Assembly (NCBI RefSeq): GCF_023702635.1
Contig: NZ_CP098455.1
Span: 1-64,000 of the forward strand
DNA length: 64,000 nt
Direction: 5' to 3'
DNA from: Spongiibacter taiwanensis
GTDB lineage: Bacteria; Pseudomonadota; Gammaproteobacteria; Pseudomonadales; Spongiibacteraceae
A model generated the notes under the pieces. That model saw nothing but the letters and a program-made list of their open reading frames with translations. It did not search any database and was not told the DNA's origin. Position numbers and translations under genes: made by a program. Shown here in pieces: positions 1-64,000 of the stretch. How positions within the stretch are numbered: the stretch's first letter is position 1; the number at the start of each line of letters is the position of its first letter.

Positions 1-461
1 ACGCTTTGGGCGGCAGCCTGTTGCCCTGGATCGACACGGCCCTGGAAAACGGCCAGAGCCGTGAAGAGTGGAAGGCCCAGGCTGAGACCAACAAAATTCT
101 GGGCCGCAGCGGCGACCCGGTGGCCATCGACGGCACCTGCGTGCGCATTGGCGCCATGCGGTGCCACAGCCAGGCGCTGACCATCAAACTGAACAAGTCA
201 GTATCCATGGCGGCCATCGAGGACGCCATCGCTTCGGCCAACGACTGGGTGAAGGTGATCCCCAATGACAAGGAATCCACCGTCTCCCAGCTGACCCCCA
301 CAGCGGTTACTGGCACTCTCGGTATTCCGGTGGGGCGCCTGCGCAAGACTAATCTGGGCGATCAGTACCTCAATGCCTTTACCGTGGGCGACCAGTTGCT
401 CTGGGGTGCGGCGGAACCCCTGCGCCGCATGCTGCGGATTCTGCTGGGTGACATCAAGTAA
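1..461 (+). CDS. asd: Aspartate-semialdehyde dehydrogenase, C-terminal part (5' end outside window)
   Basis: This is the last roughly 150 residues of Asd, which reduces aspartyl phosphate to aspartate semialdehyde for lysine/diaminopimelate, threonine and methionine synthesis in the cytosol. The fragment is close to the E. coli enzyme throughout: it has [17 protein letters not shown], then [12 protein letters not shown], which contains the Arg and His that correspond to substrate-binding Arg267 and catalytic His274, and the end [18 protein letters not shown]. The reading frame is open at base 1, so the start and the active-site Cys lie upstream of the window. The TAA stop shares its last A with the ATG of the next gene, a paralogue, as in Pseudomonas. 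Confidence 0.97.
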
Positions 462-1411
462 TGGCATCTTCAATTCGGCTGGCACTGTATTGTCAGCCCG
501 GCCCGGCGGTGGATGTATTGCTGGACCGCCTGGCGGATGTCTCTGAGGTGACCGCGCTGTTCCCCTTTGCCCAAGACTGGGAAGGGGAGTCTTTGCTGTG
601 GCGTGGCCGCCCGGTTGCCCTGGGCAATCCAGCCAAGCCGGTAGCTGAGGATGTTGACGCGGTTATTTTTCTGGACGACCCACAGCTTGCCAACGATTGC
701 CTCGATGATTACCTCGATGCCGACGTTATGGTGTTTGACGGCACCTGCGTACTGGACGAGCGGGGTGAGGGGCAGTGGTACTGGGGGGGAGAAAAGCTGC
801 CTTCGGCAGAGCGGAGAATCTCCCTGGCTGATGCCGCAGTAAGCCACAGCCTGACCTTTCTCGAGAGCCTCCCTGAACCGGTGAACCAACTAGCAATCTC
901 GGTATGTCTGCCGGTTTCCCAGCGGGGCAAGACGGGCATTGACAGTCTTGCGGCTGAGTCGGCCCGCCTCCTCAATGGCCAGGCCATTGAGCAATTCGGC
1001 CTTGGTAGTCAGATTGCCTTCAATGTGTTGCCGGATGTCGGTTATCAGCTGGCCGCACAATATGAGCACCAGCTGCGGGTCATTTTGGGGGGCGAGGTGT
1101 CGGTTCAGTGCCACTGCTTCACCGTGCCGGTGTTTTATGGTCACACCATCAGCCTGATTGCAGAAACCGCTGAGCCGATGGGCTACTCCGAGGTGTTAGA
1201 TTCCCTGGGTCGCTGCTTGCGATTGAACTTGGACGCTACGGCGGTAGCGGCGAGCCTGGGTGATGACTCCGGCATCGAAATTGCTAGCGTGACTCTGGAC
1301 AAGCAAAGTGACAAGCGCCTAAGAGCGACACTTATTGGCGACAATTTGCGTGATGGGGTGGTATCAAACCTTGTGTCCGCGTTAGAAATCTTGATAAAAA
1401 GTGATACATAG
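461..1411 (+). CDS. usg: USG-1-type Asd paralogue, probably not catalytic
   Basis: This 316-residue protein belongs to the USG-1 group, a degenerate paralogue of aspartate-semialdehyde dehydrogenase that sits between asd and fimV or truA in Pseudomonas and enteric bacteria. Homology shows in the second half, where VQCHCFTVPVFYGHTISLIAE corresponds to the dimerisation and substrate-domain region of Asd. The catalytic signature around the active-site Cys is not recognisable, which fits the view that USG-1 proteins lack dehydrogenase activity. The ATG overlaps the asd stop by one base, so translation is probably coupled. The biological role of the family is not established. Confidence 0.85.
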   Translation: MASSIRLALYCQPGPAVDVLLDRLADVSEVTALFPFAQDWEGESLLWRGRPVALGNPAKPVAEDVDAVIFLDDPQLANDCLDDYLDADVMVFDGTCVLDERGEGQWYWGGEKLPSAERRISLADAAVSHSLTFLESLPEPVNQLAISVCLPVSQRGKTGIDSLAAESARLLNGQAIEQFGLGSQIAFNVLPDVGYQLAAQYEHQLRVILGGEVSVQCHCFTVPVFYGHTISLIAETAEPMGYSEVLDSLGRCLRLNLDATAVAASLGDDSGIEIASVTLDKQSDKRLRATLIGDNLRDGVVSNLVSALEILIKSDT

Positions 1412-1440
1412 CTAATATTTACGCTAGTTCTTGAAGAAGA

Positions 1441-1469
1441 AATCTAGTTTTATATAGCGATTCTAGATT
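1441..1469. promoter_or_regulatory. Inverted repeat upstream of fimV
   Basis: The arms AATCTAG (1441-1447) and CTAGATT (1463-1469) are perfectly complementary and flank an AT-rich 15-base spacer with TATATAG. It lies about 75 bases before the fimV ATG in the usg-fimV gap, a plausible operator or promoter region. No regulator can be named. Confidence 0.3.
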
Positions 1470-1541
1470 AGGCGGGTGTTTCCACTTCGGCATGTCTGCT
1501 CAATTTTACCGCTGATTGCACAGGACACATACGGTGATTTT

Positions 1542-4500
1542 ATGGTGAGAACGAAGCTGGCGTCAGCGGTATTTGTATTGACGGCGCTGCAAAGTGGACT
1601 GGTTTCCGCCCTCGGGTTAGGGGAGCTCGATCTTGATTCTGCGTTGAATCAACCTTTTCGCGCGACGATTCCACTGAGTGATGTGGGCAATTTGAGCGCT
1701 GAGCAGATTCGCGTCAACCTCGCCGATAATCAGGCCTTCGAAAATGCCGGTGTCGATCGCAGTCAATTTCTGTCGGCACTCAAGTTTGACGTGCAGCTAG
1801 ATCCAAATGGTCGCGGCCGCATTGTCGTCACCAGTCAGGATATGGTGGTGGAACCCTATCTTGATTTCATCATTGAAGCGCGCTGGCCAAACGGCCGGAT
1901 TTTGCGTGAATATACCGTTCTTCTCGATCTGCCTAATTTTAACGACGCACCAGCGCGCAGTGTTGCTGCACCAGTCAGTGGCGGAAGTGCCGCCGCGCCC
2001 GGTCGAGTGGAGCCTCGCGCTGCCGGGCCGGTCATGCGCAACGTGACGCCGCCACCAGCGCCAGGGTTGGCTCCGCGTCCAGCACCGCAGCAGGAGAGCC
2101 TGCCGCCCTCATCGCGACCCAATACCTATCGGGTTCAGCATCACGACACCATGTGGAAGCTGGCCACCAAGTTAAAGCCGAGTGCCTTTGTGAGCACTGA
2201 GCAAACCATGATCGCGCTGTTGGAAAAAAACCCAAACGCGTTTATTGGCGACAACGTTAATCGCATTAAATCCGGCTATGTCCTGCAGCTCCCCAGCGAA
2301 GCGGAGGCCAAGGCAGTTTCCCATCGTGACGCGCAAGCAGAGATTCAGCGTCAGGATGACGAGTGGCGGGGCAAAGTCGCCCCAAAGAAGTCTAGTGCCG
2401 CTGCAAGCGCTGCCTCCGCACCGCAGCTGAGCGGCGCAAGCGATGATAGCGGCGTAACGGGCGGCGAGGCCGGTGCAGCCAAGTTCTCGATCAGCAGCGC
2501 CGGCGAAGGGGACCCTTCCGGAGAGTCGGCGCAACTGCGTGAAAGCCTGCGAGCGGCCGAAGAAGAGGCAGAAAAGGCCAAGCTCGAATCCTCCGCCATG
2601 CAGCAACGGGTAGTGGCGATGGAGGAGCAGATTGCGACCCTCAAATCCCTGATCCAGCTGAAAAACAACCAACTGGCTGCATTGCAAGCTGGTGAATCCG
2701 CGCCGGCGGCGAAGGCCGAGGAGCAAGCCCTGGCTGACCAGCTGCAGGCTTCCCAGGAAAAATTGGCGGAAGCCGAACAGCCCGCCGATGCGGACAGAGC
2801 GGGGGCGACCGAGGACAGCCTGGCGGAGGCCGGCGATAGTGTTGCCAGTGAAAGCGCTAGCGACAGTGAGAGCACCGCGAATGGTGAGCGCGCCGTTCAG
2901 TCTACCGCTGCAGCGGCTGCAAAGCCCTCGGCAGACAAACCGGCGGCAGTCAACACGCCAGCACCCGCGGCAGAATCCTGGTTTAGCAACCGTCTGATCT
3001 GGTTGCTGGGTGCCGTGCTGGCCGTTTTAACGCTGATTGTGTTGTGGTTGCGTCAACGCTCTGACAAGCGCGAGGAGGAAGAGGATCTCTCCGGTTTTGA
3101 AGAGGAACTGGCGCCATTGCCCGCTGGGGCGGCAGCGTTGGCTGATGAAGCGGAATCCACCGACGAAAACGATAGCGGCGAGTTTGCCCAGCCGGATGAC
3201 TTTGCCGAAGAGGACGTTTTCGCTGCCGTAGCGGGCTTGGATGGCGACGACGATGTCACCGAGAAAAGCGAAGAAACCTTTGACGCGCCGGTGCAACCCC
3301 AGATGGGCGATCCGGCTGCGGAAGCGGACATTTACGCTGCGTATGGTCGTTACGACCAGGCGGAAAGTCTGCTGAAAAATGCCATTGCCCAGGAGCCGGA
3401 CGACAGTCGGTTGCGGGTGAAGTTGATTGATATTTATCTGGAGACCCGCAATCGCGAAGCCTTCGATGAGGCCTATGCCGACTTGGCCGCCACGGGCGAT
3501 ACCGAAGCGGTTGCCCAGGTGAAGGAGTCCATGTCGGCCCTGGAAGGGGTTAGCGACTGGCTTCGCAGCGACAATACCGATGACGTGATTCCCGATACTG
3601 CTGGGCTCACTAACGAATTGGAGCTCGACGAAGAAGGCCTGGATATCAATGAAGGCCTCGATATTGCAGAAAGCCCCGACCCAGAAGCGGCAGGGGATGT
3701 GGCGATCGAGGATGTCGGTCTCGGCGCTAACGAAATCGCCTTTGAGGAGCAGGCCTTTGGTGACGACCAAGACACTGACGAAGCGGAAACGTCCTTTACG
3801 TTAGACGAAGTGAATGAAGCTGACGGCTTCGCCCTCGATGAGGTCGAGGACGCTGCCTCGGCTCTGCCCGGCGATTCAGGCACGGCCGCAGAATCCGCTG
3901 GGACGGATAGCGATGCGGAAGCGCTCGCCTCTCTGGATGACGACCTGTCTGGCCTGGATTTTGACTTTGATCTCGACGAGACGTCTGACCCTGTGGAAAC
4001 CGCAGGGGAGGCGCCAAGCGTTAGCGAAACGGCCAGCTTTGACGAGACCCTTGATGTTACTGAAGCCTTGCAGGCGGAGAGCGAGACTGAATTTAGTGCT
4101 GCCCCAGAAGTCGATCCAGGCGCTTTTGAAGACGCTGTTGATGATTTGGAAGAAGTAGGTGGTGTGAACGACCTGCTTGCGGCAGCCGATGCGGAATCCG
4201 ACGGAGAGCTGAATCTCGAACTGTCTGGCAACGACGCCTTTGCGCCCGACAGCTCTGTGGCCGACGAAAATGATGAACTGTCGCTGGAGCTGGATGATCT
4301 GGATATGGCTTCGCTGGAAAGTGAGCCGATCGATCCTCTCGCAATGGATAGCCCGGCAATCGATAGCGACGAGGCAGAGCCTCTGGACATGGTCTTCGAT
4401 GGTGATCTGAACTCGCCGGAAACGGACTTTAATGCGGACCTCAGCGAGCCCGAGGTCGGCGCATCTGACGACGCCAGTGTGCAGGAAGCGGGCGGTCAGG

Positions 4501-4799
4501 AAAGCGACGCTGAGCAAATCAGCGCGGAGTCTTCGCCCTTTGCACCTGAGGCGGCCCCGGATACGCCGATGGATCTGCAGGATATTGTGTTTGATGAGTT
4601 TGATGCCGATCTGGGCGAGGGTGGCGACGACAGTGAGTTGCTGAGCGATGATGATCAGGTCAGTACCAAGCTGGGTCTTGCCCGAGCCTACGTGGATATG
4701 GGTGATAATGAGGGGGCCAGAGATATCCTCGACGAAGTGCTGCAAGAAGGCAGTGATGCCCAAAAGCAGGAAGCCCAGGCACTCCTTGATCAGATGTAA
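1542..4799 (+). CDS. fimV: FimV-family polar hub / peptidoglycan-binding membrane protein
   Basis: FimV is an inner-membrane hub that organises type IV pilus assembly, twitching motility and polar localisation. I start it at ATG 1542 (1085 residues) because a signal peptide begins there (MVRTKLASAVFVLTALQSG, cleavage near VSA-LG); a GTG 66 bases upstream would bury it. The order is: N-terminal FimV domain beginning GLGELDLDSALNQPF, Pro/Ala-rich linker, LysM-type domain (NTYRVQHHDTMWKLATKL), a coiled coil near residues 330-410, one transmembrane helix (LIWLLGAVLAVLTLIVLWL), then a long Asp/Glu-rich cytoplasmic region with TPR-like segments, and the conserved FimV C-terminal cap (STKLGLARAYVDMGDNEGAR). 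The gene stands between usg and truA as in Pseudomonas. The next gene starts on the base after its stop. Confidence 0.93.
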   Translation: MVRTKLASAVFVLTALQSGLVSALGLGELDLDSALNQPFRATIPLSDVGNLSAEQIRVNLADNQAFENAGVDRSQFLSALKFDVQLDPNGRGRIVVTSQDMVVEPYLDFIIEARWPNGRILREYTVLLDLPNFNDAPARSVAAPVSGGSAAAPGRVEPRAAGPVMRNVTPPPAPGLAPRPAPQQESLPPSSRPNTYRVQHHDTMWKLATKLKPSAFVSTEQTMIALLEKNPNAFIGDNVNRIKSGYVLQLPSEAEAKAVSHRDAQAEIQRQDDEWRGKVAPKKSSAAASAASAPQLSGASDDSGVTGGEAGAAKFSISSAGEGDPSGESAQLRESLRAAEEEAEKAKLESSAMQQRVVAMEEQIATLKSLIQLKNNQLAALQAGESAPAAKAEEQALADQLQASQEKLAEAEQPADADRAGATEDSLAEAGDSVASESASDSESTANGERAVQSTAAAAAKPSADKPAAVNTPAPAAESWFSNRLIWLLGAVLAVLTLIVLWLRQRSDKREEEEDLSGFEEELAPLPAGAAALADEAESTDENDSGEFAQPDDFAEEDVFAAVAGLDGDDDVTEKSEETFDAPVQPQMGDPAAEADIYAAYGRYDQAESLLKNAIAQEPDDSRLRVKLIDIYLETRNREAFDEAYADLAATGDTEAVAQVKESMSALEGVSDWLRSDNTDDVIPDTAGLTNELELDEEGLDINEGLDIAESPDPEAAGDVAIEDVGLGANEIAFEEQAFGDDQDTDEAETSFTLDEVNEADGFALDEVEDAASALPGDSGTAAESAGTDSDAEALASLDDDLSGLDFDFDLDETSDPVETAGEAPSVSETASFDETLDVTEALQAESETEFSAAPEVDPGAFEDAVDDLEEVGGVNDLLAAADAESDGELNLELSGNDAFAPDSSVADENDELSLELDDLDMASLESEPIDPLAMDSPAIDSDEAEPLDMVFDGDLNSPETDFNADLSEPEVGASDDASVQEAGGQESDAEQISAESSPFAPEAAPDTPMDLQDIVFDEFDADLGEGGDDSELLSDDDQVSTKLGLARAYVDMGDNEGARDILDEVLQEGSDAQKQEAQALLDQM

Positions 4800-5660
4800 A
4801 TGAACGAGCAGCAACGCGGTTTTACCCGCCTCGATAGCGCCCCTCTCAATGAGGGGCGTATTGCTTTGGCGGTGGAGTATCAGGGTGGGGCCTATCGGGG
4901 TTGGCAGCGCCAGGCCGACCCGCCTATGGCCAGCGTACAGGCCCAATTAGAGGCGGCGCTAAGTCAGATCGCCGCCACCGACATTACCGTAGTGTGTGCA
5001 GGGCGGACCGACGCCGGTGTGCATGCTGCTCATCAGGTGGTTCACTTTGATGCTCCGGCCGGGCGATCCCAAAAAGCCTGGGTGAAGGGCGGCAACTCGC
5101 TCCTGCCAAACGATGTGGTGGTCAAATGGGCGGTGCCGGTAAGCGCCGACTTTCATGCGCGTTTTTCGGCAACCCGGCGCCGTTATCGTTACGTCATCCT
5201 CAATCGCAGCCAGCCCAGCGCCTATTTAGCGGGGATGGTGACCCATGTCGATCAGCCGCTCGATGTTTCACTGATGCACCGGGAAGCGCAGGTGTTAGTG
5301 GGCGAACAGGATTTCAGTGCCTTTCGGGCTGCGTCCTGTCAGTCTCACACTCCCTGGCGATTCATTGAGTTTGTTGAGGTCCGCCGCTGGCAGGACTTTG
5401 TGGTCATCGACATTCAGGGCAATGCCTTTTTGCATCATATGGTGCGCAATATTGCCGGTGTGCTGATGGCGGTCGGCTTGGGGGAGCAGGCGCCGGGCTG
5501 GACTGCCAAAGTGCTGGCCAGCCAGGACCGAACCCAAGGCGGGGTCACGGCGAAGCCGGACGGCTTGTTTCTGGTGGATGTGGCTTACCCTGAGAATTTT
5601 GCGCTGCCGGTGCACTCGCCTGGCCCCAGTTTTCTGAATGGCGAATTTCTCAAGCCCTGA
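4800..5660 (+). CDS. truA: tRNA pseudouridine(38-40) synthase
   Basis: TruA isomerises uridines 38-40 in the anticodon stem-loop of many tRNAs. The 286-residue protein has the family start IALAVEYQGGAYRGWQRQ and the catalytic Asp71 in CAGRTDAGVHA. Later motifs such as RRRYRYVILNR and FLHHMVRNIAGVL are also typical. The ATG immediately follows the fimV TAA without a gap, so it is probably translated by coupling. About 20 residues precede the usual family start, so a later start cannot be excluded. The truA-trpF neighbourhood is conserved in pseudomonads. Confidence 0.96.
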   Translation: MNEQQRGFTRLDSAPLNEGRIALAVEYQGGAYRGWQRQADPPMASVQAQLEAALSQIAATDITVVCAGRTDAGVHAAHQVVHFDAPAGRSQKAWVKGGNSLLPNDVVVKWAVPVSADFHARFSATRRRYRYVILNRSQPSAYLAGMVTHVDQPLDVSLMHREAQVLVGEQDFSAFRAASCQSHTPWRFIEFVEVRRWQDFVVIDIQGNAFLHHMVRNIAGVLMAVGLGEQAPGWTAKVLASQDRTQGGVTAKPDGLFLVDVAYPENFALPVHSPGPSFLNGEFLKP

Positions 5661-5714
5661 CGGCGCGGTGTACAGACAGCCGCGGCCTTATTTTGCTATT
5701 ATTCGGGCCCATCC

Positions 5715-6380
5715 ATGACTGGCTCAATCATCCGAGTGCAACGAACCCGCGTAAAAATTTGCGGCATTACCCGAGTCGACGATGCATTGGCAGCGGTGGC
5801 GGCGGGGGCCGACGCTTTGGGCTTTGTGTTTTATGCAAAAAGCCCTCGAGCGGTGACACCTTCCCAGGCGGCGGCAATCATTGCCAAGGTACCCGCCTTT
5901 GTCAGCACCGTCGGCTTGTTCGTTGACGCCGACGAGGCCGAAATTCGACAGACGCTGGCACAATGCCCCCTGGATGTCTTGCAATTTCATGGCAGCGAAA
6001 GTGCAGACGATTGTCGTCGTTTCGGTCGCCCGTACTTGAAAGCGCTGCGTATGCAGGAGGGTGTTGATGTGGTGGCCTTTGCTGAGGGTTACCCCGATGC
6101 CTGTGGCCTGTTGTTAGACAGTTACCGCCCCGGGGTGCCCGGTGGGACTGGTGAGTCTTTCAACTGGGAGCGTATTCCCGCGTCGCTGCCTCTGCCGCTG
6201 GTACTGGCCGGGGGGCTGAAGCCGGACAATGTCGCCGACGGTATTGCCAAGTGTTCCCCCTGGGCGGTGGATGTCAGTGGGGGCGTGGAGAGCAGTCCTG
6301 GAATTAAATGTCAGTCTACGCTGGCGGCCTTTTTTGCCGCCGTGGCAAGGGCAGACCAATGGGAGCCAAGAAGTGAGTAA
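5715..6380 (+). CDS. trpF: Phosphoribosylanthranilate isomerase
   Basis: TrpF carries out the Amadori rearrangement of phosphoribosylanthranilate to CdRP, a middle step of tryptophan synthesis. The 221-residue TIM barrel has the signature [21 protein letters not shown], whose Cys is the general base, and the later catalytic Asp is in [19 protein letters not shown] and [14 protein letters not shown] form the phosphate site. The 54-base gap after truA holds AT-rich sequence that may contain a weak promoter. The 3' end overlaps trpB by 8 bases, so trpF and trpB are co-translated. It is the first gene of a trpF-trpB-trpA run; the other trp genes are not in this window. Confidence 0.96.
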
Positions 6381-7596
6381 TCAAGCTGTAAAAACCGATT
6401 TTTCCCAATTTCCCGACGCCATTGGCCACTTTGGCCCCTATGGCGGTCGCTTTGTATCTGAAACCCTGATTTATGCCCTAGATGAGCTGAGCGAAGCCTT
6501 CGAGCGGCTGCGCCAGGAGCCATCATTCCAGGCCGAGTTCGACAAGGACCTGGCACATTATGTGGGTCGCCCCTCACCGCTATATCACGCCGAGCGCTGG
6601 TCCCGCGAAGTGGGCGGCGCCCAGATCTACCTGAAGCGGGAAGACCTGAACCACACTGGCGCCCACAAAGTGAACAACACGATCGGCCAGGCACTGTTGG
6701 CTAAATACATGGGCAAAAAGCGCATCATTGCTGAAACTGGCGCGGGCCAACACGGCGTGGCCTCAGCCACGGTGGCAGCGCGTTTGGGCATGGAATGCCA
6801 TGTTTTCATGGGCGAAGAGGATATTCGTCGGCAGGCGCTGAACGTCTATCGGATGAAGTTGCTGGGTGCCACGGTGGTGTCGGTTAAATCTGGCACCAAG
6901 ACCCTCAAAGACGCCATGAACGAGGCGATGCGGGATTGGGTGACCAATGTCGATGACACCTTCTACATTATCGGTACCGCCGCTGGCCCGCATCCCTACC
7001 CGAAACTGGTTCGGGAATTCCAGTCGGTGATCGGCCGAGAAGCGCGCCAGCAGTGCCTGGATCAGACCGGTAAGTTGCCGGACGCACTGGTTGCCTGTGT
7101 GGGCGGTGGTTCCAACGCGATAGGCCTGTTCCACCCCTTTCTCGGTGACGACAGCGTATCGATGTACGGGGTCGAAGCCGGCGGCCACGGTTTGGCTACC
7201 GGTGAGCACGCCGCGCCACTGAGCGATGGTATCCCCGGGATTTTGCACGGCAATCGCACCTATCTGATGCAGGACGACGCCGGTCAGATCATGCACACCC
7301 ACTCAGTGTCTGCCGGTCTGGACTATCCCGGTGTTGGCCCTGAGCACTCCTGGCTCAAAGATATTGGCCGGGTCAATTACGTTGCGATTAACGATGACGA
7401 AGCGCTGGCGGCCTTCCGCAAGCTGACCCTGGTGGAGGGCATTATGCCTGCCCTCGAGTCCAGCCATGCGGTGGCTTATGCCGAGAAGCTGGCCAAAACC
7501 ATGAGCCCGGAGCAAAGCATTGTGGTGAACCTGTCCGGAAGAGGGGACAAAGATATTCATACGGTCGCCAGTATCGACGGCATTGGTATTGATTAA
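6373..7596 (+). CDS. trpB: Tryptophan synthase beta chain
   Basis: TrpB joins indole and L-serine to form tryptophan using pyridoxal phosphate, as the beta subunit of the alpha2-beta2 complex. I start at GTG 6373 because GGGAG at 6361-6365 is a well-spaced ribosome binding site and the product (407 residues) then begins like other TrpB proteins, reaching [13 protein letters not shown] by residue 20. The PLP lysine is Lys99 in HTGAHKVNN. The phosphate loop GGGSNAIG and the end [10 protein letters not shown] are present. An in-frame start far upstream, inside trpF, would add an unrelated N-terminus and was rejected. Confidence 0.97.
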
Positions 7597-7661
7597 CCGT
7601 CGATAGGCGCCATCGTCGCGATTAACTGGTTTCACTGCTGGATCGGCGGCGGCTTTGATGA

Positions 7662-7689
7662 AGTGGCCCTGATTCAGTGGCCCTGATTA
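7662..7689. repeat. 14-base tandem duplication between trpB and trpA
   Basis: AGTGGCCCTGATTC (7662-7675) is followed directly by AGTGGCCCTGATTA (7676-7689), 13 of 14 bases identical. The second copy ends just before the trpA ribosome binding site. It looks like a recent small slippage duplication that lengthened the intercistronic gap. Confidence 0.6.
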
Positions 7690-7703
7690 AGTAAGGAAAA
7701 GTT

Positions 7704-8519
7704 TTGAGTCGTTTAGAAGCGGTATTTACAGAGTTGGCCAACCAGCAGCGCAAAGCCCTGGTGCCCTATATCGTTGCCGGTGATCCTGCGCCGGAGCACA
7801 CCGTGCGGCTGATGCACGAGCTGGTCAAACAGGGCGCCGATATTCTCGAGCTGGGAGTGCCTTTCTCCGACCCGATGGCTGAGGGGCCGGTGATCCAGCA
7901 GGCCCATGAGCGGGCGCTGGAGTTTCGCGTGTCGCTGACCATGGTGCTGGAGATGGTCAGCCAGTTTCGTCAGGATGATTCCCGTACGCCGGTGGTGTTG
8001 ATGGGTTACGCCAACCCGGTGGAACGGATGGGGTATGAGGTGTTTGCCCAGCGCGCCAAAGACGCCGGGGTGGATGGTCTGCTGACCGTGGATATGCCGC
8101 CGGAAGAGGCCGAACAGCAAAGCAAGATTCTCAAGGCCCACGGCATCGACAATATCTTCCTCCTGGCGCCGACCACCAGCGAAGATCGCATCAAAAAAGT
8201 GGTTTCGCTGGCCACTGGCTACCTCTACTGCGTGTCCCTCAAAGGGGTGACCGGGGCCGGGCATTTGGATGTGAATGCGGTGAAAGAGCAACTGGCCAAG
8301 ATCAAACGCCATACCACATTGCCCGTCACCGTCGGCTTTGGCATAAAAGACGGCAACTCAGCAGCACTACTGGCACCGCTCTGCGAGGGTGTTGTGGTGG
8401 GTAGTGCACTGATTGAACGGCTTGCCAAGGCCCAGGCTTCTGCGGATACTGTGCCACCAGTCGAGCAGGCGGCGGCGCTCATTGCCGAAATTCGCCAGGC
8501 GATAGACCAGGTTGGTTAG
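7704..8519 (+). CDS. trpA: Tryptophan synthase alpha chain
   Basis: TrpA cleaves indole-3-glycerol phosphate to indole, which is channelled to TrpB, and glyceraldehyde 3-phosphate. The 271-residue TIM barrel starts at TTG 7704 behind the ribosome binding site AAGGAAAA. The catalytic Glu49 lies in DILELGVPFSDP. Position 60, Asp in the E. coli and Salmonella enzymes, is Glu here (PMAEGPVIQ), a conservative replacement. Loop motifs LKGVTGAGH and VGFGIKD are typical of the phosphate site. It is separated from trpB by 107 bases and is probably in the same transcript. Confidence 0.96.
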   Translation: MSRLEAVFTELANQQRKALVPYIVAGDPAPEHTVRLMHELVKQGADILELGVPFSDPMAEGPVIQQAHERALEFRVSLTMVLEMVSQFRQDDSRTPVVLMGYANPVERMGYEVFAQRAKDAGVDGLLTVDMPPEEAEQQSKILKAHGIDNIFLLAPTTSEDRIKKVVSLATGYLYCVSLKGVTGAGHLDVNAVKEQLAKIKRHTTLPVTVGFGIKDGNSAALLAPLCEGVVVGSALIERLAKAQASADTVPPVEQAAALIAEIRQAIDQVG

Positions 8520-8607
8520 CACCAACCGGTGCAGGGTCACTAATCAGAGCCACTAACCATGGCCAGCAAAACAAGAATCACGAAGCATTAAACAACAGGA
8601 AGTCAGT

Positions 8608-9480
8608 ATGAGTTGGGTCGATAAGATATTGCCATCTGGGGTGCGGCGATCTGAATCGGATGAGCGGCGCGACAAGCGCGGCGTGGTGCCGGAAGGGTTG
8701 TGGAAGAAATGCGTCAAATGTGACGCGGTGCTTTACCGCCCCGAACTGGAAAGCAATCAGGACGTGTGTCCCAAGTGTGATCACCACATGCGGGTGGGTG
8801 CCCGTCGGCGCATCGCCTTGTTCCTGGATGAAGCTGGCCGGCAAGAAATTCTGACCGACATCGAGCCGGTTGACCGTCTCAAGTTCAAAGATAAGAAAAA
8901 GTACAAAGACCGCCTCGCTGCTGCCCAGAAGAGCACCGGCGAAAAGGATGCGCTCCTGGCGTTTAAGGGCACGGTAAAAGAGGTGCCAGTGGTCGCCGTG
9001 GCCTTTGAGTTTAATTTTCACGGTGGATCAATGGGGTCTGCCGTGGGCGAGAAGTTCGCCCAAGCGGCGAATGTCGCCCTCAAGGAACGCATTCCGCTGA
9101 TCTGTTTCTCCGCTTCGGGCGGCGCGCGGATGCAGGAAGCCCTGATTTCCTTGATGCAGATGGCCAAAACCAGTGCCGTGCTGGAGCGGATGAAGCAACA
9201 GGGTGTGCCTTACATTTCCGTGATGACCGACCCGATCTACGGTGGGGTGTCGGCCAGTCTCGCGCTGCTGGGCGATATCAATGTGGCCGAGCCGGGGGCC
9301 CGGGCTGGCTTTGCGGGGCCGAATATCATTGAGCAGACCATTCGCCAGAAATTGCCGCCGGGCTTCCAGCGCAGCGAGTTTCTGTTGTCCCATGGTGCGA
9401 TCGATATGATCGTTCATCGCCGGGATATGCGCGATACGCTAGCCCGCCTACTGAGCAATATGACTTATTACTCCAAGTAA
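8608..9480 (+). CDS. accD: Acetyl-CoA carboxylase carboxyltransferase subunit beta
   Basis: AccD with AccA transfers the carboxyl group from biotin to acetyl-CoA, giving malonyl-CoA for fatty acid synthesis. The 290-residue protein has the N-terminal zinc ribbon with Cys35, Cys38, Cys54 and Cys57, followed by the crotonase-fold carboxyltransferase domain with [11 protein letters not shown] and [12 protein letters not shown]. An AGGAAG ribosome binding site precedes the ATG. It lies between trpA and folC, an arrangement shared by many proteobacteria. Confidence 0.97.
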
Positions 9481-9492
9481 TTGCCTGCGTTA

Positions 9493-10788
9493 ATGGCCTT
9501 CTCAAGCCTCGCCGAATGGTTGCAGTGGATAGAGCAACAGCATCCTACGGAAATCGAGCTGGGTCTTGAGCGGGTCGCTGCGGTGGCCGACCGCATGCAG
9601 CTGGCTGTTGACGTCCCGGTCGTTACTGTTGCCGGGACCAACGGCAAAGGCTCCTGTGTCGCCCTGGCCGCCGCCATCCTCAAGGCCGCTGGCTATCGCT
9701 GCGGCGTGTATACCTCCCCCCATCTCCTGCGTTACAACGAACGGGTAGCTGTTGACGGCCAATGCGCCAATGATCAACAGCTCTGCCACGCTTTTGGCCG
9801 GGTGCAGCTCGCCCAGGGCGATACCTCGTTGACCTACTTTGAGTTTGGCACCCTGGCAGCACTGCAGATATTCAAGGATGCCGCGGTTGACGTGGTCGTG
9901 CTGGAAGTCGGTCTGGGGGGGCGCCTGGATGCGGTAAATATTATTGAGCCCACCGTTGCGCTGGTGACCTCGGTCGACCTTGATCACCAGGCCTGGCTGG
10001 GTGAGACTCGCGAGGCCATCGGGTGGGAAAAAGCCGGTGTCTTTCGCGCCAACCGGGGGGCGATCATGGGTGATCCGTTGCCAGTGGCCTCGGTTGAACA
10101 TTATGCGAATCAACTCGGTGCCATATTACGGCGGCGGGGCAGGGAGTTTGATTACCAGGTGTCAGATGAGACCTGGAACTGGCGGGGCATTGACCCCCAA
10201 GGAACGCCACTGCAATTGGATGGGCTGCCGGTGCCGAGCATCCTGCTGGATAATGCGGCGACGGTGCTCCAGGCGCTGCCGTTTTTGCCCTTTAATATCA
10301 GCGTTGAGGCGATTGCAGAGGGGTTGCGGACGGTTCAGCTCACGGGGCGCGGCGAGCTGGTTGAATTTCGTGGGCGCAGGGTGCGGCTCAACGTCGCCCA
10401 CAACCCGGCGGCGCTGCGTGCCATGCTCAATGCATTGCCGGTGCTGAATGCGGGTGGCTGTCGCCGGGCTGTTTTTTCAGTACTGGCCGATAAAACCGTG
10501 GCCGAAATGGTCGAGCTTTGTCGGGCGGCGATTGACCGCTGGTACGTGGCCGAGCTGGCAAATTCCCCCCGGGCGTTGCCCCTCAGTGATGTCGCCGGGG
10601 CGCTGGATCGGGCGGGGGTAGCCTATGACGCGTTCGATGATGGCATGGCTGCGGCCTTCAAGGCGGCGTTGAGTGCATCGACCGACGAAGATGAAGTATT
10701 GGTCTTTGGCTCATTTTTCACCGTGGCGGCGATACTGGAGTTCATCGCCGGGGAGCAACAAACGATAACGCTAAGAGGGCAGCAGTGA
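9493..10788 (+). CDS. folC: Dihydrofolate synthase / folylpolyglutamate synthase
   Basis: FolC adds glutamate to dihydropteroate and further glutamates to folates. The P-loop TVAGTNGKGS and the family motifs YTSPHLLRYNERV, LEVGLGGRLDAVN and HNPAAL are all present. I use ATG 9493 (431 residues) because the product then begins like Pseudomonas FolC (FSSLAEWLQWIEQ); an in-frame TTG 12 bases earlier, directly after the accD stop, is an alternative. The C-terminal Mur-ligase-like domain is complete. The stop overlaps the dedD start in TGATG form. Confidence 0.95.
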   Translation: MAFSSLAEWLQWIEQQHPTEIELGLERVAAVADRMQLAVDVPVVTVAGTNGKGSCVALAAAILKAAGYRCGVYTSPHLLRYNERVAVDGQCANDQQLCHAFGRVQLAQGDTSLTYFEFGTLAALQIFKDAAVDVVVLEVGLGGRLDAVNIIEPTVALVTSVDLDHQAWLGETREAIGWEKAGVFRANRGAIMGDPLPVASVEHYANQLGAILRRRGREFDYQVSDETWNWRGIDPQGTPLQLDGLPVPSILLDNAATVLQALPFLPFNISVEAIAEGLRTVQLTGRGELVEFRGRRVRLNVAHNPAALRAMLNALPVLNAGGCRRAVFSVLADKTVAEMVELCRAAIDRWYVAELANSPRALPLSDVAGALDRAGVAYDAFDDGMAAAFKAALSASTDEDEVLVFGSFFTVAAILEFIAGEQQTITLRGQQ

Positions 10789-11450
10789 TGATGCGGCAAC
10801 GCTTGGTAGGGGCGCTGGTTTTACTGTGTTTAGGGGTGATCGTCTGGTCGATGCTGTTTACCGGTTCGGTCGATCATCGGGTGGACAGGGAAACCCAGAT
10901 ACCCCCAGCACCGGAAATCGAACCTGTGCTGGATACGCCGCCCCAACGCCCGGAAGGGGTGCCGTCAGTTGCGGATAACCAGCTGCCCAGCCAGCCAACG
11001 TTACCGCCAATGGATGGCGAACCCGATGATGGTCAGGGCGTGCGGGCAGCGAGTGAACCACCGCCGCTGGTCGAGGCAGAGCAAGCCGAGACGGAGAACA
11101 CCAAACCCGAGCCCAGCAAATCGGTCAGCCAGCCCCCCGCTGAAAAGCCGACGGCTGACAGCAGCCAGAGCGAGGCGCCGAAAAAGCCAGGCCTTGATAA
11201 ACGAGGCCTGCCAGAGGCCTGGGTTGTCCAGGTGGGCAGTTTTGGTAGCAGGGCCAATGCCGATAAGTTGGTGCAACGGCTCCGGGCCAGAGGCTACAAA
11301 GCCTTTCATGATCAATTCAGCAGCGGCGGTCGCGAACTCTATCGGGTACAGGTTGGCCCGGTATTGGAAGAGGCCCGGGCGCGCAGCCTGAAAACCGAAA
11401 TTGATCAGGGCTTCAATGTGAAGTCAATCGTGAATCGCTTCGAGGGATAA
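10788..11450 (+). CDS. dedD: DedD, SPOR-domain cell division protein
   Basis: DedD-type proteins are septal-ring components that bind denuded glycan strands through a SPOR domain. A single N-terminal transmembrane helix (LVGALVLLCLGVIVWSMLF) is followed by a Pro/Glu-rich periplasmic linker of about 110 residues and a C-terminal SPOR domain from about residue 142 (AWVVQVGSFGSRANADKL to the end). The ATG at 10788 overlaps the folC stop, with AGAGGG eight bases upstream; a GTG three bases earlier is also in frame. The gene order folC-dedD-cvpA-purF is conserved across gammaproteobacteria. Confidence 0.92.
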   Translation: MMRQRLVGALVLLCLGVIVWSMLFTGSVDHRVDRETQIPPAPEIEPVLDTPPQRPEGVPSVADNQLPSQPTLPPMDGEPDDGQGVRAASEPPPLVEAEQAETENTKPEPSKSVSQPPAEKPTADSSQSEAPKKPGLDKRGLPEAWVVQVGSFGSRANADKLVQRLRARGYKAFHDQFSSGGRELYRVQVGPVLEEARARSLKTEIDQGFNVKSIVNRFEG

Positions 11451-11535
11451 TCGACCAAAGCGGCGAAATGTCCTTGGGCTGGGGGGATCGGCTTGTTAGA
11501 ATTCGCCCCACATCGTATCGGGAGAGACGCAGCAG

Positions 11536-12060
11536 GTGCTGACGAGCTTTAATTGGGCGGATTGGGCGATTGTTGCCGTGATTTCCGCCTCTGCATTGAT
11601 CAGCTTGATTCGCGGTTTTGTCAGGGAGGCCCTGTCTCTGGCTTCCTGGGCGGCAGCATTTTTTATCGCCGTCGCCTTCCACCAGCCCATGGTTGAGCTC
11701 ATGGCGAGCTGGGTGGAGAAACCCTATCTGCGCGAAATTCTCGCCTATGTTTTGCTGTTTGCCGGCACTTTGGTACTGGGCAGCCTGGTGACCTATCTGG
11801 TTGCCGAGATGGTCAAGCGCACCGGCCTGAGCGGCACTGACAGGTTGTTGGGCATGATGTTTGGCACCGCTCGTGGCCTGATTGTCATTCTGGCGCTGGT
11901 GGTGCTGCTGCCGTCATTGTTGAACGGGGTGGATCAGGATCTGTGGTGGAAGGAGTCCCGCTTGATTCCGGAGTTCTCCATGATGGGCGAGTGGTCAGAG
12001 CAAACCTTCAACGACCTGGTGAATTGGGTGTCGTCTTTTTTCGCCAGCCATTCCAGCTGA
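11536..12060 (+). CDS. cvpA: CvpA family membrane protein
   Basis: CvpA is a small inner-membrane protein, named for its role in colicin V production and linked in later work to envelope stress tolerance; its molecular activity is unknown. This 174-residue copy begins at GTG 11536 and has four predicted transmembrane helices, including WAIVAVISASALISLIRGF near the N-terminus and GLIVILALVVLLPSLL near residue 120. The motif ISLIRGFVREALSLASW is characteristic. It lies directly upstream of purF as in E. coli, where the two are co-transcribed. Confidence 0.93.
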   Translation: MLTSFNWADWAIVAVISASALISLIRGFVREALSLASWAAAFFIAVAFHQPMVELMASWVEKPYLREILAYVLLFAGTLVLGSLVTYLVAEMVKRTGLSGTDRLLGMMFGTARGLIVILALVVLLPSLLNGVDQDLWWKESRLIPEFSMMGEWSEQTFNDLVNWVSSFFASHSS

Positions 12061-12095
12061 TTTTTGTAATAGCGTCCTTAACGAGGTAACACGAA

Positions 12096-13616
12096 ATGTG
12101 TGGCATTGCCGGCATCGTCGCCAAGAACAATGTGAATCAGGATCTCTACGATGCGCTGACAGTGCTGCAGCATCGCGGCCAGGACGCGGCCGGTATCGTG
12201 ACCTGCGAAAATGGCATTCTCAACCAGCGCAAAGGTAATGGCTTGGTGCGCGATGTCTTTCACACCCGTCATATGCAGCGGCTGAAGGGCCACATGGGTA
12301 TTGCGCACGTGCGCTATCCCACTGCGGGCAGCTCCAGCCCGGCGTTGGCCCAGCCCTTTTACGTGAACTCCCCCTACGGGATCAGCCTGGCTCACAACGG
12401 CAATCTGACCAATTCAGAGGCGCTGTCAGTCGAGTTGTTCCAGTCAGACCTGCGTCACCTTAATACGGAATCGGACTCGGAGGTGTTGCTCAACGTTTTT
12501 GCCCACGAATTGCAGCGTCTCGGCAAATTGATTCCGACGGCGGACGATGTTTTTGCGGCCATCAGTGGCGTGCACCAACGCTGCCGCGGCGGCTACGCCG
12601 TGGTGGCGATGATTGCCAGCTACGGTATTGTCGGTTTTCGCGATCCCAACGGGATTCGGCCCCTGGTCTACGGCGTGCGTAAAACCCCGGCCGGTGATGA
12701 ATATATGCTGGCCTCTGAAAGCGTAGCGCTCGATGCCCTGGGCTTTAAGCTGGTGGCTGATGTGGCGCCGGGTGAAGCCGTGTTTATCGACCGGGAAGGC
12801 AATATCACCCTGCGCCAGTGCGCTGAGTCCCACAGCTTGAATCCCTGCATTTTCGAGCACGTTTATTTTGCCCGGCCCGACTCCATCATGGATGGGGTAT
12901 CGGTATACAAGGCGCGCCTGCGGCAGGGCGAGCGCCTGGCCGAGAAAATTTTGCGCGAGCATCCCAAGCACGATATCGACGTCATTATTCCAATCCCTGA
13001 CTCCAGCCGGATTGCCGCCCAATCGATGGCCGCCCGACTTGGGGTGAAATTCCGTGAGGGGCTGGTCAAGAACCGCTATATCGGTCGGACCTTTATCATG
13101 CCGGGCCAGAGTGCGCGCAAGAAATCGGTGAAGCAAAAACTCAACGCCATCGGTCTTGAATTCAAAGACAAGAATGTCATGTTGGTGGACGACTCCATTG
13201 TGCGGGGCACGACCTGTCAGCAAATTATTGAAATGGCCCGGGATGCTGGAGCGCGCAAGGTGTATTTCGCATCGGCAGCGCCGCCGGTTCGCTACCCCAA
13301 TGTTTACGGGATTGATATGCCCGCGGCCACTGAGCTGATCGCCCACGGGCGCTCAGTCGATGAGGTCCAAAAGGAAATCGGTGCAGACTGGCTGATCTAT
13401 CAGGATCTTGAGGATCTGGTGTACTGCTCGGCAGAGGGTAATGCCAAGATTGCGGAATTTGATTGCGCGGTATTCACCGGTGATTATGTAACGGGCGATG
13501 TCGATCAGGATTATCTCGACAAGCTGGCCTCGGATCGCAGTGATGCCCAGCAGTCGGCGCGCAATTCCGCGGTCGGTGACGGTGCCTTGATCGGCCTGCA
13601 TAACGACGTTTCCTGA
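12096..13616 (+). CDS. purF: Amidophosphoribosyltransferase
   Basis: PurF catalyses the first committed purine step, making phosphoribosylamine from PRPP and glutamine. The sequence starts MCGIAGIV, so the nucleophile Cys2 is exposed by simple removal of Met and there is no propeptide, as in the E. coli type. The N-terminal Ntn glutaminase domain has HNGNLTNS. The C-terminal phosphoribosyltransferase domain has the PRPP loop [13 protein letters not shown] near residue 362. The length of 506 residues is normal. ACGAGGTAA upstream is the ribosome binding site. The gap to cvpA is 35 bases. Confidence 0.98.
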
Positions 13617-13675
13617 GATGAGCGGCGCAACGTGCCCAGCCGAATCCGGGTACTGAGAACAGGATTTACACGGCA

Positions 13676-14887
13676 ATGACCGAACAAGAGTATCAGCAGC
13701 AGCGCTTGGCGGTGCTGGCCGAGGCCGAGCTGGACACCCTGGCGGTGCGCGCGGGCCAGCGGCGGGGCCCGGAAGGCGAGCACTCCGAGCCAATTTTTAC
13801 CACGTCCAGTTATGTGTTTGGCTCTGCTGCCCAGGCAGCGGCGCGCTTTGCCGGGGATGAACCCGGCAATGTCTATTCGCGCTATACCAACCCAACGGTG
13901 CGAACCTTTGAAGAGCGCATCGCCGCGTTGGAAGGCGCCGAAATGGGGGTGGCAACGGCCTCGGGCATGGCGGCCATTCTCAGCACTTGCATGGCCCTGC
14001 TGAAGAGAGGTGATCATATTGTCTGTTCGCGCAGCGTCTTTGGCACCACCACGGTGCTGTTGAACAAATATCTCGGTAAATTAGGGGTTAGCACGACCTT
14101 TGTTGCGCCAACCGATATCGAAGCCTGGCGTGCAGCTGTGCAGCCGCAAACAAAAATGCTGCTGTTGGAAACGCCCTCCAACCCGCTGGCGGAAATTGTC
14201 GATATCACCGCCCTTGCCGAGCTGGCCAAAACCAGCGGCAGCTGGTTGGTGGTGGACAACTGTTTCTGCACACCGGCGCTGCAAAAGCCTTTGGCCCTGG
14301 GTGCCGATATTGTTGTGCATTCGGCCACCAAATTTCTCGACGGGCAGGGCCGCTGTGTGGGCGGTGCAGTGGTGGGTCGGCGCGCTGAAATGAATGAGGT
14401 GCTGGGTTTTATCCGCAGTTGTGGGCCCAGCATGAGTCCCTTCAATGCCTGGGTGTTTCTCAAAGGCCTGGAAACCCTGCGCCTGCGGATGAATGCCCAC
14501 AGCAGCAATGCACTGGCCCTGGCCACGTGGCTGGAAGCCCAGCCAGGAGTTGAGCGGGTGTTTTATTCCGGTCTGGAAAGTCATCCACAACACGCGCTTG
14601 CCAAAGCTCAGCAATCGGCCTTTGGCGGTGTATTGGCGTTTAAGGTGAAAGGCGACAAGGCCGCCGCATGGCGTTTTATCGATGCGACCCGCCTGGTATC
14701 GATTACCGCCAATCTGGGTGATGCGAAGACCACGATTGTGCATCCGGCTACGACCACCCACGGGCGCCTCACTCAGGAAGAGCGGGACCAGGCCGGTATC
14801 TCCGACAACCTGATCCGGGTGGCGGTGGGCCTGGAAGATATTGCCGATTTGCAAAAGGATATGCAGCGCGGACTGGATGCGCTGTAA
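13676..14887 (+). CDS. metZ: O-succinylhomoserine sulfhydrylase
   Basis: MetZ converts O-succinylhomoserine and sulfide to homocysteine in the direct sulfhydrylation route to methionine. The 403-residue protein belongs to the Cys/Met metabolism PLP-dependent enzymes: the PLP lysine is Lys219 in HSATKFLDGQGRCVGG, with YSRYTNPTVRTFEERIAALEG and LLLETPSNP as other family motifs. Assignment to MetZ rather than cystathionine gamma-synthase rests on its position directly after purF, as in Pseudomonas, and on HATKF-type spacing. The substrate could only be proven biochemically. Confidence 0.92.
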   Translation: MTEQEYQQQRLAVLAEAELDTLAVRAGQRRGPEGEHSEPIFTTSSYVFGSAAQAAARFAGDEPGNVYSRYTNPTVRTFEERIAALEGAEMGVATASGMAAILSTCMALLKRGDHIVCSRSVFGTTTVLLNKYLGKLGVSTTFVAPTDIEAWRAAVQPQTKMLLLETPSNPLAEIVDITALAELAKTSGSWLVVDNCFCTPALQKPLALGADIVVHSATKFLDGQGRCVGGAVVGRRAEMNEVLGFIRSCGPSMSPFNAWVFLKGLETLRLRMNAHSSNALALATWLEAQPGVERVFYSGLESHPQHALAKAQQSAFGGVLAFKVKGDKAAAWRFIDATRLVSITANLGDAKTTIVHPATTTHGRLTQEERDQAGISDNLIRVAVGLEDIADLQKDMQRGLDAL

Positions 14888-14889
14888 CG

Positions 14890-15804
14890 ATGGCGGATGT
14901 GCTGGACGCGTTTTGTCGCGAAGTTGGCCGGGTTGTCCTGGGAAAGGAACACCAAATCAAGCAGGCGCTATGTTGCCTGCTGGCCCGGGGCCATTTGCTG
15001 ATTGAGGATTTGCCCGGTGTGGGCAAGACGACCCTCTCCCAGGCCTTTTCGCGCGCCGCCGGGCTCAGCTACCAGCGGGTGCAATGCACCAGTGATCTGC
15101 TGCCGGCGGATATGCTGGGGGTGTCGATTTTTGATCGCGACAGCGGCCAATTCCGCTTCCATCCCGGGCCGATCTTTACCGAGTTCCTGTTGGTAGATGA
15201 GGTCAACCGGGCCAGCCCCAAAACCCAAAGCGCGTTGCTGGAGGCGATGGCAGAGAGTCAGGTCACCGTGGAAGGTCAGACCCGCAGTTTGCCCCAGCCG
15301 TTTTTTGTGATGGCCACCCAGAACCCCTGGTTTCAATCCGGCACCTTTCCCTTGCCAGAATCGCAACTTGATCGATTCTTGATGTGTATTTCTTTGGGCT
15401 ACCCCGATCAGCGTGCTGAGCGGCGTTTGCTGCTCGAGGGCAATCCACGCAATCACCTTGCCGAGCTGCAGCCGGTATTGAACGGCACCAAAATTCTGCA
15501 ATTGCAGCAGCAGGTCGATCAGGTTCAGGTGAGCGAGGCCGTGGTGGCCTATTTGCAGCGCCTGGTGGCGTTTACCCGGGAAGATGCGCAATACGCTTAT
15601 GGGCTGTCGAGTCGTGCAGCAATGTCGATATTGCAGTGTGCCCGGGCCTGGGCCTTACTCAGTCAGCGCGACTATGTGCTTCCCGATGACATCCAGCACT
15701 TGCTGGGCCCGGTTGCTGGCCATCGCCTCAAGGCGGCCGATGCCCTGGGCGCCGGCCCGGATCTGGTACAGCGTCTGTTGAGCATGGTACCGGTCGTGGT
15801 CTGA
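14890..15804 (+). CDS. MoxR-family AAA+ ATPase
   Basis: MoxR ATPases act as chaperones for assembly or activation of partner proteins, usually encoded beside DUF58 and transglutaminase genes as here. The Walker A motif is GVGKTT at residues 43-48, and Walker B is LLVDEVNRASPKTQSALLE. The AAA lid includes GLSSRAAMSILQCARAWA, and sensor 1 lies in MATQNP. The length of 304 residues is normal. The stop overlaps the start of the next gene (TGATG), showing one operon. The specific client in this organism is unknown. Confidence 0.93.
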   Translation: MADVLDAFCREVGRVVLGKEHQIKQALCCLLARGHLLIEDLPGVGKTTLSQAFSRAAGLSYQRVQCTSDLLPADMLGVSIFDRDSGQFRFHPGPIFTEFLLVDEVNRASPKTQSALLEAMAESQVTVEGQTRSLPQPFFVMATQNPWFQSGTFPLPESQLDRFLMCISLGYPDQRAERRLLLEGNPRNHLAELQPVLNGTKILQLQQQVDQVQVSEAVVAYLQRLVAFTREDAQYAYGLSSRAAMSILQCARAWALLSQRDYVLPDDIQHLLGPVAGHRLKAADALGAGPDLVQRLLSMVPVVV

Positions 15805-16769
15805 TGAGTGGCACCCTTGTCGCAGCGTGGCGGCGCCGTATGGACGCCTGGATCGACCGGCGCAACCCGGTTCAGCGACAGTTATCCCTCGATCATCAAC
15901 GTATTTTTATCTTCCCCGCCCGCACGGGACTGGGCTTTCTCATTTTGCTGGCCTTGATGCTGCTGCTTGCCATCAACTACCAGAATAATCTGATTTTCAT
16001 CCTCTGCTTTTGGCTGTTTAGCCTGTTGCTGATCACCATCATGCACAGTTACCGCAATGTGGCGGGGCTGCAGTTGCGGGCGGGTGCGGCTGAACCGGTG
16101 TTCGCCGGGCAAACCGCCGTCTTTAAACTCTACCTTGACGGCGGTGGGCGACTGCGGGAAAGCCTTCATCTTGGCTTTGTGGGGCAAGAAGATGTGACAG
16201 TGAGTCTGCCAGCGGCGGACGCCCCACAAAGCTGCGAGGTGCAGCTGCACACGGTCGCGGGGCGGCGGGGCAGGTTTTCGCCGGGCCGCCTGCAGATCAG
16301 CGGCTATTTTCCGCTGGGGTTATTGCGCTGTTGGTCGCTGGTCAGGTTGGATTGGCATTGTATTGTTTACCCCGCACCCAAAGCGTTGCGGCCATTGCCA
16401 TTGAGCGCGGGAGGAGAGGGCGATAGCGGCGAGGATCTGCGCGGCGAGAGTGAGGAGTTTTCCGGCTTTAAGACCTACCGCCCCGGTGACCCGCCTCGGC
16501 GCATTCATTGGAAGGCCCTGGCGAAAGGCCAGGGCCTGATCTCCCGGTATTTTGAGGCCCAGCAATCCCAAGAGTTAGTGCTGGATTGGTTCAGCCTGGA
16601 GGGCCTTGGCGGCGAGGAAAAGCTGAGTACCCTGTGTGCCTGGGCCCTGCAATGTGACCAGCGCGGCCTGCTGTATGGCCTGCGCCTGCCCGGCCAGGAG
16701 ATCGCCAGTGGCAGTGGCGAGGCCCACCTGGAGCGGGTGCTGACCGTTCTGGCCCTGGTGGCGGCATGA
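15804..16769 (+). CDS. DUF58 domain protein of the MoxR operon
   Basis: This 321-residue protein has two adjacent N-terminal transmembrane segments (LGFLILLALMLLLAIN and LIFILCFWLFSLLLITI) and a soluble part with the DUF58 core motif EFSGFKTYRPGDPPRRIHWKALAK near residue 220. DUF58 proteins are partners of MoxR ATPases. Here the gene overlaps both moxR (1 base) and the transglutaminase gene (4 bases), matching the PA2875-PA2873 arrangement of Pseudomonas. The biochemical role is unknown. Confidence 0.9.
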   Translation: MSGTLVAAWRRRMDAWIDRRNPVQRQLSLDHQRIFIFPARTGLGFLILLALMLLLAINYQNNLIFILCFWLFSLLLITIMHSYRNVAGLQLRAGAAEPVFAGQTAVFKLYLDGGGRLRESLHLGFVGQEDVTVSLPAADAPQSCEVQLHTVAGRRGRFSPGRLQISGYFPLGLLRCWSLVRLDWHCIVYPAPKALRPLPLSAGGEGDSGEDLRGESEEFSGFKTYRPGDPPRRIHWKALAKGQGLISRYFEAQQSQELVLDWFSLEGLGGEEKLSTLCAWALQCDQRGLLYGLRLPGQEIASGSGEAHLERVLTVLALVAA

Positions 16770-18739
16770 ACGCACCTTTGAGTCACTCCCTTCGCTGGTT
16801 GTTGGCCGCCCAGGCGGTGGTCATTCTGCCCCAATTACCGGTGTTGCCCTTCTGGTCCATTCCTGCCTGGCTACTGGTGGCGCTGTGGTTTGCCCGGATT
16901 GCGACGGGCAGGGCACGTTTTCCCGCATCGATCATAAAAATCGCGCTCGCCGGTATCGCGGTTGCTGGGGTGTATGTTGAGTTTACGCGTCTGCTGAATC
17001 TTGAGGCGATGCTGACGATTCTGGTGTGCGCCATTACCCTGAAGCTGCTGGAACTCAAAGCTGAGCGGGATCACTGGCTGCTCTTAATGCTGTGCTATTT
17101 TCTGGTGGCGTGCGGCTTTTTGTTTTCCCAGCAGATTGTGGACATGCTGATAGCTCTGGTGCAGCTGGTTGTCATCCTGATGGCCCAACAGGCGCGATAC
17201 CGCCAGCGGCCCAACACCTTGCCAATGCTGCGCTTGACCGCGGTGATGGCACTGCAATCGGTGCCTTTGATGTTGGTGCTGTTTGTGGTGTTCCCACGCA
17301 TTGGACCGCTCTGGTCGATGCCGCTGCCGGGCAAAGACGCCATCAGCGGGATGTCAGATCACTTGGAGTTTGGTGATGTGGCCAGGCTAAGTCGGTCGAG
17401 TGAGCTGGCATTCCGGGTGACCTTTGCCGACGAGATTCCCCCCTCCGCCAATCTGTATTGGCGGGGGCTGGTGTTTGAGTCCTTTGATGGTCGGCGTTGG
17501 ACTTCGGCCTCTTGGCGTCGCAGCCTGGGTTGGGCACCTGCGCAGGTGGGCGACGGTCTCGATTACACGGTCACGCTGGAGCCGGGATTCCATCGCTGGC
17601 TTTATGTGCTCGCGCCGGCCCGCATTGACCGCGAGGATATCCGGCAAGATTCAAGCTTTGTTTGGTCGCCGCGGCGGCCGCTCAGTGGCCGCCTGAGTTA
17701 TGGCGCGACCAGCGATCTTGGTCTGTCCAAGCCCGAGGCCCATCCCTTGGCGCTGGAGCGAAACCGCGGTTTGCCTTCCAGGGGCAATCCGCGTGCGCGT
17801 GCGCTGGCGGCCGAGTGGGCGGCGATCGCCGATCCCAGGCAGCGCTTGCAAACGGCGATCGACTTTTTCCGCCAACAGAATTTTACTTACACCCTCAATC
17901 CCCCGCTGATGGCAGCGGATAATGTTGATGCCTTTTTGTTTGATGCCAGACAGGGGTTTTGTGAGCACTTTGCGGGCAGCTTTGCCTATCTGATGCGCGG
18001 CGCCGGTGTGCCTGCCCGTTTGGTGGTTGGCTATCAGGGCGGCGAGGTAAATACCCGGGAGGGCTATCTGGCAGTCTACCAGTCTGATGCCCATGCCTGG
18101 GTTGAAGTGTGGATGGCTGGGGAGGGCTGGCTTAAAGTGGATCCCACCGCACTGGTGGCGCCGGACAGAATCCAGCGCGGCGCGGCGGCGTTGATGCGTT
18201 CGCAAGGAGAATACCTGCCGGACTCACCGTTGTCCCTGCGCCAGTTCGATTGGGCGCGGAACTTCCGTTACTACCTCGACAGTATTAATTATGCCTGGGC
18301 GCGGTGGGTGTTAAATTACGACAGCAGTACCCAGTGGCAAGTGCTGAGTCGATTACTCGGCGAGGTGAGCCCCCTGCGCTTGGTATTGCTGGTGCTCATC
18401 ATTGGCGGGGTGCCGCTGCTTTGGCTGGCGATTTCCTCGCTGCGCTTACCGGGACGGATCAGCCGGGATGCCTTGAGCCGTGATTACCTGCGCTGCTGTC
18501 GATTTCTCGCCCGCCAGGGGGTGCATCGCGCTGATGGCGAAACGCCGGCGGCGTTTGCGCGTCGGGTGCGCGAGCAGGCCCCGGCCTGGGCGGACTGGTT
18601 TGATCAGGTGACCGCGGTGTATGTGGATAGCGCCTATTCACAGGCCGCAGGGTCCCGGTCCCTTGATGGGACAAAAAAGTCGGGGCAAGCCTTGCGTAAG
18701 TTGCGGCGACCCTTTAAAACAAGGGCAGGTTCACGCTAG
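16766..18739 (+). CDS. tgpA: TgpA-like membrane transglutaminase (DUF3488 + transglutaminase-like)
   Basis: The 657-residue protein has five or six N-terminal transmembrane helices (DUF3488), a periplasmic transglutaminase-like domain with the Cys of GFCEHFAGSFAYLMR, the His of SDAHAWVEVW and the Asp of LKVDPTA forming the Cys-His-Asp triad, then a further transmembrane helix (LRLVLLVLIIGGVPLLWLAI) and a cytoplasmic C-terminal domain with the DUF4129-like pattern. In Pseudomonas aeruginosa the homologue TgpA is needed for viability; its natural substrate is unknown. It overlaps the DUF58 gene by 4 bases and ends the operon. Confidence 0.92.
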   Translation: MNAPLSHSLRWLLAAQAVVILPQLPVLPFWSIPAWLLVALWFARIATGRARFPASIIKIALAGIAVAGVYVEFTRLLNLEAMLTILVCAITLKLLELKAERDHWLLLMLCYFLVACGFLFSQQIVDMLIALVQLVVILMAQQARYRQRPNTLPMLRLTAVMALQSVPLMLVLFVVFPRIGPLWSMPLPGKDAISGMSDHLEFGDVARLSRSSELAFRVTFADEIPPSANLYWRGLVFESFDGRRWTSASWRRSLGWAPAQVGDGLDYTVTLEPGFHRWLYVLAPARIDREDIRQDSSFVWSPRRPLSGRLSYGATSDLGLSKPEAHPLALERNRGLPSRGNPRARALAAEWAAIADPRQRLQTAIDFFRQQNFTYTLNPPLMAADNVDAFLFDARQGFCEHFAGSFAYLMRGAGVPARLVVGYQGGEVNTREGYLAVYQSDAHAWVEVWMAGEGWLKVDPTALVAPDRIQRGAAALMRSQGEYLPDSPLSLRQFDWARNFRYYLDSINYAWARWVLNYDSSTQWQVLSRLLGEVSPLRLVLLVLIIGGVPLLWLAISSLRLPGRISRDALSRDYLRCCRFLARQGVHRADGETPAAFARRVREQAPAWADWFDQVTAVYVDSAYSQAAGSRSLDGTKKSGQALRKLRRPFKTRAGSR

Positions 18740-18759
18740 TCAGTCCCAAGGAAATTTCC

Positions 18760-19311
18760 ATGCTGTTGAAGGTCGTCATTGCCGCCGCCGCGCTGTTCGG
18801 CGTGCTGTTGTTTGGTCGTTTGTTGAATCGCTTTCTGGACGAGTTCGCCCGATCAAAAAAGGTGCCCTATGTGCGGGTGCTGTTTGTTCGCAAACTGATT
18901 AACACCTTGATGGTGGTGCTGGCCATAATCGTTTTTTGTTTTGTATTGGGCTTGGGCTACCACCAGGTATTTATTTTCCTGTCGTCGGTACTGGCCGTGG
19001 TGGGTATTGCCCTGTTCGCCCAGTGGTCGATTCTCAGTCACCTCACAGCCGGCATTATCATCTTTTTTGCCTTCCCCTATCGGGTGGGTGATCGGGTGAA
19101 AGTGCTTGATCCGGAAGATGACATCACCGGCGAGATTATGGAGGTGGCATCATTCCACGTGTTGATTCGGCGGGATGATGGCAGCACCGTGACCTATCCC
19201 AACAGCGCGCTGTTGCAAAAGCCGGTGGTTAAACTGCCGCTTACCGCTCCGACAGAGGAAGAAGAGATTGCGGAGAAGGCGCCGGAAGCCATTGAGGCCA
19301 AGCCTCAGTAG
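18760..19311 (+). CDS. Small MscS-type mechanosensitive channel-like protein
   Basis: The 183-residue protein has two or three hydrophobic helices, an MscS-like pore-helix region (SSVLAVVGIALFAQWSILSHLTAGIIIF) and a following beta domain (FPYRVGDRVKVLDPEDDITGEIMEV, then TVTYPNSALLQKPVV). These match the MscS pore and upper cytoplasmic beta domain. It lacks the larger C-terminal cage domain of E. coli MscS, so it is a short member. It starts 20 bases after tgpA and probably shares its transcript. Gating or solute specificity cannot be judged. Confidence 0.85.
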   Translation: MLLKVVIAAAALFGVLLFGRLLNRFLDEFARSKKVPYVRVLFVRKLINTLMVVLAIIVFCFVLGLGYHQVFIFLSSVLAVVGIALFAQWSILSHLTAGIIIFFAFPYRVGDRVKVLDPEDDITGEIMEVASFHVLIRRDDGSTVTYPNSALLQKPVVKLPLTAPTEEEEIAEKAPEAIEAKPQ

Positions 19312-19370
19312 CCAGTCGCGCATTCCCCTGGGTTGATTAATTCGTTAACGCCGCCGCTATCCGGTCATGT

Positions 19371-20009
19371 TTAAGCCGGGCGTGTCTCGTAGGCGGCAAT
19401 AAATACCCGGGCGCAGGATCTTGCATACGCTCGCAGGTCTGCCTGATCTGCCGGGTCGCTTAGCCCCAACAAACTGCAGGTGTGGTGCTCGCTGTGTAGC
19501 ATGGCAATCAGTTGGGTTGTCGCGATTTTGATGTCATCGATGTGCAGAGTGCCCAAATGGTGCTGCTGGGCGAGAAACTCGCTGAGCTGTCGCCGCAGTT
19601 TGGCGGGCCCGGCCTGCCAGAAGAGGGCGGCGACCTGGGAGCGACCCGCATCAGCGATACAGGCACGCATCACGCCGGTGGCTTCCCGGCTAACAAGCAA
19701 TTCCGAAAAGTTGATACAGAACGCCTCGAGACGTTTTTCGAAGTGGGTATCTGCGTCGAATTCGTCCCAGATATGGTAGCGGGCGCAGGTTACTTCCACC
19801 GCTGTGCTGAACAGCACCTCCTTGCTGCCGAAATGGCTGTACAGGGTTTGCTTTGACACCCCTGCCAATTTGGCGATTTCCTCCATGCTGCAGCTCTCGT
19901 AGCCCTGCTCAAGAAAAAGCGCTGAGGCAGCGGCAATAATCTGCTCGCGCTTCTCTTCGCTCTTGGTGCGTCCCCGTTTGATCGTCACGCTATGCAATCC
20001 CGTATTCAC
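19371..20009 (-). CDS. TetR/AcrR family repressor, probable local regulator of the RND pump
   Basis: The N-terminal helix-turn-helix is classical for TetR: REQIIAAASALFLEQGYESCSMEEIAKLAGVSKQTLYSHFGSKEVLF, at about residues 21-67, here split by no gaps. The remaining 145 residues are the ligand and dimerisation domain, similar to TetR_C AefR-type regulators. The start is GTG 20009, or GTG 19988 seven codons in. It is divergent from the efflux genes, with a 96-base gap containing two palindromes, so autoregulation and control of the pump are likely. The inducer is unknown. Confidence 0.9.
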   Translation of the reverse strand: MNTGLHSVTIKRGRTKSEEKREQIIAAASALFLEQGYESCSMEEIAKLAGVSKQTLYSHFGSKEVLFSTAVEVTCARYHIWDEFDADTHFEKRLEAFCINFSELLVSREATGVMRACIADAGRSQVAALFWQAGPAKLRRQLSEFLAQQHHLGTLHIDDIKIATTQLIAMLHSEHHTCSLLGLSDPADQADLRAYARSCARVFIAAYETRPA

Positions 20010-20043
20010 CGCTGATTTCTCAACGAAGTTTAATAAAAACTAG

Positions 20044-20058
20044 ACTGGACAGTCCAGT
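20044..20058. promoter_or_regulatory. Candidate TetR operator 1
   Basis: ACTGGAC-A-GTCCAGT is a perfect odd palindrome with 7-base arms. It sits 48 bases before the adaptor gene and 35 bases before the repressor gene, where a TetR dimer could block both promoters. Confidence 0.6.
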
Positions 20059-20072
20059 TTGGTTTATCTATA

Positions 20073-20090
20073 TTCTGGACTGATCGGTCT
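20073..20090. promoter_or_regulatory. Candidate TetR operator 2 / promoter of the RND operon
   Basis: TTCTGGACTGATCGGTCTATT contains the imperfect palindrome GACTGATCGGTC, which repeats the TGGAC half-site of operator 1. It lies only 20-30 bases upstream of the adaptor start, so binding here would hinder RNA polymerase. Confidence 0.45.
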
Positions 20091-20105
20091 ATTATTGGTT
20101 CCACC

Positions 20106-21191
20106 ATGAAAACACTTTCCTTACTGCGCCTCTTTGGTTTGGGCATGATGCTGCCGGGCTTGGCGCTCGGCGCGGACTTGCACCCCGTGGTAACGCAGGC
20201 GGTGCAGCATCAAGACAGTTACCAGGTGAAGCGGGTTTTCGCTGGTAGGGTGGTCGGCGAGCAGCGAGCGGACCTGGGCTTTGAACTGGCAGGCACGGTC
20301 GGCAAGGTGCGGGTGGACGATGGCGATCACGTTGGCGCGGGGCAGATATTGGCCGAGCTGGATCGGCGCAGTCTGGAGATTGAAAAACGGCGTCTCGACG
20401 CCCAGCGCCAGGAGCAGTCGAGTCGTCTGGACCAGCTGCAACGGGACTTGAGCCGCTATCGCGCCCTGCGGGAAAAGTCCTATGTCTCCGAAGGCCAGCT
20501 GGATGAACTGGCGACCCAGGTCAGTGCGGGGCAGGCGCGCCTCTCTCAACTGGAAGCGGAGCTGCAGGGAATTGCCTTGCGCCTGGAGAAATCCTATTTG
20601 CGCGCGCCTTTTGCGGGCGAAGTGGCCAACCTGCGGGTGGAAGAGGGCGTGGTTGTCGCACCCGGCCAGCTGGCGATGCAACTGGTTCAGACCGGCCAGA
20701 ACGAGGCTGTATTCGGCATTGCGGACCGCTTGGGTGGCGACTTGCGCATTGGCCAGGCCATGACGGTGTTTGGTGATTTTGGTGAAGCCCAGGCGACGTT
20801 GATGTCGGTGGCCAATACCCTGGACTGGCGCACGCAAACCCGCCTGATTCGGGTGGCGTTGCCGGCGGATTCTGGCGCGGTCGATGGTAATACCGCGTAT
20901 ATCTTTGTGCCTGAGCACCGTCAACGCGCTGGCTTTTGGTTGCCGGAAGAGGCCTTGCTGGAGGATATGCGCGGGACCTGGGCGGTTTATGGGCTGCATG
21001 CCGATGGCGATGCCTATGTGGTGGTGAAGCACTCTGTCGAGGCGCTCTACCATTACCGCGGCCGGGTGTTTGTTTGGGGTGAACTGAAGTCAGGCCAGCA
21101 GGTGGTCACCGAAGGTGTGCACCGATTGGCGCCGGGTCAAAAGGTGAGGCTGGCGACGGTGGAGAGTGGCAATGTCGCGCGCGCTGAGTAA
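20106..21191 (+). CDS. RND efflux periplasmic adaptor subunit (membrane fusion protein)
   Basis: The adaptor links the inner-membrane RND pump to an outer-membrane channel. The 361-residue protein has a signal peptide (LLRLFGLGMMLPGLALG-AD), a biotinyl-lipoyl half motif (GTVGKVRVDDGDHVGAGQILAELD), a coiled-coil hairpin at about residues 90-155, the second lipoyl half (LRAPFAGEVANLRVEEGVVV), then beta-barrel and membrane-proximal domains. It is the first gene of the pump operon and overlaps the RND gene. No outer-membrane factor gene is nearby, so a shared TolC-type channel is presumably used. Confidence 0.93.
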   Translation: MKTLSLLRLFGLGMMLPGLALGADLHPVVTQAVQHQDSYQVKRVFAGRVVGEQRADLGFELAGTVGKVRVDDGDHVGAGQILAELDRRSLEIEKRRLDAQRQEQSSRLDQLQRDLSRYRALREKSYVSEGQLDELATQVSAGQARLSQLEAELQGIALRLEKSYLRAPFAGEVANLRVEEGVVVAPGQLAMQLVQTGQNEAVFGIADRLGGDLRIGQAMTVFGDFGEAQATLMSVANTLDWRTQTRLIRVALPADSGAVDGNTAYIFVPEHRQRAGFWLPEEALLEDMRGTWAVYGLHADGDAYVVVKHSVEALYHYRGRVFVWGELKSGQQVVTEGVHRLAPGQKVRLATVESGNVARAE

Positions 21192-24100
21192 TCCCCGCTA
21201 CATTGGCCTGGCGATAGCCCTGATTATTGTTGCCGGCCTGGTCGCGTTAAAAAATCTGCCCCGCCTGGAGGACCCCCATTTTGCCAATCGGGCCGCCATT
21301 GTGGTGGTTCCGTTCCCGGGCGCAAGTGCAGAGCGGGTGGAAGCCCTGGTCACCGAGCCGCTGGAAACGGCGATTCGGCAAATGCCCGAAGTGAAACACA
21401 TCAGCGGCAATGCTCGGCCCGGCGTCTCTGCCATTGTGGTGGAGCTGAAAGACAACGTCGACGCGGCGCATACCGACCTGGTGTGGGCAGAGCTCCGGGA
21501 TAAAGTGGGCGAAGTGGAGGGCAGTTTGCCGCCGGGCACTGGCCGCCCGCGAGTGGATAACGATCGCAACTACGCTTTTACCTGGATTGCCGGATTGCGT
21601 TGGCGGGATGCTGACAATACCGATGTCTTGCGCCTGAGTCGTTACGGGCGCGAGCTGGCGAGCCGTCTGCGCGGCGTGTCGGGTACCGATCTGGTCACCC
21701 TGCGCGGCGGTGCCGACGAAGAGATTCAGGTGAAGGTCGATACCGTCAAGGCCGCGGCGGTGAACCTCGATGTGCCCAGAGTCGCGGCGCTGGTTGGCAG
21801 CAGCGATGCCAAGGTATCGGCGGGAGAGCTCAGCGGCGATCGCAGTCGTCAATCCATTGAGATTCGTGGGGGGTTTAATCAGGTTGAGCGGGTGCGTCAG
21901 GTACCCCTGCTGAGTTTGCCCGAGGGCGGTACCCTGCAGCTTCAGGATATCGCCGATGTCTACAGGGGCGAAGCCGATGCGCCTGCGGATGTCGCGATCA
22001 TTGGCGGACAACGGGGTGTTGCGGTGGCGGCGAGGATGTTGCCCAGCTACCGGGGAGACTTGTGGACAGCGCGAATGCGCGAGGTCGCCGAGGCCTTTCG
22101 GGCCGAGTTGCCGGCTGAAATTGAGCTGGAAGAGCTCTTTGTTCAGGAGCGTTATACCGACGCGCGATTGGCGGAGCTGATTGGCAATATTGCTATGGGC
22201 TTCGGCCTGATCTTTGTCATTCTGTTGTTTACCCTCGGTTGGCGGTCAGCGGTGGTGGTCGCCAGTTCGCTGCCCCTGACCATGCTGTTTTCGCTGGCGG
22301 TGATGCATTTTGTTGGCCAGCCCATTCACCAAATGTCGGTGACCGGGTTGATCGTTGCCCTGGGGATTATGGTCGACAACGCCATCGTGGTGGCTGACAC
22401 CGTGCGCCGTTACCGGGGCGAGGGCTTTTCAGCGGTCGCCGCCGCCGGACGTACTTTGCGGCATTTGTGGGTGCCGCTGCTGGGCTCGACCCTGACCACG
22501 GTACTGACCTTTATGCCTCTGGCACTCATGCCCGGGCCGTCTGGAGAGTTTATTGGGCCGATCGCGCTGGCAGTGATTTTCTCGCTGATCGGCTCCTGGA
22601 TCATCTCGCTGTTTTTAATCGCGCCCATTGCCGGGCGGTGGTTGAGCAAGGAGCAGCGCGGCGGCATCGCTTTTCCAAGGGGCGATCAATGGTTTCGTGC
22701 CAGTCTCGCCTGGGTGTTGCTGCGGCCGCGGCGGGTGATGCTGGTGATCTGTCTGTTGCCGGTGGCTGGCTTTATGTTGGGCTCTACGCTGAAGGAGCAG
22801 TTCTTTCCCCCGGCCGATCGGGACATGATCAATATTGAGCTGTTTATGCCCGCCGGAAGCAGTATTGCCAACACTCTGAAGGCGACTGAGGAGATTAGTC
22901 AGGCCATTCAGCCCCACCCTGAGGTGGCGGCGTTGAATTGGTTTGTCGGTCGCAACGCGCCACCATTTTATTACAACCTGCGGGATAACCGCGACGGCTC
23001 GCCTCAGTATGCCCAGGCGATGCTGACGGCCACCGATTTTCGGGCGGCGGGACGCTTGGTCAGCCAGTTACAGAAAGAACTGAGCGACCAGTTTCCCGGC
23101 TATCAGATTTTAGTACGTCGCCTGGAGCAGGGGCCGCCGGTAAACGCGCCAGTCGAGCTGCGGCTATACGGTGACAATCTGACCCAACTTAAACGAATTG
23201 GTGATCAGGTCCGGCAACTGGCCCTGACCACTGACGACGTGCTGGCGGTGCGCAGTTCCATGGCGGAAAGTGTGCCGAAGGTGTGGCTGCAAATGAACGA
23301 GGCCGCCTCCCAGCGCAGCGGTGTTCAACTAAAAGATCTGTCCCATATTCTGGCCGCCAGCATCGACGGCGTGGTCAGTGGCAGCGTGTTGGAATCCACC
23401 GAGCAGGTGCCGGTGCGGGTGTCGGGGAAGGGGCTGAAAGGGGCCAGTGTCGATCTGCTGATGTCGATGCCGCTGGCACTGGAAACCGGCGCACGGCCGC
23501 TGGCGTCATTGGCCGATATCAGCGTGAGTCCCACTCAGGCATTGATTACCCGCCGGGATGGGCGCCGGGTGAATACCATTGAAATTCATCTGCGCGATGG
23601 GGTGCTGCCCGCGGTGGTACTTGAGCGTGTTCGCCAGCGAATCGCCGATGCCAATCTGACCTTGCCTGCCGGTTTTGATCTGGAGGTGGGCGGTGATTCC
23701 GAGGCCCGTAATGAGGCAGTTGGTAAACTGCTGGGGAGTTTGGGGATTATCGGTGTGTTGATGCTGGTTACCGTGCTGATGGCCTTCAACTCCTTTCGCC
23801 TGGCGGCGCTGGTGTTTGTGGTGGCCTTTCAGTCGGCGGGTCTGGGTATGTTCAGTCTGTGGGTCAGCGGTTACCCCTTTGGTTTTACGGCCATTGTTGG
23901 CCTGATGGGGCTAATGGGGTTGGCGGTAAACGCCGGAATTGTCATTCTCACCGAGCTGCGCCACTCGCCCTTGGCAATGGCGGGCAATCGGGCGGAGATT
24001 GTCGAAACGGTCAGCGCGCTGACCCGGCATATCGGCTCGACCACGGTGACTACGGTGGCGGGGTTGATTCCCCTGATTCTTTCGATTGGCGGATTTTGGC

Positions 24101-24294
24101 CACCCTTTGCGATCGTATTGGCGGGGGGAACGCTGCTCACCACCTTGCTGTCGCTGTACTTTGTGCCCGCCGCCTTCCTGGTGCTGCGGCGCCCCTATGT
24201 ATTGCAATTACTGCAGGACAAGGCCTGCAGCAGCACGGCGGGAGCGCCGCCGTCAGCGCCGCTGCCAGGCGGGCAGCCATCGACTCAGCGATGA
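21172..24294 (+). CDS. RND efflux pump inner-membrane subunit
   Basis: This 1040-residue protein is a full-length AcrB-type resistance-nodulation-division transporter. It has an N-terminal helix, a large periplasmic loop, the TM2-TM6 bundle (for example GFGLIFVILLFTLGWRSAVVV), a second loop and the TM8-TM12 bundle (VDNAIV in TM4, and GLMGLAVNAGIVIL in TM10). In TM4 the usual proton-relay Asp pair reads Asp-Asn, as in some TriC-like pumps. I use ATG 21172, six bases after GGAGAG; a GTG at 21166 is in frame. The substrate is unknown. It ends 14 bases before a convergent gene. Confidence 0.94.
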   Translation: MSRALSNPRYIGLAIALIIVAGLVALKNLPRLEDPHFANRAAIVVVPFPGASAERVEALVTEPLETAIRQMPEVKHISGNARPGVSAIVVELKDNVDAAHTDLVWAELRDKVGEVEGSLPPGTGRPRVDNDRNYAFTWIAGLRWRDADNTDVLRLSRYGRELASRLRGVSGTDLVTLRGGADEEIQVKVDTVKAAAVNLDVPRVAALVGSSDAKVSAGELSGDRSRQSIEIRGGFNQVERVRQVPLLSLPEGGTLQLQDIADVYRGEADAPADVAIIGGQRGVAVAARMLPSYRGDLWTARMREVAEAFRAELPAEIELEELFVQERYTDARLAELIGNIAMGFGLIFVILLFTLGWRSAVVVASSLPLTMLFSLAVMHFVGQPIHQMSVTGLIVALGIMVDNAIVVADTVRRYRGEGFSAVAAAGRTLRHLWVPLLGSTLTTVLTFMPLALMPGPSGEFIGPIALAVIFSLIGSWIISLFLIAPIAGRWLSKEQRGGIAFPRGDQWFRASLAWVLLRPRRVMLVICLLPVAGFMLGSTLKEQFFPPADRDMINIELFMPAGSSIANTLKATEEISQAIQPHPEVAALNWFVGRNAPPFYYNLRDNRDGSPQYAQAMLTATDFRAAGRLVSQLQKELSDQFPGYQILVRRLEQGPPVNAPVELRLYGDNLTQLKRIGDQVRQLALTTDDVLAVRSSMAESVPKVWLQMNEAASQRSGVQLKDLSHILAASIDGVVSGSVLESTEQVPVRVSGKGLKGASVDLLMSMPLALETGARPLASLADISVSPTQALITRRDGRRVNTIEIHLRDGVLPAVVLERVRQRIADANLTLPAGFDLEVGGDSEARNEAVGKLLGSLGIIGVLMLVTVLMAFNSFRLAALVFVVAFQSAGLGMFSLWVSGYPFGFTAIVGLMGLMGLAVNAGIVILTELRHSPLAMAGNRAEIVETVSALTRHIGSTTVTTVAGLIPLILSIGGFWPPFAIVLAGGTLLTTLLSLYFVPAAFLVLRRPYVLQLLQDKACSSTAGAPPSAPLPGGQPSTQR

Positions 24295-24308
24295 GGTGAA
24301 TTTGCTCC

Positions 24309-25142
24309 TCAGGTGGTGACAGGGTTTACTGTCGTCCGATTGGTCTGCGCTACCAGGGCGGGCCCTTGGGGCAGCATCTTGCTGAGACCGTATACCGCGA
24401 TCGCGCACAGGGCGATGGTAAACAAAGTAGCGACCCAAATAATGCCGGTGCTGGCACTGGGGTCGTCAAGATGCAGCGCGACAATAATGGGAGCGCCCAG
24501 CCCCGCGTTGGCGCCCATCATGGTAACCGGGAAAATCAGCAACAGCCCCAACAGTCCCCATTTGCTTTGCACGTTGCGCCAGAAATAGGTGGCGGCCAGG
24601 GTAAAGATAATGACCTGAGTGCCTTCCAATACGCCAATCACCAGTGGGTAGTTCCAGATTCTCAGCACATAGGGACCGTAGTAGGTGTATACATCCACGC
24701 CGGTGCCGATGACCTCGAAAACGCAGGATGCGGTGATTTCGGCAAGCCAGATAAGGCCGAGTAATTTCGGGGTCACCCGGCCTTCGTATAGGGCGCGACC
24801 GGCATAAAGGCATGCTGTGGCATAGAGAATGATGTAGCCACTGTGAGTCCAGTTGGGCTGCACGATGCCGAAGGCGGTGAAGTGGGAGAACATGGCCCCG
24901 GGCTGGCCGTTGTGAACGTCGTAAAACCAAAGATCAAAGGCAACGTCGTAGAGGGGTTCTATATAGGCACCCACCCCGGCAGCAATAATGGCGAGCAGAT
25001 AAAAGGGGGTGCCTTGCCTTTTGCCCATGCGAATCGCAATCACGACCATAATCAGCACAATGGCCCAACTGCCCCAGGTAAAAACATGTTGCCAGGCAAG
25101 GTTTAGTTCGTGGGCGAGAACCTCTGGTGGCATACGACCCAT
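24309..25142 (-). CDS. Multi-spanning membrane protein of unknown function (possibly AveC-like)
   Basis: The 277-residue protein has about seven hydrophobic helices, among them WAIVLIMVVIAIRM, FYLLAIIAAGVGAYIEP, YIILYATACLYAG, LIWLAEITASCVFEV and the C-terminal IIWVATLFTIALCAIAVYGL. Short polar motifs between helices, such as YDVHNGQPGAMFSHFTAFG and GTGVDVYTYYGPY, are rich in His, Asp and Tyr and could form an active site. It faintly resembles proteins annotated as AveC-family spirocyclases, but I cannot confirm that without a profile search. It stands alone, convergent to the RND gene, with an AT-rich inverted repeat upstream. Confidence 0.7.
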   Translation of the reverse strand: MGRMPPEVLAHELNLAWQHVFTWGSWAIVLIMVVIAIRMGKRQGTPFYLLAIIAAGVGAYIEPLYDVAFDLWFYDVHNGQPGAMFSHFTAFGIVQPNWTHSGYIILYATACLYAGRALYEGRVTPKLLGLIWLAEITASCVFEVIGTGVDVYTYYGPYVLRIWNYPLVIGVLEGTQVIIFTLAATYFWRNVQSKWGLLGLLLIFPVTMMGANAGLGAPIIVALHLDDPSASTGIIWVATLFTIALCAIAVYGLSKMLPQGPALVAQTNRTTVNPVTT

Positions 25143-25188
25143 AGTGTTTTCCTTATTCGAGTGAGCTAACGTGGCGAGATTAAATTAT

Positions 25189-25208
25189 AATTGATTTCAA
25201 TATCAATT
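25189..25208. promoter_or_regulatory. AT-rich inverted repeat upstream of the membrane protein gene
   Basis: AATTGAT-TTCAAT-ATCAATT has two perfect 7-base arms around a 6-base spacer. It lies 47-66 bases before the start of the minus-strand gene, a normal operator position. The regulator is unknown; the AT-rich pattern is loosely Fur-like but not a match I would assert. Confidence 0.4.
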
Positions 25209-25339
25209 GAAGCTGTAAAAAGATCGTTGCGAGCAGAGGGGAGGAGTGTTGAGGCCGGAGCGGCAGATCCGTGGCGGTGGCGAATTGGCTGCCAAACAAC
25301 CGGGGAGTCAGGGCATTAGCAAAGTGCTGAATAGAGGTG

Positions 25340-25363
25340 TTGGCAGGCGCGGCCGCCTGCCAA
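25340..25363 (-). terminator. Strong GC-rich hairpin downstream of yebG
   Basis: TTGGCAGGCG and CGCCTGCCAA are perfect 10-base arms around a 4-base loop, about 30 bases after the yebG stop. There is no run of T after it on the minus strand, so it may protect the mRNA end or pause polymerase rather than act as a classical terminator. Confidence 0.5.
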
Positions 25364-25391
25364 TTGCCAACCATGGTGGTCTGTAAGGCGC

Positions 25392-25676
25392 TTAGGCTTC
25401 CTTGGCCAGCGGCCGGACGTTGTCGGCCTGGGGGCTGAGCAACTCTTCCAGCGCCTCGGTTTTGCCTTTGCATGCCTGGGCGACCAGGTCTTTATTCTTG
25501 GCCAGCAGAATGCCAAATTCTTCGGCCTTGGCTTCATCTACTCCCGGAATCTGCTGCAGCAACAGCTGACTGAATTTCTCGCCCAGCTCCAGCATTTTGT
25601 CGTATTCGTCGGCTTCTTTTTTGCTATCAAACATGGTGTTATCCCTGTCACACATCCACTTGGCCACAACTGCCAT
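25392..25676 (-). CDS. yebG: YebG family SOS-inducible protein
   Basis: YebG is a small SOS-regulated protein of unclear biochemical role. This 94-residue copy matches E. coli YebG in length and pattern: it begins MAVVAKWMCDRD, has the diagnostic FDSKKEADEYDKMLELGEKF at residues 16-35, and continues as helices to an Ala/Glu-rich end. AGGTGAAACC before the ATG is the ribosome binding site. A consensus LexA box lies 33 bases upstream and abuts a TATAAA -10 element, so control by LexA and DNA damage is strongly indicated. It is transcribed alone. Confidence 0.92.
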   Translation of the reverse strand: MAVVAKWMCDRDNTMFDSKKEADEYDKMLELGEKFSQLLLQQIPGVDEAKAEEFGILLAKNKDLVAQACKGKTEALEELLSPQADNVRPLAKEA

Positions 25677-25702
25677 GGTTTCACCTCGTCGGTTTAGTGA
25701 GT

Positions 25703-25728
25703 TTTATATACTGTATGTGTGTACAGTA
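25703..25728 (-). promoter_or_regulatory. LexA (SOS) box and -10 element of yebG
   Basis: TACTGTATGTGTGTACAGTA at 25709-25728 has the exact CTGT-N8-ACAG core and the flanking TA...TA of the gammaproteobacterial SOS box. TATAAA (25703-25708, minus strand) adjoins it as the -10 element, so bound LexA would cover the promoter. Confidence 0.93.
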
Positions 25729-26086
25729 TATCGGTTTGCGGCGTTGTGCAAGGGTGACGCAGGGAAGGCGGCCAGTGCTCCGCAGCTGCAAAATTTTTAA
25801 CGACAGCTTGCGCTGAAATTTAGCACTTCCCATTCGAAACCCTGCTATCGGGTGGTTCTGAAAACCTGTAAGTAACCACGCTTATCCTGACGGCTTCGGT
25901 CTTCAGGCTTGGTGCCTCAGGCTGCCTTGTTCATTAACTGCTGTGTATTGACGCTTTGCTATGAACATAATTTTGGACACGTGTCCTTCCTGCTGACCCG
26001 GCGCAAGGTTCCCTTCGCGCCATCTCCCGGTCGACGTTGAAGTGTTCGGGTAGTGCTGCGGCTGGGATTTGTGATTGTTGCATTTT

Positions 26087-26102
26087 TGTGATCTAGTTCA
26101 CA
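26087..26102 (+). promoter_or_regulatory. CRP/Vfr-type binding site
   Basis: TGTGATCTAGTTCACA matches the TGTGA-N6-TCACA consensus without mismatch. It lies 62 bases before the ATG of the metallophosphatase lipoprotein gene, close to where a class I or II activator site would be. A CRP or Vfr homologue is not in the window. Confidence 0.75.
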
Positions 26103-26163
26103 TAACGTAGGAATTAAAGCGCAGTGCAAGGCGCTTTGTATTAGTTCTCAGGAGTCAGCGCCC

Positions 26164-28830
26164 ATGAATGCCACTGTCAGCTTGCTGACGCAGTACCACC
26201 TGAAGTTACTCGCGATTTTGTCGCTGTCGGTCATTTTTATTTCTTGTGGTGGCGGTGGCAGCTCGGGGTCAAAGAATGGCCCGGAGCGTTTTGTTGTCTC
26301 CCCGGGTTTGGAGCGTAGCGTGGTTTTTGCTGACGGCCAGGGAGAGCTCGTTCTGGATGAGTACGCGCTGCTTGAAGAACTTGAGTTGCAGGTCAGCGTA
26401 ACGGATGCGCAGGAAAGTGCTTTCTCAACAGCGATTACCCTGGCGCCAGTCAACACTCAACTTCGAACACCCTCACGTTTGAGAATGGTTCTACCTGAGC
26501 AGTTTGGGGCTGATCGTCGCCTGGTGATTGCACGGCAAGAGGCGAAAGGATGGCGCCCCCTGCTGAGCTCTGTAGTGGAGTCGGGGGCTGTTGAGGCGAG
26601 CATCACAGAGCTTGGCCGTTACGCTGTAGTCGAGCTGGAGCCTCTGGTGGTCGATGGCGCTATCGGGCCTGATTGCCAGGCAGAGGAGGCCCAACAAGAG
26701 TTGCGCTTTGTCCATGTTGCCGATCTGCATGCGCGTTACGGTACCGCCGACCAGCTCTTCAGCCGAATCAAGTACTACCGTGATCAGGCGGCACTGGAGT
26801 CGCCTTACACTATTTTTACCAATGGTGGGGACGACTTTGAAAAAGGCAGCGTGGCTGAAATTAACTCCGAAGGGGCCGCAACTGTAGAGGTGACCAGGCT
26901 GATGGCCTTTGACGTCAGAGTGGTTGGTAACCACGACTTTGCCTGGGGGAGTGACCAGTTGTTGGCACATACCAACGACCCTCAGGCCTTGGTTTTGTCC
27001 AGCAACAGCCTTTATCGCGGCGAGGATGAGGGCTATGCGGGTCGCGACTTTGTTGCTCTTCAGGTTGGCTGCCTCAAGGTTGGCTTTTTTGGGATGACCT
27101 CCGTGCCCTGGAACGAGTTGGATGAGCCCTTGGAAGACGCGCCAATTCCAGATTTTCTGCCCGATGTTGAAATGAACTGGCACTGGCAGCAGATCGCCGC
27201 TGGGGCGGTGTATCAGTATCGCGATCAAGTCGATGTTCTGGTGATGCTGAGCCATCTTGGTCGTACCTTGGACACCCGTCTCTTGCAGGATAATCCGGGC
27301 ATCGACCTGGCATTAGGCGGCCACTCTCATCAAGGTGTCAGTGCCGTTGAGTTGGAGGGTAGTCGCCTGGTGATTCAGCCGGATTTTTATGCCGATGGGC
27401 TGACCGATATCCGGCTGCAATACTTGCTGAATAATCGTCAGATAGCCTCCCATGATATTCAGAACATCGATGTTAGAAGCATTGCAGGCGTGGATGATGA
27501 GGTTGCCGTGGGGATAAACGCAATCATGGCTCGCTATGCGCCCGATGCCCGCCTTGAAATTGCGTTATCTGAAAACTTCCCGGTGGGAAATGATATTGTG
27601 GATCTGGCGGCGCGGGCGGCCATGTACCACCACAATGCCGATGCGGTCATGCTGGCACCCAATACGGTCAATGAGGCAGATCGTTGGTTGCCAGGCACCT
27701 TGACTCAAGAGGACTTTCATCGGGCTATTTCCGTAGAACGGCAACCTTCTGATACTCCCGGTTTTACCAGTTTTTATTCTATTGAGGTGACTCGGGAAGA
27801 GCTCCTGCAAATGCAGCAGGCTCAGGCTCAATGGCGCGTTGTTGAAAAGGATAATCCGGATTCCGAATTCGCGCTGAAACTGGTTTTGCAAAAAGGGCCA
27901 GCGCAAAACCTCTCGCAGTTTTTTCCCGATCTGGCAGCGCGTGATGCGACCTTCCTGTCCGAGGCGTGGCAGAGTCTCGATGTCTACGCCAGGCACCGCA
28001 CGGCAGAGTGCTTGCACCTGGATTCTGATAAACGGCTTAATGCCTGCGAAGACGACGAAAAAACCACGGTATGGCAATTTGACAGCAGTGCCGATCCGCT
28101 TGGGGTGAAGGAGGGGGGCGCAGAGTTATCCTACTTTGATCCCGACGGGAGCAATGCTAGTGCGAGTGAGACACGAGCGGGGAAGAGTGCAGATTTTGAT
28201 ATTGCTCCGCTGCCCGATGGCGAGTCTGGCGTGCTGGAATTTGCAGCGTATGGTCCCCGGCAGGGAATTCAGCTGAAAACCAATGCCCTTCCCAATGGGG
28301 ACTATGCCGATATTAACAGGTTATCGGACTATACCCTGGTCTTTGATATCTACTGGCCACAGGAAAGTGATAACGCCTGGCGTGCTTTTTTACAGACCAA
28401 TAACGAGAATGACGACGACGCGGATATATTTTTCGAAAATGAGATTTCGGGTGGAATAGGGATCGCGACCTCGGGTAGCTCGTATTCTGGCGACTTTCCT
28501 CCCGACACATGGCATCGGATCGGCCTCGTATTTTATGCCGGAGAGCCCAATGGCAGCTTGAAGGTTTTCCACAATGGCAAGCTGATCGGCAGCAAGCGCG
28601 ATGGCGATATCGATGTGAGATGGGCACTTGAGCAGACGGCATTATTGTTGACCGACAACAATAATGAAACCGAAATAGGCTACCTCAATGCCCTTCTATT
28701 TGCCGCCAGACCTTATAGTGACAGGGAGGTTGCAGCTTTGGCTGGGCCCTCGCGATTACTGAACCCTGGGGAGGACGCTGAGAGCGTTCAGACCAGAATT
28801 CTGCGCCACCTTCGCACAGATACGCATTGA
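26164..28830 (+). CDS. Lipoprotein metallophosphatase, 5'-nucleotidase type with C-terminal LamG-like domain
   Basis: The 888-residue protein has a lipoprotein signal with Cys28 (VIFISC, then a Gly/Ser linker). Its metallophosphatase motifs occur in order: VADLHARYG near residue 185, NGGDDFEKG near 220, VGNHDFAWG near 254, LSHLGRTLD near 362 and LALGGHSHQ near 382. A 5'-nucleotidase C-terminal-type domain follows (about 460-610). The last 200 residues resemble a LamG/concanavalin sandwich (DYTLVFDIYWPQ, TWHRIGLVFYAGE, LKVFHNGKLIGSKRDG). Likely a surface or periplasmic phosphohydrolase that releases phosphate or nucleosides. AGGAG is the ribosome binding site. A CRP box precedes it. Confidence 0.87.
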   Translation: MNATVSLLTQYHLKLLAILSLSVIFISCGGGGSSGSKNGPERFVVSPGLERSVVFADGQGELVLDEYALLEELELQVSVTDAQESAFSTAITLAPVNTQLRTPSRLRMVLPEQFGADRRLVIARQEAKGWRPLLSSVVESGAVEASITELGRYAVVELEPLVVDGAIGPDCQAEEAQQELRFVHVADLHARYGTADQLFSRIKYYRDQAALESPYTIFTNGGDDFEKGSVAEINSEGAATVEVTRLMAFDVRVVGNHDFAWGSDQLLAHTNDPQALVLSSNSLYRGEDEGYAGRDFVALQVGCLKVGFFGMTSVPWNELDEPLEDAPIPDFLPDVEMNWHWQQIAAGAVYQYRDQVDVLVMLSHLGRTLDTRLLQDNPGIDLALGGHSHQGVSAVELEGSRLVIQPDFYADGLTDIRLQYLLNNRQIASHDIQNIDVRSIAGVDDEVAVGINAIMARYAPDARLEIALSENFPVGNDIVDLAARAAMYHHNADAVMLAPNTVNEADRWLPGTLTQEDFHRAISVERQPSDTPGFTSFYSIEVTREELLQMQQAQAQWRVVEKDNPDSEFALKLVLQKGPAQNLSQFFPDLAARDATFLSEAWQSLDVYARHRTAECLHLDSDKRLNACEDDEKTTVWQFDSSADPLGVKEGGAELSYFDPDGSNASASETRAGKSADFDIAPLPDGESGVLEFAAYGPRQGIQLKTNALPNGDYADINRLSDYTLVFDIYWPQESDNAWRAFLQTNNENDDDADIFFENEISGGIGIATSGSSYSGDFPPDTWHRIGLVFYAGEPNGSLKVFHNGKLIGSKRDGDIDVRWALEQTALLLTDNNNETEIGYLNALLFAARPYSDREVAALAGPSRLLNPGEDAESVQTRILRHLRTDTH

Positions 28831-28870
28831 AACTCGCCGTATAGCGCGGGTCTGAAATCTCTTCAGTCAC

Positions 28871-28896
28871 AAAAAAGCCGCCCGAAGGCGGCTTTA
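28871..28896. terminator. Bidirectional terminator between metallophosphatase and acnB
   Basis: AAAGCCGCC and GGCGGCTTT form a 9-base stem with a CGAA loop. On the minus strand the stem is followed by six T, giving a strong terminator for acnB. It also lies 44 bases after the plus-strand stop. Confidence 0.88.
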
Positions 28897-28916
28897 TCAT
28901 CAAGTGTTGCGCTGGC

Positions 28917-31544
28917 TTACACCGCGACCTCGGTAATTTCTACCGCGGCGATTTGCTTGCCTTTCTCAGCGCCTTTCTGGAAGGACTCGATCTGATCGAA
29001 GTTCATGTAGCGGTAGATTTCCGCTGACATGCTCTTCAGATCTTTACAGTATTCCAGGTACTCAGCCGGGGTAGGCAGTTTGCCAACAATGGCGCCAACC
29101 GCGGCCAGTTCGGCCGAGGTCAGGTAAACGTTAGCGCCGGTGCCCAGACGGTTGGGGAAGTTACGCGTGGAGGTAGACAGGACGGTGGCGCCGTCAGCGA
29201 CTCGTGCCTGGTTACCCATACACAGCGAGCAGCCGGGCATTTCCATCCGTGCGCCGGCGGCGCCAAAGATGTTGTAGTAGCCTTCTTCCATCAGGGTGTG
29301 CTGGTCCATCTTGGTCGGTGGCGACAGCCACAGACGGGTGGACAGGTTGCCCTTGTGGCTGGCCAGCAATTTACCGGCGGCGCGGAAGTGACCGATGTTG
29401 GTCATGCAGCTACCGATAAACACTTCGTCAACTTTGTCGCCAGCCACTTCAGACAGCAGCTTGGCATCGTCTGGATCGTTGGGGCAGCACACCACGGGCT
29501 CTTTCAGCTGATCCAGATCGATCTCGATGATGGCCGCGTACTCGGCATCGGCATCGCCTTCCAGCAGGGTGGGGTTGGCCAGCCACTCTTCCATTTTCGC
29601 AGCGCGGCGCTCCAGGGTGCGCTTGTCACCATAGCCTTCGCTGATCATCCAGCGCAGCAGGGTGATGTTGGAACGCAGGTACTCAGAGATTTCTGCCACA
29701 CCTTGCTTGATGGTACAGCCCGCGGCAGAGCGTTCGGCGGAGGCGTCAGACAGCTCAAAGGCCTGCTCAACGGTCAGACCTTCCAGACCTTCGATTTCCA
29801 GAATACGGCCAGAGAAGATGTTCTTCTTGCCTTTCTTCTCAACGGTCAGGTGACCGTCTTTGATGGCTTGGTAAGGAATGGCGTGAACCAGATCGCGCAG
29901 GGTGATACCGGGCTGCATTTCACCTTTGAAACGCACCAGTACTGACTCTGGCATATCCAGTGGCATGACACCAGTTGCCGCAGCGAAGGCCACCAGACCG
30001 GAGCCGGCGGGGAAGGAAATACCCATGGGGAAACGGGTGTGGGAGTCGCCGCCGGTGCCCACGGTGTCGGGCAGCAGCATGCGGTTCAGCCAGCTGTGGA
30101 TGATGCCGTCACCGGGACGCAGAGATACACCGCCACGGGTCATGATGAAGTCGGGCAGGGTGTGCTGGGTGTCGATGTCCACGGGCTTGGGGTAGGCCGC
30201 CGTGTGACAGAAAGATTGCATGGTCAGGTCGGCAGAGAAGCCCAGGCAAGCCAGGTCTTTCAGCTCGTCACGGGTCATTGGGCCAGTAGTGTCCTGGGAG
30301 CCAACGGTGGTCATCTTGGGCTCGCAGTAGGTGCCGGGGCGCACACCTTGACCTTCGGGCAGACCGCAGGCGCGGCCAACCATTTTCTGGGCCAGGGTGA
30401 AGCCTTTGCCGGTGTCTTCTGGCTGCGCGGGCTGACGGAACAGGTCGGAGGGGGGCAGCCCCAGCGACTCACGGGCCTTGCTGGTCAGGCCACGACCGAT
30501 GATCAGGTTGATCCGGCCGCCGGCGCGAACTTCGTCCAGCAGCACCTGGGATTTCAGTTCAAAGGTGCTCAGGGTTTCGCCGGTTTCTACGTTTTTGATG
30601 ACACCATCGTAGGGGCGGATTTCAATTACATCGCCCATGTTCAGGTTGTCGACATCGGCTTCAAATACCAGGGCGCCGGCATCTTCCATGGTGTTGTAGA
30701 AGATGGGGGCCACTTTGCCGCCAATGCACACACCGCCGCCGCGCTTGTTAGGTACGCCGGGGATGTCATCACCGAAGAACCACAGCACCGAGTTGGTGGC
30801 AGACTTACGAGAAGAACCTGTGCCGACAACGTCACCCACCATGGCGATGGGGTGGCCTTTTTTCTGCAGCTCTTCGATTTGCTTCAGCGGGCCAACCTGG
30901 CCGGGCTCGTCGGGGGTAATACCGTCACGGGCCATTTTGTACATGGCCAGGGCGTGTAGCGGGATGTCGGGGCGCGACCAGGCATCGGGCGCGGGGGAGA
31001 GGTCATCAGTATTGGTTTCGCCGGTGACTTTGAAAACGGTTTTAACAATGCTCTCGGGCACCTCGTCACGCTTGGTGAACCACTCGCCGTCAGCCCAGCT
31101 TTGCATCACCGCTTTGGCGTGCTCGTTGCCCGCTTTGGCTTTTTCTTCCACATCGTGGAAGGCATCGAACATCAGCAGGGTGTGCTTGAGCTCTTCGGCG
31201 GCCAGGGCGGCCAGCGACGCGTCGTCGAGCAGCTCGACCAGCGTGGCGATGTTGTAGCCACCGTGCATGTTGCCCAGCAGTTTAACTGCTTCTTCCTTGC
31301 TGATCAGCGGAGAGCTGGCTTCGCCTTTAACAATGGCGGAGAGAAAACCGGCTTTGACGTAGGCGGCCTCGTCGACACCCGGCGGAACGCGATTGGAGAT
31401 CAAATCGACCAGCGTTGCCTCTTCCCCGGCAGGCGGGTTTTTCAGAAGATCGATCAGGCCTGCAACTTGTTCGGCGGTAAGGGGTTTGGGGACGATGCCC
31501 TGAGCGGCGCGCTCTTCGACATGCTTGCGGTAGGCTTCTAGCAC
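28917..31544 (-). CDS. acnB: Aconitate hydratase B
   Basis: AcnB interconverts citrate and isocitrate through a [4Fe-4S] cluster in the citric acid cycle; apo-AcnB can bind mRNA. The 875-residue length and the order with the HEAT-like domain first (MLEAYRKHVEERAAQG) identify the B type. Cluster cysteines lie in GSCMTNIGHF and GCSLCMGNQAR; RPYDGVIKN and TGGDSHTRFPMG are other core motifs. The start is GTG 31544 behind GAGGAG. A recognisable promoter lies 100-128 bases upstream and a strong terminator follows the stop, so acnB is a single-gene unit. Confidence 0.97.
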   Translation of the reverse strand: MLEAYRKHVEERAAQGIVPKPLTAEQVAGLIDLLKNPPAGEEATLVDLISNRVPPGVDEAAYVKAGFLSAIVKGEASSPLISKEEAVKLLGNMHGGYNIATLVELLDDASLAALAAEELKHTLLMFDAFHDVEEKAKAGNEHAKAVMQSWADGEWFTKRDEVPESIVKTVFKVTGETNTDDLSPAPDAWSRPDIPLHALAMYKMARDGITPDEPGQVGPLKQIEELQKKGHPIAMVGDVVGTGSSRKSATNSVLWFFGDDIPGVPNKRGGGVCIGGKVAPIFYNTMEDAGALVFEADVDNLNMGDVIEIRPYDGVIKNVETGETLSTFELKSQVLLDEVRAGGRINLIIGRGLTSKARESLGLPPSDLFRQPAQPEDTGKGFTLAQKMVGRACGLPEGQGVRPGTYCEPKMTTVGSQDTTGPMTRDELKDLACLGFSADLTMQSFCHTAAYPKPVDIDTQHTLPDFIMTRGGVSLRPGDGIIHSWLNRMLLPDTVGTGGDSHTRFPMGISFPAGSGLVAFAAATGVMPLDMPESVLVRFKGEMQPGITLRDLVHAIPYQAIKDGHLTVEKKGKKNIFSGRILEIEGLEGLTVEQAFELSDASAERSAAGCTIKQGVAEISEYLRSNITLLRWMISEGYGDKRTLERRAAKMEEWLANPTLLEGDADAEYAAIIEIDLDQLKEPVVCCPNDPDDAKLLSEVAGDKVDEVFIGSCMTNIGHFRAAGKLLASHKGNLSTRLWLSPPTKMDQHTLMEEGYYNIFGAAGARMEMPGCSLCMGNQARVADGATVLSTSTRNFPNRLGTGANVYLTSAELAAVGAIVGKLPTPAEYLEYCKDLKSMSAEIYRYMNFDQIESFQKGAEKGKQIAAVEITEVAV

Positions 31545-31643
31545 TTTGGACTCCTCTCGTGTGTTTCATTACCCGTAAGCCGCCGGGATCGCCGGAGGTC
31601 GGGGCTATCGATGCCCATCATCGATCTGAAAATAAGGCTGGGA

Positions 31644-31672
31644 AGTATACTGAAAAACCCTATTGAGGTTAA
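31644..31672 (-). promoter_or_regulatory. Predicted sigma70 promoter of acnB
   Basis: On the minus strand TTAACC (31672-31667) and TATACT (31649-31644) are separated by 17 bases. The predicted leader of the acnB mRNA is about 95 bases. Confidence 0.5.
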
Positions 31673-31787
31673 GTGATTACCGCGTTCTTCGTCGCAGCCC
31701 ATGCCGCTGTTGGCGGCGGCCCTTGCCGGGTACAGGCCCTGTCGCTTACTCTTTCTCGCTCGCTGTTTTTGTTTTCCGGAGATTACC

Positions 31788-32255
31788 TTGGCTGAGTCGA
31801 TTCGCCGCGTGCCCACCCCCTGTATTGGTGTCTGTTCCACCGGTATTGGCGATGATGTGTGCCGGGGCTGCAAACGCTTTTGCCACGAGGTGATTCACTG
31901 GAATGGGTACAGTGTTGGCCAGAAGGCGATCATCGACCAGCGGCTGGACCGTTTTCTGGTGCAGGTCATGGAGACCAAACTGCATATTGTGAATGCCGAA
32001 CTGCTCGCCTGGCAGCTGGGTGTGCAGGGGGTGCGTTACCCAAAAGATAAGAGCCCCTATATCTGGCTGTTTCAGTTGCTGCGCGCGGGTGCCGGGCAAA
32101 TAAAAAATACCCGGAAATACGGCTTTACGGTGGATCCCGCCTGGCAGGCCCAAAGCCTGGTCAGCCTGCGCGAGGCCATTGACCGGGAATACTTTGAGCT
32201 ATCTCAGGCTTACTACGAGCGCTATTTTGGCCGTTATCGTCAGCGGGAAGGCTAA
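31788..32255 (+). CDS. DUF1289 domain protein with extended C-terminus
   Basis: The N-terminal part carries the DUF1289 pattern, four cysteines in PCIGVCSTGIGDDVCRGCKR followed by HEVIHWN, suggestive of metal or iron-sulfur binding but of unknown function. A further 100 residues form an alpha-helical domain (DRFLVQVMETKLHIVNAELL, YIWLFQLLRAGAGQI). I start at TTG 31788 (155 residues) because GGAGA lies five bases upstream and the protein then begins just before the conserved domain; an ATG at 31701 would add 29 unrelated residues. It lies between acnB, divergent, and miaE. Confidence 0.75.
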   Translation: MAESIRRVPTPCIGVCSTGIGDDVCRGCKRFCHEVIHWNGYSVGQKAIIDQRLDRFLVQVMETKLHIVNAELLAWQLGVQGVRYPKDKSPYIWLFQLLRAGAGQIKNTRKYGFTVDPAWQAQSLVSLREAIDREYFELSQAYYERYFGRYRQREG

Positions 32256-32309
32256 TCGCCGGGCAGGCTTTGGTATACTCCGCGCTTGAATTGATAGCCG
32301 ACCACCGAT

Positions 32310-32927
32310 ATGCCCGCAGATATTGATCTCACCGACATTCTTGAATTTCTTCCCTGCGCAACACCCGATGCCTGGGTGCAAGCGGCCCTCGCTCACCCTG
32401 AGGAACTGCTCATTGATCACGCCAACTGCGAGAAGAAAGCCGCAGGCACGGCGTTAAATCTGATGTTCCGCTACGTCGACAAAGTGGATTTGCTCAGCAA
32501 AATGTCCCGGCTGGCACGGGAGGAATTGCGCCACTTCGAGCAGGTGTTGGCGATTATGAAGAAGCGGGGGGTTGCCTACCGGCACCTGTCGTCAGCGCGC
32601 TATGCCGATGGCTTGCGCAAGGGCGCACGCAGCAGTGATCCGGGCAAATTGGTGGATATTCTGATTTGTGGTGCATTAATTGAGGCGCGCAGCTGTGAAC
32701 GCTTTGCCCGCATTGCGCCCCATCTGGATGCGGAGCTGGCCAAGTTTTACACCTCGCTCCTCAAGTCGGAGAGTCGCCATTTCAAGGATTACCTCACCCT
32801 GGCCCAGCGTTATTCTGCTGAGCCCATCGACAATCGAGTCGCTTTTTTTCGTGAGCGGGAGCAGGACTTGATTGAATCGCCCGATGAGGTATTTCGTTTT
32901 CACAGCGGGCCGCCAGTCGCCGCATAA
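32310..32927 (+). CDS. miaE: tRNA 2-methylthio-N6-isopentenyladenosine hydroxylase
   Basis: MiaE is a nonheme diiron monooxygenase that hydroxylates ms2i6A at position 37 of tRNA. The 205-residue protein has the ferritin-like helices with iron ligands: Glu in HANCEKKAAGTAL, the EELRHFEQV motif (ExxH), Glu in IEARSCERF, and SESRHFKDY (ExxH). The start ATG 32310 fits the family N-terminus. It runs toward nasT on the other strand with only 5 bases between the stops. Confidence 0.94.
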   Translation: MPADIDLTDILEFLPCATPDAWVQAALAHPEELLIDHANCEKKAAGTALNLMFRYVDKVDLLSKMSRLAREELRHFEQVLAIMKKRGVAYRHLSSARYADGLRKGARSSDPGKLVDILICGALIEARSCERFARIAPHLDAELAKFYTSLLKSESRHFKDYLTLAQRYSAEPIDNRVAFFREREQDLIESPDEVFRFHSGPPVAA

Positions 32928-32932
32928 GCGGC

Positions 32933-33502
32933 TCAGACGAAGGAGCCGGTCTCGATCAGTTGCTTGGCGAGTTCGGCAACGTCGCGCTTTTGCCGGTCGG
33001 CATTCTTTGCCAGCAGATCCTGGGCCTGATCCTCGGCCAAACCATAGGTCTTCATAATGAACTGCCGGGCCCTATTCAGGTACTGACGCTCCTGAATAAT
33101 GGGCTGCATGGCGGCTACCTCTGCCCTGAGTCGATCGATGCTGTGAAAGTAACTCAGGGTAATATCGATCAACGACTGCAGCAGGCTCGCCGGAACGGCG
33201 TCGATGGCATAAATGCTGATGCCTGCCTCCGCGGCGAGTCGGTTAATCCCTTCAGATTGCTTGGCACCCAGGGTGATGATGGTCCGAGCCCCGTGGCGGC
33301 TGCGGTGGGCCAAATGCTCCAGGGCGTCGCGTTTGCTGGAATTGGTGTCGATCAGAATGATCTCTGGGTGCAGCTCTTCCATGGCCTGATAAATATCGCT
33401 GTCGGTACTGCGATGGTTTACCAACTCCATACCAGCCCAGCTCACAATGGGTTCAAGCTTATTCGCCCGACTGTCGTCGATATCAACCAGTAAAACTCGC
33501 AC
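32933..33502 (-). CDS. nasT: NasT-like ANTAR antiterminator regulator
   Basis: NasT-type regulators bind paired hairpins in leader RNA and prevent transcription termination when released by NasS. The 189-residue protein has a receiver-like N-terminal domain (MRVLLVDIDD; phosphoacceptor-like Asp in IILIDTNS near residue 52) and a C-terminal ANTAR domain of three helices (about 130-189: ERQYLNRARQFIMKTYGLAEDQAQDLL). It is the last gene of the nitrate uptake operon, 8 bases after nasS. The pairing with a signal-less NrtA-like protein supports the NasS-NasT assignment. Confidence 0.9.
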   Translation of the reverse strand: MRVLLVDIDDSRANKLEPIVSWAGMELVNHRSTDSDIYQAMEELHPEIILIDTNSSKRDALEHLAHRSRHGARTIITLGAKQSEGINRLAAEAGISIYAIDAVPASLLQSLIDITLSYFHSIDRLRAEVAAMQPIIQERQYLNRARQFIMKTYGLAEDQAQDLLAKNADRQKRDVAELAKQLIETGSFV

Positions 33503-33510
33503 CTTATTAT

Positions 33511-34809
33511 TTACGCCTCTTTTTTGGTGTTAATCAGCCGCAGAGCAGGAATGTCTGCCTGGGAGAAGTTCTGTTGCTCAAGGTAGCGAATGATACCGCC
33601 AACGGTAATGACCTGCCCATCCAGAAATTGATTGGGCCCCAGGTGCTGGGACTTGGGCAGGACCATTTTCTCGTGCAGATTGCCCTCGGTTTTGCGGTCA
33701 ATGGTCGGGCAGTCCAGGCCAATCGCGGCGGCGGCGATACGATACTCGGCGGGCTTGAACACCAGGCGCACGGTTTTTTCGATATCGATAGGCACAGTGA
33801 GCTGCCCCCAGCGATACATCTGGGAGATAAACCATTCCGGGTGATTGAGCCAGGGGAAGTTGGCCGAGTAGCGGTGGAATACATGGAAATCTGGCACTTT
33901 CTCGGGCTCTTTGCCGAAGTGCTTCAGGGAAAGACCGTTGAGTGACATGGCCACGGTGTCGGTGGGCAGGGCGATGTAGGCGGCCTGACTGAGAATCCGG
34001 GCGGCGGCCTTGCGGTTTTCCTTTTTGTCCAGCCAGATGCAGGCCTTGAGCAGGGCCCGCAATATCGCCTGATGGGTAAAGGGGTGATCCTCGGCCCAGC
34101 TTTCGGTGACGGCAAACACCTTCTCTGGGCTGTTGTTCCAAAGCTGATATTTGGTGGCCACCACGTGACCCAATTGCTGTTGCACGGCCAGGGTGTTCCA
34201 AGGTTCACCGACGCTGAAGCCTTGAATCTCGCCATCGTTCATTGCCGTTACCATCCGCGGTGGCGGGATGACCACAATGTCGACGTCGTTGTCGGGATCG
34301 ATACCGGAGCTGGCCAGCCAGTAGCGCAGCTCAAAACTTTGGGTTGAGCAGGGGTACACAATACCGAAGCGGAGTTTGGGCTTGCGTGCGCGCTTGTCTT
34401 CCTCAATCACGCACTGCAGCGCCTGCGCGGCGACCAGCGGGCTGAATTCTACCCGGGGGTCGATGGCGTACATGCGATCATAAAGATGGTTGTTCACGGT
34501 AATGGCGTTACCGTTAAGGTCCAGCACCATCGCGCTGACAAAGTCCAGCTTGGGGCTGGAAACGCCCAAGCGTGATGCCACCGGCATGGAGGCGATCATC
34601 TGTGCGCCGTCGAGAATGCCGAGCCCGACCTTGTCGCGAATCCCCGCCCAGGAAGATTCCCGGGACAGGGTAACGCTGAGACCTTCGGCGGCGAAGTAGC
34701 CCTTTTCCTGGGCAATCACCAGCGGTGCGCAGTCGGTCAGCGGGATAAAGCCCAGCTTGACCTCGGTTTTTTCTAAATCAGCAAACTTATTATTGTGTTT
34801 ACCGCTCAT
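33511..34809 (-). CDS. nasS: NasS-like cytoplasmic nitrate sensor (NrtA/CmpA family)
   Basis: The 432-residue protein is homologous to the nitrate-binding protein NrtA encoded 2 kb upstream but begins without a signal peptide (MSGKHNNKFADLEKTEVKLGFI), so it stays in the cytosol. This is the hallmark of NasS, which holds NasT inactive until nitrate or nitrite binds. Shared family motifs include LDLNGNAITVNN, FGIVYPCSTQSFELRYWLA, VIPPPRMVTAM and GFSVGEPWN. It lies between nrtD and nasT, with gaps of 15 and 8 bases. Confidence 0.9.
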   Translation of the reverse strand: MSGKHNNKFADLEKTEVKLGFIPLTDCAPLVIAQEKGYFAAEGLSVTLSRESSWAGIRDKVGLGILDGAQMIASMPVASRLGVSSPKLDFVSAMVLDLNGNAITVNNHLYDRMYAIDPRVEFSPLVAAQALQCVIEEDKRARKPKLRFGIVYPCSTQSFELRYWLASSGIDPDNDVDIVVIPPPRMVTAMNDGEIQGFSVGEPWNTLAVQQQLGHVVATKYQLWNNSPEKVFAVTESWAEDHPFTHQAILRALLKACIWLDKKENRKAAARILSQAAYIALPTDTVAMSLNGLSLKHFGKEPEKVPDFHVFHRYSANFPWLNHPEWFISQMYRWGQLTVPIDIEKTVRLVFKPAEYRIAAAAIGLDCPTIDRKTEGNLHEKMVLPKSQHLGPNQFLDGQVITVGGIIRYLEQQNFSQADIPALRLINTKKEA

Positions 34810-34824
34810 GTCTCAATGACTCCA

Positions 34825-35682
34825 TTAGCCGCCCACCACCTTTTTGAGGGCGGGGGGCGTTTCAATCAGTGCCGGCTTTTTTTTTGTTGCAGGCACGTCG
34901 GGTTTTGCTTGTTTTCGGTGCAGGAAGGTCAAGACCTCTGCACGATAGTGGTTGTAGTCCGGGTTGTCTGCCAGGGTCAGGCGATCCCGCGGACGGGGCA
35001 GATCAACATGCAGAATCTCGCCAATCTTGGCTGCGGGCCCGTTGCTCATCATCACAATCCGGTCGGACAACAAGACGGCCTCGTCCACATCGTGGGTAAT
35101 CAGGATCACGGTGTTGTTCAACTCGGCCTGAATCTCCATCAGGGCGTCCTGCAGGTGGGCCCGAGTCAACGCATCCAGGGCGCCGAAGGGCTCGTCCATC
35201 AACAGTACCTTGGGTTCCATGGCCAGGGCTCTGGCGATACCCACCCGCTGCTTCATGCCGCCGGAAATCTCGGCGGGTAGTTTATGAGTCGCGTGGGTCA
35301 TATGCACGAGTTCCAGGTTATGCTCAATCCACTCCCGCATTTCGGCCTTGCTTTTGCGCCCTTTAAACACCTGCTTCACCGCAAGCTCCACATTTTCATA
35401 AACGGTCAGCCAGGGAAACAGGGAGTGATTTTGAAACACTACTGCACGATCCGGGCCAGGATCATTCACTTCTTTGGACTCGAGCACCACGGCGCCCTCG
35501 GTGGCCCGGTACAGTCCGGCAACGATATTCAACACGGTGGATTTGCCACAGCCCGAGTGCCCGATCAGCGAGATAAACTCGCCCTTGGCGATTTTAAGGT
35601 CAACTCCGTCCAAGGCGCGGAAGGGGCCATTTTTGGTCGGGAATTCAATGCCGACCTGAGAGATATCGAGGTAGTGAGACAT
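34825..35682 (-). CDS. nrtD: Nitrate ABC transporter ATP-binding protein
   Basis: This ATPase powers nitrate or nitrite import. Walker A is GHSGCGKST at residues 41-49. The signature is SGGMKQRVG and Walker B is LLMDEPFGALD, with the switch His in LITHDVDEAV. A basic, proline-rich tail of about 30 residues (KQAKPDVPATKKKPALIETP) follows the ATPase domain and is unusual but has no recognised function; unlike cyanobacterial NrtC there is no fused solute-binding domain. It begins 9 bases after nrtB. Confidence 0.93.
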   Translation of the reverse strand: MSHYLDISQVGIEFPTKNGPFRALDGVDLKIAKGEFISLIGHSGCGKSTVLNIVAGLYRATEGAVVLESKEVNDPGPDRAVVFQNHSLFPWLTVYENVELAVKQVFKGRKSKAEMREWIEHNLELVHMTHATHKLPAEISGGMKQRVGIARALAMEPKVLLMDEPFGALDALTRAHLQDALMEIQAELNNTVILITHDVDEAVLLSDRIVMMSNGPAAKIGEILHVDLPRPRDRLTLADNPDYNHYRAEVLTFLHRKQAKPDVPATKKKPALIETPPALKKVVGG

Positions 35683-35691
35683 GATAATTCC

Positions 35692-36711
35692 TCAGCTGTT
35701 GGCTTCGCCGCGGGCGATAACTTTGTGAAGGGTTTGCATCAGCGAATCGAGCAGAAAGCCGATAAAGCCAATGGTGATGACCGCCACCATGATACGGGCG
35801 AGGGATTCGGAGCTGCCGTTCTGGAATTCGTCCCAGACGAATTTTCCCAGCCCCGGGTTTTGGGCCAGCATCTCGGCGGCAATCAGTACCATCCAGCCAA
35901 TGCCCAGAGAAATGCGCAGCCCAGTAAAGATCATCGGCAGCGAGGCAGGAATGGCGATTTTACGCACCCGGGTAACCCAGCCGAGGCGAATAACCCGGCC
36001 GACGTTGATCAGGTCCTTGTCGATGCTGGCCACGCCAACGGCAGTGTTGATCAGGGTCGGCCACATGCAGCACAGGGTGACGGTAATGGCAGAGTTGACA
36101 AAGGATTTGGCAAACAGCGGGTCATCGCTCACGTAGACCGCACTGACGACCATCGTCACCAAGGGCAGCCAGGCCAGCGGCGACACCGGCTTGAAAATCT
36201 GAATCAGCGGGGCGATGGCGGCGTTCAGCAGGGGGCTCAGGCCGCAGGCGACGCCAATCGGAATAGCGATGAGGGAGGCTACAACAAAGCCGGTAAAGAC
36301 GGTTTTCAGGCTGGTGAAAATCTGATCGATAAAGGTCGCCTTGCCGGTGTATTCCCGGATTTTGACTTCAGCGTCTGGGTTTTTGGCGAGTTTCTTTTCA
36401 TTGCGTTCCACCTGGCGTTGGTAGAAGGCATCGGCCTTTTCGCGTTCGGCCTTGTGTTCTGCCACCAGGCCCTGTGCCGCGCTGTAAACTGCAGCGGGGC
36501 CGGGAAAAGTGCCCAGACTGGTATCTACCCGGGCGGCTAGGGTCGACCAGATGGCAAGAAAAATCAGCACCGCCAGCACGGGCAGGCCAATTTGGCGCAA
36601 GATTTCCTGGCCCTGTTCCCGGGGATTCTCGCCGGTGGCGAGTTTGAACACCGGAATCATCCAGCTAAAGCCGGCCAGGCTGAGGTAGCGCATGGTATTT
36701 TGTTTAAACAT
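35692..36711 (-). CDS. nrtB: Nitrate ABC transporter permease
   Basis: NrtB forms the membrane channel. The 339-residue protein has a first helix (VLAVLIFLAIWSTLAARV), a long loop rich in Lys and Glu with a coiled-coil look (GLVAEHKAEREKADAFYQRQ, about residues 85-130), then the binding-protein-dependent permease fold with five more helices. The EAA loop is MIFTGLRISLGIGWMVLIAAEML. The extended cytoplasmic or periplasmic loop is typical of nitrate permeases of this group. A strong hairpin separates it from nrtA. Confidence 0.93.
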   Translation of the reverse strand: MFKQNTMRYLSLAGFSWMIPVFKLATGENPREQGQEILRQIGLPVLAVLIFLAIWSTLAARVDTSLGTFPGPAAVYSAAQGLVAEHKAEREKADAFYQRQVERNEKKLAKNPDAEVKIREYTGKATFIDQIFTSLKTVFTGFVVASLIAIPIGVACGLSPLLNAAIAPLIQIFKPVSPLAWLPLVTMVVSAVYVSDDPLFAKSFVNSAITVTLCCMWPTLINTAVGVASIDKDLINVGRVIRLGWVTRVRKIAIPASLPMIFTGLRISLGIGWMVLIAAEMLAQNPGLGKFVWDEFQNGSSESLARIMVAVITIGFIGFLLDSLMQTLHKVIARGEANS

Positions 36712-36724
36712 GACTGTCTCCAGG

Positions 36725-36754
36725 GCGATGCCCGGCCGCTAGACCGGGCATCGC
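36725..36754 (-). terminator. Intercistronic stem-loop between nrtA and nrtB
   Basis: GCGATGCCCGG and CCGGGCATCGC form a perfect 11-base stem with an 8-base loop, placed in the 50-base gap between nrtA and nrtB. No T-run follows on the minus strand. Such hairpins after binding-protein genes stabilise the upstream mRNA or partly attenuate, giving more binding protein than permease. Confidence 0.75.
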
Positions 36755-36761
36755 GTGGTAC

Positions 36762-38177
36762 TTACTTCAGTGTGTCTGCAGGTTTCAGGCCAATCGCAAA
36801 CTTCGACAGGTACTCGTTCGGCTTGCTGCCGTCATAGGTGATGTTGTCGATAAACTCGGTTTGCGGTGGCTTGAAGCCAGTCTCTTTGGCGAAATCAGGG
36901 AAGTCGCTGGCTGCCATTTTGCCTTCAGCAATCAGCTCTTTGGCGGCTGCGGCGTAAATGTCGGGGCGGTAAACCTTCTTGGCGATATCCATGTACCAGC
37001 TGTCCGGCTTGTGCTCGGGGATCTGGCCCCAGCGGCGCATTTGGGTCAGGTACCAGACGGCGTCGGAGTAGTAGGGGTAGGTCGCGTTGTAGCGGAAGAA
37101 CACGTTAAAGTCGGGTACTTCGCGCTTGTCGCCTTTCTCATACTCGAAGGTGCCGGTCATGGAGTTGGCAATAACCTCGTAGTCGGCGCCCACATAGTTG
37201 GACTGACTCAGGATTTTTACTGCCTCGGGGCGATTGGCATTGTTGTTGTCATCCAGCCATTTGGCTGCGCGAATCATCGCTTTGACTACAGCAATGTGGG
37301 TTTGGGGGTACTTGTCTGCCCATTCCTTGCTGACGCCGAATACCTTCTCCGGGTTGTCTTTCCAGATCTCGTAGTCCGTGATGACCGGTACGCCGATCCC
37401 TTTGAATACGGCTTGCTGGTTCCAGGGTTCTCCCACGCAATAACCGTAGATAGTGCCGGCTTCCAGCGTGGCTGGCATTTGCGGTGGTGGGGTCACTGAC
37501 AGCAGCGCGTCGGCGTCGATCTGGCCGCTGATATCGCCTTTTAGCGGCGCGTAGTAGCCGGGGTGGATACCGCCAGCGGCGAGCCAGTAGCGCAGTTCAT
37601 AGTTGTGGGTGGAGACCGGAAATACCATGCCCATGTTGAAGGGCTTGCCCTGGGCTTTGTATTTTTCCACGACGGGCTTGAGGTAGTCGGCTTTGATCGG
37701 GTGTACCGGTTTGCCGTCAGCCTGCTTGGGGATGCCGGGCTTCATCTGTTCCCACACCTCGTTGGAAACGGTGATGCCATTGCCGTTCAAGTCCATGCTG
37801 AAGGCGGTGATGATGTGGGCCTGGGTGCCGAAACCAATGGTGGCGCCCAGCGGCTGACCGGCAAGCATATGGGCGCCGTCCAGCTGGCCGTCGATCACCC
37901 GGTCGAGCAGCACTTTCCAGTTTGCCTGGGCCTCGAGGGTGACGTACAAACCCTCGTCTTCAAAGAATTGCTTTTCGTAGGCAATAGCCAAAGGGGCCAT
38001 GTCGGTGAGTTTGATAAAGCCGAATTTCAGCTCCTCTTTCTCGGGCTCTGCTGCCAGGCTGGCACCGCTGACGCCAATGGCCAGCGCGCTGAGGGCAACT
38101 TTCACTAAATGGCGCGACGTTGACTTTGTTTTAACCGGTGACGCTTTTGTCAGGCGTTTGTACCAGGACATGTTCAA
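36762..38177 (-). CDS. nrtA: Nitrate ABC transporter periplasmic substrate-binding protein
   Basis: NrtA binds nitrate in the periplasm. The 471-residue precursor has a long signal sequence ([24 protein letters not shown] preceded by about 20 basic residues, cleavage near residue 43), then the NrtA/CmpA fold beginning [21 protein letters not shown]. Motifs [41 protein letters not shown] and [10 protein letters not shown] align with the cytoplasmic NasS paralogue. It is the first gene of the operon, 112 bases downstream of the predicted start site of a sigma54 promoter. Confidence 0.94.
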
Positions 38178-38299
38178 AACTCCAGTTCTAGGGTCGGCCA
38201 GCTCCGGGTGATCAGCGCCGGTGGCGGAGGCCGCAATCTCTCAGTGGTCGGCGAGGGGACGCCGGGCGAAGTTGCTTCAGAACGCTCTGTACCGGATTT

Positions 38300-38315
38300 A
38301 GCAATTGCTATGCCA
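38300..38315 (-). promoter_or_regulatory. Sigma54 promoter of the nitrate uptake operon
   Basis: On the minus strand TGGCATAGCAATTGCT fits TGGCAYRNNNNTTGCW exactly, with the invariant GG and GC ten bases apart. Transcription would start near 38289, giving a leader of about 112 bases. Confidence 0.8.
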
Positions 38316-38447
38316 CAAGATTTGAAATGTTTTAAAACAAAATGTTAGAGATTAAATCGAATGTGGTTTGCTAACTGTTGTGCTCTTTGGTGGTGCTTGT
38401 GGATGGGTGTCGAGGGGGGTGCCGCGAGGCGAGGTGCTTTTTAATGG

Positions 38448-38462
38448 TGCACCAAAAGTGCA
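38448..38462. promoter_or_regulatory. NtrC-like enhancer candidate
   Basis: TGCACCAAAAGTGCA is palindromic in its outer five bases and equals the NtrC consensus TGCACCAAAATGGTGCA minus two central bases. It is about 150 bases upstream of the sigma54 promoter, a normal enhancer distance. The shortened spacing makes the assignment uncertain. Confidence 0.4.
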
Positions 38463-38691
38463 TCTTATCGGTTCGTTTTTATTCAAATGGATTTTTGTTG
38501 GGAATTCCAAAATTGCGCAGATAGGGTGCGCGCGCCCAAAACCGGGTCCCTTTAGGTAACCGCGAATATCGTTAAAGCGGGTGGTTAGGCTGGGGCAGGC
38601 CAAGGCCGGTGAGCAGCGCCGGGGCGGGAGCTGGCAGAGAAGGGGGGTGTTGGGCGGATCGCACGAGGCCTGATCGGCCTTCGCTGGGAGC

Positions 38692-39414
38692 CTAAAGAGG
38701 CCGGTTGAGCAGGGAAAGTTCGTGATCGTCGGCCCGAAGCCACCAGATTGCCGAATCCCAGTCGCCCAAAACAATCCGCTCTGCTGGTTGGTCGTCGACG
38801 CTGAGAGTGTGGCGGGCAGGGCGGTGGGTGTGGCCGTGAATGAGGCGCAGACATTGGTGCGCTTTCAGTTCTCGGACGACTTCTGCCGGAGTGACATCCA
38901 TAATGTCCTCGGCTTTGTTGCTGTTGGCCTCGGTGCTGGCCATTCTCAGTTGCCGGGCCAGGGCGCGGCGCTCCTCCAGGGGCAGGCTGAGCACTTTGTT
39001 CTGCCAGGCGCTGGAGCGTGACTCCCGGCGAAAGGTCATATAGTTTTCGTCCCGAGTGCACAGGCTGTCGCCGTGCATCAGTAAGCAGGGCGCGCCAGCA
39101 AGGGTGATAACGCTGGGGTCATTAAGTAGCGTTGCGTCGGCGCGCTGGCAGAACGCCTCGCCCAGCAAGAAGTCCCGGTTGCCTTGCATGATAAATATGT
39201 CGGTGCCGGCGGCGGCGCAGGTTTTCAGTTTTTCTGCTACGTCTACAGCCAAAGGGCGCAGGTCGTCATCGCCTATCCACACTTCAAAGAAGTCGCCGAG
39301 AATGTATAACTCGTCGGCCGTGGCGGCGTCGTCCTGAAGAAATTGAAAAAACGCCCGGAGAATATCCGGGCGCGCTTCTTCAAGATGCAGGTCTGAGATG
39401 AACAGCCGAAGCAT
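38692..39414 (-). CDS. lpxH: UDP-2,3-diacylglucosamine diphosphatase
   Basis: LpxH hydrolyses UDP-2,3-diacylglucosamine to lipid X and UMP in lipid A synthesis, at the inner face of the membrane. The 240-residue calcineurin-like enzyme has the metal-binding motifs in order: SDLHLE (residues 7-12), GDFFEVWIGDD, GNRDFLLGE, HGDSLCTRD and HGHTHRPA. The start ATG overlaps the ppiB stop by one base, as in pseudomonads and enterics where ppiB and lpxH are adjacent. Confidence 0.97.
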   Translation of the reverse strand: MLRLFISDLHLEEARPDILRAFFQFLQDDAATADELYILGDFFEVWIGDDDLRPLAVDVAEKLKTCAAAGTDIFIMQGNRDFLLGEAFCQRADATLLNDPSVITLAGAPCLLMHGDSLCTRDENYMTFRRESRSSAWQNKVLSLPLEERRALARQLRMASTEANSNKAEDIMDVTPAEVVRELKAHQCLRLIHGHTHRPARHTLSVDDQPAERIVLGDWDSAIWWLRADDHELSLLNRPL

Positions 39415-39908
39415 CAGCTTTCCCAGCTGGCTTTCTCGATAATCACGTCTTCAGCCGGGACGTCCTGGTGTCCCGCCTTGCTGGTGGTGCGCACGGCTTT
39501 GATCTTCTCGACTACGTCCATGCCCTCGGACACTTTGCCGAAAACCGCATAACCCCAACCCTGCATGGTCTTGCCGCTGTGGTTGAGAAAATCGTTGTTT
39601 TTGACGTTGATAAAGAACTGGGCGCTGGCGGAGTGGGGGTCCATGGTGCGAGCCATTGCCAGGGTGCCGACCTCATTTTTCAGGCCGTTATCTGCCTCGT
39701 TTTCGATGGGGTCACGGGTATCTTTCTGCTTCATGCCGGGTTCGAAGCCGCCGCCCTGGATCATAAAGCCGTTGATGACGCGGTGGAAAATGGTGCCATC
39801 GTAGTGGCCGTCGATAACATACTGCTTGAAGTTTTCGGCGGTTTTCGGCGCATTCTCAAAGTCCAATTCAATCTTGATGTCGCCAAAATTTGTTTTAAAG
39901 ATAACCAT
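39414..39908 (-). CDS. ppiB: Cytosolic peptidyl-prolyl cis-trans isomerase B (cyclophilin)
   Basis: PpiB speeds proline isomerisation in folding proteins. The 164-residue protein has no signal peptide, starting directly [21 protein letters not shown]. The cyclophilin motifs [13 protein letters not shown], the Gln/Phe pair in [15 protein letters not shown] and [15 protein letters not shown] are present. It overlaps lpxH and is divergent from glnS, the intervening 183 bases holding both promoters. A second, exported cyclophilin is encoded at 50571. Confidence 0.96.
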
Positions 39909-40091
39909 TTACTTTGATCTCGCTTATAACTGGAATTCAAAGCCGGTATAATACGCGGTTTTTGGTCCGGCGGCGAAATTGGCTTTGAGTTGGTGCCAGT
40001 CAGGCTGCCAACACCGGCGCGCCGCGCTGACGCTCTTCGCCTTGCTGTTGTTCGATTTCCCCGTGTATCCGGGGTGGTTTGGAATTTCTTG

Positions 40092-41777
40092 ATGAGTGAA
40101 AAAGACGTAAGCGGCAATAATTTCCTGCGCAACCTGGTGAAGGAAGACATTGCCCAGGGCCGTCTGGCCGAGGGGGCGCTGATAACGCGGTTTCCGCCGG
40201 AGCCTAATGGTTACCTCCATGTGGGTCATGCTAAATCGATCTGTTTGAATTTTGGCCTTGCCCAGCAATTTGGTGGCAAGTGTCACCTGCGCTTTGACGA
40301 TACCAATCCGGCCAAAGAAGAGCAGCGCTACATTGATGCGATCCAAGAAGACATTCGGTGGTTGGGCTTTTCCTGGGATGGCCCGGTGCGCTATGCCTCT
40401 AGCTATTTCGATACCTTGTATGAGTACGCCGAGCATTTGATTCAGGCGGGCAAGGCCTTTGTCTGTGAGCTCAACGCAGAAGAGATGCGCGAATATCGCG
40501 GCACCTTGACCGAGCCCGGCAGGAACAGCCCTTACCGCGACCGCAGCGTCGAGGAAAATTTGGCGCTGTTCAGAGCAATGCGCGCCGGCGAGTTTGACGA
40601 GGGCAGCAAAGTGCTGCGGGCGAAAATTGATATGTCCTCGGGCAATATCAATCTTCGCGATCCAGTGATCTACCGCATTCGCAAGCAGCACCATCATCAG
40701 ACCGGGGATAAGTGGTGTATTTATCCCAGCTATGATTTTACCCATGGTCAGTCCGACGCGATTGAGGGTATCACCCACTCAATCTGCACCCTGGAGTTTG
40801 AAGATCACCGGCCCCTGTACGAATGGTTTATTGCCAATCTGCCGGTGCCCGTCGAGCCCAAGCAATACGAATTTGCCCGGTTAAATCTGAATTACACGGT
40901 GACCAGCAAACGCAAACTCAAAGCGCTGGTCGACGAGAATATTGTCGATGGTTGGGATGATCCGCGTATGCCCACCATTGCCGGGATGCGCCGCCGTGGC
41001 TTTACGCCGCGGTCCCTGCGCCATTTCTGCGAAATGGTGGGGGTCGCGCGCAGTGAAGGTGTGGTCGACGTGGCCATGTTGGAGCATGCCATTCGCGATG
41101 ATCTGGATAAAAATGCGCCCCGGGCCATGTGTGTGCTGGAGCCCCTGAAACTGGTGATTACCAATTACCCGGAAGACAAAGTGGAGTGGTTGTCTGCGCC
41201 GGGCCACCCCAATCGGGATGATCTGGGTGAGCGTCAGCTGCCTTTCACCCGCGAGGTGTTTATCGAGGCTGACGATTTTCGTGAAGAAGCCAACAAGAAA
41301 TTCAAACGTCTGGTGCTTGGTAAAAAAGTGCGCCTGCGTAACGCTTATGTGCTGCTGGCAGAAAGCGTGGTGAAAGATGACGCTGGCAAGGTTGTGGAAG
41401 TGCATTGCAGCTACGATCCCGGCACCCATGGCGAAGATCCGGCCGATGGCGTTAAACCGAAAGGCGTGATCCATTGGGTGTCAGCCAGTCATGGCAAGCG
41501 GGCCCAGGTTCGACTGTATGACCGGCTGTTTAACCATGAGGCACCGGATCGCGGCGGCGAGGAATTTCTGGATCACGTCAACCCTGAATCCCTGAAGGTG
41601 CTGGACAACTGCTGGATCGAGCCCGGCCTGGCGGATGCGGCGCCGGAGCAAAGCTTCCAGTTTGAGCGCAATGGCTATTTTGTTGCCGACCGACTGGAGC
41701 ACAGCAGCGCCGCGCCGGTGTTTAACCGCACCATCGCGCTGCGGGATAGCTGGGGTAAGGCTGAGTCTAACGGCTGA
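40092..41777 (+). CDS. glnS: Glutaminyl-tRNA synthetase
   Basis: GlnS charges tRNA-Gln. I start at ATG 40092 (561 residues) because the family-typical [20 protein letters not shown] begins there; the frame is open 102 bases further upstream but that sequence is not conserved in look. The class I HIGH-type motif is [15 protein letters not shown] and the KMSKS-like motif is [27 protein letters not shown] is part of the catalytic core, and the C-terminal beta-barrel anticodon domains are complete. It is followed by cysS on the same strand after 141 bases. Confidence 0.97.
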
Positions 41778-41780
41778 AAG

Positions 41781-41893
41781 CGGGAGACGCTGGACGTGAG
41801 ATGGGAAACGCAAATACAACTCGCGTACTCATAAGCGCCCGGCGGTTCTCTCAGTAATACATAGGGGTGTATGGAGTCGCTTGGCGTCTCCCG
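41781..41893. repeat. Inverted repeat flanking the glnS-cysS gap
   Basis: CGGGAGACGC (41781-41790) is the exact reverse complement of GCGTCTCCCG (41884-41893). The second arm continues as GTCTCCCGTC, a partial direct copy. About 93 bases lie between the arms. It might be a hairpin or the trace of a small mobile repeat unit. Confidence 0.5.
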
Positions 41894-41918
41894 TCTCCCG
41901 TCAAGCGTAAAGCGAGCA

Positions 41919-43334
41919 ATGAGCATACAAATCTACAACACCCTCCGCCGCGGCAAGCAGCCGCTCACCCCGCTGGTCGAAGGCAAAATCGGCATGTATG
42001 TATGTGGCATGACCGTGTACGACTACTGCCACCTGGGGCATGCCCGGGTGCTGGTGGCCTTTGACGTAATTACCCGCTTTTTGCGTGCCAAGGGTTATGA
42101 CGTCAATTACGTGCGCAATATCACTGATATCGACGACAAGATTCTGCGTCGGGCCGACGAAAATGGCGAAGCCTTTGATGCCTTAACGGCGCGTTTTATC
42201 GAGGCGATGAATGAAGATGCCGACCGGCTGGGAATTATCCCTCCCAACCGGGAGCCCCGGGCAACCTCCCATATTGGCGACATCATCAAAATGGTCGAAA
42301 CGCTGATCGAAAAGGGTTTTGCCTATCTGGCCGACAACGGTGATGTGTATTACCGGGTGAGCCGATTCGCCAATTATGGCGCGCTGTCGGGCAAGAAAAC
42401 CGATGAGCTGTTGGCCGGTGCCCGCATTGCGGTGGATGAGGCCAAGGAGGACCCCCGGGACTTCGCCCTATGGAAAGCGGCTGCCCCCGATGAAGTGCAT
42501 TGGCAGTCGCCCTGGGGCCCGGGTCGGCCCGGCTGGCATATCGAGTGCTCAGCCATGTCGACCTGCTGCCTGGGAGAGAGCTTTGATATTCACGGTGGCG
42601 GTCCTGATCTGGTATTTCCCCACCACGAAAACGAAATCGCCCAGTCTGAGGCGGCGACCGGAAAAACCTACGCTGGGGCCTGGATGCACGCGGGCGCGGT
42701 GCGGGTAGACAATGAGAAGATGTCCAAGTCTTTGGGCAACTTTTTCACCATTCGCGAAATTCTGGAAAAATACCCCGCCGAGGTGGTGCGCTACTTTTTG
42801 ATCGCCAGCCATTATCGCAGCGCCATTAATTATTCCGAGGACAACCTGCGGATCGCGCAGCAGAATCTGGAGCGCTTTTATCATAGCCTCAAAGGATTGG
42901 ATGTGGAGGTGCTGGAGTACGCGGCCCTCCCGGCTAACGACGAGTTTGTAGCGCGTTTTGACGCGGCGATGTCTGACGACTTTAACGTGCCCGAGGCGTT
43001 GGCCTGCCTGTTTGATTTGACCCGCAAAATCAACCAGTCCCGCGCTGCTGGCGATCAGGTCGCGGCCCGTGCTCAGGCAAGCCTGCTGAAGTCCCTCGGC
43101 GGTTTGCTCGGCATCTTGCAGAGCTCTGCGGAGGCATTTTTGCAGGGTGGTGCTGCCGACGCTATCGCCGCCGAGGATATTGAGGCGCTCATCGCAGAGC
43201 GGGCGGCGGCGAAGAAGGCCAAGGCCTTTGGTCGGGCCGATGAAATTCGTCAGCAGCTGTTGGATCAGGGGGTGGTGCTGGAAGACAGTCGGGAAGGCAC
43301 AACCTGGCGTCGAGAATCAGCAGCTAATCAGTAG
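41919..43334 (+). CDS. cysS: Cysteinyl-tRNA synthetase
   Basis: CysS charges tRNA-Cys. I choose ATG 41919 (471 residues), which gives the usual start MSIQIYNTLRRGKQPLTP; an upstream in-frame ATG at 41871 overlaps the inverted repeat and adds 16 unlikely residues. The zinc-binding Cys is in GMYVCGMTVYD, the HIGH motif is HLGHAR, WHIECSAMS supplies another zinc ligand, and KMSKSLGNF is the KMSKS loop. The glnS-cysS order is also found in Pseudomonas. Confidence 0.97.
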   Translation: MSIQIYNTLRRGKQPLTPLVEGKIGMYVCGMTVYDYCHLGHARVLVAFDVITRFLRAKGYDVNYVRNITDIDDKILRRADENGEAFDALTARFIEAMNEDADRLGIIPPNREPRATSHIGDIIKMVETLIEKGFAYLADNGDVYYRVSRFANYGALSGKKTDELLAGARIAVDEAKEDPRDFALWKAAAPDEVHWQSPWGPGRPGWHIECSAMSTCCLGESFDIHGGGPDLVFPHHENEIAQSEAATGKTYAGAWMHAGAVRVDNEKMSKSLGNFFTIREILEKYPAEVVRYFLIASHYRSAINYSEDNLRIAQQNLERFYHSLKGLDVEVLEYAALPANDEFVARFDAAMSDDFNVPEALACLFDLTRKINQSRAAGDQVAARAQASLLKSLGGLLGILQSSAEAFLQGGAADAIAAEDIEALIAERAAAKKAKAFGRADEIRQQLLDQGVVLEDSREGTTWRRESAANQ

Positions 43335-43404
43335 TTAGCAAATCAAAAGCCACAGCGCTCGCCTGATCCAAAAAGGCAGGCTGACAAGTTTGGGGGTGGT
43401 GACG

Positions 43405-43845
43405 TTAGCGGCGGCGCCGATGACGCCAGTATAGCCAGCACCCCCAGGCGCTCCCGCCGCAAATCACTCCCAAACTATTGGCAACAAGGTCGAGAAGGGA
43501 GGGCGAGCGCCCCGGTGCCAGTCCCTGCAGTAACTCCATGACCCCGCTGAAAACGATAAGGGCAAGGCCGCGATAAAGTAGGCTGCGCGGTGTGTTGCCG
43601 CCTGCGAGCAGCATCAGGGCGCCGTAGGCACCGAGGTGCTGCAGCTTGTCCCAGATCGAAATACTCACTGCCTGACCGGGGGTTAAAGAGAGCAGGGTAA
43701 TGGTCAGCCAGCACCCGTAAAGTAGGATTTCTCTTATTTGGTTTAACCAGTGAGTTGGTGGGGTGTGGGACGGTACCGTGGGATTAATGGCGCTGCGCTC
43801 CCTGATAATCGTCTGGCAAAAGTGCCAGCAGGCGCTGCTCAGCAT
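43405..43845 (-). CDS. VanZ-like membrane protein
   Basis: The 146-residue protein has four hydrophobic segments and the VanZ-like pattern: LLSLTPGQAVSISIWDKLQHLGAYGALMLLAGG, then VFSGVMELLQGLAPGRSPSLLDLVANSLGVICGG. The role of stand-alone VanZ-like proteins is unknown, teicoplanin resistance being only the founding case. The first in-frame ATG (43845) lies 62 bases inside the preceding acyltransferase gene, so a non-standard later start is also possible. It ends the folD-acyltransferase-vanZ transcript. Confidence 0.8.
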   Translation of the reverse strand: MLSSACWHFCQTIIRERSAINPTVPSHTPPTHWLNQIREILLYGCWLTITLLSLTPGQAVSISIWDKLQHLGAYGALMLLAGGNTPRSLLYRGLALIVFSGVMELLQGLAPGRSPSLLDLVANSLGVICGGSAWGCWLYWRHRRRR

Positions 43846-44440
43846 CCTTGGTCATTGCTTCAACATCCGCATCCTCTGGGTAGTCTTCCCAGTAGAAGCG
43901 CTCAGTGTGGATGGTCAATCGAGCAAAGGGGTAGGGAATTTTGAATTTATCCCAGGTGCTTTCCAGGCGCCAGCCTCGGTATTCAGCGCGCATGAGAACC
44001 AGTGGTGTCTTGGTCTTTCGCGCCAGTGTCATGGCGCCGGCCTTCATTTCGTGGCGGGGGCCGCGGGAACCGTCGACGGTAAAGGCGACTGTGCGTCCTT
44101 TGCGAGCGGCCCGAAGTAGTTGGAAGAAGGCGTCCTGGCCGCCTCGGCTGGGAGAGCCGAGGGCGACTTCAAAGCCAATCTTTTCCATCGATTGGGCGAT
44201 GGAATAGCCAAAGTGGTTCTGCGAGGCGATGCTGGTGAAACCTCGGTGGCGGTAGTGGCTGCACAGAGGCGCGAGTTCGTCGTGGAACACCGCCAATATA
44301 CAGGGCTGTGGCAAGTCCGGCTCGTTGGTGGGGCGCATCGTCCCGCAGAGGCGAAACAGCATATTCATAAAGCCTACCAGAATGCGGCGGGCCACTTTTT
44401 GGGCAGGCCCAACTTTTTTGGGCTTTTTAATCCGAGGCAC
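43784..44440 (-). CDS. DUF374 lysophospholipid acyltransferase-like protein
   Basis: The 218-residue protein belongs to the DUF374 branch of glycerolipid acyltransferases, often tied to lipid A or lysophospholipid acylation. It has a basic N-terminus, a membrane-associated helix (RRILVGFMNMLFRLCG), FHDELAPL in place of the HX4D motif, GSPSRGGQDAFFQLLRA and the substrate-pocket VDGSRGPRHEMKAGAMTLAR. The acceptor is unknown. It begins 5 bases after folD and overlaps the VanZ-like gene. Confidence 0.86.
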   Translation of the reverse strand: MPRIKKPKKVGPAQKVARRILVGFMNMLFRLCGTMRPTNEPDLPQPCILAVFHDELAPLCSHYRHRGFTSIASQNHFGYSIAQSMEKIGFEVALGSPSRGGQDAFFQLLRAARKGRTVAFTVDGSRGPRHEMKAGAMTLARKTKTPLVLMRAEYRGWRLESTWDKFKIPYPFARLTIHTERFYWEDYPEDADVEAMTKDAEQRLLALLPDDYQGAQRH

Positions 44441-44445
44441 GGTGT

Positions 44446-45306
44446 TCAGGCCAGGGCTTTTTCGCCCGAGGCCACACTCTGGAAAATCAGGGTATTAATG
44501 GTCATGGGGCCGACACCACCCGGCACTGGCGTGTAAGCGGCAACGCGATCAATCAATGGCGCCAACTCAATATCGCCAACACCGCCCGGGTGATAGCCCG
44601 CGTCTACGACCACGGCGCCATCTTTAATCCACTCGGCCTTAATAAACTCCGGCTTGCCCACGGCGCCAACGACGATATCGGCCTGTTTGATAAGGGCAGG
44701 GAGATTTTGGGTGCGAGAGTGGCAGATGGTCACTGTGGCGTTGGCTTCTAGCAACATCATCGCCATTGGTTTGCCCAGGATCGGGCTGCGGCCCACCACC
44801 ACGGCGTGTTTGCCTTCTAGTTGAATGCTGTAGTGCTCGAGCAGGCGCATGATGCCCTTGGGTGTCGCGCAGCCGTAGGCTTCTTCGCCCATGGCCATCC
44901 GGCCAAAGCCCAGGCAGGTGACGCCATCCACATCCTTGCTGAGGGCAATGGCGTCAAAGCAGGCCCGCTCATCAATCTGTGCGGGCACAGGGTGTTGCAG
45001 GAGGATGCCATGCACGTCGGGGTTGTTGTTCAGCTCGTCAATCTTGGCCAGCAATTGCTCGGTGGTCGTGGTGTCGGGCAGCTCTACCTTAAGGGAGCCC
45101 ATGCCGATCCGTTCGCAGGCATTGCCCTTCATCTTTACATAGGTTGCCGAAGCAGGGTCTGCGCCCACCAGAATGGTGGCAAGAATGGGCGTCTTGCCAC
45201 CGGATTGGGCCTTGAGAGAGGCGACGCGCTCGGTCAACTGCGCCTCCCAGCTTGCTGCCAAGGCCTTGCCATCCAATCGCTCTGCTGTCATTCCTGCTTG
45301 CCCCAT
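44446..45306 (-). CDS. folD: Methylenetetrahydrofolate dehydrogenase / cyclohydrolase
   Basis: FolD interconverts 5,10-methylene- and 10-formyl-tetrahydrofolate. The 286-residue protein has the catalytic Lys in [23 protein letters not shown] near residue 100, DVDGVTC, the NADP loop [18 protein letters not shown] and the end [15 protein letters not shown]. The first codon may be ATG 45306 or the ATG five codons later ([11 protein letters not shown]). It leads a three-gene minus-strand run and is divergent from the tRNA operon. Confidence 0.96.
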
Positions 45307-45403
45307 AAAAGATGTTGGAAATTAGGATCTTATTGTCGCATGGTGAAATTTCTCAGGCCACTTTTGATGACGGTATAAAGGGCAATAATTTTGGTCAAAA
45401 TCG

Positions 45404-45432
45404 TTGACGACCCTGGGTTGCCTGCGTATCAT
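45404..45432 (+). promoter_or_regulatory. Sigma70 promoter of the tRNA operon
   Basis: TTGACG (45404-45409) and TATCAT (45427-45432) are separated by 17 bases and followed by a GC-rich discriminator (GCGCAGCTCC), the pattern of stable RNA promoters under stringent control. The first tRNA begins about 30 bases after the predicted start. Confidence 0.85.
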
Positions 45433-45470
45433 GCGCAGCTCCTGTAACGGGGCATCTGATGTACGGTTAA

Positions 45471-45547
45471 CGGGGTATAGCGCAGTCTGGTAGCGCGCCT
45501 GCTTTGGGAGCAGGATGTCGGGAGTTCGAATCTCTCTACCCCGACCA
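45471..45547 (+). tRNA. tRNA-Pro (UGG)
   Basis: A full 77-base cloverleaf: acceptor CGGGGTA pairs with TACCCCG, the anticodon arm CCTGC-TTTGGGA-GCAGG has anticodon TGG at 45505-45507, and the T arm carries GTTCGAAT. CCA is encoded. It is the first of three tandem tRNAs. Confidence 0.98.
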
Positions 45548-45574
45548 CTTTCGTACATCAACAAGGCGGTTCTT

Positions 45575-45651
<77 letters not shown>

Positions 45652-45680
45652 TTTACAGGAAAGTAGTCCCCTCTTTATAT

Positions 45681-45757
45681 GGTGGCCGTAGCTCAGTTGG
45701 TAGAGTCCAGGATTGTGATTCCTGTTGTCGCGGGTTCGAGCCCCGTCGGCCACCCCA
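45681..45757 (+). tRNA. tRNA-His (GUG)
   Basis: The cloverleaf begins GGTGGCC, with the extra 5' G(-1) of tRNA-His opposite the discriminator C. The anticodon loop TTGTGAT carries GTG at 45715-45717 in the stem CAGGA/TCCTG. CCA is encoded. It ends the Pro-Arg-His operon; no strong terminator is evident beyond a weak TCAG/CTGA hairpin followed by TTTATTTTT near 45784-45815. Confidence 0.98.
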
Positions 45758-46157
45758 TTTCCCTAATGCTCCTTTGTTACTTCTCAGTCGCTCGCTGACG
45801 ACACTTTATTTTTGTGGCTGTCTTGCCGCAATTTAATTTCAGAGATACTCTATTCCGCGTAAATGTGTCGTTGTTGCGGCAATCTTCTTAAAAATTGCGG
45901 CCCCACGCACATTTAGGGGAGGGGTCCCGCTATTGCACATCTGAAGTGAGAATTCTCTCACTAATTCCAGGTCGGGTCATTTAGTAACATTACGGCGTTC
46001 TCTATATTAGAGGTGTTAGATGTTGCTCATGTAAATGGGCTCCCTCAGCAGAATCAGGCATTTCGGATTTGTCGCGGGCACGTTGCCTTGCCCTGTTATT
46101 CGTCGACAGTTTGAACAGTGATGTTCAGGTGGTTTCACCAAACAATGGAGAGTTCCC
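45758..46157. other. Gap between tRNA-His and the repeat OmpA gene
   Basis: These 400 bases contain no convincing gene. They hold a 10-base inverted repeat, GCCGCAATTT (45825-45834) and AAATTGCGGC (45892-45901), with a third TTGCGGCAA copy at 45874-45882 between them, and the inverted repeat GTGAGA-ATTC-TCTCAC (45946-45961). TATATT at 46003-46008 is a possible -10 element for the following gene, with only a weak -35. These may be operator sites. Confidence 0.45.
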
Positions 46158-47882
46158 ATGACGTTGTTCCGCAAGCTGGTTTCCGGCTTCCTACTATCCT
46201 GCTTTTTATCCCAGTCAGTGCTGGCGGATCCGCTCACTGATTTGCTGGACGCGCTGGGGCTGGGTCAACTTGTCGGTCAGGTTCCTGTTATCGGCACAAT
46301 CGGCGCATCCGTGCTTGATCCTAACGGCACCGGCGATAATGACTTTCTCGGCGCCGACGTGCTGAACCCTGAAAATGATCTGGGTGTCACCCTACTGTCA
46401 GGTGAGTTGCTCGGTTTTGGCAACCATACCGGCAGCGGAACGGCCGTGCCCCTGGACTTCCTCGGCTTGAGTGACCTTCTTACCGCCCTGGGTCTTACCT
46501 ACAGTGAGGGCAGCGCGACGCTGGTGCGCGGCCTGCTTGCTCAGGATGGCACGGTGACCAGCCTGGCGTTGACCACAGTTGATGACGTGTTGGCGCTGTT
46601 GGGGGTGAGCGAGCTGGGTTTGACCGATGGCCTGGCGGCAGGTTTGCCGGGGTTAAATGATCAACCCATTGGGCTGGCGATTCTGGCCGAGCCCAACTCG
46701 GGGAATTCTACTTCTGATGGTTTGCTGGGTCTGGCGCTACTGACACCGGGCTCGTCCGGTAATGGTGGCTTGATTGGGGTTTCGGTGTTGTCCGGCGCCA
46801 ACTCGGGTAATGGTAGTGCCGTGGGTATTGCCGTACTCAGCGGCAGCAATTCTGGCAATGGCGGGAATGTGGGCGCCAGTGTGCTGGGCGGCAACAACAG
46901 TGGCAATGGTGGTGATATCGGCGCTGGCGTACTCAACGGCGATAACAGCGGCAATGGCGGCAGCGTCGGCGCAGGGGTATTAAACGGCGATGACAGCGGT
47001 AATGGCGCCGTTGCTGCTGCGGTATTGAATGGCGATGACTCTGGCAACTCCGAATTTATGTCGGTGGCAGCGCTGAATGAAGACAATTCTGGCAATAGCG
47101 ATTTTGCCAGTGTTGCCGCCGTTAACGGCGATGATTCTGGCAATACCGATGTGTTGTCGGTAGCGGCGCTCAATGGTGATAACTCCGGAAACAGTGATTT
47201 TGCTAGCGTCGGTGCGCTCAATGGTGCCAATTCTGGCGCAGGTGGCGTGATCACCGTAGTAGTGGCCAACGCGGCCAATGCCGGTGAGCCCAACAGTGCA
47301 CTGAGTGCCTGTTCATCCACCGGTGGAGTGGGCTGTGGCGACGCAGAATTTCTGCCCATTCTCGAAACCCAAGTCTGCAAAGATAGCGATGGCGACGGTG
47401 TCTGCGATGCTGAAGACGAGTGTGCGGATACCCCGGCGAACACCCCAGTATTCCTGACGGGTTGTCACCTCACAAAAGATGCGCCTCTGGTATTGCGTGG
47501 GGTGAATTTCGAGTTTGATAAATGGGACCTGACGCCGGAATCCATTCCGATTCTCGAGCACGCGGTAAAAGTGTTGGAGGCCAAACCCGAGGCGTTGGTG
47601 GCAGTTGACGGACACACCGATGCCAAGGGCAGCTTCGAATACAATGATCGGCTGTCTTACCGCCGGGCTGGAACGGTTTACGACTATCTGCTTGCGGCGG
47701 GTATCAAAGAAGACCGATTGGTGTTCCGTGGCTATGGTGAGAATGTGCCAGTTGCACCCAACGAAAACGAAGATGGCAGTGACAATCCCGAAGGACGGGC
47801 CGAGAACCGCCGTGTCGAGCTGAACATTCTGGAGCCTGACACCTTCGCCGAGGTGAAAAAGGCAAACCAAGCGGGTCGCTGA
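46158..47882 (+). CDS. Secreted 16-residue-repeat protein with TSP3 segment and OmpA C-terminal domain
   Basis: The 574-residue protein has a signal peptide (cleavage after VLA, residue 23) and a leucine-rich N-terminal part. About twelve S-G-N turns follow at residues 181-359, mostly exactly 16 apart, typified by VGAGVLNGDNSGNGGS. The regular turn spacing suggests a beta-solenoid. Next is a TSP3-like acidic segment with cysteines (CKDSDGDGVCDAEDEC, 407-422) and a C-terminal OmpA domain (about 443-556) with NFEFDKWDLTPES, VDGHTDAKGSFEYNDRLSYRRA and RAENRRVEL, which binds diaminopimelate in peptidoglycan. It is followed by a POTRA-barrel gene. A cell-surface or periplasmic scaffold role is inferred, not known. 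Confidence 0.85.
   Translation: MTLFRKLVSGFLLSCFLSQSVLADPLTDLLDALGLGQLVGQVPVIGTIGASVLDPNGTGDNDFLGADVLNPENDLGVTLLSGELLGFGNHTGSGTAVPLDFLGLSDLLTALGLTYSEGSATLVRGLLAQDGTVTSLALTTVDDVLALLGVSELGLTDGLAAGLPGLNDQPIGLAILAEPNSGNSTSDGLLGLALLTPGSSGNGGLIGVSVLSGANSGNGSAVGIAVLSGSNSGNGGNVGASVLGGNNSGNGGDIGAGVLNGDNSGNGGSVGAGVLNGDDSGNGAVAAAVLNGDDSGNSEFMSVAALNEDNSGNSDFASVAAVNGDDSGNTDVLSVAALNGDNSGNSDFASVGALNGANSGAGGVITVVVANAANAGEPNSALSACSSTGGVGCGDAEFLPILETQVCKDSDGDGVCDAEDECADTPANTPVFLTGCHLTKDAPLVLRGVNFEFDKWDLTPESIPILEHAVKVLEAKPEALVAVDGHTDAKGSFEYNDRLSYRRAGTVYDYLLAAGIKEDRLVFRGYGENVPVAPNENEDGSDNPEGRAENRRVELNILEPDTFAEVKKANQAGR
46674..47243 (+). repeat. Coding tandem repeats, 48-base period
   Basis: The DNA encodes about ten units of 16 codons, with one unit of 15 at residues 281-295. 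Early units end GNGG and later ones GNSD. The DNA copies are diverged rather than identical, so the array is not a fresh slippage product. Confidence 0.8.
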
Positions 47883-47966
47883 GTCAGCAGGCTAATCAAC
47901 TTTAGTCGGGTCGCGCCCGTGCGGCCCAGACTTTTCCACTGCGGAACATTTTAAAGGACTATTTTT

Positions 47967-49721
47967 ATGGCTATTGACCTACCTCCAGTGATCCCGCCTC
48001 AGCTGGCCAAGCTGGAAGTGCTGGAACAGTATGCTTCTGGTGCGACACCTTATGTGGGTATCGTGAACGGTTACGAATTGCGAGTAACCGGGGATCATCA
48101 TCTTACTGATGACGAGATGGCAAAGATTTTCGCCGCCGCAAACACCCCGTCCCAGGCCATTATTCTGATGAACTCTCTGGCATACCGGAAAGGTCACCTG
48201 TTGGTCACCATGCAATATGCGCCCGATGTCAGCATTGTTCATGTGCACGCTGTGCAAGGTACGGTGCGCCGGGTAGAAGGCGAGGGTGTGGCTGAGTATT
48301 TTGAGCTCCTGAAAGGCGACAGTGACCTGACTCGTGCCGACTTTGATCGGGCTCGGGTGATGGCAAATGTGCGCAGTGAGCGCGCTGGTGTCGATTACAC
48401 CGCTCAGTTTGTGGTGGATGAAGGCAACCCCGCGGATGTCACCCTGGTATTTGAAGGGACGCCAGCAGAGGATTACGACCCTACCGATTTAACCCTGAAG
48501 GTCGGCAACCAGGGCAGCCGCTATGTTGGGCGCTATTTTGGTGATGTGGGTCTGAGCCATGAGTTCAAGAACGGCGTGAAGGCGTCAGCGGCCTATCAGA
48601 CGGCGTTCACCGACCTTGGTGAGTCTCGGGGGGGAGAGGATTATCACCGGATACAACTGGGTGCTGATCGTCCTTTTGCTTCGGGGCTTTATGGCATTAA
48701 CGTAAGTCATGTTGAGTACTCCCAAGATTTCGGGAGTGCGGCGACGACGGGCGGATTTCCGGGACTTGTCGATACCGTTAACTCGCTGACATCGCCCCTG
48801 GGGCTTGGCAATTTGGGCGATATCTTGCTCGGTAACTTATCAGGTACTGGCGTCCAAGGTGCCGACCTCGATGCGGATATTAATTCGATTGTGTTGACGG
48901 GTGAACAGGTCCTGGCGAGCGATTTGGATTATCGCTTCAACTTGTTTCAACGCATTGATTACATCGATTCCCAAATCGATGTTAGTCGAACGGGTGTAAT
49001 TGATCCTGATGAAGCCAGTGAATTCGCCCTGCAGGATGAGAAGTACGGTGTCGTTGAGGTCGGTGTGAAGTACTTTGGCGCCAAGGCGCTGGAAGACAAA
49101 TTGATGCGTTGGTCCGCCCAATTTGCGGTTGCCGCCGGTGTCACCGGAGATAGCGGCACCTTGGGTACCTACAAGGAGTTTCGCGAGGCTGCTCTGGATG
49201 AAAACCCAGGCGCCGATGTGCCTGAGGTGGCGCCCGCCGCGCGCACTGCCGAATTTATTGCCCTCAAACCAAAAGTCTCCCTCAAAATACCCACCTCGCC
49301 CGATGGCTCTATTAACGGTAGCTTTGTCGGTCAATTCGCTGATGAGCAGCTGCCCCAGCAACAGCAGTGGGTACTGGGTGGCATGACTACGCTGGCGGCT
49401 TACCTGCCGGGTGTGCTGGTAGGTGATAGTGGTTACTTTGGCCTGGTGAACTACGAGCACGTGTTCCCCGCTGAGGTCGCCAAGATTACCGGCTCAGTTT
49501 TCGCGGAATACGGTACAGCCTGGTATGAAAACGTTTCTGGCAGCCTTGGTGACGAGCGCAGTATTGCCGATGCCGGGGTGCGCGTTCGGGCCGAGTTCGG
49601 CTGGGACGTTACCGTGGACGCGGTCGCGGCTCGAAAGATTGCCGACGACGGCTTTGAGGACGAAGACGAGCTGGACAAGCTGGAAGCGGACTTTTACATC
49701 ACCTTGAAGAAGGTGTTTTAA
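47967..49721 (+). CDS. TpsB-like POTRA / outer-membrane barrel protein (ShlB/FhaC/HecB type)
   Basis: The 584-residue protein resembles two-partner secretion transporters: a proline-rich start (DLPPVIPPQ), a POTRA-type fold (VNGYELRVTGDHHLTDDEM to VHAVQGTVRRVEG, about residues 29-108), then a long beta barrel with alternating strands (YVGRYFGDVGLSHEF, GLYGINVSHVEYSQDF, GYFGLVNYEHVFP) and a C-terminal Phe typical of BAM substrates. No signal peptide is visible: an in-frame TAA lies five codons before the ATG, which has a strong AAAGGA site. It follows the repeat OmpA gene after 84 bases, so it may export or assemble that protein. Ordinary TpsB barrels need Sec export. Confidence 0.8.
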   Translation: MAIDLPPVIPPQLAKLEVLEQYASGATPYVGIVNGYELRVTGDHHLTDDEMAKIFAAANTPSQAIILMNSLAYRKGHLLVTMQYAPDVSIVHVHAVQGTVRRVEGEGVAEYFELLKGDSDLTRADFDRARVMANVRSERAGVDYTAQFVVDEGNPADVTLVFEGTPAEDYDPTDLTLKVGNQGSRYVGRYFGDVGLSHEFKNGVKASAAYQTAFTDLGESRGGEDYHRIQLGADRPFASGLYGINVSHVEYSQDFGSAATTGGFPGLVDTVNSLTSPLGLGNLGDILLGNLSGTGVQGADLDADINSIVLTGEQVLASDLDYRFNLFQRIDYIDSQIDVSRTGVIDPDEASEFALQDEKYGVVEVGVKYFGAKALEDKLMRWSAQFAVAAGVTGDSGTLGTYKEFREAALDENPGADVPEVAPAARTAEFIALKPKVSLKIPTSPDGSINGSFVGQFADEQLPQQQQWVLGGMTTLAAYLPGVLVGDSGYFGLVNYEHVFPAEVAKITGSVFAEYGTAWYENVSGSLGDERSIADAGVRVRAEFGWDVTVDAVAARKIADDGFEDEDELDKLEADFYITLKKVF

Positions 49722-49740
49722 CAACCCGCTGTGTTGCAAA

Positions 49741-49768
49741 AACGGCCCTGATGGGGCCGTTTTTTTTT
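49741..49768. terminator. Rho-independent terminator after the barrel gene
   Basis: AACGGCCC and GGGCCGTT form an 8-base stem with a TGATG loop, followed by nine T on the plus strand. It also lies between the convergent barrel and pdxJ genes. Confidence 0.93.
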
Positions 49769-49778
49769 GACTGCCATT

Positions 49779-50540
49779 TTACTTGAGGCAGCTGAGATAG
49801 GACTTTACCGCCCGGTCGAGGCCGAGTTCTATCGCATCCACTGTAAAGGCGTGGCCGATGGAAACTTCCAATAGATTGGTCACACTGTTTTTAAACAGGA
49901 ACAAGTTGTGCAAATTAAGGTCGTGGCCAGCGTTTAAACCCAGGCCCACCTCTGCTGCAACCTCACTTGCGCTGACAAATGCCTGCAGTACTTCGTCCTG
50001 TTCCCGGCTACCAAAGGCATGGGCATAAGGGCCGGTGTACAGTTCAATGCGATCGGCGCCGATGTCTTTGGCCAGCCTGATTTGCTCGGGAGTTGGGTCC
50101 ATAAACAGGCTGACTCGAACCTTGAGCGATTTCAGCTCGTCAATGATCGGTGCCAGGCGCTCGGCATCCTGGGTTAAGTCGAAACCGTGATCCGACGTCA
50201 GCTGCTGATTACTGTCCGGCACCAGGGTGCACTGGTCGGGTTTGGTCTGGCGGACAATTTCCAGAAAGCCCGGGTAGTCGCTCACACCCTTGCGGTCGCT
50301 GTGCATGGGCGCTGCGAAGGGGTTGCCCTCGATATTAAATTCCGCCGTGGTCAGCAGGTTGGCCAGTTCATAGCAATCGTCGGCGCGAATATGGCGTTGG
50401 TCAGGGCGGGGGTGCACCGTAATTCCGTGGGCGCCGGCGTTTAGGCAGCGGGCAGCGTGCAGGGACACGCTGGGGTATTCGGTGTCCCGGGAATTGCGGA
50501 TCAGGGCGATTTTATTCAGGTTGATGCTAAGAGCTGTCAC
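49779..50540 (-). CDS. pdxJ: Pyridoxine 5'-phosphate synthase
   Basis: PdxJ condenses 1-deoxyxylulose 5-phosphate and 3-amino-2-oxopropyl phosphate in the last ring-forming step of vitamin B6 synthesis. The 253-residue TIM barrel has SINLNKIALIRNSR at the start, GITVHPRPDQRHI, the Glu-containing FNIEGNPF segment, LVPDSNQQLTSDHGFDL and GLGLNAGHDLNLHNL near the C-terminus. It is convergent with the barrel gene, sharing the hairpin at 49741, and stands 30 bases after a cyclophilin gene with which it may be co-transcribed. The usual recO neighbour is absent. Confidence 0.95.
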   Translation of the reverse strand: MTALSINLNKIALIRNSRDTEYPSVSLHAARCLNAGAHGITVHPRPDQRHIRADDCYELANLLTTAEFNIEGNPFAAPMHSDRKGVSDYPGFLEIVRQTKPDQCTLVPDSNQQLTSDHGFDLTQDAERLAPIIDELKSLKVRVSLFMDPTPEQIRLAKDIGADRIELYTGPYAHAFGSREQDEVLQAFVSASEVAAEVGLGLNAGHDLNLHNLFLFKNSVTNLLEVSIGHAFTVDAIELGLDRAVKSYLSCLK

Positions 50541-50570
50541 CGCAGGCGTCCCCCGGGTTGGTCGGCGTTC

Positions 50571-51146
50571 TTATTCCGCCGTTTTTACGGTCACCGAGTT
50601 GATGAAGATGGGCTCAACAGGGAGGTCGTCGAAACCGCCGTAAGAATGGGTTTTGGAATTGGCAATTTCTCTGGCCACAAATTCGCCGTCGATCACTTCA
50701 CCAAACACGGCATAACCGTCTTTTCCGGCCCGGGCGTCCAGGTCCAGGTTCATACGCATGTTGATAAAGAATTGCGAACGGGCGCTATTGGGGTCATCCG
50801 TGCGGGCCATGGCAACGGTCCAGCGATCATTGCGCAGGCCTGAGGTTTTGGCCTCATTGACAATAGGGTCGCCATTGGGTTTTTCCTCGAGGTGCTCGGT
50901 AAAGCCGCCTCCCTGAACCGCAAAGCGCTTGATGACCCGATGAAAGATGGTGCCATCGTAGAAGCCACTTTTGGCATAGCCGAGGAAATTGGCGACAGTG
51001 ATCGGCGATTTCTCATCGTAAAGCTTGATGGTGATGTCGCCCATGCTGGTATGCAGGACGACAATGCTGTTTTTGTTGTCTTGTGCCAGAGCGCTGGTTG
51101 AGAAGGCAATCAACACCGCTAACAAGGTTGCGCGAATCGAAAACAT
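50571..51146 (-). CDS. Exported peptidyl-prolyl cis-trans isomerase (PpiA-like cyclophilin)
   Basis: This cyclophilin carries a signal peptide (MFSIRATLLAVLIAFSTSALA) and so acts in the periplasm, unlike PpiB. Core motifs are IFHRVIKRFAVQGG, RTDDPNSARSQFFINM and GYAVFGEVIDGEFVA. I start at ATG 51146 (191 residues) because the signal peptide then begins cleanly; an ATG 15 bases earlier overlaps the preceding gene by 10 bases. Its neighbour upstream is an SH3/coiled-coil membrane protein. Confidence 0.92.
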   Translation of the reverse strand: MFSIRATLLAVLIAFSTSALAQDNKNSIVVLHTSMGDITIKLYDEKSPITVANFLGYAKSGFYDGTIFHRVIKRFAVQGGGFTEHLEEKPNGDPIVNEAKTSGLRNDRWTVAMARTDDPNSARSQFFINMRMNLDLDARAGKDGYAVFGEVIDGEFVAREIANSKTHSYGGFDDLPVEPIFINSVTVKTAE

Positions 51147-51151
51147 ATTTA

Positions 51152-51829
51152 TCACCGCCATTCTGAGCGTTTCTTCGGCATCAATCGCGGAATAATCAGT
51201 GTGACCATTACCCCAATCAGCACAGCAAAGGCACCGTTCAGGAAAAATTCGTTTTCCTTATTTTCGCGCAAGCGAGCGTTATCGGTCTTCAATACATCGA
51301 CCTCGTTGCTCAACGCCTGATTTGCCTGCAGTAACTGACGATTATCCTCGTCGAGCTTGATGGAGTTTCCCGAGATGCGTTTGATTTCTTCTAATTCGGC
51401 TTTCAATGCCGTGTTTTCAGCAATGGCGGCATCGAGGTCGCTCTGCGCCTCGGTGCTAACCTGGCCGGTATTGGTCAGTTTTTCTTTTAAGGCTTTGTTG
51501 TCGCTGTCGAGCTCTTTGATCTTGGCATTGGCCCGCTCCAGCAGTGTGCGGGCAACGGGAGACTCAACCAGATAGTGAGATGGCAGCCAGCCCTCGATAC
51601 CGCCGCCAGTGCGAACCTCTGAGTAGCCGCTCTCCTCATTGCTTTGCAGCAGTTCGACTTTTTCGCCGCTGGGCAGCCCCCGGTGAACGATACGGTGGCG
51701 GGAGCTGTCACCGGAGCGAAGTGGGACATACACTTTGTCGCTGATATAGCGTGTTTCGGCAACGGCGCCACTGACTCCGCAAAGCAGCAACAGGCCGAAC
51801 AGGAAGAGTTTGTTCACTGTAATGTCCAC
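51152..51829 (-). CDS. SH3 and coiled-coil membrane protein (TIGR04211/YgiM type)
   Basis: The 225-residue protein has a signal peptide (LFLFGLLLLCGVSGAVAE), a bacterial SH3 domain (VYVPLRSGDSSRHRIVHRGLPSGEKVELLQSN and GWLPSHYLV, residues 33-88), a coiled coil at about 95-190 (LLERANAKIKELDSDNKALKEK onward) and a C-terminal transmembrane helix (GAFAVLIGVMVTLIIPRL). This is the YgiM layout, probably an inner-membrane protein facing the periplasm. Its function is unknown. Start is GTG 51829 or the GTG five codons later. Confidence 0.88.
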   Translation of the reverse strand: MDITVNKLFLFGLLLLCGVSGAVAETRYISDKVYVPLRSGDSSRHRIVHRGLPSGEKVELLQSNEESGYSEVRTGGGIEGWLPSHYLVESPVARTLLERANAKIKELDSDNKALKEKLTNTGQVSTEAQSDLDAAIAENTALKAELEEIKRISGNSIKLDEDNRQLLQANQALSNEVDVLKTDNARLRENKENEFFLNGAFAVLIGVMVTLIIPRLMPKKRSEWR

Positions 51830-51902
51830 ATTAATTAGGCTTGCTAAGTTAGTAAAAATAAAAGAATAAAGCAGTTACGATAACAGTTCAATTTTGTGGT
51901 TG

Positions 51903-52202
51903 TCAGGGCAGAACCCGTTTGTATGGTTTGACAACCACTTTTTGGTAAACCCCGGCGCTAATATAGGGGTCGGCATCGGCCCAGGCTTGGGCTGCTTCCA
52001 GGGACGCAAATTCGGCAACCACCAGGCTGCCGGTGAATCCCGCTTCGCCGGGGTCTTCGCAGTCGATTGCGGGGTGGGGCCCGGCCATCACCAGCCGTCC
52101 CTCGTCGCGGAGCAATTTTAGTCGTGCAATGTGGGCGTCGCGCGCGCCTTTGCGTTTTTCCAGACTGTCTTTGACGTCTTCGCTGATGACGGCGTAAAGC
52201 AT
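51903..52202 (-). CDS. YciI family protein
   Basis: The 99-residue protein is a ferredoxin-like alpha-beta domain of the YciI/YCII type: [24 protein letters not shown], then [11 protein letters not shown] and [23 protein letters not shown]. The conserved His and Asp of the family (the ARDAHIARL and ADADPY motifs) are present. Some relatives are dehydratases or hydrolases, but this one has no assigned substrate. It lies 8 bases after the VC0807-like membrane gene and is probably co-transcribed with it. Confidence 0.9.
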
Positions 52203-52210
52203 AAGCGTCC

Positions 52211-52912
52211 CTATTTAACGTGAAGAATTTCTTCGAGTTCCAACGCGGTAAGCTTTTTGATCTGGCTTACCAGGTAGTACAGCGAGGCCATCATGAATAA
52301 GGTACATGGCAGCGCAATAACGGGAAAACTGAGTGCGGTCATGCGGCCGAGTTCTGCGCTGTAGGCTTCGCTTCCCGGGGGGCTAACCAAAAGATACTTG
52401 GCCAAGCCATAATTTAGCGCCGATGATAAAAAGAAAGAAGCCGCTACCAGGTAATTGGCGCGGGTCAGGGCGCGATTGAAGTCACTGCGATTGGCTCGCT
52501 GTTCCAGCGAGGCGTCAATTTTCTGGACGTTAATGAACTCTTCGTTCAGCAGCAATGTTCGGATGAGGGGGTAGCGGGTGTACTGGGACAGCAACACGGC
52601 CAGGCCGATAATGCCGGGAATCGCCGCTTCTTTGATTGCAATGTATTTTGCATCCAGCTCAAGCAGGCTGATGCCGCCAGTCAGCAAAATACTGATAAAG
52701 CCAAGAATGGAAAACAGGTTGGCTTTGCCCACTTTGATAAAGTCGTAAATACCAAAGGCAATTGGGAAAGCCAGCGCAACCACGATACTATAGTGGGCGC
52801 CAAGATATTCCGCCTTGCTGAGTTTGGTGAGGATCAGGGTGGGAATAATGATGTTGAAGAGTAAGTTGGTGATAACGCTGTGGCGTTGTCCCGGGCTTGC
52901 CTTCTTGGACAT
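52211..52912 (-). CDS. VC0807-like integral membrane protein
   Basis: The 233-residue protein has about six hydrophobic segments, such as [59 protein letters not shown] and [23 protein letters not shown], with a charged patch ([23 protein letters not shown]) between the halves. It resembles the VC0807-type family of proteins found next to yciI. The function is unknown; in other genomes the similar place is held by the septation protein IspZ. Confidence 0.75.
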
Positions 52913-53188
52913 GTTGGTCCCTTGCAGTTGCTGGAAGAATCGCTATTCGTCTTGTCGGGGTGCGGCGTTGAATGCAGTCAACCGCTAGTCTCATTGCGCT
53001 GATGTCAGAGAGGCATTATGCATTGGTTGCCGCCTGCCTCATCTGCCATCACGGCGTAGAGCGGGTCTCTCGCAATAGGTCAGAGTATCGCTGGTGCAAA
53101 TCGCGGGGCGATAGCGTTGAGGGGCGCCGGAAGCAGCCACACTATACCGATTTTACCGGGTTGCCACTAGCCCGAGGAGAGCAAGCAC

Positions 53189-54052
53189 ATGGTCGTTGAC
53201 CTGCACACCCACACTACCGCATCAGACGGTTCGTTGAGCCCGCTGGAGCTGGTATCGCGGGCGCGGGAAAAAGGCGTCACGCTGCTGTCGGTGACCGATC
53301 ACGACACCGTGGACGCGTATCATGAGTTACGCGATGTTGATTTGCCCGGGATACAGCTGGTGCCCGGCATTGAGTTGTCCTGTCAGTGGTCTGGCGTGAA
53401 TATTCATGTCTTGGGGTTGGGCATTGACCCCGATGATGCCGGTCTTACCGAGCAGCTACAACGGCAGCGACAGCGCCGCAGCGAGCGTGCAGAGTTGATC
53501 GCCCAGCGTCTTGAAAAGCTCGGCATTAAAGACTGCTACGCAGGGGCAAGCCGTTTAGCGGAGGGGCGCGCGATTGGGCGGCCCGATTTCGCTCGCTATA
53601 TGGTTGAGGCGGGGTATGTCTACTCAATGAATGCCGCTTTTGATAAATACCTCGGCGCTGGCAAGGCCGGCGATGTGAAAGCGGTATGGCCCGAATTAGC
53701 TGAGGTGGTCGAGTGGATCAACAGCGCCGGCGGCATCGCGGTGTTGGCTCACCCGATGCAATATAAAATGACCAATGCCAAACTGCGCCGGCTGCTCGAT
53801 GCTTTCTGTGAATGCGGCGGTGGCGGGCTGGAAGTGGCCAATGGGCGGCCGCCCCTAGTCGAGCAGCGTTACCTGCGCCAGCTGTGTAAAGAATATGGCT
53901 TGGAAGCGAGCATTGGCAGCGATTTTCACCAGCCCAATAATTGGCTGGAGCTCGGCACCATGATCAGCAGTTTGGGTGACTGCACGCCAGTATGGCGGCG
54001 CTGGAGCCAAGCGGCGGCCGATGCCACTGTGAAAAATGAGGTGATTGTTTGA
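53189..54052 (+). CDS. rnm: 5'-3' exoribonuclease, PHP family (RNase AM / YciV)
   Basis: RNase AM trims the 5' ends of rRNA and degrades short RNA or 3',5'-bisphosphates. The 287-residue PHP enzyme has the metal motifs VVDLHTHTTASDGSLSP (residues 2-18), VTDHDTVDAY (about 36-45), GIELSCQW, LAHPMQYKMT and GSDFHQPNNW. GAGGAGAG precedes the ATG. The stop overlaps the next gene by four bases, an rnm-yciO pairing also known from E. coli and Pseudomonas. Confidence 0.93.
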   Translation: MVVDLHTHTTASDGSLSPLELVSRAREKGVTLLSVTDHDTVDAYHELRDVDLPGIQLVPGIELSCQWSGVNIHVLGLGIDPDDAGLTEQLQRQRQRRSERAELIAQRLEKLGIKDCYAGASRLAEGRAIGRPDFARYMVEAGYVYSMNAAFDKYLGAGKAGDVKAVWPELAEVVEWINSAGGIAVLAHPMQYKMTNAKLRRLLDAFCECGGGGLEVANGRPPLVEQRYLRQLCKEYGLEASIGSDFHQPNNWLELGTMISSLGDCTPVWRRWSQAAADATVKNEVIV

Positions 54053-54678
54053 GTCAGTTTTTCCAGATCCATCCGGAGAACCCCCAGGGCCGATTGATCA
54101 AACAGGCGGCCGATATCATTCGTCAGGGCGGCGTGGTGGCCTATCCCACCGATTCTGCGTACGCCTTGGGTTGTCACCTGGGCGATAAAAAGGCCCTCGA
54201 ACGCATCCGCGCCATTCGCCGCCTGGATGACAAACACAACTTTACCCTGATGTGCAGTGATTTGTCGGAGCTCGGCACCTACGCCCGGGTGGATAACTCG
54301 GCGTTTCGAGTACTTAAAGCCTGCTTGCCTGGGCCCTTCACCTTCATTCTCAAGGCCACACCAGAAGTACCTAGAAGGCTTCATCACCCAAAGCGGAAAA
54401 GTGTGGGCTTGCGGGTGCCAGACAACCAGATCTGCCTGGACTTAATGGCTGAGCTGGGCGAACCCTTGATGAGCGTGAGTTTGATCCTGCCCGGTGAAGA
54501 CCTGCCGATGACCGACCCCTACGATATCCGCGATAGTCTGGGCCATCTTCTCGACCTGGTGATCGACGGCGGATACTGCGGGATGGAACCGACCACTGTC
54601 GTCGATCTGGTGGACGACGTGCCCGTGGTGATTCGTCAGGGCTTGGGCGACTTCAGTCAATTTGCCGAATCTCTGTGA
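54049..54678 (+). CDS. yciO: YciO, Sua5/YrdC family protein
   Basis: The 209-residue protein belongs to the YrdC/Sua5 fold that forms threonylcarbamoyl-adenylate, but YciO is a paralogue with weak or different activity. Nucleotide-site motifs are VVAYPTDSAYALGCHL, IRAIRRLDDKHNFTLMC, LPGPFTFILKAT and KRKSVGLRVPDN. It starts at TTG 54049 inside the end of rnm, so coupled translation is expected. Confidence 0.92.
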   Translation: MSQFFQIHPENPQGRLIKQAADIIRQGGVVAYPTDSAYALGCHLGDKKALERIRAIRRLDDKHNFTLMCSDLSELGTYARVDNSAFRVLKACLPGPFTFILKATPEVPRRLHHPKRKSVGLRVPDNQICLDLMAELGEPLMSVSLILPGEDLPMTDPYDIRDSLGHLLDLVIDGGYCGMEPTTVVDLVDDVPVVIRQGLGDFSQFAESL

Positions 54679-54741
54679 CCGCTGGCAGCCTTAGCCGTAT
54701 AATTGCGGCTTTGTGACACCCAGGCCGGAATCGACCCTCAC

Positions 54742-55659
54742 GTGCAAGACCAAGAAAACAGCTCAACCTTGCCCCAGGCGCCGGTAGATGGTGGCGCTTT
54801 GGCTGCCCCTCTGCAACCGGCAGCGGCACAGCCAGAGATGGAAATCGTTCGTCTGGAAGCCCTCCGGCGCCAGCCCAGTCAGGGGGAAATGCCCTTTGCC
54901 GTGGTGCAGGGGAAACCGCTCACCGAAATTCCCAAGGATTTGTACATTCCCCCCGAAGCCCTCGAGGTATTTCTTGAGGCCTTTGAAGGCCCCTTGGATT
55001 TGCTGCTGTATCTGATCAAGCGTCAGAACCTGGATATTCTGGAAATAGACGTCTCCCAGATTACCGAGCAGTACATGCAGTATGTGAACATGATGAACGC
55101 CATGCAGTTTGAGCTGGCGTCAGAGTATCTGTTGATGGCGGCGATGCTGGCCGAAATCAAATCCCGGATGTTGTTGCCGCGATCCTCTGAGGCTCTGGAC
55201 GAAGAGGAAGATCCCCGGGCACTGCTGATTCGCCGCCTGCAGGAGTACGAACGCTTCAAGCAAGCCGCCGAGAATATTGATCAATTGCCGCGAGTCGGGC
55301 GCGAGATTTATCTTGCCGAGGTGGCACCGCCGCCCATGGAAAAAGTGAAGGCTGAGCCCGACGTCGACATGAAAGAGCTGCTGCTGGCACTGGGTGAAGT
55401 GCTGCGGCGGGCAGATCTGTTTGAGCATCACCAGGTGGAACGGGAGAAGCTGTCCACGCGGGAGCGAATGTCTGAGGTGCTGGCCCGTTTGCGTAGCGAC
55501 AGTTTTACACCCTTTGTGTTGCTGTTCAGAGCCGAGGAGGGGCGTCTTGGTGTGGTGGTGACCTTTTTGGCGATTATGGAGTTGATCAAAGAATCGCTGA
55601 TAGAAATTGTGCAGTCGGAGCCCTTTGCCCCGATTCACGTCAAGGCTAAGGCAATATGA
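54742..55659 (+). CDS. scpA: Segregation and condensation protein A (kleisin)
   Basis: ScpA bridges SMC heads in the condensin complex that folds the chromosome. The 305-residue product starts at GTG 54742; a TTG 13 codons earlier is possible. After a 70-residue N-terminal extension, EVFLEAFEGPLDLLLYLIKRQNLDILEIDVSQITEQY marks the conserved N-terminal SMC-binding domain, and the C-terminal winged helix lies around FTPFVLLFRAEEGRLGVVVTFLAIMELIKE. It overlaps scpB in ATGA form. No smc gene is in the window. Confidence 0.95.
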   Translation: MQDQENSSTLPQAPVDGGALAAPLQPAAAQPEMEIVRLEALRRQPSQGEMPFAVVQGKPLTEIPKDLYIPPEALEVFLEAFEGPLDLLLYLIKRQNLDILEIDVSQITEQYMQYVNMMNAMQFELASEYLLMAAMLAEIKSRMLLPRSSEALDEEEDPRALLIRRLQEYERFKQAAENIDQLPRVGREIYLAEVAPPPMEKVKAEPDVDMKELLLALGEVLRRADLFEHHQVEREKLSTRERMSEVLARLRSDSFTPFVLLFRAEEGRLGVVVTFLAIMELIKESLIEIVQSEPFAPIHVKAKAI

Positions 55660-56396
55660 GTATGGAACCGGAGTTTCTGAAACGGGTAGTCGAGGGCATT
55701 TTGATGGCGGCGGGCAAGCCGTTGACCCTCACCCAAATCGCCGAGATGTTCGATGAAGATTTGCGGCCGGCGGCCACTGAGCTGCGGGATGTACTCAGCG
55801 TCATCGAAAAGGACTGTGAAGGGCGGGGTTTCAGTCTCACGCTGGTGGCCAGCGGCTACCGCTTTCAGGTGGCCGAGGACCTGGCACCCTGGGTGCGGCG
55901 TTTGTGGGATGAGAAGCCCCAGCGCTATTCCCGTGCCTTGCTGGAAACCCTGGCGTTGATCGCCTATCGTCAGCCTATTACCCGGGGTGATATTGAGGAT
56001 ATCCGCGGGGTGGCGGTCAGTTCGCAAATCATCAAGACCTTGCTGGAGCGGGAGTGGGTTCGCGTTGTCGGACACAAAGATGTGCCCGGCCGACCCGCCA
56101 TGTATGCCACCACCCGAAAATTTCTGGATTACTTTAATCTCCGCAACCTGGATGAACTTCCCAGCTTGGCGGAGTTGGCCGACCTTGACTCGATTAACGG
56201 TGAACTGGCGTTGGGCGGTGATGAACTGGTGAGCGAATCAGACGCCCCCTCAGAAGAAGAAAGCAGCGATGACGCCCCGATGCCAGCTTCAGAAGCGTCG
56301 GAAAGTGATCCCGCAGCGGATGCTATCAGTTCTGGTGACGCACAAGAAACATTGGAAGACCATACCACCCCCTTTGACAATCAGGAGCCTAGATGA
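55656..56396 (+). CDS. scpB: Segregation and condensation protein B
   Basis: ScpB dimers bind the ScpA kleisin and regulate the SMC ATPase. The 246-residue protein has two winged-helix domains with motifs [48 protein letters not shown] and [17 protein letters not shown]. The last 60 residues are an acidic Ser/Glu/Asp-rich tail. It overlaps scpA by 4 bases and rluB by 4 bases, an scpA-scpB-rluB arrangement typical of pseudomonads. Confidence 0.95.
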
Positions 56397-57199
56397 ACCC
56401 CGCCGATGAAAAATTGCAGAAAGTGCTGGCCCGGGCGGGGCTCGGCTCTCGCCGTGAAATGGAGCGCGCCATCGTCGATGGTCGGGTTTCCGTTGACGGC
56501 AAAGTCGCGAGCCTTGGCGACCGGGTCACCGCCGATGCCAAGCTGAAGCTGGATGGTAAACCGGTAAAGGCCTCGTCATTAAAAACGGCAGCGCGGGTAT
56601 TGCTGTACAACAAACCCGAGGGCGAAATTTGCAGCCGTAAAGACCCGGAAGGCCGCCGCTCGGTCTTCGACCGCCTGCCGCGGCTACAAGGTGAGCGCTG
56701 GGTCTGCGTGGGGCGCCTCGATTACAACACCACAGGCTTGTTGTTATTCACCACCGACGGTGAGCTCGCCAATAAGTTAATGCATCCATCAACCGTCATT
56801 GAGCGGGAATACCTCTGCCGGGTCATGGGCAGTGCCAGTGAGCAAAACCTGAAGGCTCTGGTGGATGGGGTGCAGCTTGAAGATGGTGTGGCACGTTTCA
56901 GCGATATTGTTGATGGCGGCGGCGAGGGCATTAATCATTGGTATTACGTGGTGATTATGGAGGGCCGCAACCGCGAAGTTCGTCGTTTGTGGGAGTCGCA
57001 GGGTTTGCAGGTCAATCGTCTCAAGCGGGTGCGCTATGGCTCGGTGTTTATCCCCTCCAAGGTCAAGGTAGGGCAATGGACCGAATTGACGCCAGCCGAA
57101 GTGGCGGATGTCTACGCCATGGCGGGCTTGGCGCTGCCGGAAGAAGCCTCGACTACCGCCCCCGGGTCGCCTCGGCGCCGGGATAGCCGCAGTAAATAA
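56393..57199 (+). CDS. rluB: 23S rRNA pseudouridine(2605) synthase
   Basis: RluB makes pseudouridine 2605 in 23S rRNA. The 268-residue protein has an N-terminal S4 RNA-binding domain ([27 protein letters not shown]), then the synthase domain with catalytic Asp in [15 protein letters not shown] near residue 110 and [23 protein letters not shown]. The basic tail is typical. A strong terminator lies eight bases after its stop and ends the scpA-scpB-rluB operon. Confidence 0.96.
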
Positions 57200-57206
57200 C
57201 GCGAAA

Positions 57207-57231
57207 AAAAAGACCCCTTTCGGGGTCTTTT
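57207..57231. terminator. Terminator between rluB and rmf
   Basis: AAAAGACCCC and GGGGTCTTTT form a 10-base stem with a TTTC loop. Runs of A and T on the two sides make it effective in both directions for the convergent rluB and rmf genes. Confidence 0.92.
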
Positions 57232-57254
57232 CTGGTTGATTGGATGTTTCTAGG

Positions 57255-57458
57255 TCAGTGAAACGCTTGTTTCTGAAGTGCAGCCGCGGTGCTTAGTCCA
57301 TCCCAATGGTCATTTCGACCCTCCCGCCAGCCAGTAATCCACTCCTGTTTGAGTTGATGCTGGGTGTGGGGGCAACATTCTTTGGTCCTGCCGGCGATCC
57401 CGGCTGAATAACCACGTTGGTAAGCGCGCTCTGACATATCGCGTTTCTGTCTCTTCAT
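57255..57458 (-). CDS. rmf: Ribosome modulation factor
   Basis: RMF drives 100S ribosome dimers in stationary phase. I start at ATG 57458 (67 residues) because MKRQKRDMSERAYQRGYSAG aligns with residue 1 of E. coli RMF, whose first residues are MKRQKRDRLERAHQRGYQAG; a longer start at 57503 adds 15 unrelated residues. Conserved AGIAGRTKECCPH and WITGWREGRND follow. The C-terminus is 12 residues longer than in E. coli. GGAGG lies about 11 bases upstream. In many relatives it is induced by ppGpp or CRP. Confidence 0.93.
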   Translation of the reverse strand: MKRQKRDMSERAYQRGYSAGIAGRTKECCPHTQHQLKQEWITGWREGRNDHWDGLSTAAALQKQAFH

Positions 57459-57845
57459 AGGGCAACTGCCTCCGGTTTCAACGTGTTTCTTTCTGGATGT
57501 CAAACTACGGTTACATGAACAGCGTGTGTTTGAACGATATTGTTAAACAACGATTACTTGGAGATTTCGTCTCGTTGACAGGGGGTGTCATCGGAGACGA
57601 AGCTTCATGTAATCAAATTTTAACAACTGCCGTCGACTACCAATTTCTTCTAAAGCGAAGTGCCTTTATTCGGCTTTCGTCTAATTGGTAAGACGCTGAT
57701 TCATAAGCAAGAAATGTACATGGGTAGTGGGTATTCTAATTGTCATGATTAAGCGGGTCGCGAAAAAAAATCGCTACGTCACAAAGCGGCGGATTTGCCA
57801 AGGTTTCAATAAGGCTGCCAAACCGAGTGCTCAGAGGAGCGGTGT
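57459..57845. other. Divergent promoter region of rmf and rlmL
   Basis: These 387 bases separate rmf from rlmL and contain no convincing protein gene. The main structure is a long hairpin at 57566-57601. AACGATATTGTT at 57533-57544 is a near-palindrome. Promoters for both genes must lie here but I cannot place them firmly. Confidence 0.5.
57566..57601. other. Long two-step hairpin upstream of rmf
   Basis: TTCGTCTC and GAGACGAA make an 8-base outer stem, and TGACA and TGTCA make a 5-base inner stem, around a GGGGG loop. It is about 108 bases before the rmf start and 245 before rlmL. It could be an RNA element of the rmf leader or an operator. Confidence 0.55.
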
Positions 57846-60014
57846 ATGAGCGATGTGCTCAATTTTCAGGCAAGTTGTCCCAAGGGCCTCGAGCTGCTTG
57901 TTGCCGATGAGGCAGCCCAACTGGGTTTTGCGGTCGGGAAGGAGTCGGTGGGTGGCGTTGAGTTACAAGGTAGCTTGGATAGTGCCTACCGTTTTTGTCT
58001 CTGGTCGCGGTTGGCCAATCGCCTGTTTCTCAAGTTGAGCCAATTTTCTGCGGGGGATGCACAGGCCTTGTACGCGGGAGTAAAGGCCATCGACTGGACG
58101 CAGCATGTTGCCGCCGGTGGCAGCTTGCTGGTGGATTTCAGCGGAACGAGCAAGGACATTCGCAACAGCCACTTTGGGGCATTGCGTTGCAAAGACGCCA
58201 TTGTCGACCGATTTGCCGAGGCTGGTCTGGAACGGCCCTCGGTGGCAAAGGTTTCTCCGGATTTACGGATCAACGTGCGCCTACGCAAAGGCGAGGTCGT
58301 TGTGGCGATCGACCTAAGTGGTGACAGCCTACATCGACGCGGCTATCGCCAGGAGGGTGGGATGGCGCCACTCAAAGAAAATCTCGCCGCTGCCATACTG
58401 GTGCGTGCCGGTTGGTTGGGCATTGCCAGTCGCGGCGGCGCCTTGCTTGATCCAATGTGCGGCTCTGGCACCTTTCTGATTGAGGGTGCCATGATGAGCA
58501 TGAATATTGCGCCCGGACTGGGCCGCCGCTATTGGGGCTTTAATGGTTGGCGCCAGCATCGCGCAGATATTTGGGATGCGATCCTGGAAGAGGCTGAGCA
58601 GGGGCGGCGGCGTGCCCTGGCCCGCAGCTATGCGCCGATGCTTGGCTATGACGCCAACGGCAAAACCGCTGCCATTGCCAGGCAGAACATCTCCCGAGCC
58701 GGGCTCGCGCGGCACATTGAAGTGTCCCGGCAGGAGCTGTCGGCCTTGTCGCTGCCCGGGCAAATTGAAAATCAAGGCTTGCTGATATGCAATCCGCCCT
58801 ATGGCGAACGCCTGGGCGACGAGGCTGAGCTGGTGCATTTGTATCGCCATCTTGGCGGAGCAATGAAAAGCCAGTTTCTGCACTGGCAAGCGGGGGTCTT
58901 TACGGGTAATCCCGAGTTAGGTAAGCGCATGGGGATTCGCAGCCATCGCCAATATCAGTTCCTGAACGGTGAACTGCCTTCAAAGTTATTGCTGTTTGAT
59001 ATTCAGCCTGGGGCTTTCGTTCAGCAGCAGGCCGGCAAACCCAGAGCGGCGGATGTTGAGCCGGTGGTGCTCAGTGCCGGTGCCGAGATGTTTGCCAATC
59101 GACTGCGCAAAAATATCAAGCGCATGGCCAAATGGCGCCGGCGCGAGGGCATTGAGTGCTATCGGGTCTACGATGCCGACATGCCGGAATACGCTGTAGC
59201 GATAGATGACTACCAGGGACGAATTCACGTGTCGGAGTATATTGCTCCCACCTCGATCTCGGAGGACGCGGCGTTAAAGCGGTTGCGGGAGGTGATACAA
59301 GCCTGCGCTCAGGTCTTTGAATGCGCTGAAAGCGATATTGCCATCAAGGAGCGGCGGCGGCAGAAAGAAGGTAAACAGTACCAGCGCCGAGAGCAGCGCA
59401 ATGAATTTATCGAGGTAACGGAAGGCCAGGCCACGGTGTTAGTGAATCTGCGGGATTTTCTCGATACCGGACTGTTTTTGGATCACCGGCCGGTGCGGCT
59501 TGAGATTGCCAAGCTGGCAAAGGGTAAGCGCTTTCTGAATTTGTTTTGCTATACCGCCGTGGCCAGCGTGCATGCGGGGCTCGGGGGCGCAATGCATACC
59601 ACCTCAGTGGATATGTCGAACACCTACCTGCAATGGGCGCGAAAAAATCTCGCCCTCAATGGCCTCAGTGATGCGCGCCACCGCACGATACAAGAAGATT
59701 GCTTTGCCTGGCTTGCCAGCAACGATGGCGAGTACGACTTGATTCTGCTTGATCCGCCGACCTTCTCCAACTCCAAGCGGATGGAAGGTGTGCTTGATAC
59801 TCAGCGAGACCATGCCCAGTTGATCAATGGTGCCATGGCCCGCTTGGCTCAGGATGGCTTACTGATCTTCTCAACCAACAAGCGTGGCTTTGAACTGGAT
59901 ACGAGTCTGGCTGAGCGCTACCAGATTGAAGACCGCTGCCGTTGGTCAATTGATGAGGATTTTAAAGGACGCAGTAAACCCATTCATTACTGCTGGTTTT
60001 TACGCCATAAATAA
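57846..60014 (+). CDS. rlmL: Fused 23S rRNA m2G2445 and m7G2069 methyltransferase
   Basis: RlmKL methylates G2445 (N2) and G2069 (N7) of 23S rRNA. The 722-residue fusion has an N-terminal THUMP domain (about 45-155), the RlmL methyltransferase with DPMCGSGTFLIEGAMMS (near 202) and catalytic NPPYGERLG (near 315), and the RlmK half (about 430-722) with LNLFCYTAVASVHAGLGG and DPPTFSNSKRM near 634. GAGGAG precedes the ATG. A terminator follows. Confidence 0.97.
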   Translation: MSDVLNFQASCPKGLELLVADEAAQLGFAVGKESVGGVELQGSLDSAYRFCLWSRLANRLFLKLSQFSAGDAQALYAGVKAIDWTQHVAAGGSLLVDFSGTSKDIRNSHFGALRCKDAIVDRFAEAGLERPSVAKVSPDLRINVRLRKGEVVVAIDLSGDSLHRRGYRQEGGMAPLKENLAAAILVRAGWLGIASRGGALLDPMCGSGTFLIEGAMMSMNIAPGLGRRYWGFNGWRQHRADIWDAILEEAEQGRRRALARSYAPMLGYDANGKTAAIARQNISRAGLARHIEVSRQELSALSLPGQIENQGLLICNPPYGERLGDEAELVHLYRHLGGAMKSQFLHWQAGVFTGNPELGKRMGIRSHRQYQFLNGELPSKLLLFDIQPGAFVQQQAGKPRAADVEPVVLSAGAEMFANRLRKNIKRMAKWRRREGIECYRVYDADMPEYAVAIDDYQGRIHVSEYIAPTSISEDAALKRLREVIQACAQVFECAESDIAIKERRRQKEGKQYQRREQRNEFIEVTEGQATVLVNLRDFLDTGLFLDHRPVRLEIAKLAKGKRFLNLFCYTAVASVHAGLGGAMHTTSVDMSNTYLQWARKNLALNGLSDARHRTIQEDCFAWLASNDGEYDLILLDPPTFSNSKRMEGVLDTQRDHAQLINGAMARLAQDGLLIFSTNKRGFELDTSLAERYQIEDRCRWSIDEDFKGRSKPIHYCWFLRHK

Positions 60015-60063
60015 GCTTATGTGCTTTGGTGGTTAGCGACTAACCTGCATAGAATCAGCTATA

Positions 60064-60103
60064 AAAAAAGGCCCATTGCGTTGGCGCGCAACGGGCCTTT
60101 TTG
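60064..60103. terminator. Terminator between rlmL and the PagL-like gene
   Basis: AAAAAGGCCC and GGGCCTTTTT form a 10-base outer stem, extended inside by TTGCG with CGCAA. T- and A-runs on both sides serve the convergent genes. Confidence 0.9.
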
Positions 60104-60128
60104 CTGCTATTGCTAGCGGTAGATAAGT

Positions 60129-60659
60129 TCAGTAGCTGTAGCCGAGGCGCAGGCCGTAGGTGTCCAGGCCCCGGTTGTCATCGTCGTTGAGGATCGAGCC
60201 GTTGGAGATATGGTCGAAGTAAAAGCTTAGCGACATGCCATTGCTGAAGTTGTAGCCGAGGCTGGTTTCAAAGTGGAACAACACCCGAGAACCCATCTCG
60301 CGGCGCTCGGGCGATTCCTTTTCCAGGTCGCCGTCGTGCACGGCGAAGCCGCCGCCAATTTCAAAGAAAAACGGGGAGTTGCCGAAAAACGTCTGTGAGT
60401 TCAGGCCAGTGTAAATATAGCTTGTGCCGTCCGCGAGATTAATCACGGCGCCGCCGTGGGCATAAATACCCGCCCAGGAGTACTCGGTAAGAAAGTGGTG
60501 GTAGGCAATATTGATGTCGGGGCCGTCTTCCGTTTCGCTGGCGATGGGGCCTTTGTTGTGTGCCAACACACCGGCACGCCATTCGTGCTTGTGATAGTTG
60601 TCGGCAAAGGAGGCGGTGGAGGCGAAGAGGAGGGCAAAGGCGAACAATAAACGCGGCAT
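60129..60659 (-). CDS. pagL: PagL-like lipid A 3-O-deacylase / acyloxyacyl hydrolase family
   Basis: PagL is an outer-membrane barrel that removes the 3-O acyl chain of lipid A. The 176-residue precursor has a signal peptide (LLFAFALLFASTASFA) and eight amphipathic strands ending in aromatic-rich GLRLGYSY. The catalytic His and Ser are in YFDHISNGS. The usual Glu of PagL, 12 residues after the Ser, is not there: the aligned GLD contains Asp and there is a two-residue insertion. So the family is clear but the activity is less certain. Confidence 0.85.
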   Translation of the reverse strand: MPRLLFAFALLFASTASFADNYHKHEWRAGVLAHNKGPIASETEDGPDINIAYHHFLTEYSWAGIYAHGGAVINLADGTSYIYTGLNSQTFFGNSPFFFEIGGGFAVHDGDLEKESPERREMGSRVLFHFETSLGYNFSNGMSLSFYFDHISNGSILNDDDNRGLDTYGLRLGYSY

Positions 60660-60831
60660 AGTTAATCCATTAAATGCATGATTTCGGCAATATAATCATA
60701 TTAAAAGACCAATGTCTCCCATCAATCTTCAATCAGGTTTGGTGTGCTGAGAATTAGCAAAAAATTGAAAAGAGAGAGGAAAAAATGCTGATTTAATTGG
60801 GGGGAGGTAGAGGGAGAAACAGAGAGGGGAT

Positions 60832-60859
60832 AAAAAGGGAGCCCGGAGTGAGCCCCCTT
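60832..60859 (-). terminator. Terminator of the cold shock gene
   Basis: On the minus strand AAGGGGGC and GCTCCCTT pair over 8 bases (one G-T), followed by TTT. It starts 9 bases after the stop codon of the cold shock gene. Confidence 0.75.
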
Positions 60860-60867
60860 CAAGGCAT

Positions 60868-61074
60868 TCAGAGGACAGTGACGTTGGCCGCTTGAGGACC
60901 TTTCTGACCAGTTTGAACGTCGAATTCTACCGCTTGGCCTTCGGCCAGGGTTTTGAAGCCAGTACCGCTGATGGCGCTGAAGTGAACAAAAACGTCTGGG
61001 CCTGAATCCTGCTCGATAAAGCCGAAGCCTTTAGTTTCGTTGAACCACTTCACTTTGCCAGTGCTTTTAGACAT
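60868..61074 (-). CDS. Cold shock protein (CspA family)
   Basis: The 68-residue single-domain protein binds single-stranded RNA and DNA as an RNA chaperone. It has RNP1 ([10 protein letters not shown]) and RNP2 (DVFVHFSAI) on the OB fold, beginning [28 protein letters not shown] is the ribosome binding site region. The leader of about 140 bases holds a segment complementary to that site. Whether the gene is cold-induced or constitutive cannot be told from the protein. Confidence 0.95.
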
Positions 61075-61079
61075 GTTTT

Positions 61080-61153
61080 TACCTCGTTATGTGTATTTAC
61101 CTTGGTTTGCATGAGCAGAGATAGGCAGGGTACTTATGAAACAGAACGAGGTA
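61080..61153 (-). promoter_or_regulatory. Leader RNA with anti-Shine-Dalgarno complement (putative thermosensor)
   Basis: In the minus-strand leader TACCTCGTT (61153-61145) is perfectly complementary to AACGAGGTA (61088-61080), which contains the ribosome binding site of the cold shock gene. Pairing over a 56-base loop would hide the site. Such switching leaders control cspA in enteric bacteria. Confidence 0.55.
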
Positions 61154-61215
61154 CTTAAAACGACTTCGTGGTGCTTTTACATAAAACCGAGCTGCATCTA
61201 TTTGCCAGCGAACTC

Positions 61216-61221
61216 ATTATA
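61216..61221 (-). promoter_or_regulatory. Probable -10 element of the cold shock gene
   Basis: TATAAT (minus strand) is a perfect -10 element. The -35 region (near TTCTAA, spacer 18) is weak. It would start an mRNA with a leader of about 135 bases. Confidence 0.55.
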
Positions 61222-61274
61222 TACACACTCGCGAACGGCTTAGAAAGCCTTTTGGCCACTAAAACGTGAACTTT

Positions 61275-63425
<2,151 letters not shown>

Positions 63426-63595
63426 AATGACCTGAAGATGGGGCTAAATGTGGCAAAAACGTATTGTACCGTATCAGTGGGGCTGCTGTATTCAACCCCT
63501 TTCAATTCATCAAATGCTGCCGTCATTCGGGGTGAGGTGCACTTGCCTGGCGCATAGGCTATTCTTGCGCGGCAGAAGGTCTGTCGGAGTCGACA

Positions 63596-64000
63596 ATGTC
63601 TTGGTTAAACGCGCATATCGCATATTGGCACTGGATGGTGCTGGGACTGCTATTGGTCGCGAGCGAAATTTTTGTCCCCAGTTTTGTGCTGCTTTGGTTT
63701 GGCGCCAGCGCCGTCGCAGTGGGTTTGATTATCGCCGTGGTCGATTTGCACTTTGCGGTGCAGCTGGCGATTTGGGCGGTGCTGTCCTGCCTGGACCTGT
63801 TTATCTGGTTTAAATACGTCCACCCCAAAATGAAAAACAAGTCTCTGGCCGGCATGGCCCGGGAGCAAATCGTTGCTCAGGAAGGGATGGTGATTAGCAA
63901 AGGCGCCAAGTTTGGTCACGGGGTCATGCGCTTTTCGGTGCCGATGTTGGGTAGTGAAGAATGGTCTTTTATCTGCAACGACCCCATCGAAGTGGGCGAC
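63596..64000 (+). CDS. NfeD-like membrane protein, N-terminal part (runs off the window)
   Basis: The frame from ATG 63596 is open to base 64000, 135 codons. GGAG six bases upstream fits. The visible part has transmembrane helices (WMVLGLLLVASEIFVPSFVLLWFG, VAVGLIIAVV, LAIWAVLSCLDLFIWF) and then the start of an OB-like domain (GMVISKGAKFGHGVMRF). This is the short NfeD (NfeD1b/YbbK) layout, whose partner is normally a stomatin/SPFH-family protein such as QmcA, expected just beyond the window. Confidence 0.82.
   Translation, partial: MSWLNAHIAYWHWMVLGLLLVASEIFVPSFVLLWFGASAVAVGLIIAVVDLHFAVQLAIWAVLSCLDLFIWFKYVHPKMKNKSLAGMAREQIVAQEGMVISKGAKFGHGVMRFSVPMLGSEEWSFICNDPIEVGD

Follow-up and report, generated by a model that had tools for sequence, protein, structure and literature searches.

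The 64,000-nucleotide stretch of Spongiibacter taiwanensis DNA analysed here (the window; positions 1 to 64,000 of NZ_CP098455.1, assembly GCF_023702635.1) contains two adjacent plus-strand genes, at 46158-47882 and 47967-49721, separated by 84 bases. The first encodes a repeat-rich protein of 574 residues and the second a protein of 584 residues predicted to be an outer-membrane barrel of the Omp85 superfamily. A terminator-like hairpin with a T run follows the second gene (49738-49764, plus strand) and none lies between the two genes, although this is weak evidence in itself, since 10 such sites occur in 4.3 kb compared with 5.2 in shuffled sequence. A first-pass annotation, made from sequence alone, had described these features, and its observation of the locus was confirmed.

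The repeat protein and its barrel neighbour

The first protein begins with a signal peptide (residues 1-23, 46158-46226), recognised by eye and with an inferred cleavage site. Its repeat region (residues 180-361, 46695-47240) has about 16 residues per turn. The S-G-N triplet occurs in 11 exact copies at residues 181-343, or 12 if S-G-A is counted, with spacings of 19, 16, 16, 16, 16, 16, 15, 16, 16 and 16. None of 10000 residue shuffles reached 11 copies and none reached eight spacings of 16, the maxima seen being 5 and 1. A structural model shows strands every ~16 residues, but its confidence is poor (mean pLDDT 43.7, pTM 0.31, and about 30-45 in the repeat region), and it cannot be taken as proof of a solenoid. 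An acidic, cysteine-containing segment of TSP3-like type (residues 407-436, 47376-47465) is visible by eye only, as no Pfam TSP3 model matched at E<=1. It is followed by an OmpA peptidoglycan-binding domain (residues 451-540, 47508-47777) that scores well above the Pfam cut-off (PF00691, E 4.2e-18, 65.9 bits against 27.2).

The identity of the second protein is not apparent from sequence alone. Its match to the Pfam ShlB family is below the cut-off (PF03865, E 0.0024, 17.8 bits against 22.7), no NCBIfam family matched at E<=1, a phmmer search of the PDB gave nothing at E<=1, and a profile search gave only E 0.54 (2x8x, Tlr1789) and E 0.70 (CdiB). Structure prediction was therefore needed. The AlphaFold model is confident (pLDDT 90.6, pTM 0.85) and shows two POTRA domains (residues ~28-104, 48048-48278, and ~109-166, 48291-48464; the limits are our reading of the strand list), followed by a barrel (residues 173-583, 48483-49715) in which 16 strands were counted. 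The best matches among solved structures are the TpsB transporters CdiB (Foldseek E 1.8e-23; Z 31.0) and FhaC (Z 29.0), supporting the earlier view that the barrel is TpsB-like.

Conservation of the two genes as neighbours, which the first-pass annotation had set as a test of its own proposal, was confirmed. At 33 of 33 family loci examined, of 73 full-length matches, a same-strand ORF lies just upstream of the barrel gene, and at 48 of 54 loci this ORF has a signal-peptide-like start by a loose rule. Of 54 loci, 48 entered the partner tests; five (L088, L090, L093, L094 and L099; L numbers are our labels for loci) had no signal-peptide-like upstream ORF by our rule and L087 has almost no upstream DNA, while the partner start used for L084 is an internal Met. 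Pairing is looser outside the window's family. In the Stenotrophobium order 32 of 41 barrels have a signal-peptide-like ORF within 700 bases upstream, a count without a chance control, and by eye 8 of these look like unrelated genes.

The peptidoglycan anchor, on the other hand, is not supported as the defining feature of the pair. Among 49 partners, the window's included, 45 carry OmpA, but those at L091, L095, L096 and L097 do not, and at L150 and L149 OmpA is a separate gene. OmpA thus looks like a module that may be fused, separate or absent. None of the 49 partners matches the Pfam TPS domain at E<=0.001; the first-pass annotation had seen no TPS domain in the window's protein. Two distant members of the barrel family are, however, directly followed on the same strand by TPS-domain proteins: L152:9198-11684 (genome G509; TIGR01901, E 1e-9, 38.2 bits against 29.1) and L147:1-1332 (genome G764, of the same genus; E 2.7e-7, 30.4 bits). 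Neither of these proteins matches a Pfam family at E<=0.1. A third case, at L094, is weaker, since its TPS protein is about 1.5 kb away on the opposite strand and below the Pfam cut-off (19.4 against 33.5), and its barrel copy has an internal stop.

N-termini and lid-lock motifs of the barrel family

The striking feature that the first-pass annotation missed is that the barrel protein has no signal peptide; it also did not note the changed lid-lock motifs or the distant relatives beside TPS-domain proteins. An in-frame TAA (47952-47954), whose first base is 15 bases before the ATG, excludes an upstream signal peptide in frame. The ATG follows a Shine-Dalgarno-like AAAGGA (47953-47958) and opens the conserved N-terminal motif MAIDLPPVIPPQ (47967-48002), of the form M-A-[IV]-D-L-P-P-x-x-P-P. 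We identified 110 distinct members of this family, the window's included, in Spongiibacteraceae, the Stenotrophobium order, Salinisphaeraceae, Acidithiobacillus, Acetobacteraceae and unnamed families. By a simple rule of hydrophobicity, charge and cleavage site, rather than SignalP, a signal-peptide-like start upstream of or at the motif was found in 0 of 113 clade ORFs (the 110 plus three truncated duplicates, L001, L002 and L006), with four hits at an internal Met (+8/+12) set aside, compared with 33 of 39 generic TpsB controls. One of the controls without a hit, L148, had been sorted as a control by our cut-off but falls inside the clade and has no signal peptide. Of the other five, three (L145, L114 and L133) show a hydrophobic N-terminus by eye and two (L144 and L139) run off the locus.

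Could a signal peptide have been missed through a wrong start codon, a frameshift or recoding, the system being an ordinary two-partner one? Bacterial Omp85 proteins typically carry signal peptides, and our rule is a simple one, but we consider this very unlikely. At most 20 codons separate the upstream stop from the start in 67 of the 110 members, a start codon is present at the same alignment column in 109 of 110, and an SD-like motif precedes it in 94 of 110, compared with 305 of 2260 random windows. The motif shows synonymous codon variation, a signal-peptide-like ORF in any frame reaches the start in only 1 of 113, and intergenic gaps are as short as 16 bases (L070 and L071).

In a tree of the last 400 residues, with 56 clade rows dereplicated from 113 (L001 among them) and a midpoint root, the family falls on one side of a 100/100 branch; because of the control label on L148, two changes rather than one are counted. 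The clade has also altered both sides of the Omp85 "lid lock". In the window's protein loop L6 carries LGGMTTLAAYLPGVLVGDSG (49374-49433), with L-A-A-Y and no arginine, in place of (V/I)RG(Y/F), and strand 13 carries FAEYG (49500-49514), with Glu in place of the Asp of (F/G)xDxG. The L6 arginine is present in 3 of 57 clade rows compared with 37 of 38 control rows, and the strand-13 residue is Glu in 55 of 57 clade rows, whereas in the 38 controls it is Asp in 32 and Glu in 4. The last residue is aromatic in 99 of 110 members.

The N-terminal motif is specific to this family and is not a general signal. The DNA pattern for M-A-I-D-[LF]-P-P occurs 52 times in 16 of 23 genomes searched; 51 of these are barrel starts that we had already found and one is a match antisense to an ATPase gene next to a cellulose-synthase-like gene (gene names assigned by eye). 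The reversed control pattern had no matches. Nor was an additional conserved gene found that could act as the exporter, in a comparison confined to the 40 loci of one order (L203-L242). Neighbour clusters seen in four or more of these were, by eye, housekeeping genes, antisense ORFs, the secreted partner or an OmpA-type protein. No match to the phage or plasmid collections was found at E<=1e-5 that would point to a mobile-element origin.

A proposed divergent two-partner system and the closest known systems

We favour, with moderate confidence, the interpretation that the pair is a divergent two-partner surface-display system. In this view the first gene product is exported by Sec, its S-G-N repeats probably form a solenoid and its C-terminal OmpA domain should remain in the periplasm on peptidoglycan. 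The POTRA domains of the barrel would bind the partner and its pore would pass the repeat region to the surface, with the folded OmpA domain stopping transport and leaving a tethered surface fibre. The signal peptide of the partner is seen in its sequence, and the analysis shows that the barrel belongs to one clade that lacks the signal peptide, has changed both sides of the L6/strand-13 lid lock and carries the motif M-[APS]-[IV]-x-[LF]-P-P-x-x-x-P; the fold comes from a confident model. Binding, translocation, the arrest of transport and the tethering are inferred, binding and translocation from the fold, the gene neighbourhood and the TPS-domain neighbours of distant members, which make TpsB-like transport likely. 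The proposal of the first-pass annotation, an unusual assembly or scaffold pair in which the barrel threads or seats a repeat fibre linked to the cell wall, is thus partly supported, the threading or seating remaining an inference.

Some of the evidence is less easily accommodated. The L6 VRGY motif is described as essential for FhaC activity (PMC5422565), and its Arg is lacking in this clade, while the window's partner has no TPS domain. An alternative is that the barrel is not a translocase but an outer-membrane socket or assembly partner, the repeat/OmpA protein staying periplasmic and bridging peptidoglycan and the POTRA domains. The frequency of OmpA among the partners, its presence as a separate neighbouring gene at L150 and L149 and the loss of the lid-lock Arg are consistent with this, but the TPS-domain proteins directly following two distant members, the partners without OmpA and a fold closest to CdiB and FhaC argue against it, and we regard it as unlikely.

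How does the barrel itself cross the inner membrane? If it is an outer-membrane protein, as we infer, it must do so by a route that does not use a classical signal peptide. That it instead acts somewhere other than its own outer membrane, for example by being released and inserting from outside, would fit the missing signal peptide, but the BAM-type aromatic C-terminus and the POTRA domains suit normal periplasmic delivery and, among neighbour clusters found in four or more of the 40 loci compared in one order, none looked like an exporter by eye, making this very unlikely. A more far-reaching possibility, which we put forward only tentatively, is that an entire, old family of outer-membrane barrels crosses the inner membrane without a signal peptide, the conserved N-terminus being a new kind of export or targeting signal linked to a redesigned pore without the usual lid lock. 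Bacterial outer-membrane barrels are generally held to reach the periplasm through Sec with a cleavable signal peptide. A family of at least 110 transporter-like proteins that consistently lacks one, while keeping POTRA domains and mostly an aromatic BAM-type C-terminus, would mean either that Sec accepts a quite different N-terminus or that another route exists. It also offers a natural test of what the lid-lock salt bridge is for. No description of signal-peptide-less Omp85/TpsB proteins, or of this pair, was found in the literature examined (including PMC4104836, PMC4490367, PMC5422565 and PMC3297439), which took in few subscription journals or preprints.

The closest known systems are the TpsB transporters of two-partner secretion, FhaC and CdiB, which share the two POTRA domains, the 16-strand barrel and an adjacent gene for an exported repeat protein. 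The barrel described here differs in having no signal peptide, in the replacement of the L6 (V/I)RG(Y/F) by L-x-A-Y-L-P-G and of the strand-13 Asp by Glu, and in having only about 27-33 residues before the first POTRA domain. The window's protein is below the Pfam ShlB cut-off, although the distant member L124 passes with 30.2 and L149 just fails with 22.1. For the partner, the idea of a translocated region held by a C-terminal periplasmic domain has a parallel in the TpsA proteins HMW1 and HxuA, which are kept at the surface in this way (PMC5422565). The window's partner, however, lacks the TPS domain, and its anchor would be an OmpA peptidoglycan-binding domain rather than a disulphide loop. 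Its best NCBIfam matches are to OmpA-family proteins, the PA1041-type anchor lipoprotein and TraB of outer-membrane exchange. These matches span residues 407-561, including the cysteine segment, but score far below the curated cut-offs (107.5 against 250 and 99 against 700), and the N-terminal part of the window's protein is instead an S-G-N repeat region. The Omp85 insertases BamA and TamA share the Omp85 fold with the barrel, but the structural match is weaker (Z at most 25.5 for BamA, compared with 31.0 for CdiB), and the window's protein has two POTRA domains and no lid-lock Arg.

The gene pair and the predicted fold of the barrel

Two genes on the same strand, at 46158-47882 and 47967-49721, lie 84 bases apart. 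The protein encoded by the first has a signal peptide, recognised by eye, followed by 11 exact S-G-N turns in which 8 of the 10 spacings are equal to 16; neither value is reached in any of 10000 shuffles. It also carries a TSP3-like cysteine stretch, although this too was identified by eye and no Pfam TSP3 model matches at E<=1, and an OmpA domain (PF00691, E 4.2e-18). The second protein matches Pfam ShlB only below the cut-off (E 0.0024) and matches no NCBIfam model at E<=1. A terminator-like hairpin follows the second gene at 49738-49764.

An AlphaFold model of the second protein, built on an alignment of 52 sequences including that of the window, has a mean pLDDT of 90.6 and a pTM of 0.85, and shows two POTRA domains (residues about 28-104 and 109-166) and 16 barrel strands. 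The first Foldseek hits are CdiB (E 1.8e-23) and FhaC. Structural alignment with VIA-align gives Z 31.0 over 459 residues (rmsd 5.2) for CdiB and Z 29.0 over 426 residues (rmsd 5.9) for FhaC, with the alignment starting at model residue 34, opposite FhaC residue 60. Only about 27-33 residues thus precede the first POTRA domain.

The N-terminus of the barrel protein and its clade

The barrel protein has no signal peptide. An in-frame TAA at 47952-47954 and the sequence AAAGGA at 47953-47958 imply that the ATG at 47967 is the natural start, and the protein opens MAIDLPPVIPPQ. In 38 related genomes there are 73 full-length matches plus one fragment, all 73 of which match from residue 1, and the 33 that were examined individually all begin M-A-I with no hydrophobic extension upstream. 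A scan of named genomes gave 54 loci, in Zhongshania, Spongiibacter, Neomelitea, Litorivivens and, more distantly, Salinisphaeraceae, Abyssibacter, Stenotrophobium, Solimonas, Nevskiaceae, Acidithiobacillus and Acetobacteraceae. In 52 of these loci a Met stands at the start of the match; of the other two, L099 was a fragment in that scan and L093 starts at a TTG upstream of the reported match. In the order of Stenotrophobium, 44 of 85 genomes match, of which by our reading 41 hold full-length members (46 in all) and 3 only generic TpsB matches. We examined 40 loci from this order, containing 41 barrels (two in locus L242), and all 41 have the same kind of start. Elsewhere the family is rare, with full-length members in 5 of 369 genomes of the class, 2 of 398 of the phylum (the window's genome being counted in both) and 3 of 147 of the family to which genome G509, a distant member, belongs.

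Of 113 clade ORFs, none has a signal-peptide-like start upstream of or at the N-terminal motif by the rule we used, the four rule hits being at internal Met residues at +8/+12. By the same rule 33 of 39 generic TpsB hits are positive, although one of these 39, L148, turned out to belong to the clade. After removal of three truncated duplicates 110 sequences remain. The start codon is ATG in 98, TTG in 6 and GTG in 5, with one (L147) misplaced by our alignment. Position 2 is Ala in 89, Pro in 12 and Ser in 7; position 3 is Ile in 89 and Val in 17; position 4 is Asp in 79; and P6, P7 and P11 are found in 105, 98 and 101 of 110, respectively. In 67 sequences at most 20 codons separate the upstream stop from the start. 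An SD-like motif precedes the start in 94 of 110, compared with 305 of 2260 random windows of the same loci, and an SP-like ORF reaching the start in any of the three frames exists in only 1 of 113. The codons of the motif vary synonymously, implying that selection is on the protein.

A maximum-likelihood tree of 95 rows, calculated from the last 400 residues and with a midpoint root, places 56 dereplicated rows without signal peptides, plus L148, on one side of a 100/100 branch, and the 38 other generic rows on the other. Omp85 proteins share a (V/I)RG(Y/F) motif on loop L6 and a (F/G)xDxG motif on strand 13, the Arg and Asp residues of which form the lid lock (PMC4490367), and the L6 motif is described as essential for activity (PMC5422565). 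In this clade both are changed. The Arg is present in 3 of 57 rows, compared with 37 of 38 controls, and the strand-13 acid is Glu in 55 of 57, whereas the controls have Asp in 32 and Glu in 4 of 38. In the model these sites correspond to loop 459-487 and strand 505-519.

Partner proteins and TPS-domain neighbours

The window's genome has four barrels, each with an exported-type protein just upstream. About 2 kb upstream of the second barrel there is, in addition, a 298-residue exported-type protein made largely of GLDGLPGLDALP-like repeats (G000:C1:3640176-3641072, or L013:677-1573, in the window's own genome); proteins with GLDGLP/GIDGLP near their ends also lie downstream of the barrels, on the opposite strand, in loci L088 and L090. 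Among 38 related genomes, 21 have the barrel: all 21 of the same family and 0 of 17 of other families. Two repeat-protein/barrel pairs are found in tandem in each of two genomes (G011:C1:2252664-2258604 and G002:C7:62548-68464).

Of 49 partner proteins scanned, comprising that of the window and those of 48 of the 54 loci from named genomes, 45 carry an OmpA domain and 0 a TPS domain. Loci L091, L095 and L097 have long S-G-N proteins without OmpA. Locus L150 has three genes, for an S-G-N-like protein, a separate OmpA protein and the barrel, while L149 has the barrel, a Gly/Asp-rich exported protein and a separate OmpA protein. In locus L065 (155-4963), a partner ORF of up to 1603 residues has many long near-identical repeats before the OmpA domain, such that the repeat type is swapped while the barrel and OmpA are kept. 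In the Stenotrophobium order, 32 of 41 barrels have an upstream SP-like ORF within 700 bases, although by eye 8 of these look unrelated, and 9 barrels have none. In eight loci of this order (L205, L207, L209, L210, L212, L235, L240 and L241) the upstream gene encodes not a repeat protein but a small exported-type protein of 119-127 residues, a very small candidate substrate. In Solimonas aquatica (L242/L096) two barrels without signal peptides stand in tandem, each with its own small Ser-rich exported-type protein upstream. The constant theme is thus an exported protein plus the barrel, tight in the window's family and looser outside it, with OmpA as a module.

In genome G509 the gene directly after the barrel, on the same strand, matches TIGR01901 (filamentous haemagglutinin N-terminal domain) with 38.2 bits against a cut-off of 29.1, and in G764 (locus L147), of the same genus, the gene in the same place gives 30.4 bits. 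Neither matches Pfam TPS at E<=0.1. In L094, from an Acetobacteraceae MAG, a TPS-type protein (32.8 bits; Pfam TPS below cut-off) lies about 1.5 kb away on the opposite strand, and the barrel copy there has an internal stop. For L148, from genome G724, the sequence examined ends about 145 bases after the barrel. It is the two direct pairs, in G509 and G764, that tie the clade, by inference, to TpsB function.

A probable mechanism and the relationship to TpsB

The modelled fold, the pairing, the absence of a signal peptide and the altered motifs are shown by the analysis; the way in which the system probably works is inferred. In this view the partner goes through Sec, whereas the barrel reaches the periplasm by an unknown route and is inserted by BAM, an aromatic last residue being present in 99 of 110 sequences. 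The POTRA domains would bind the partner and the pore would pass the repeats outward, although their structure is unproven, while the OmpA domain would stay on peptidoglycan.

Our literature searches, which were incomplete in coverage, listed no description of this system. The fold, as modelled, and the neighbourhood are TpsB-like, but three features that define TpsB proteins, namely the signal peptide, the L6 Arg and the strand-13 Asp, are not found. We therefore regard the barrel as a new variant, and not as a TpsB member.
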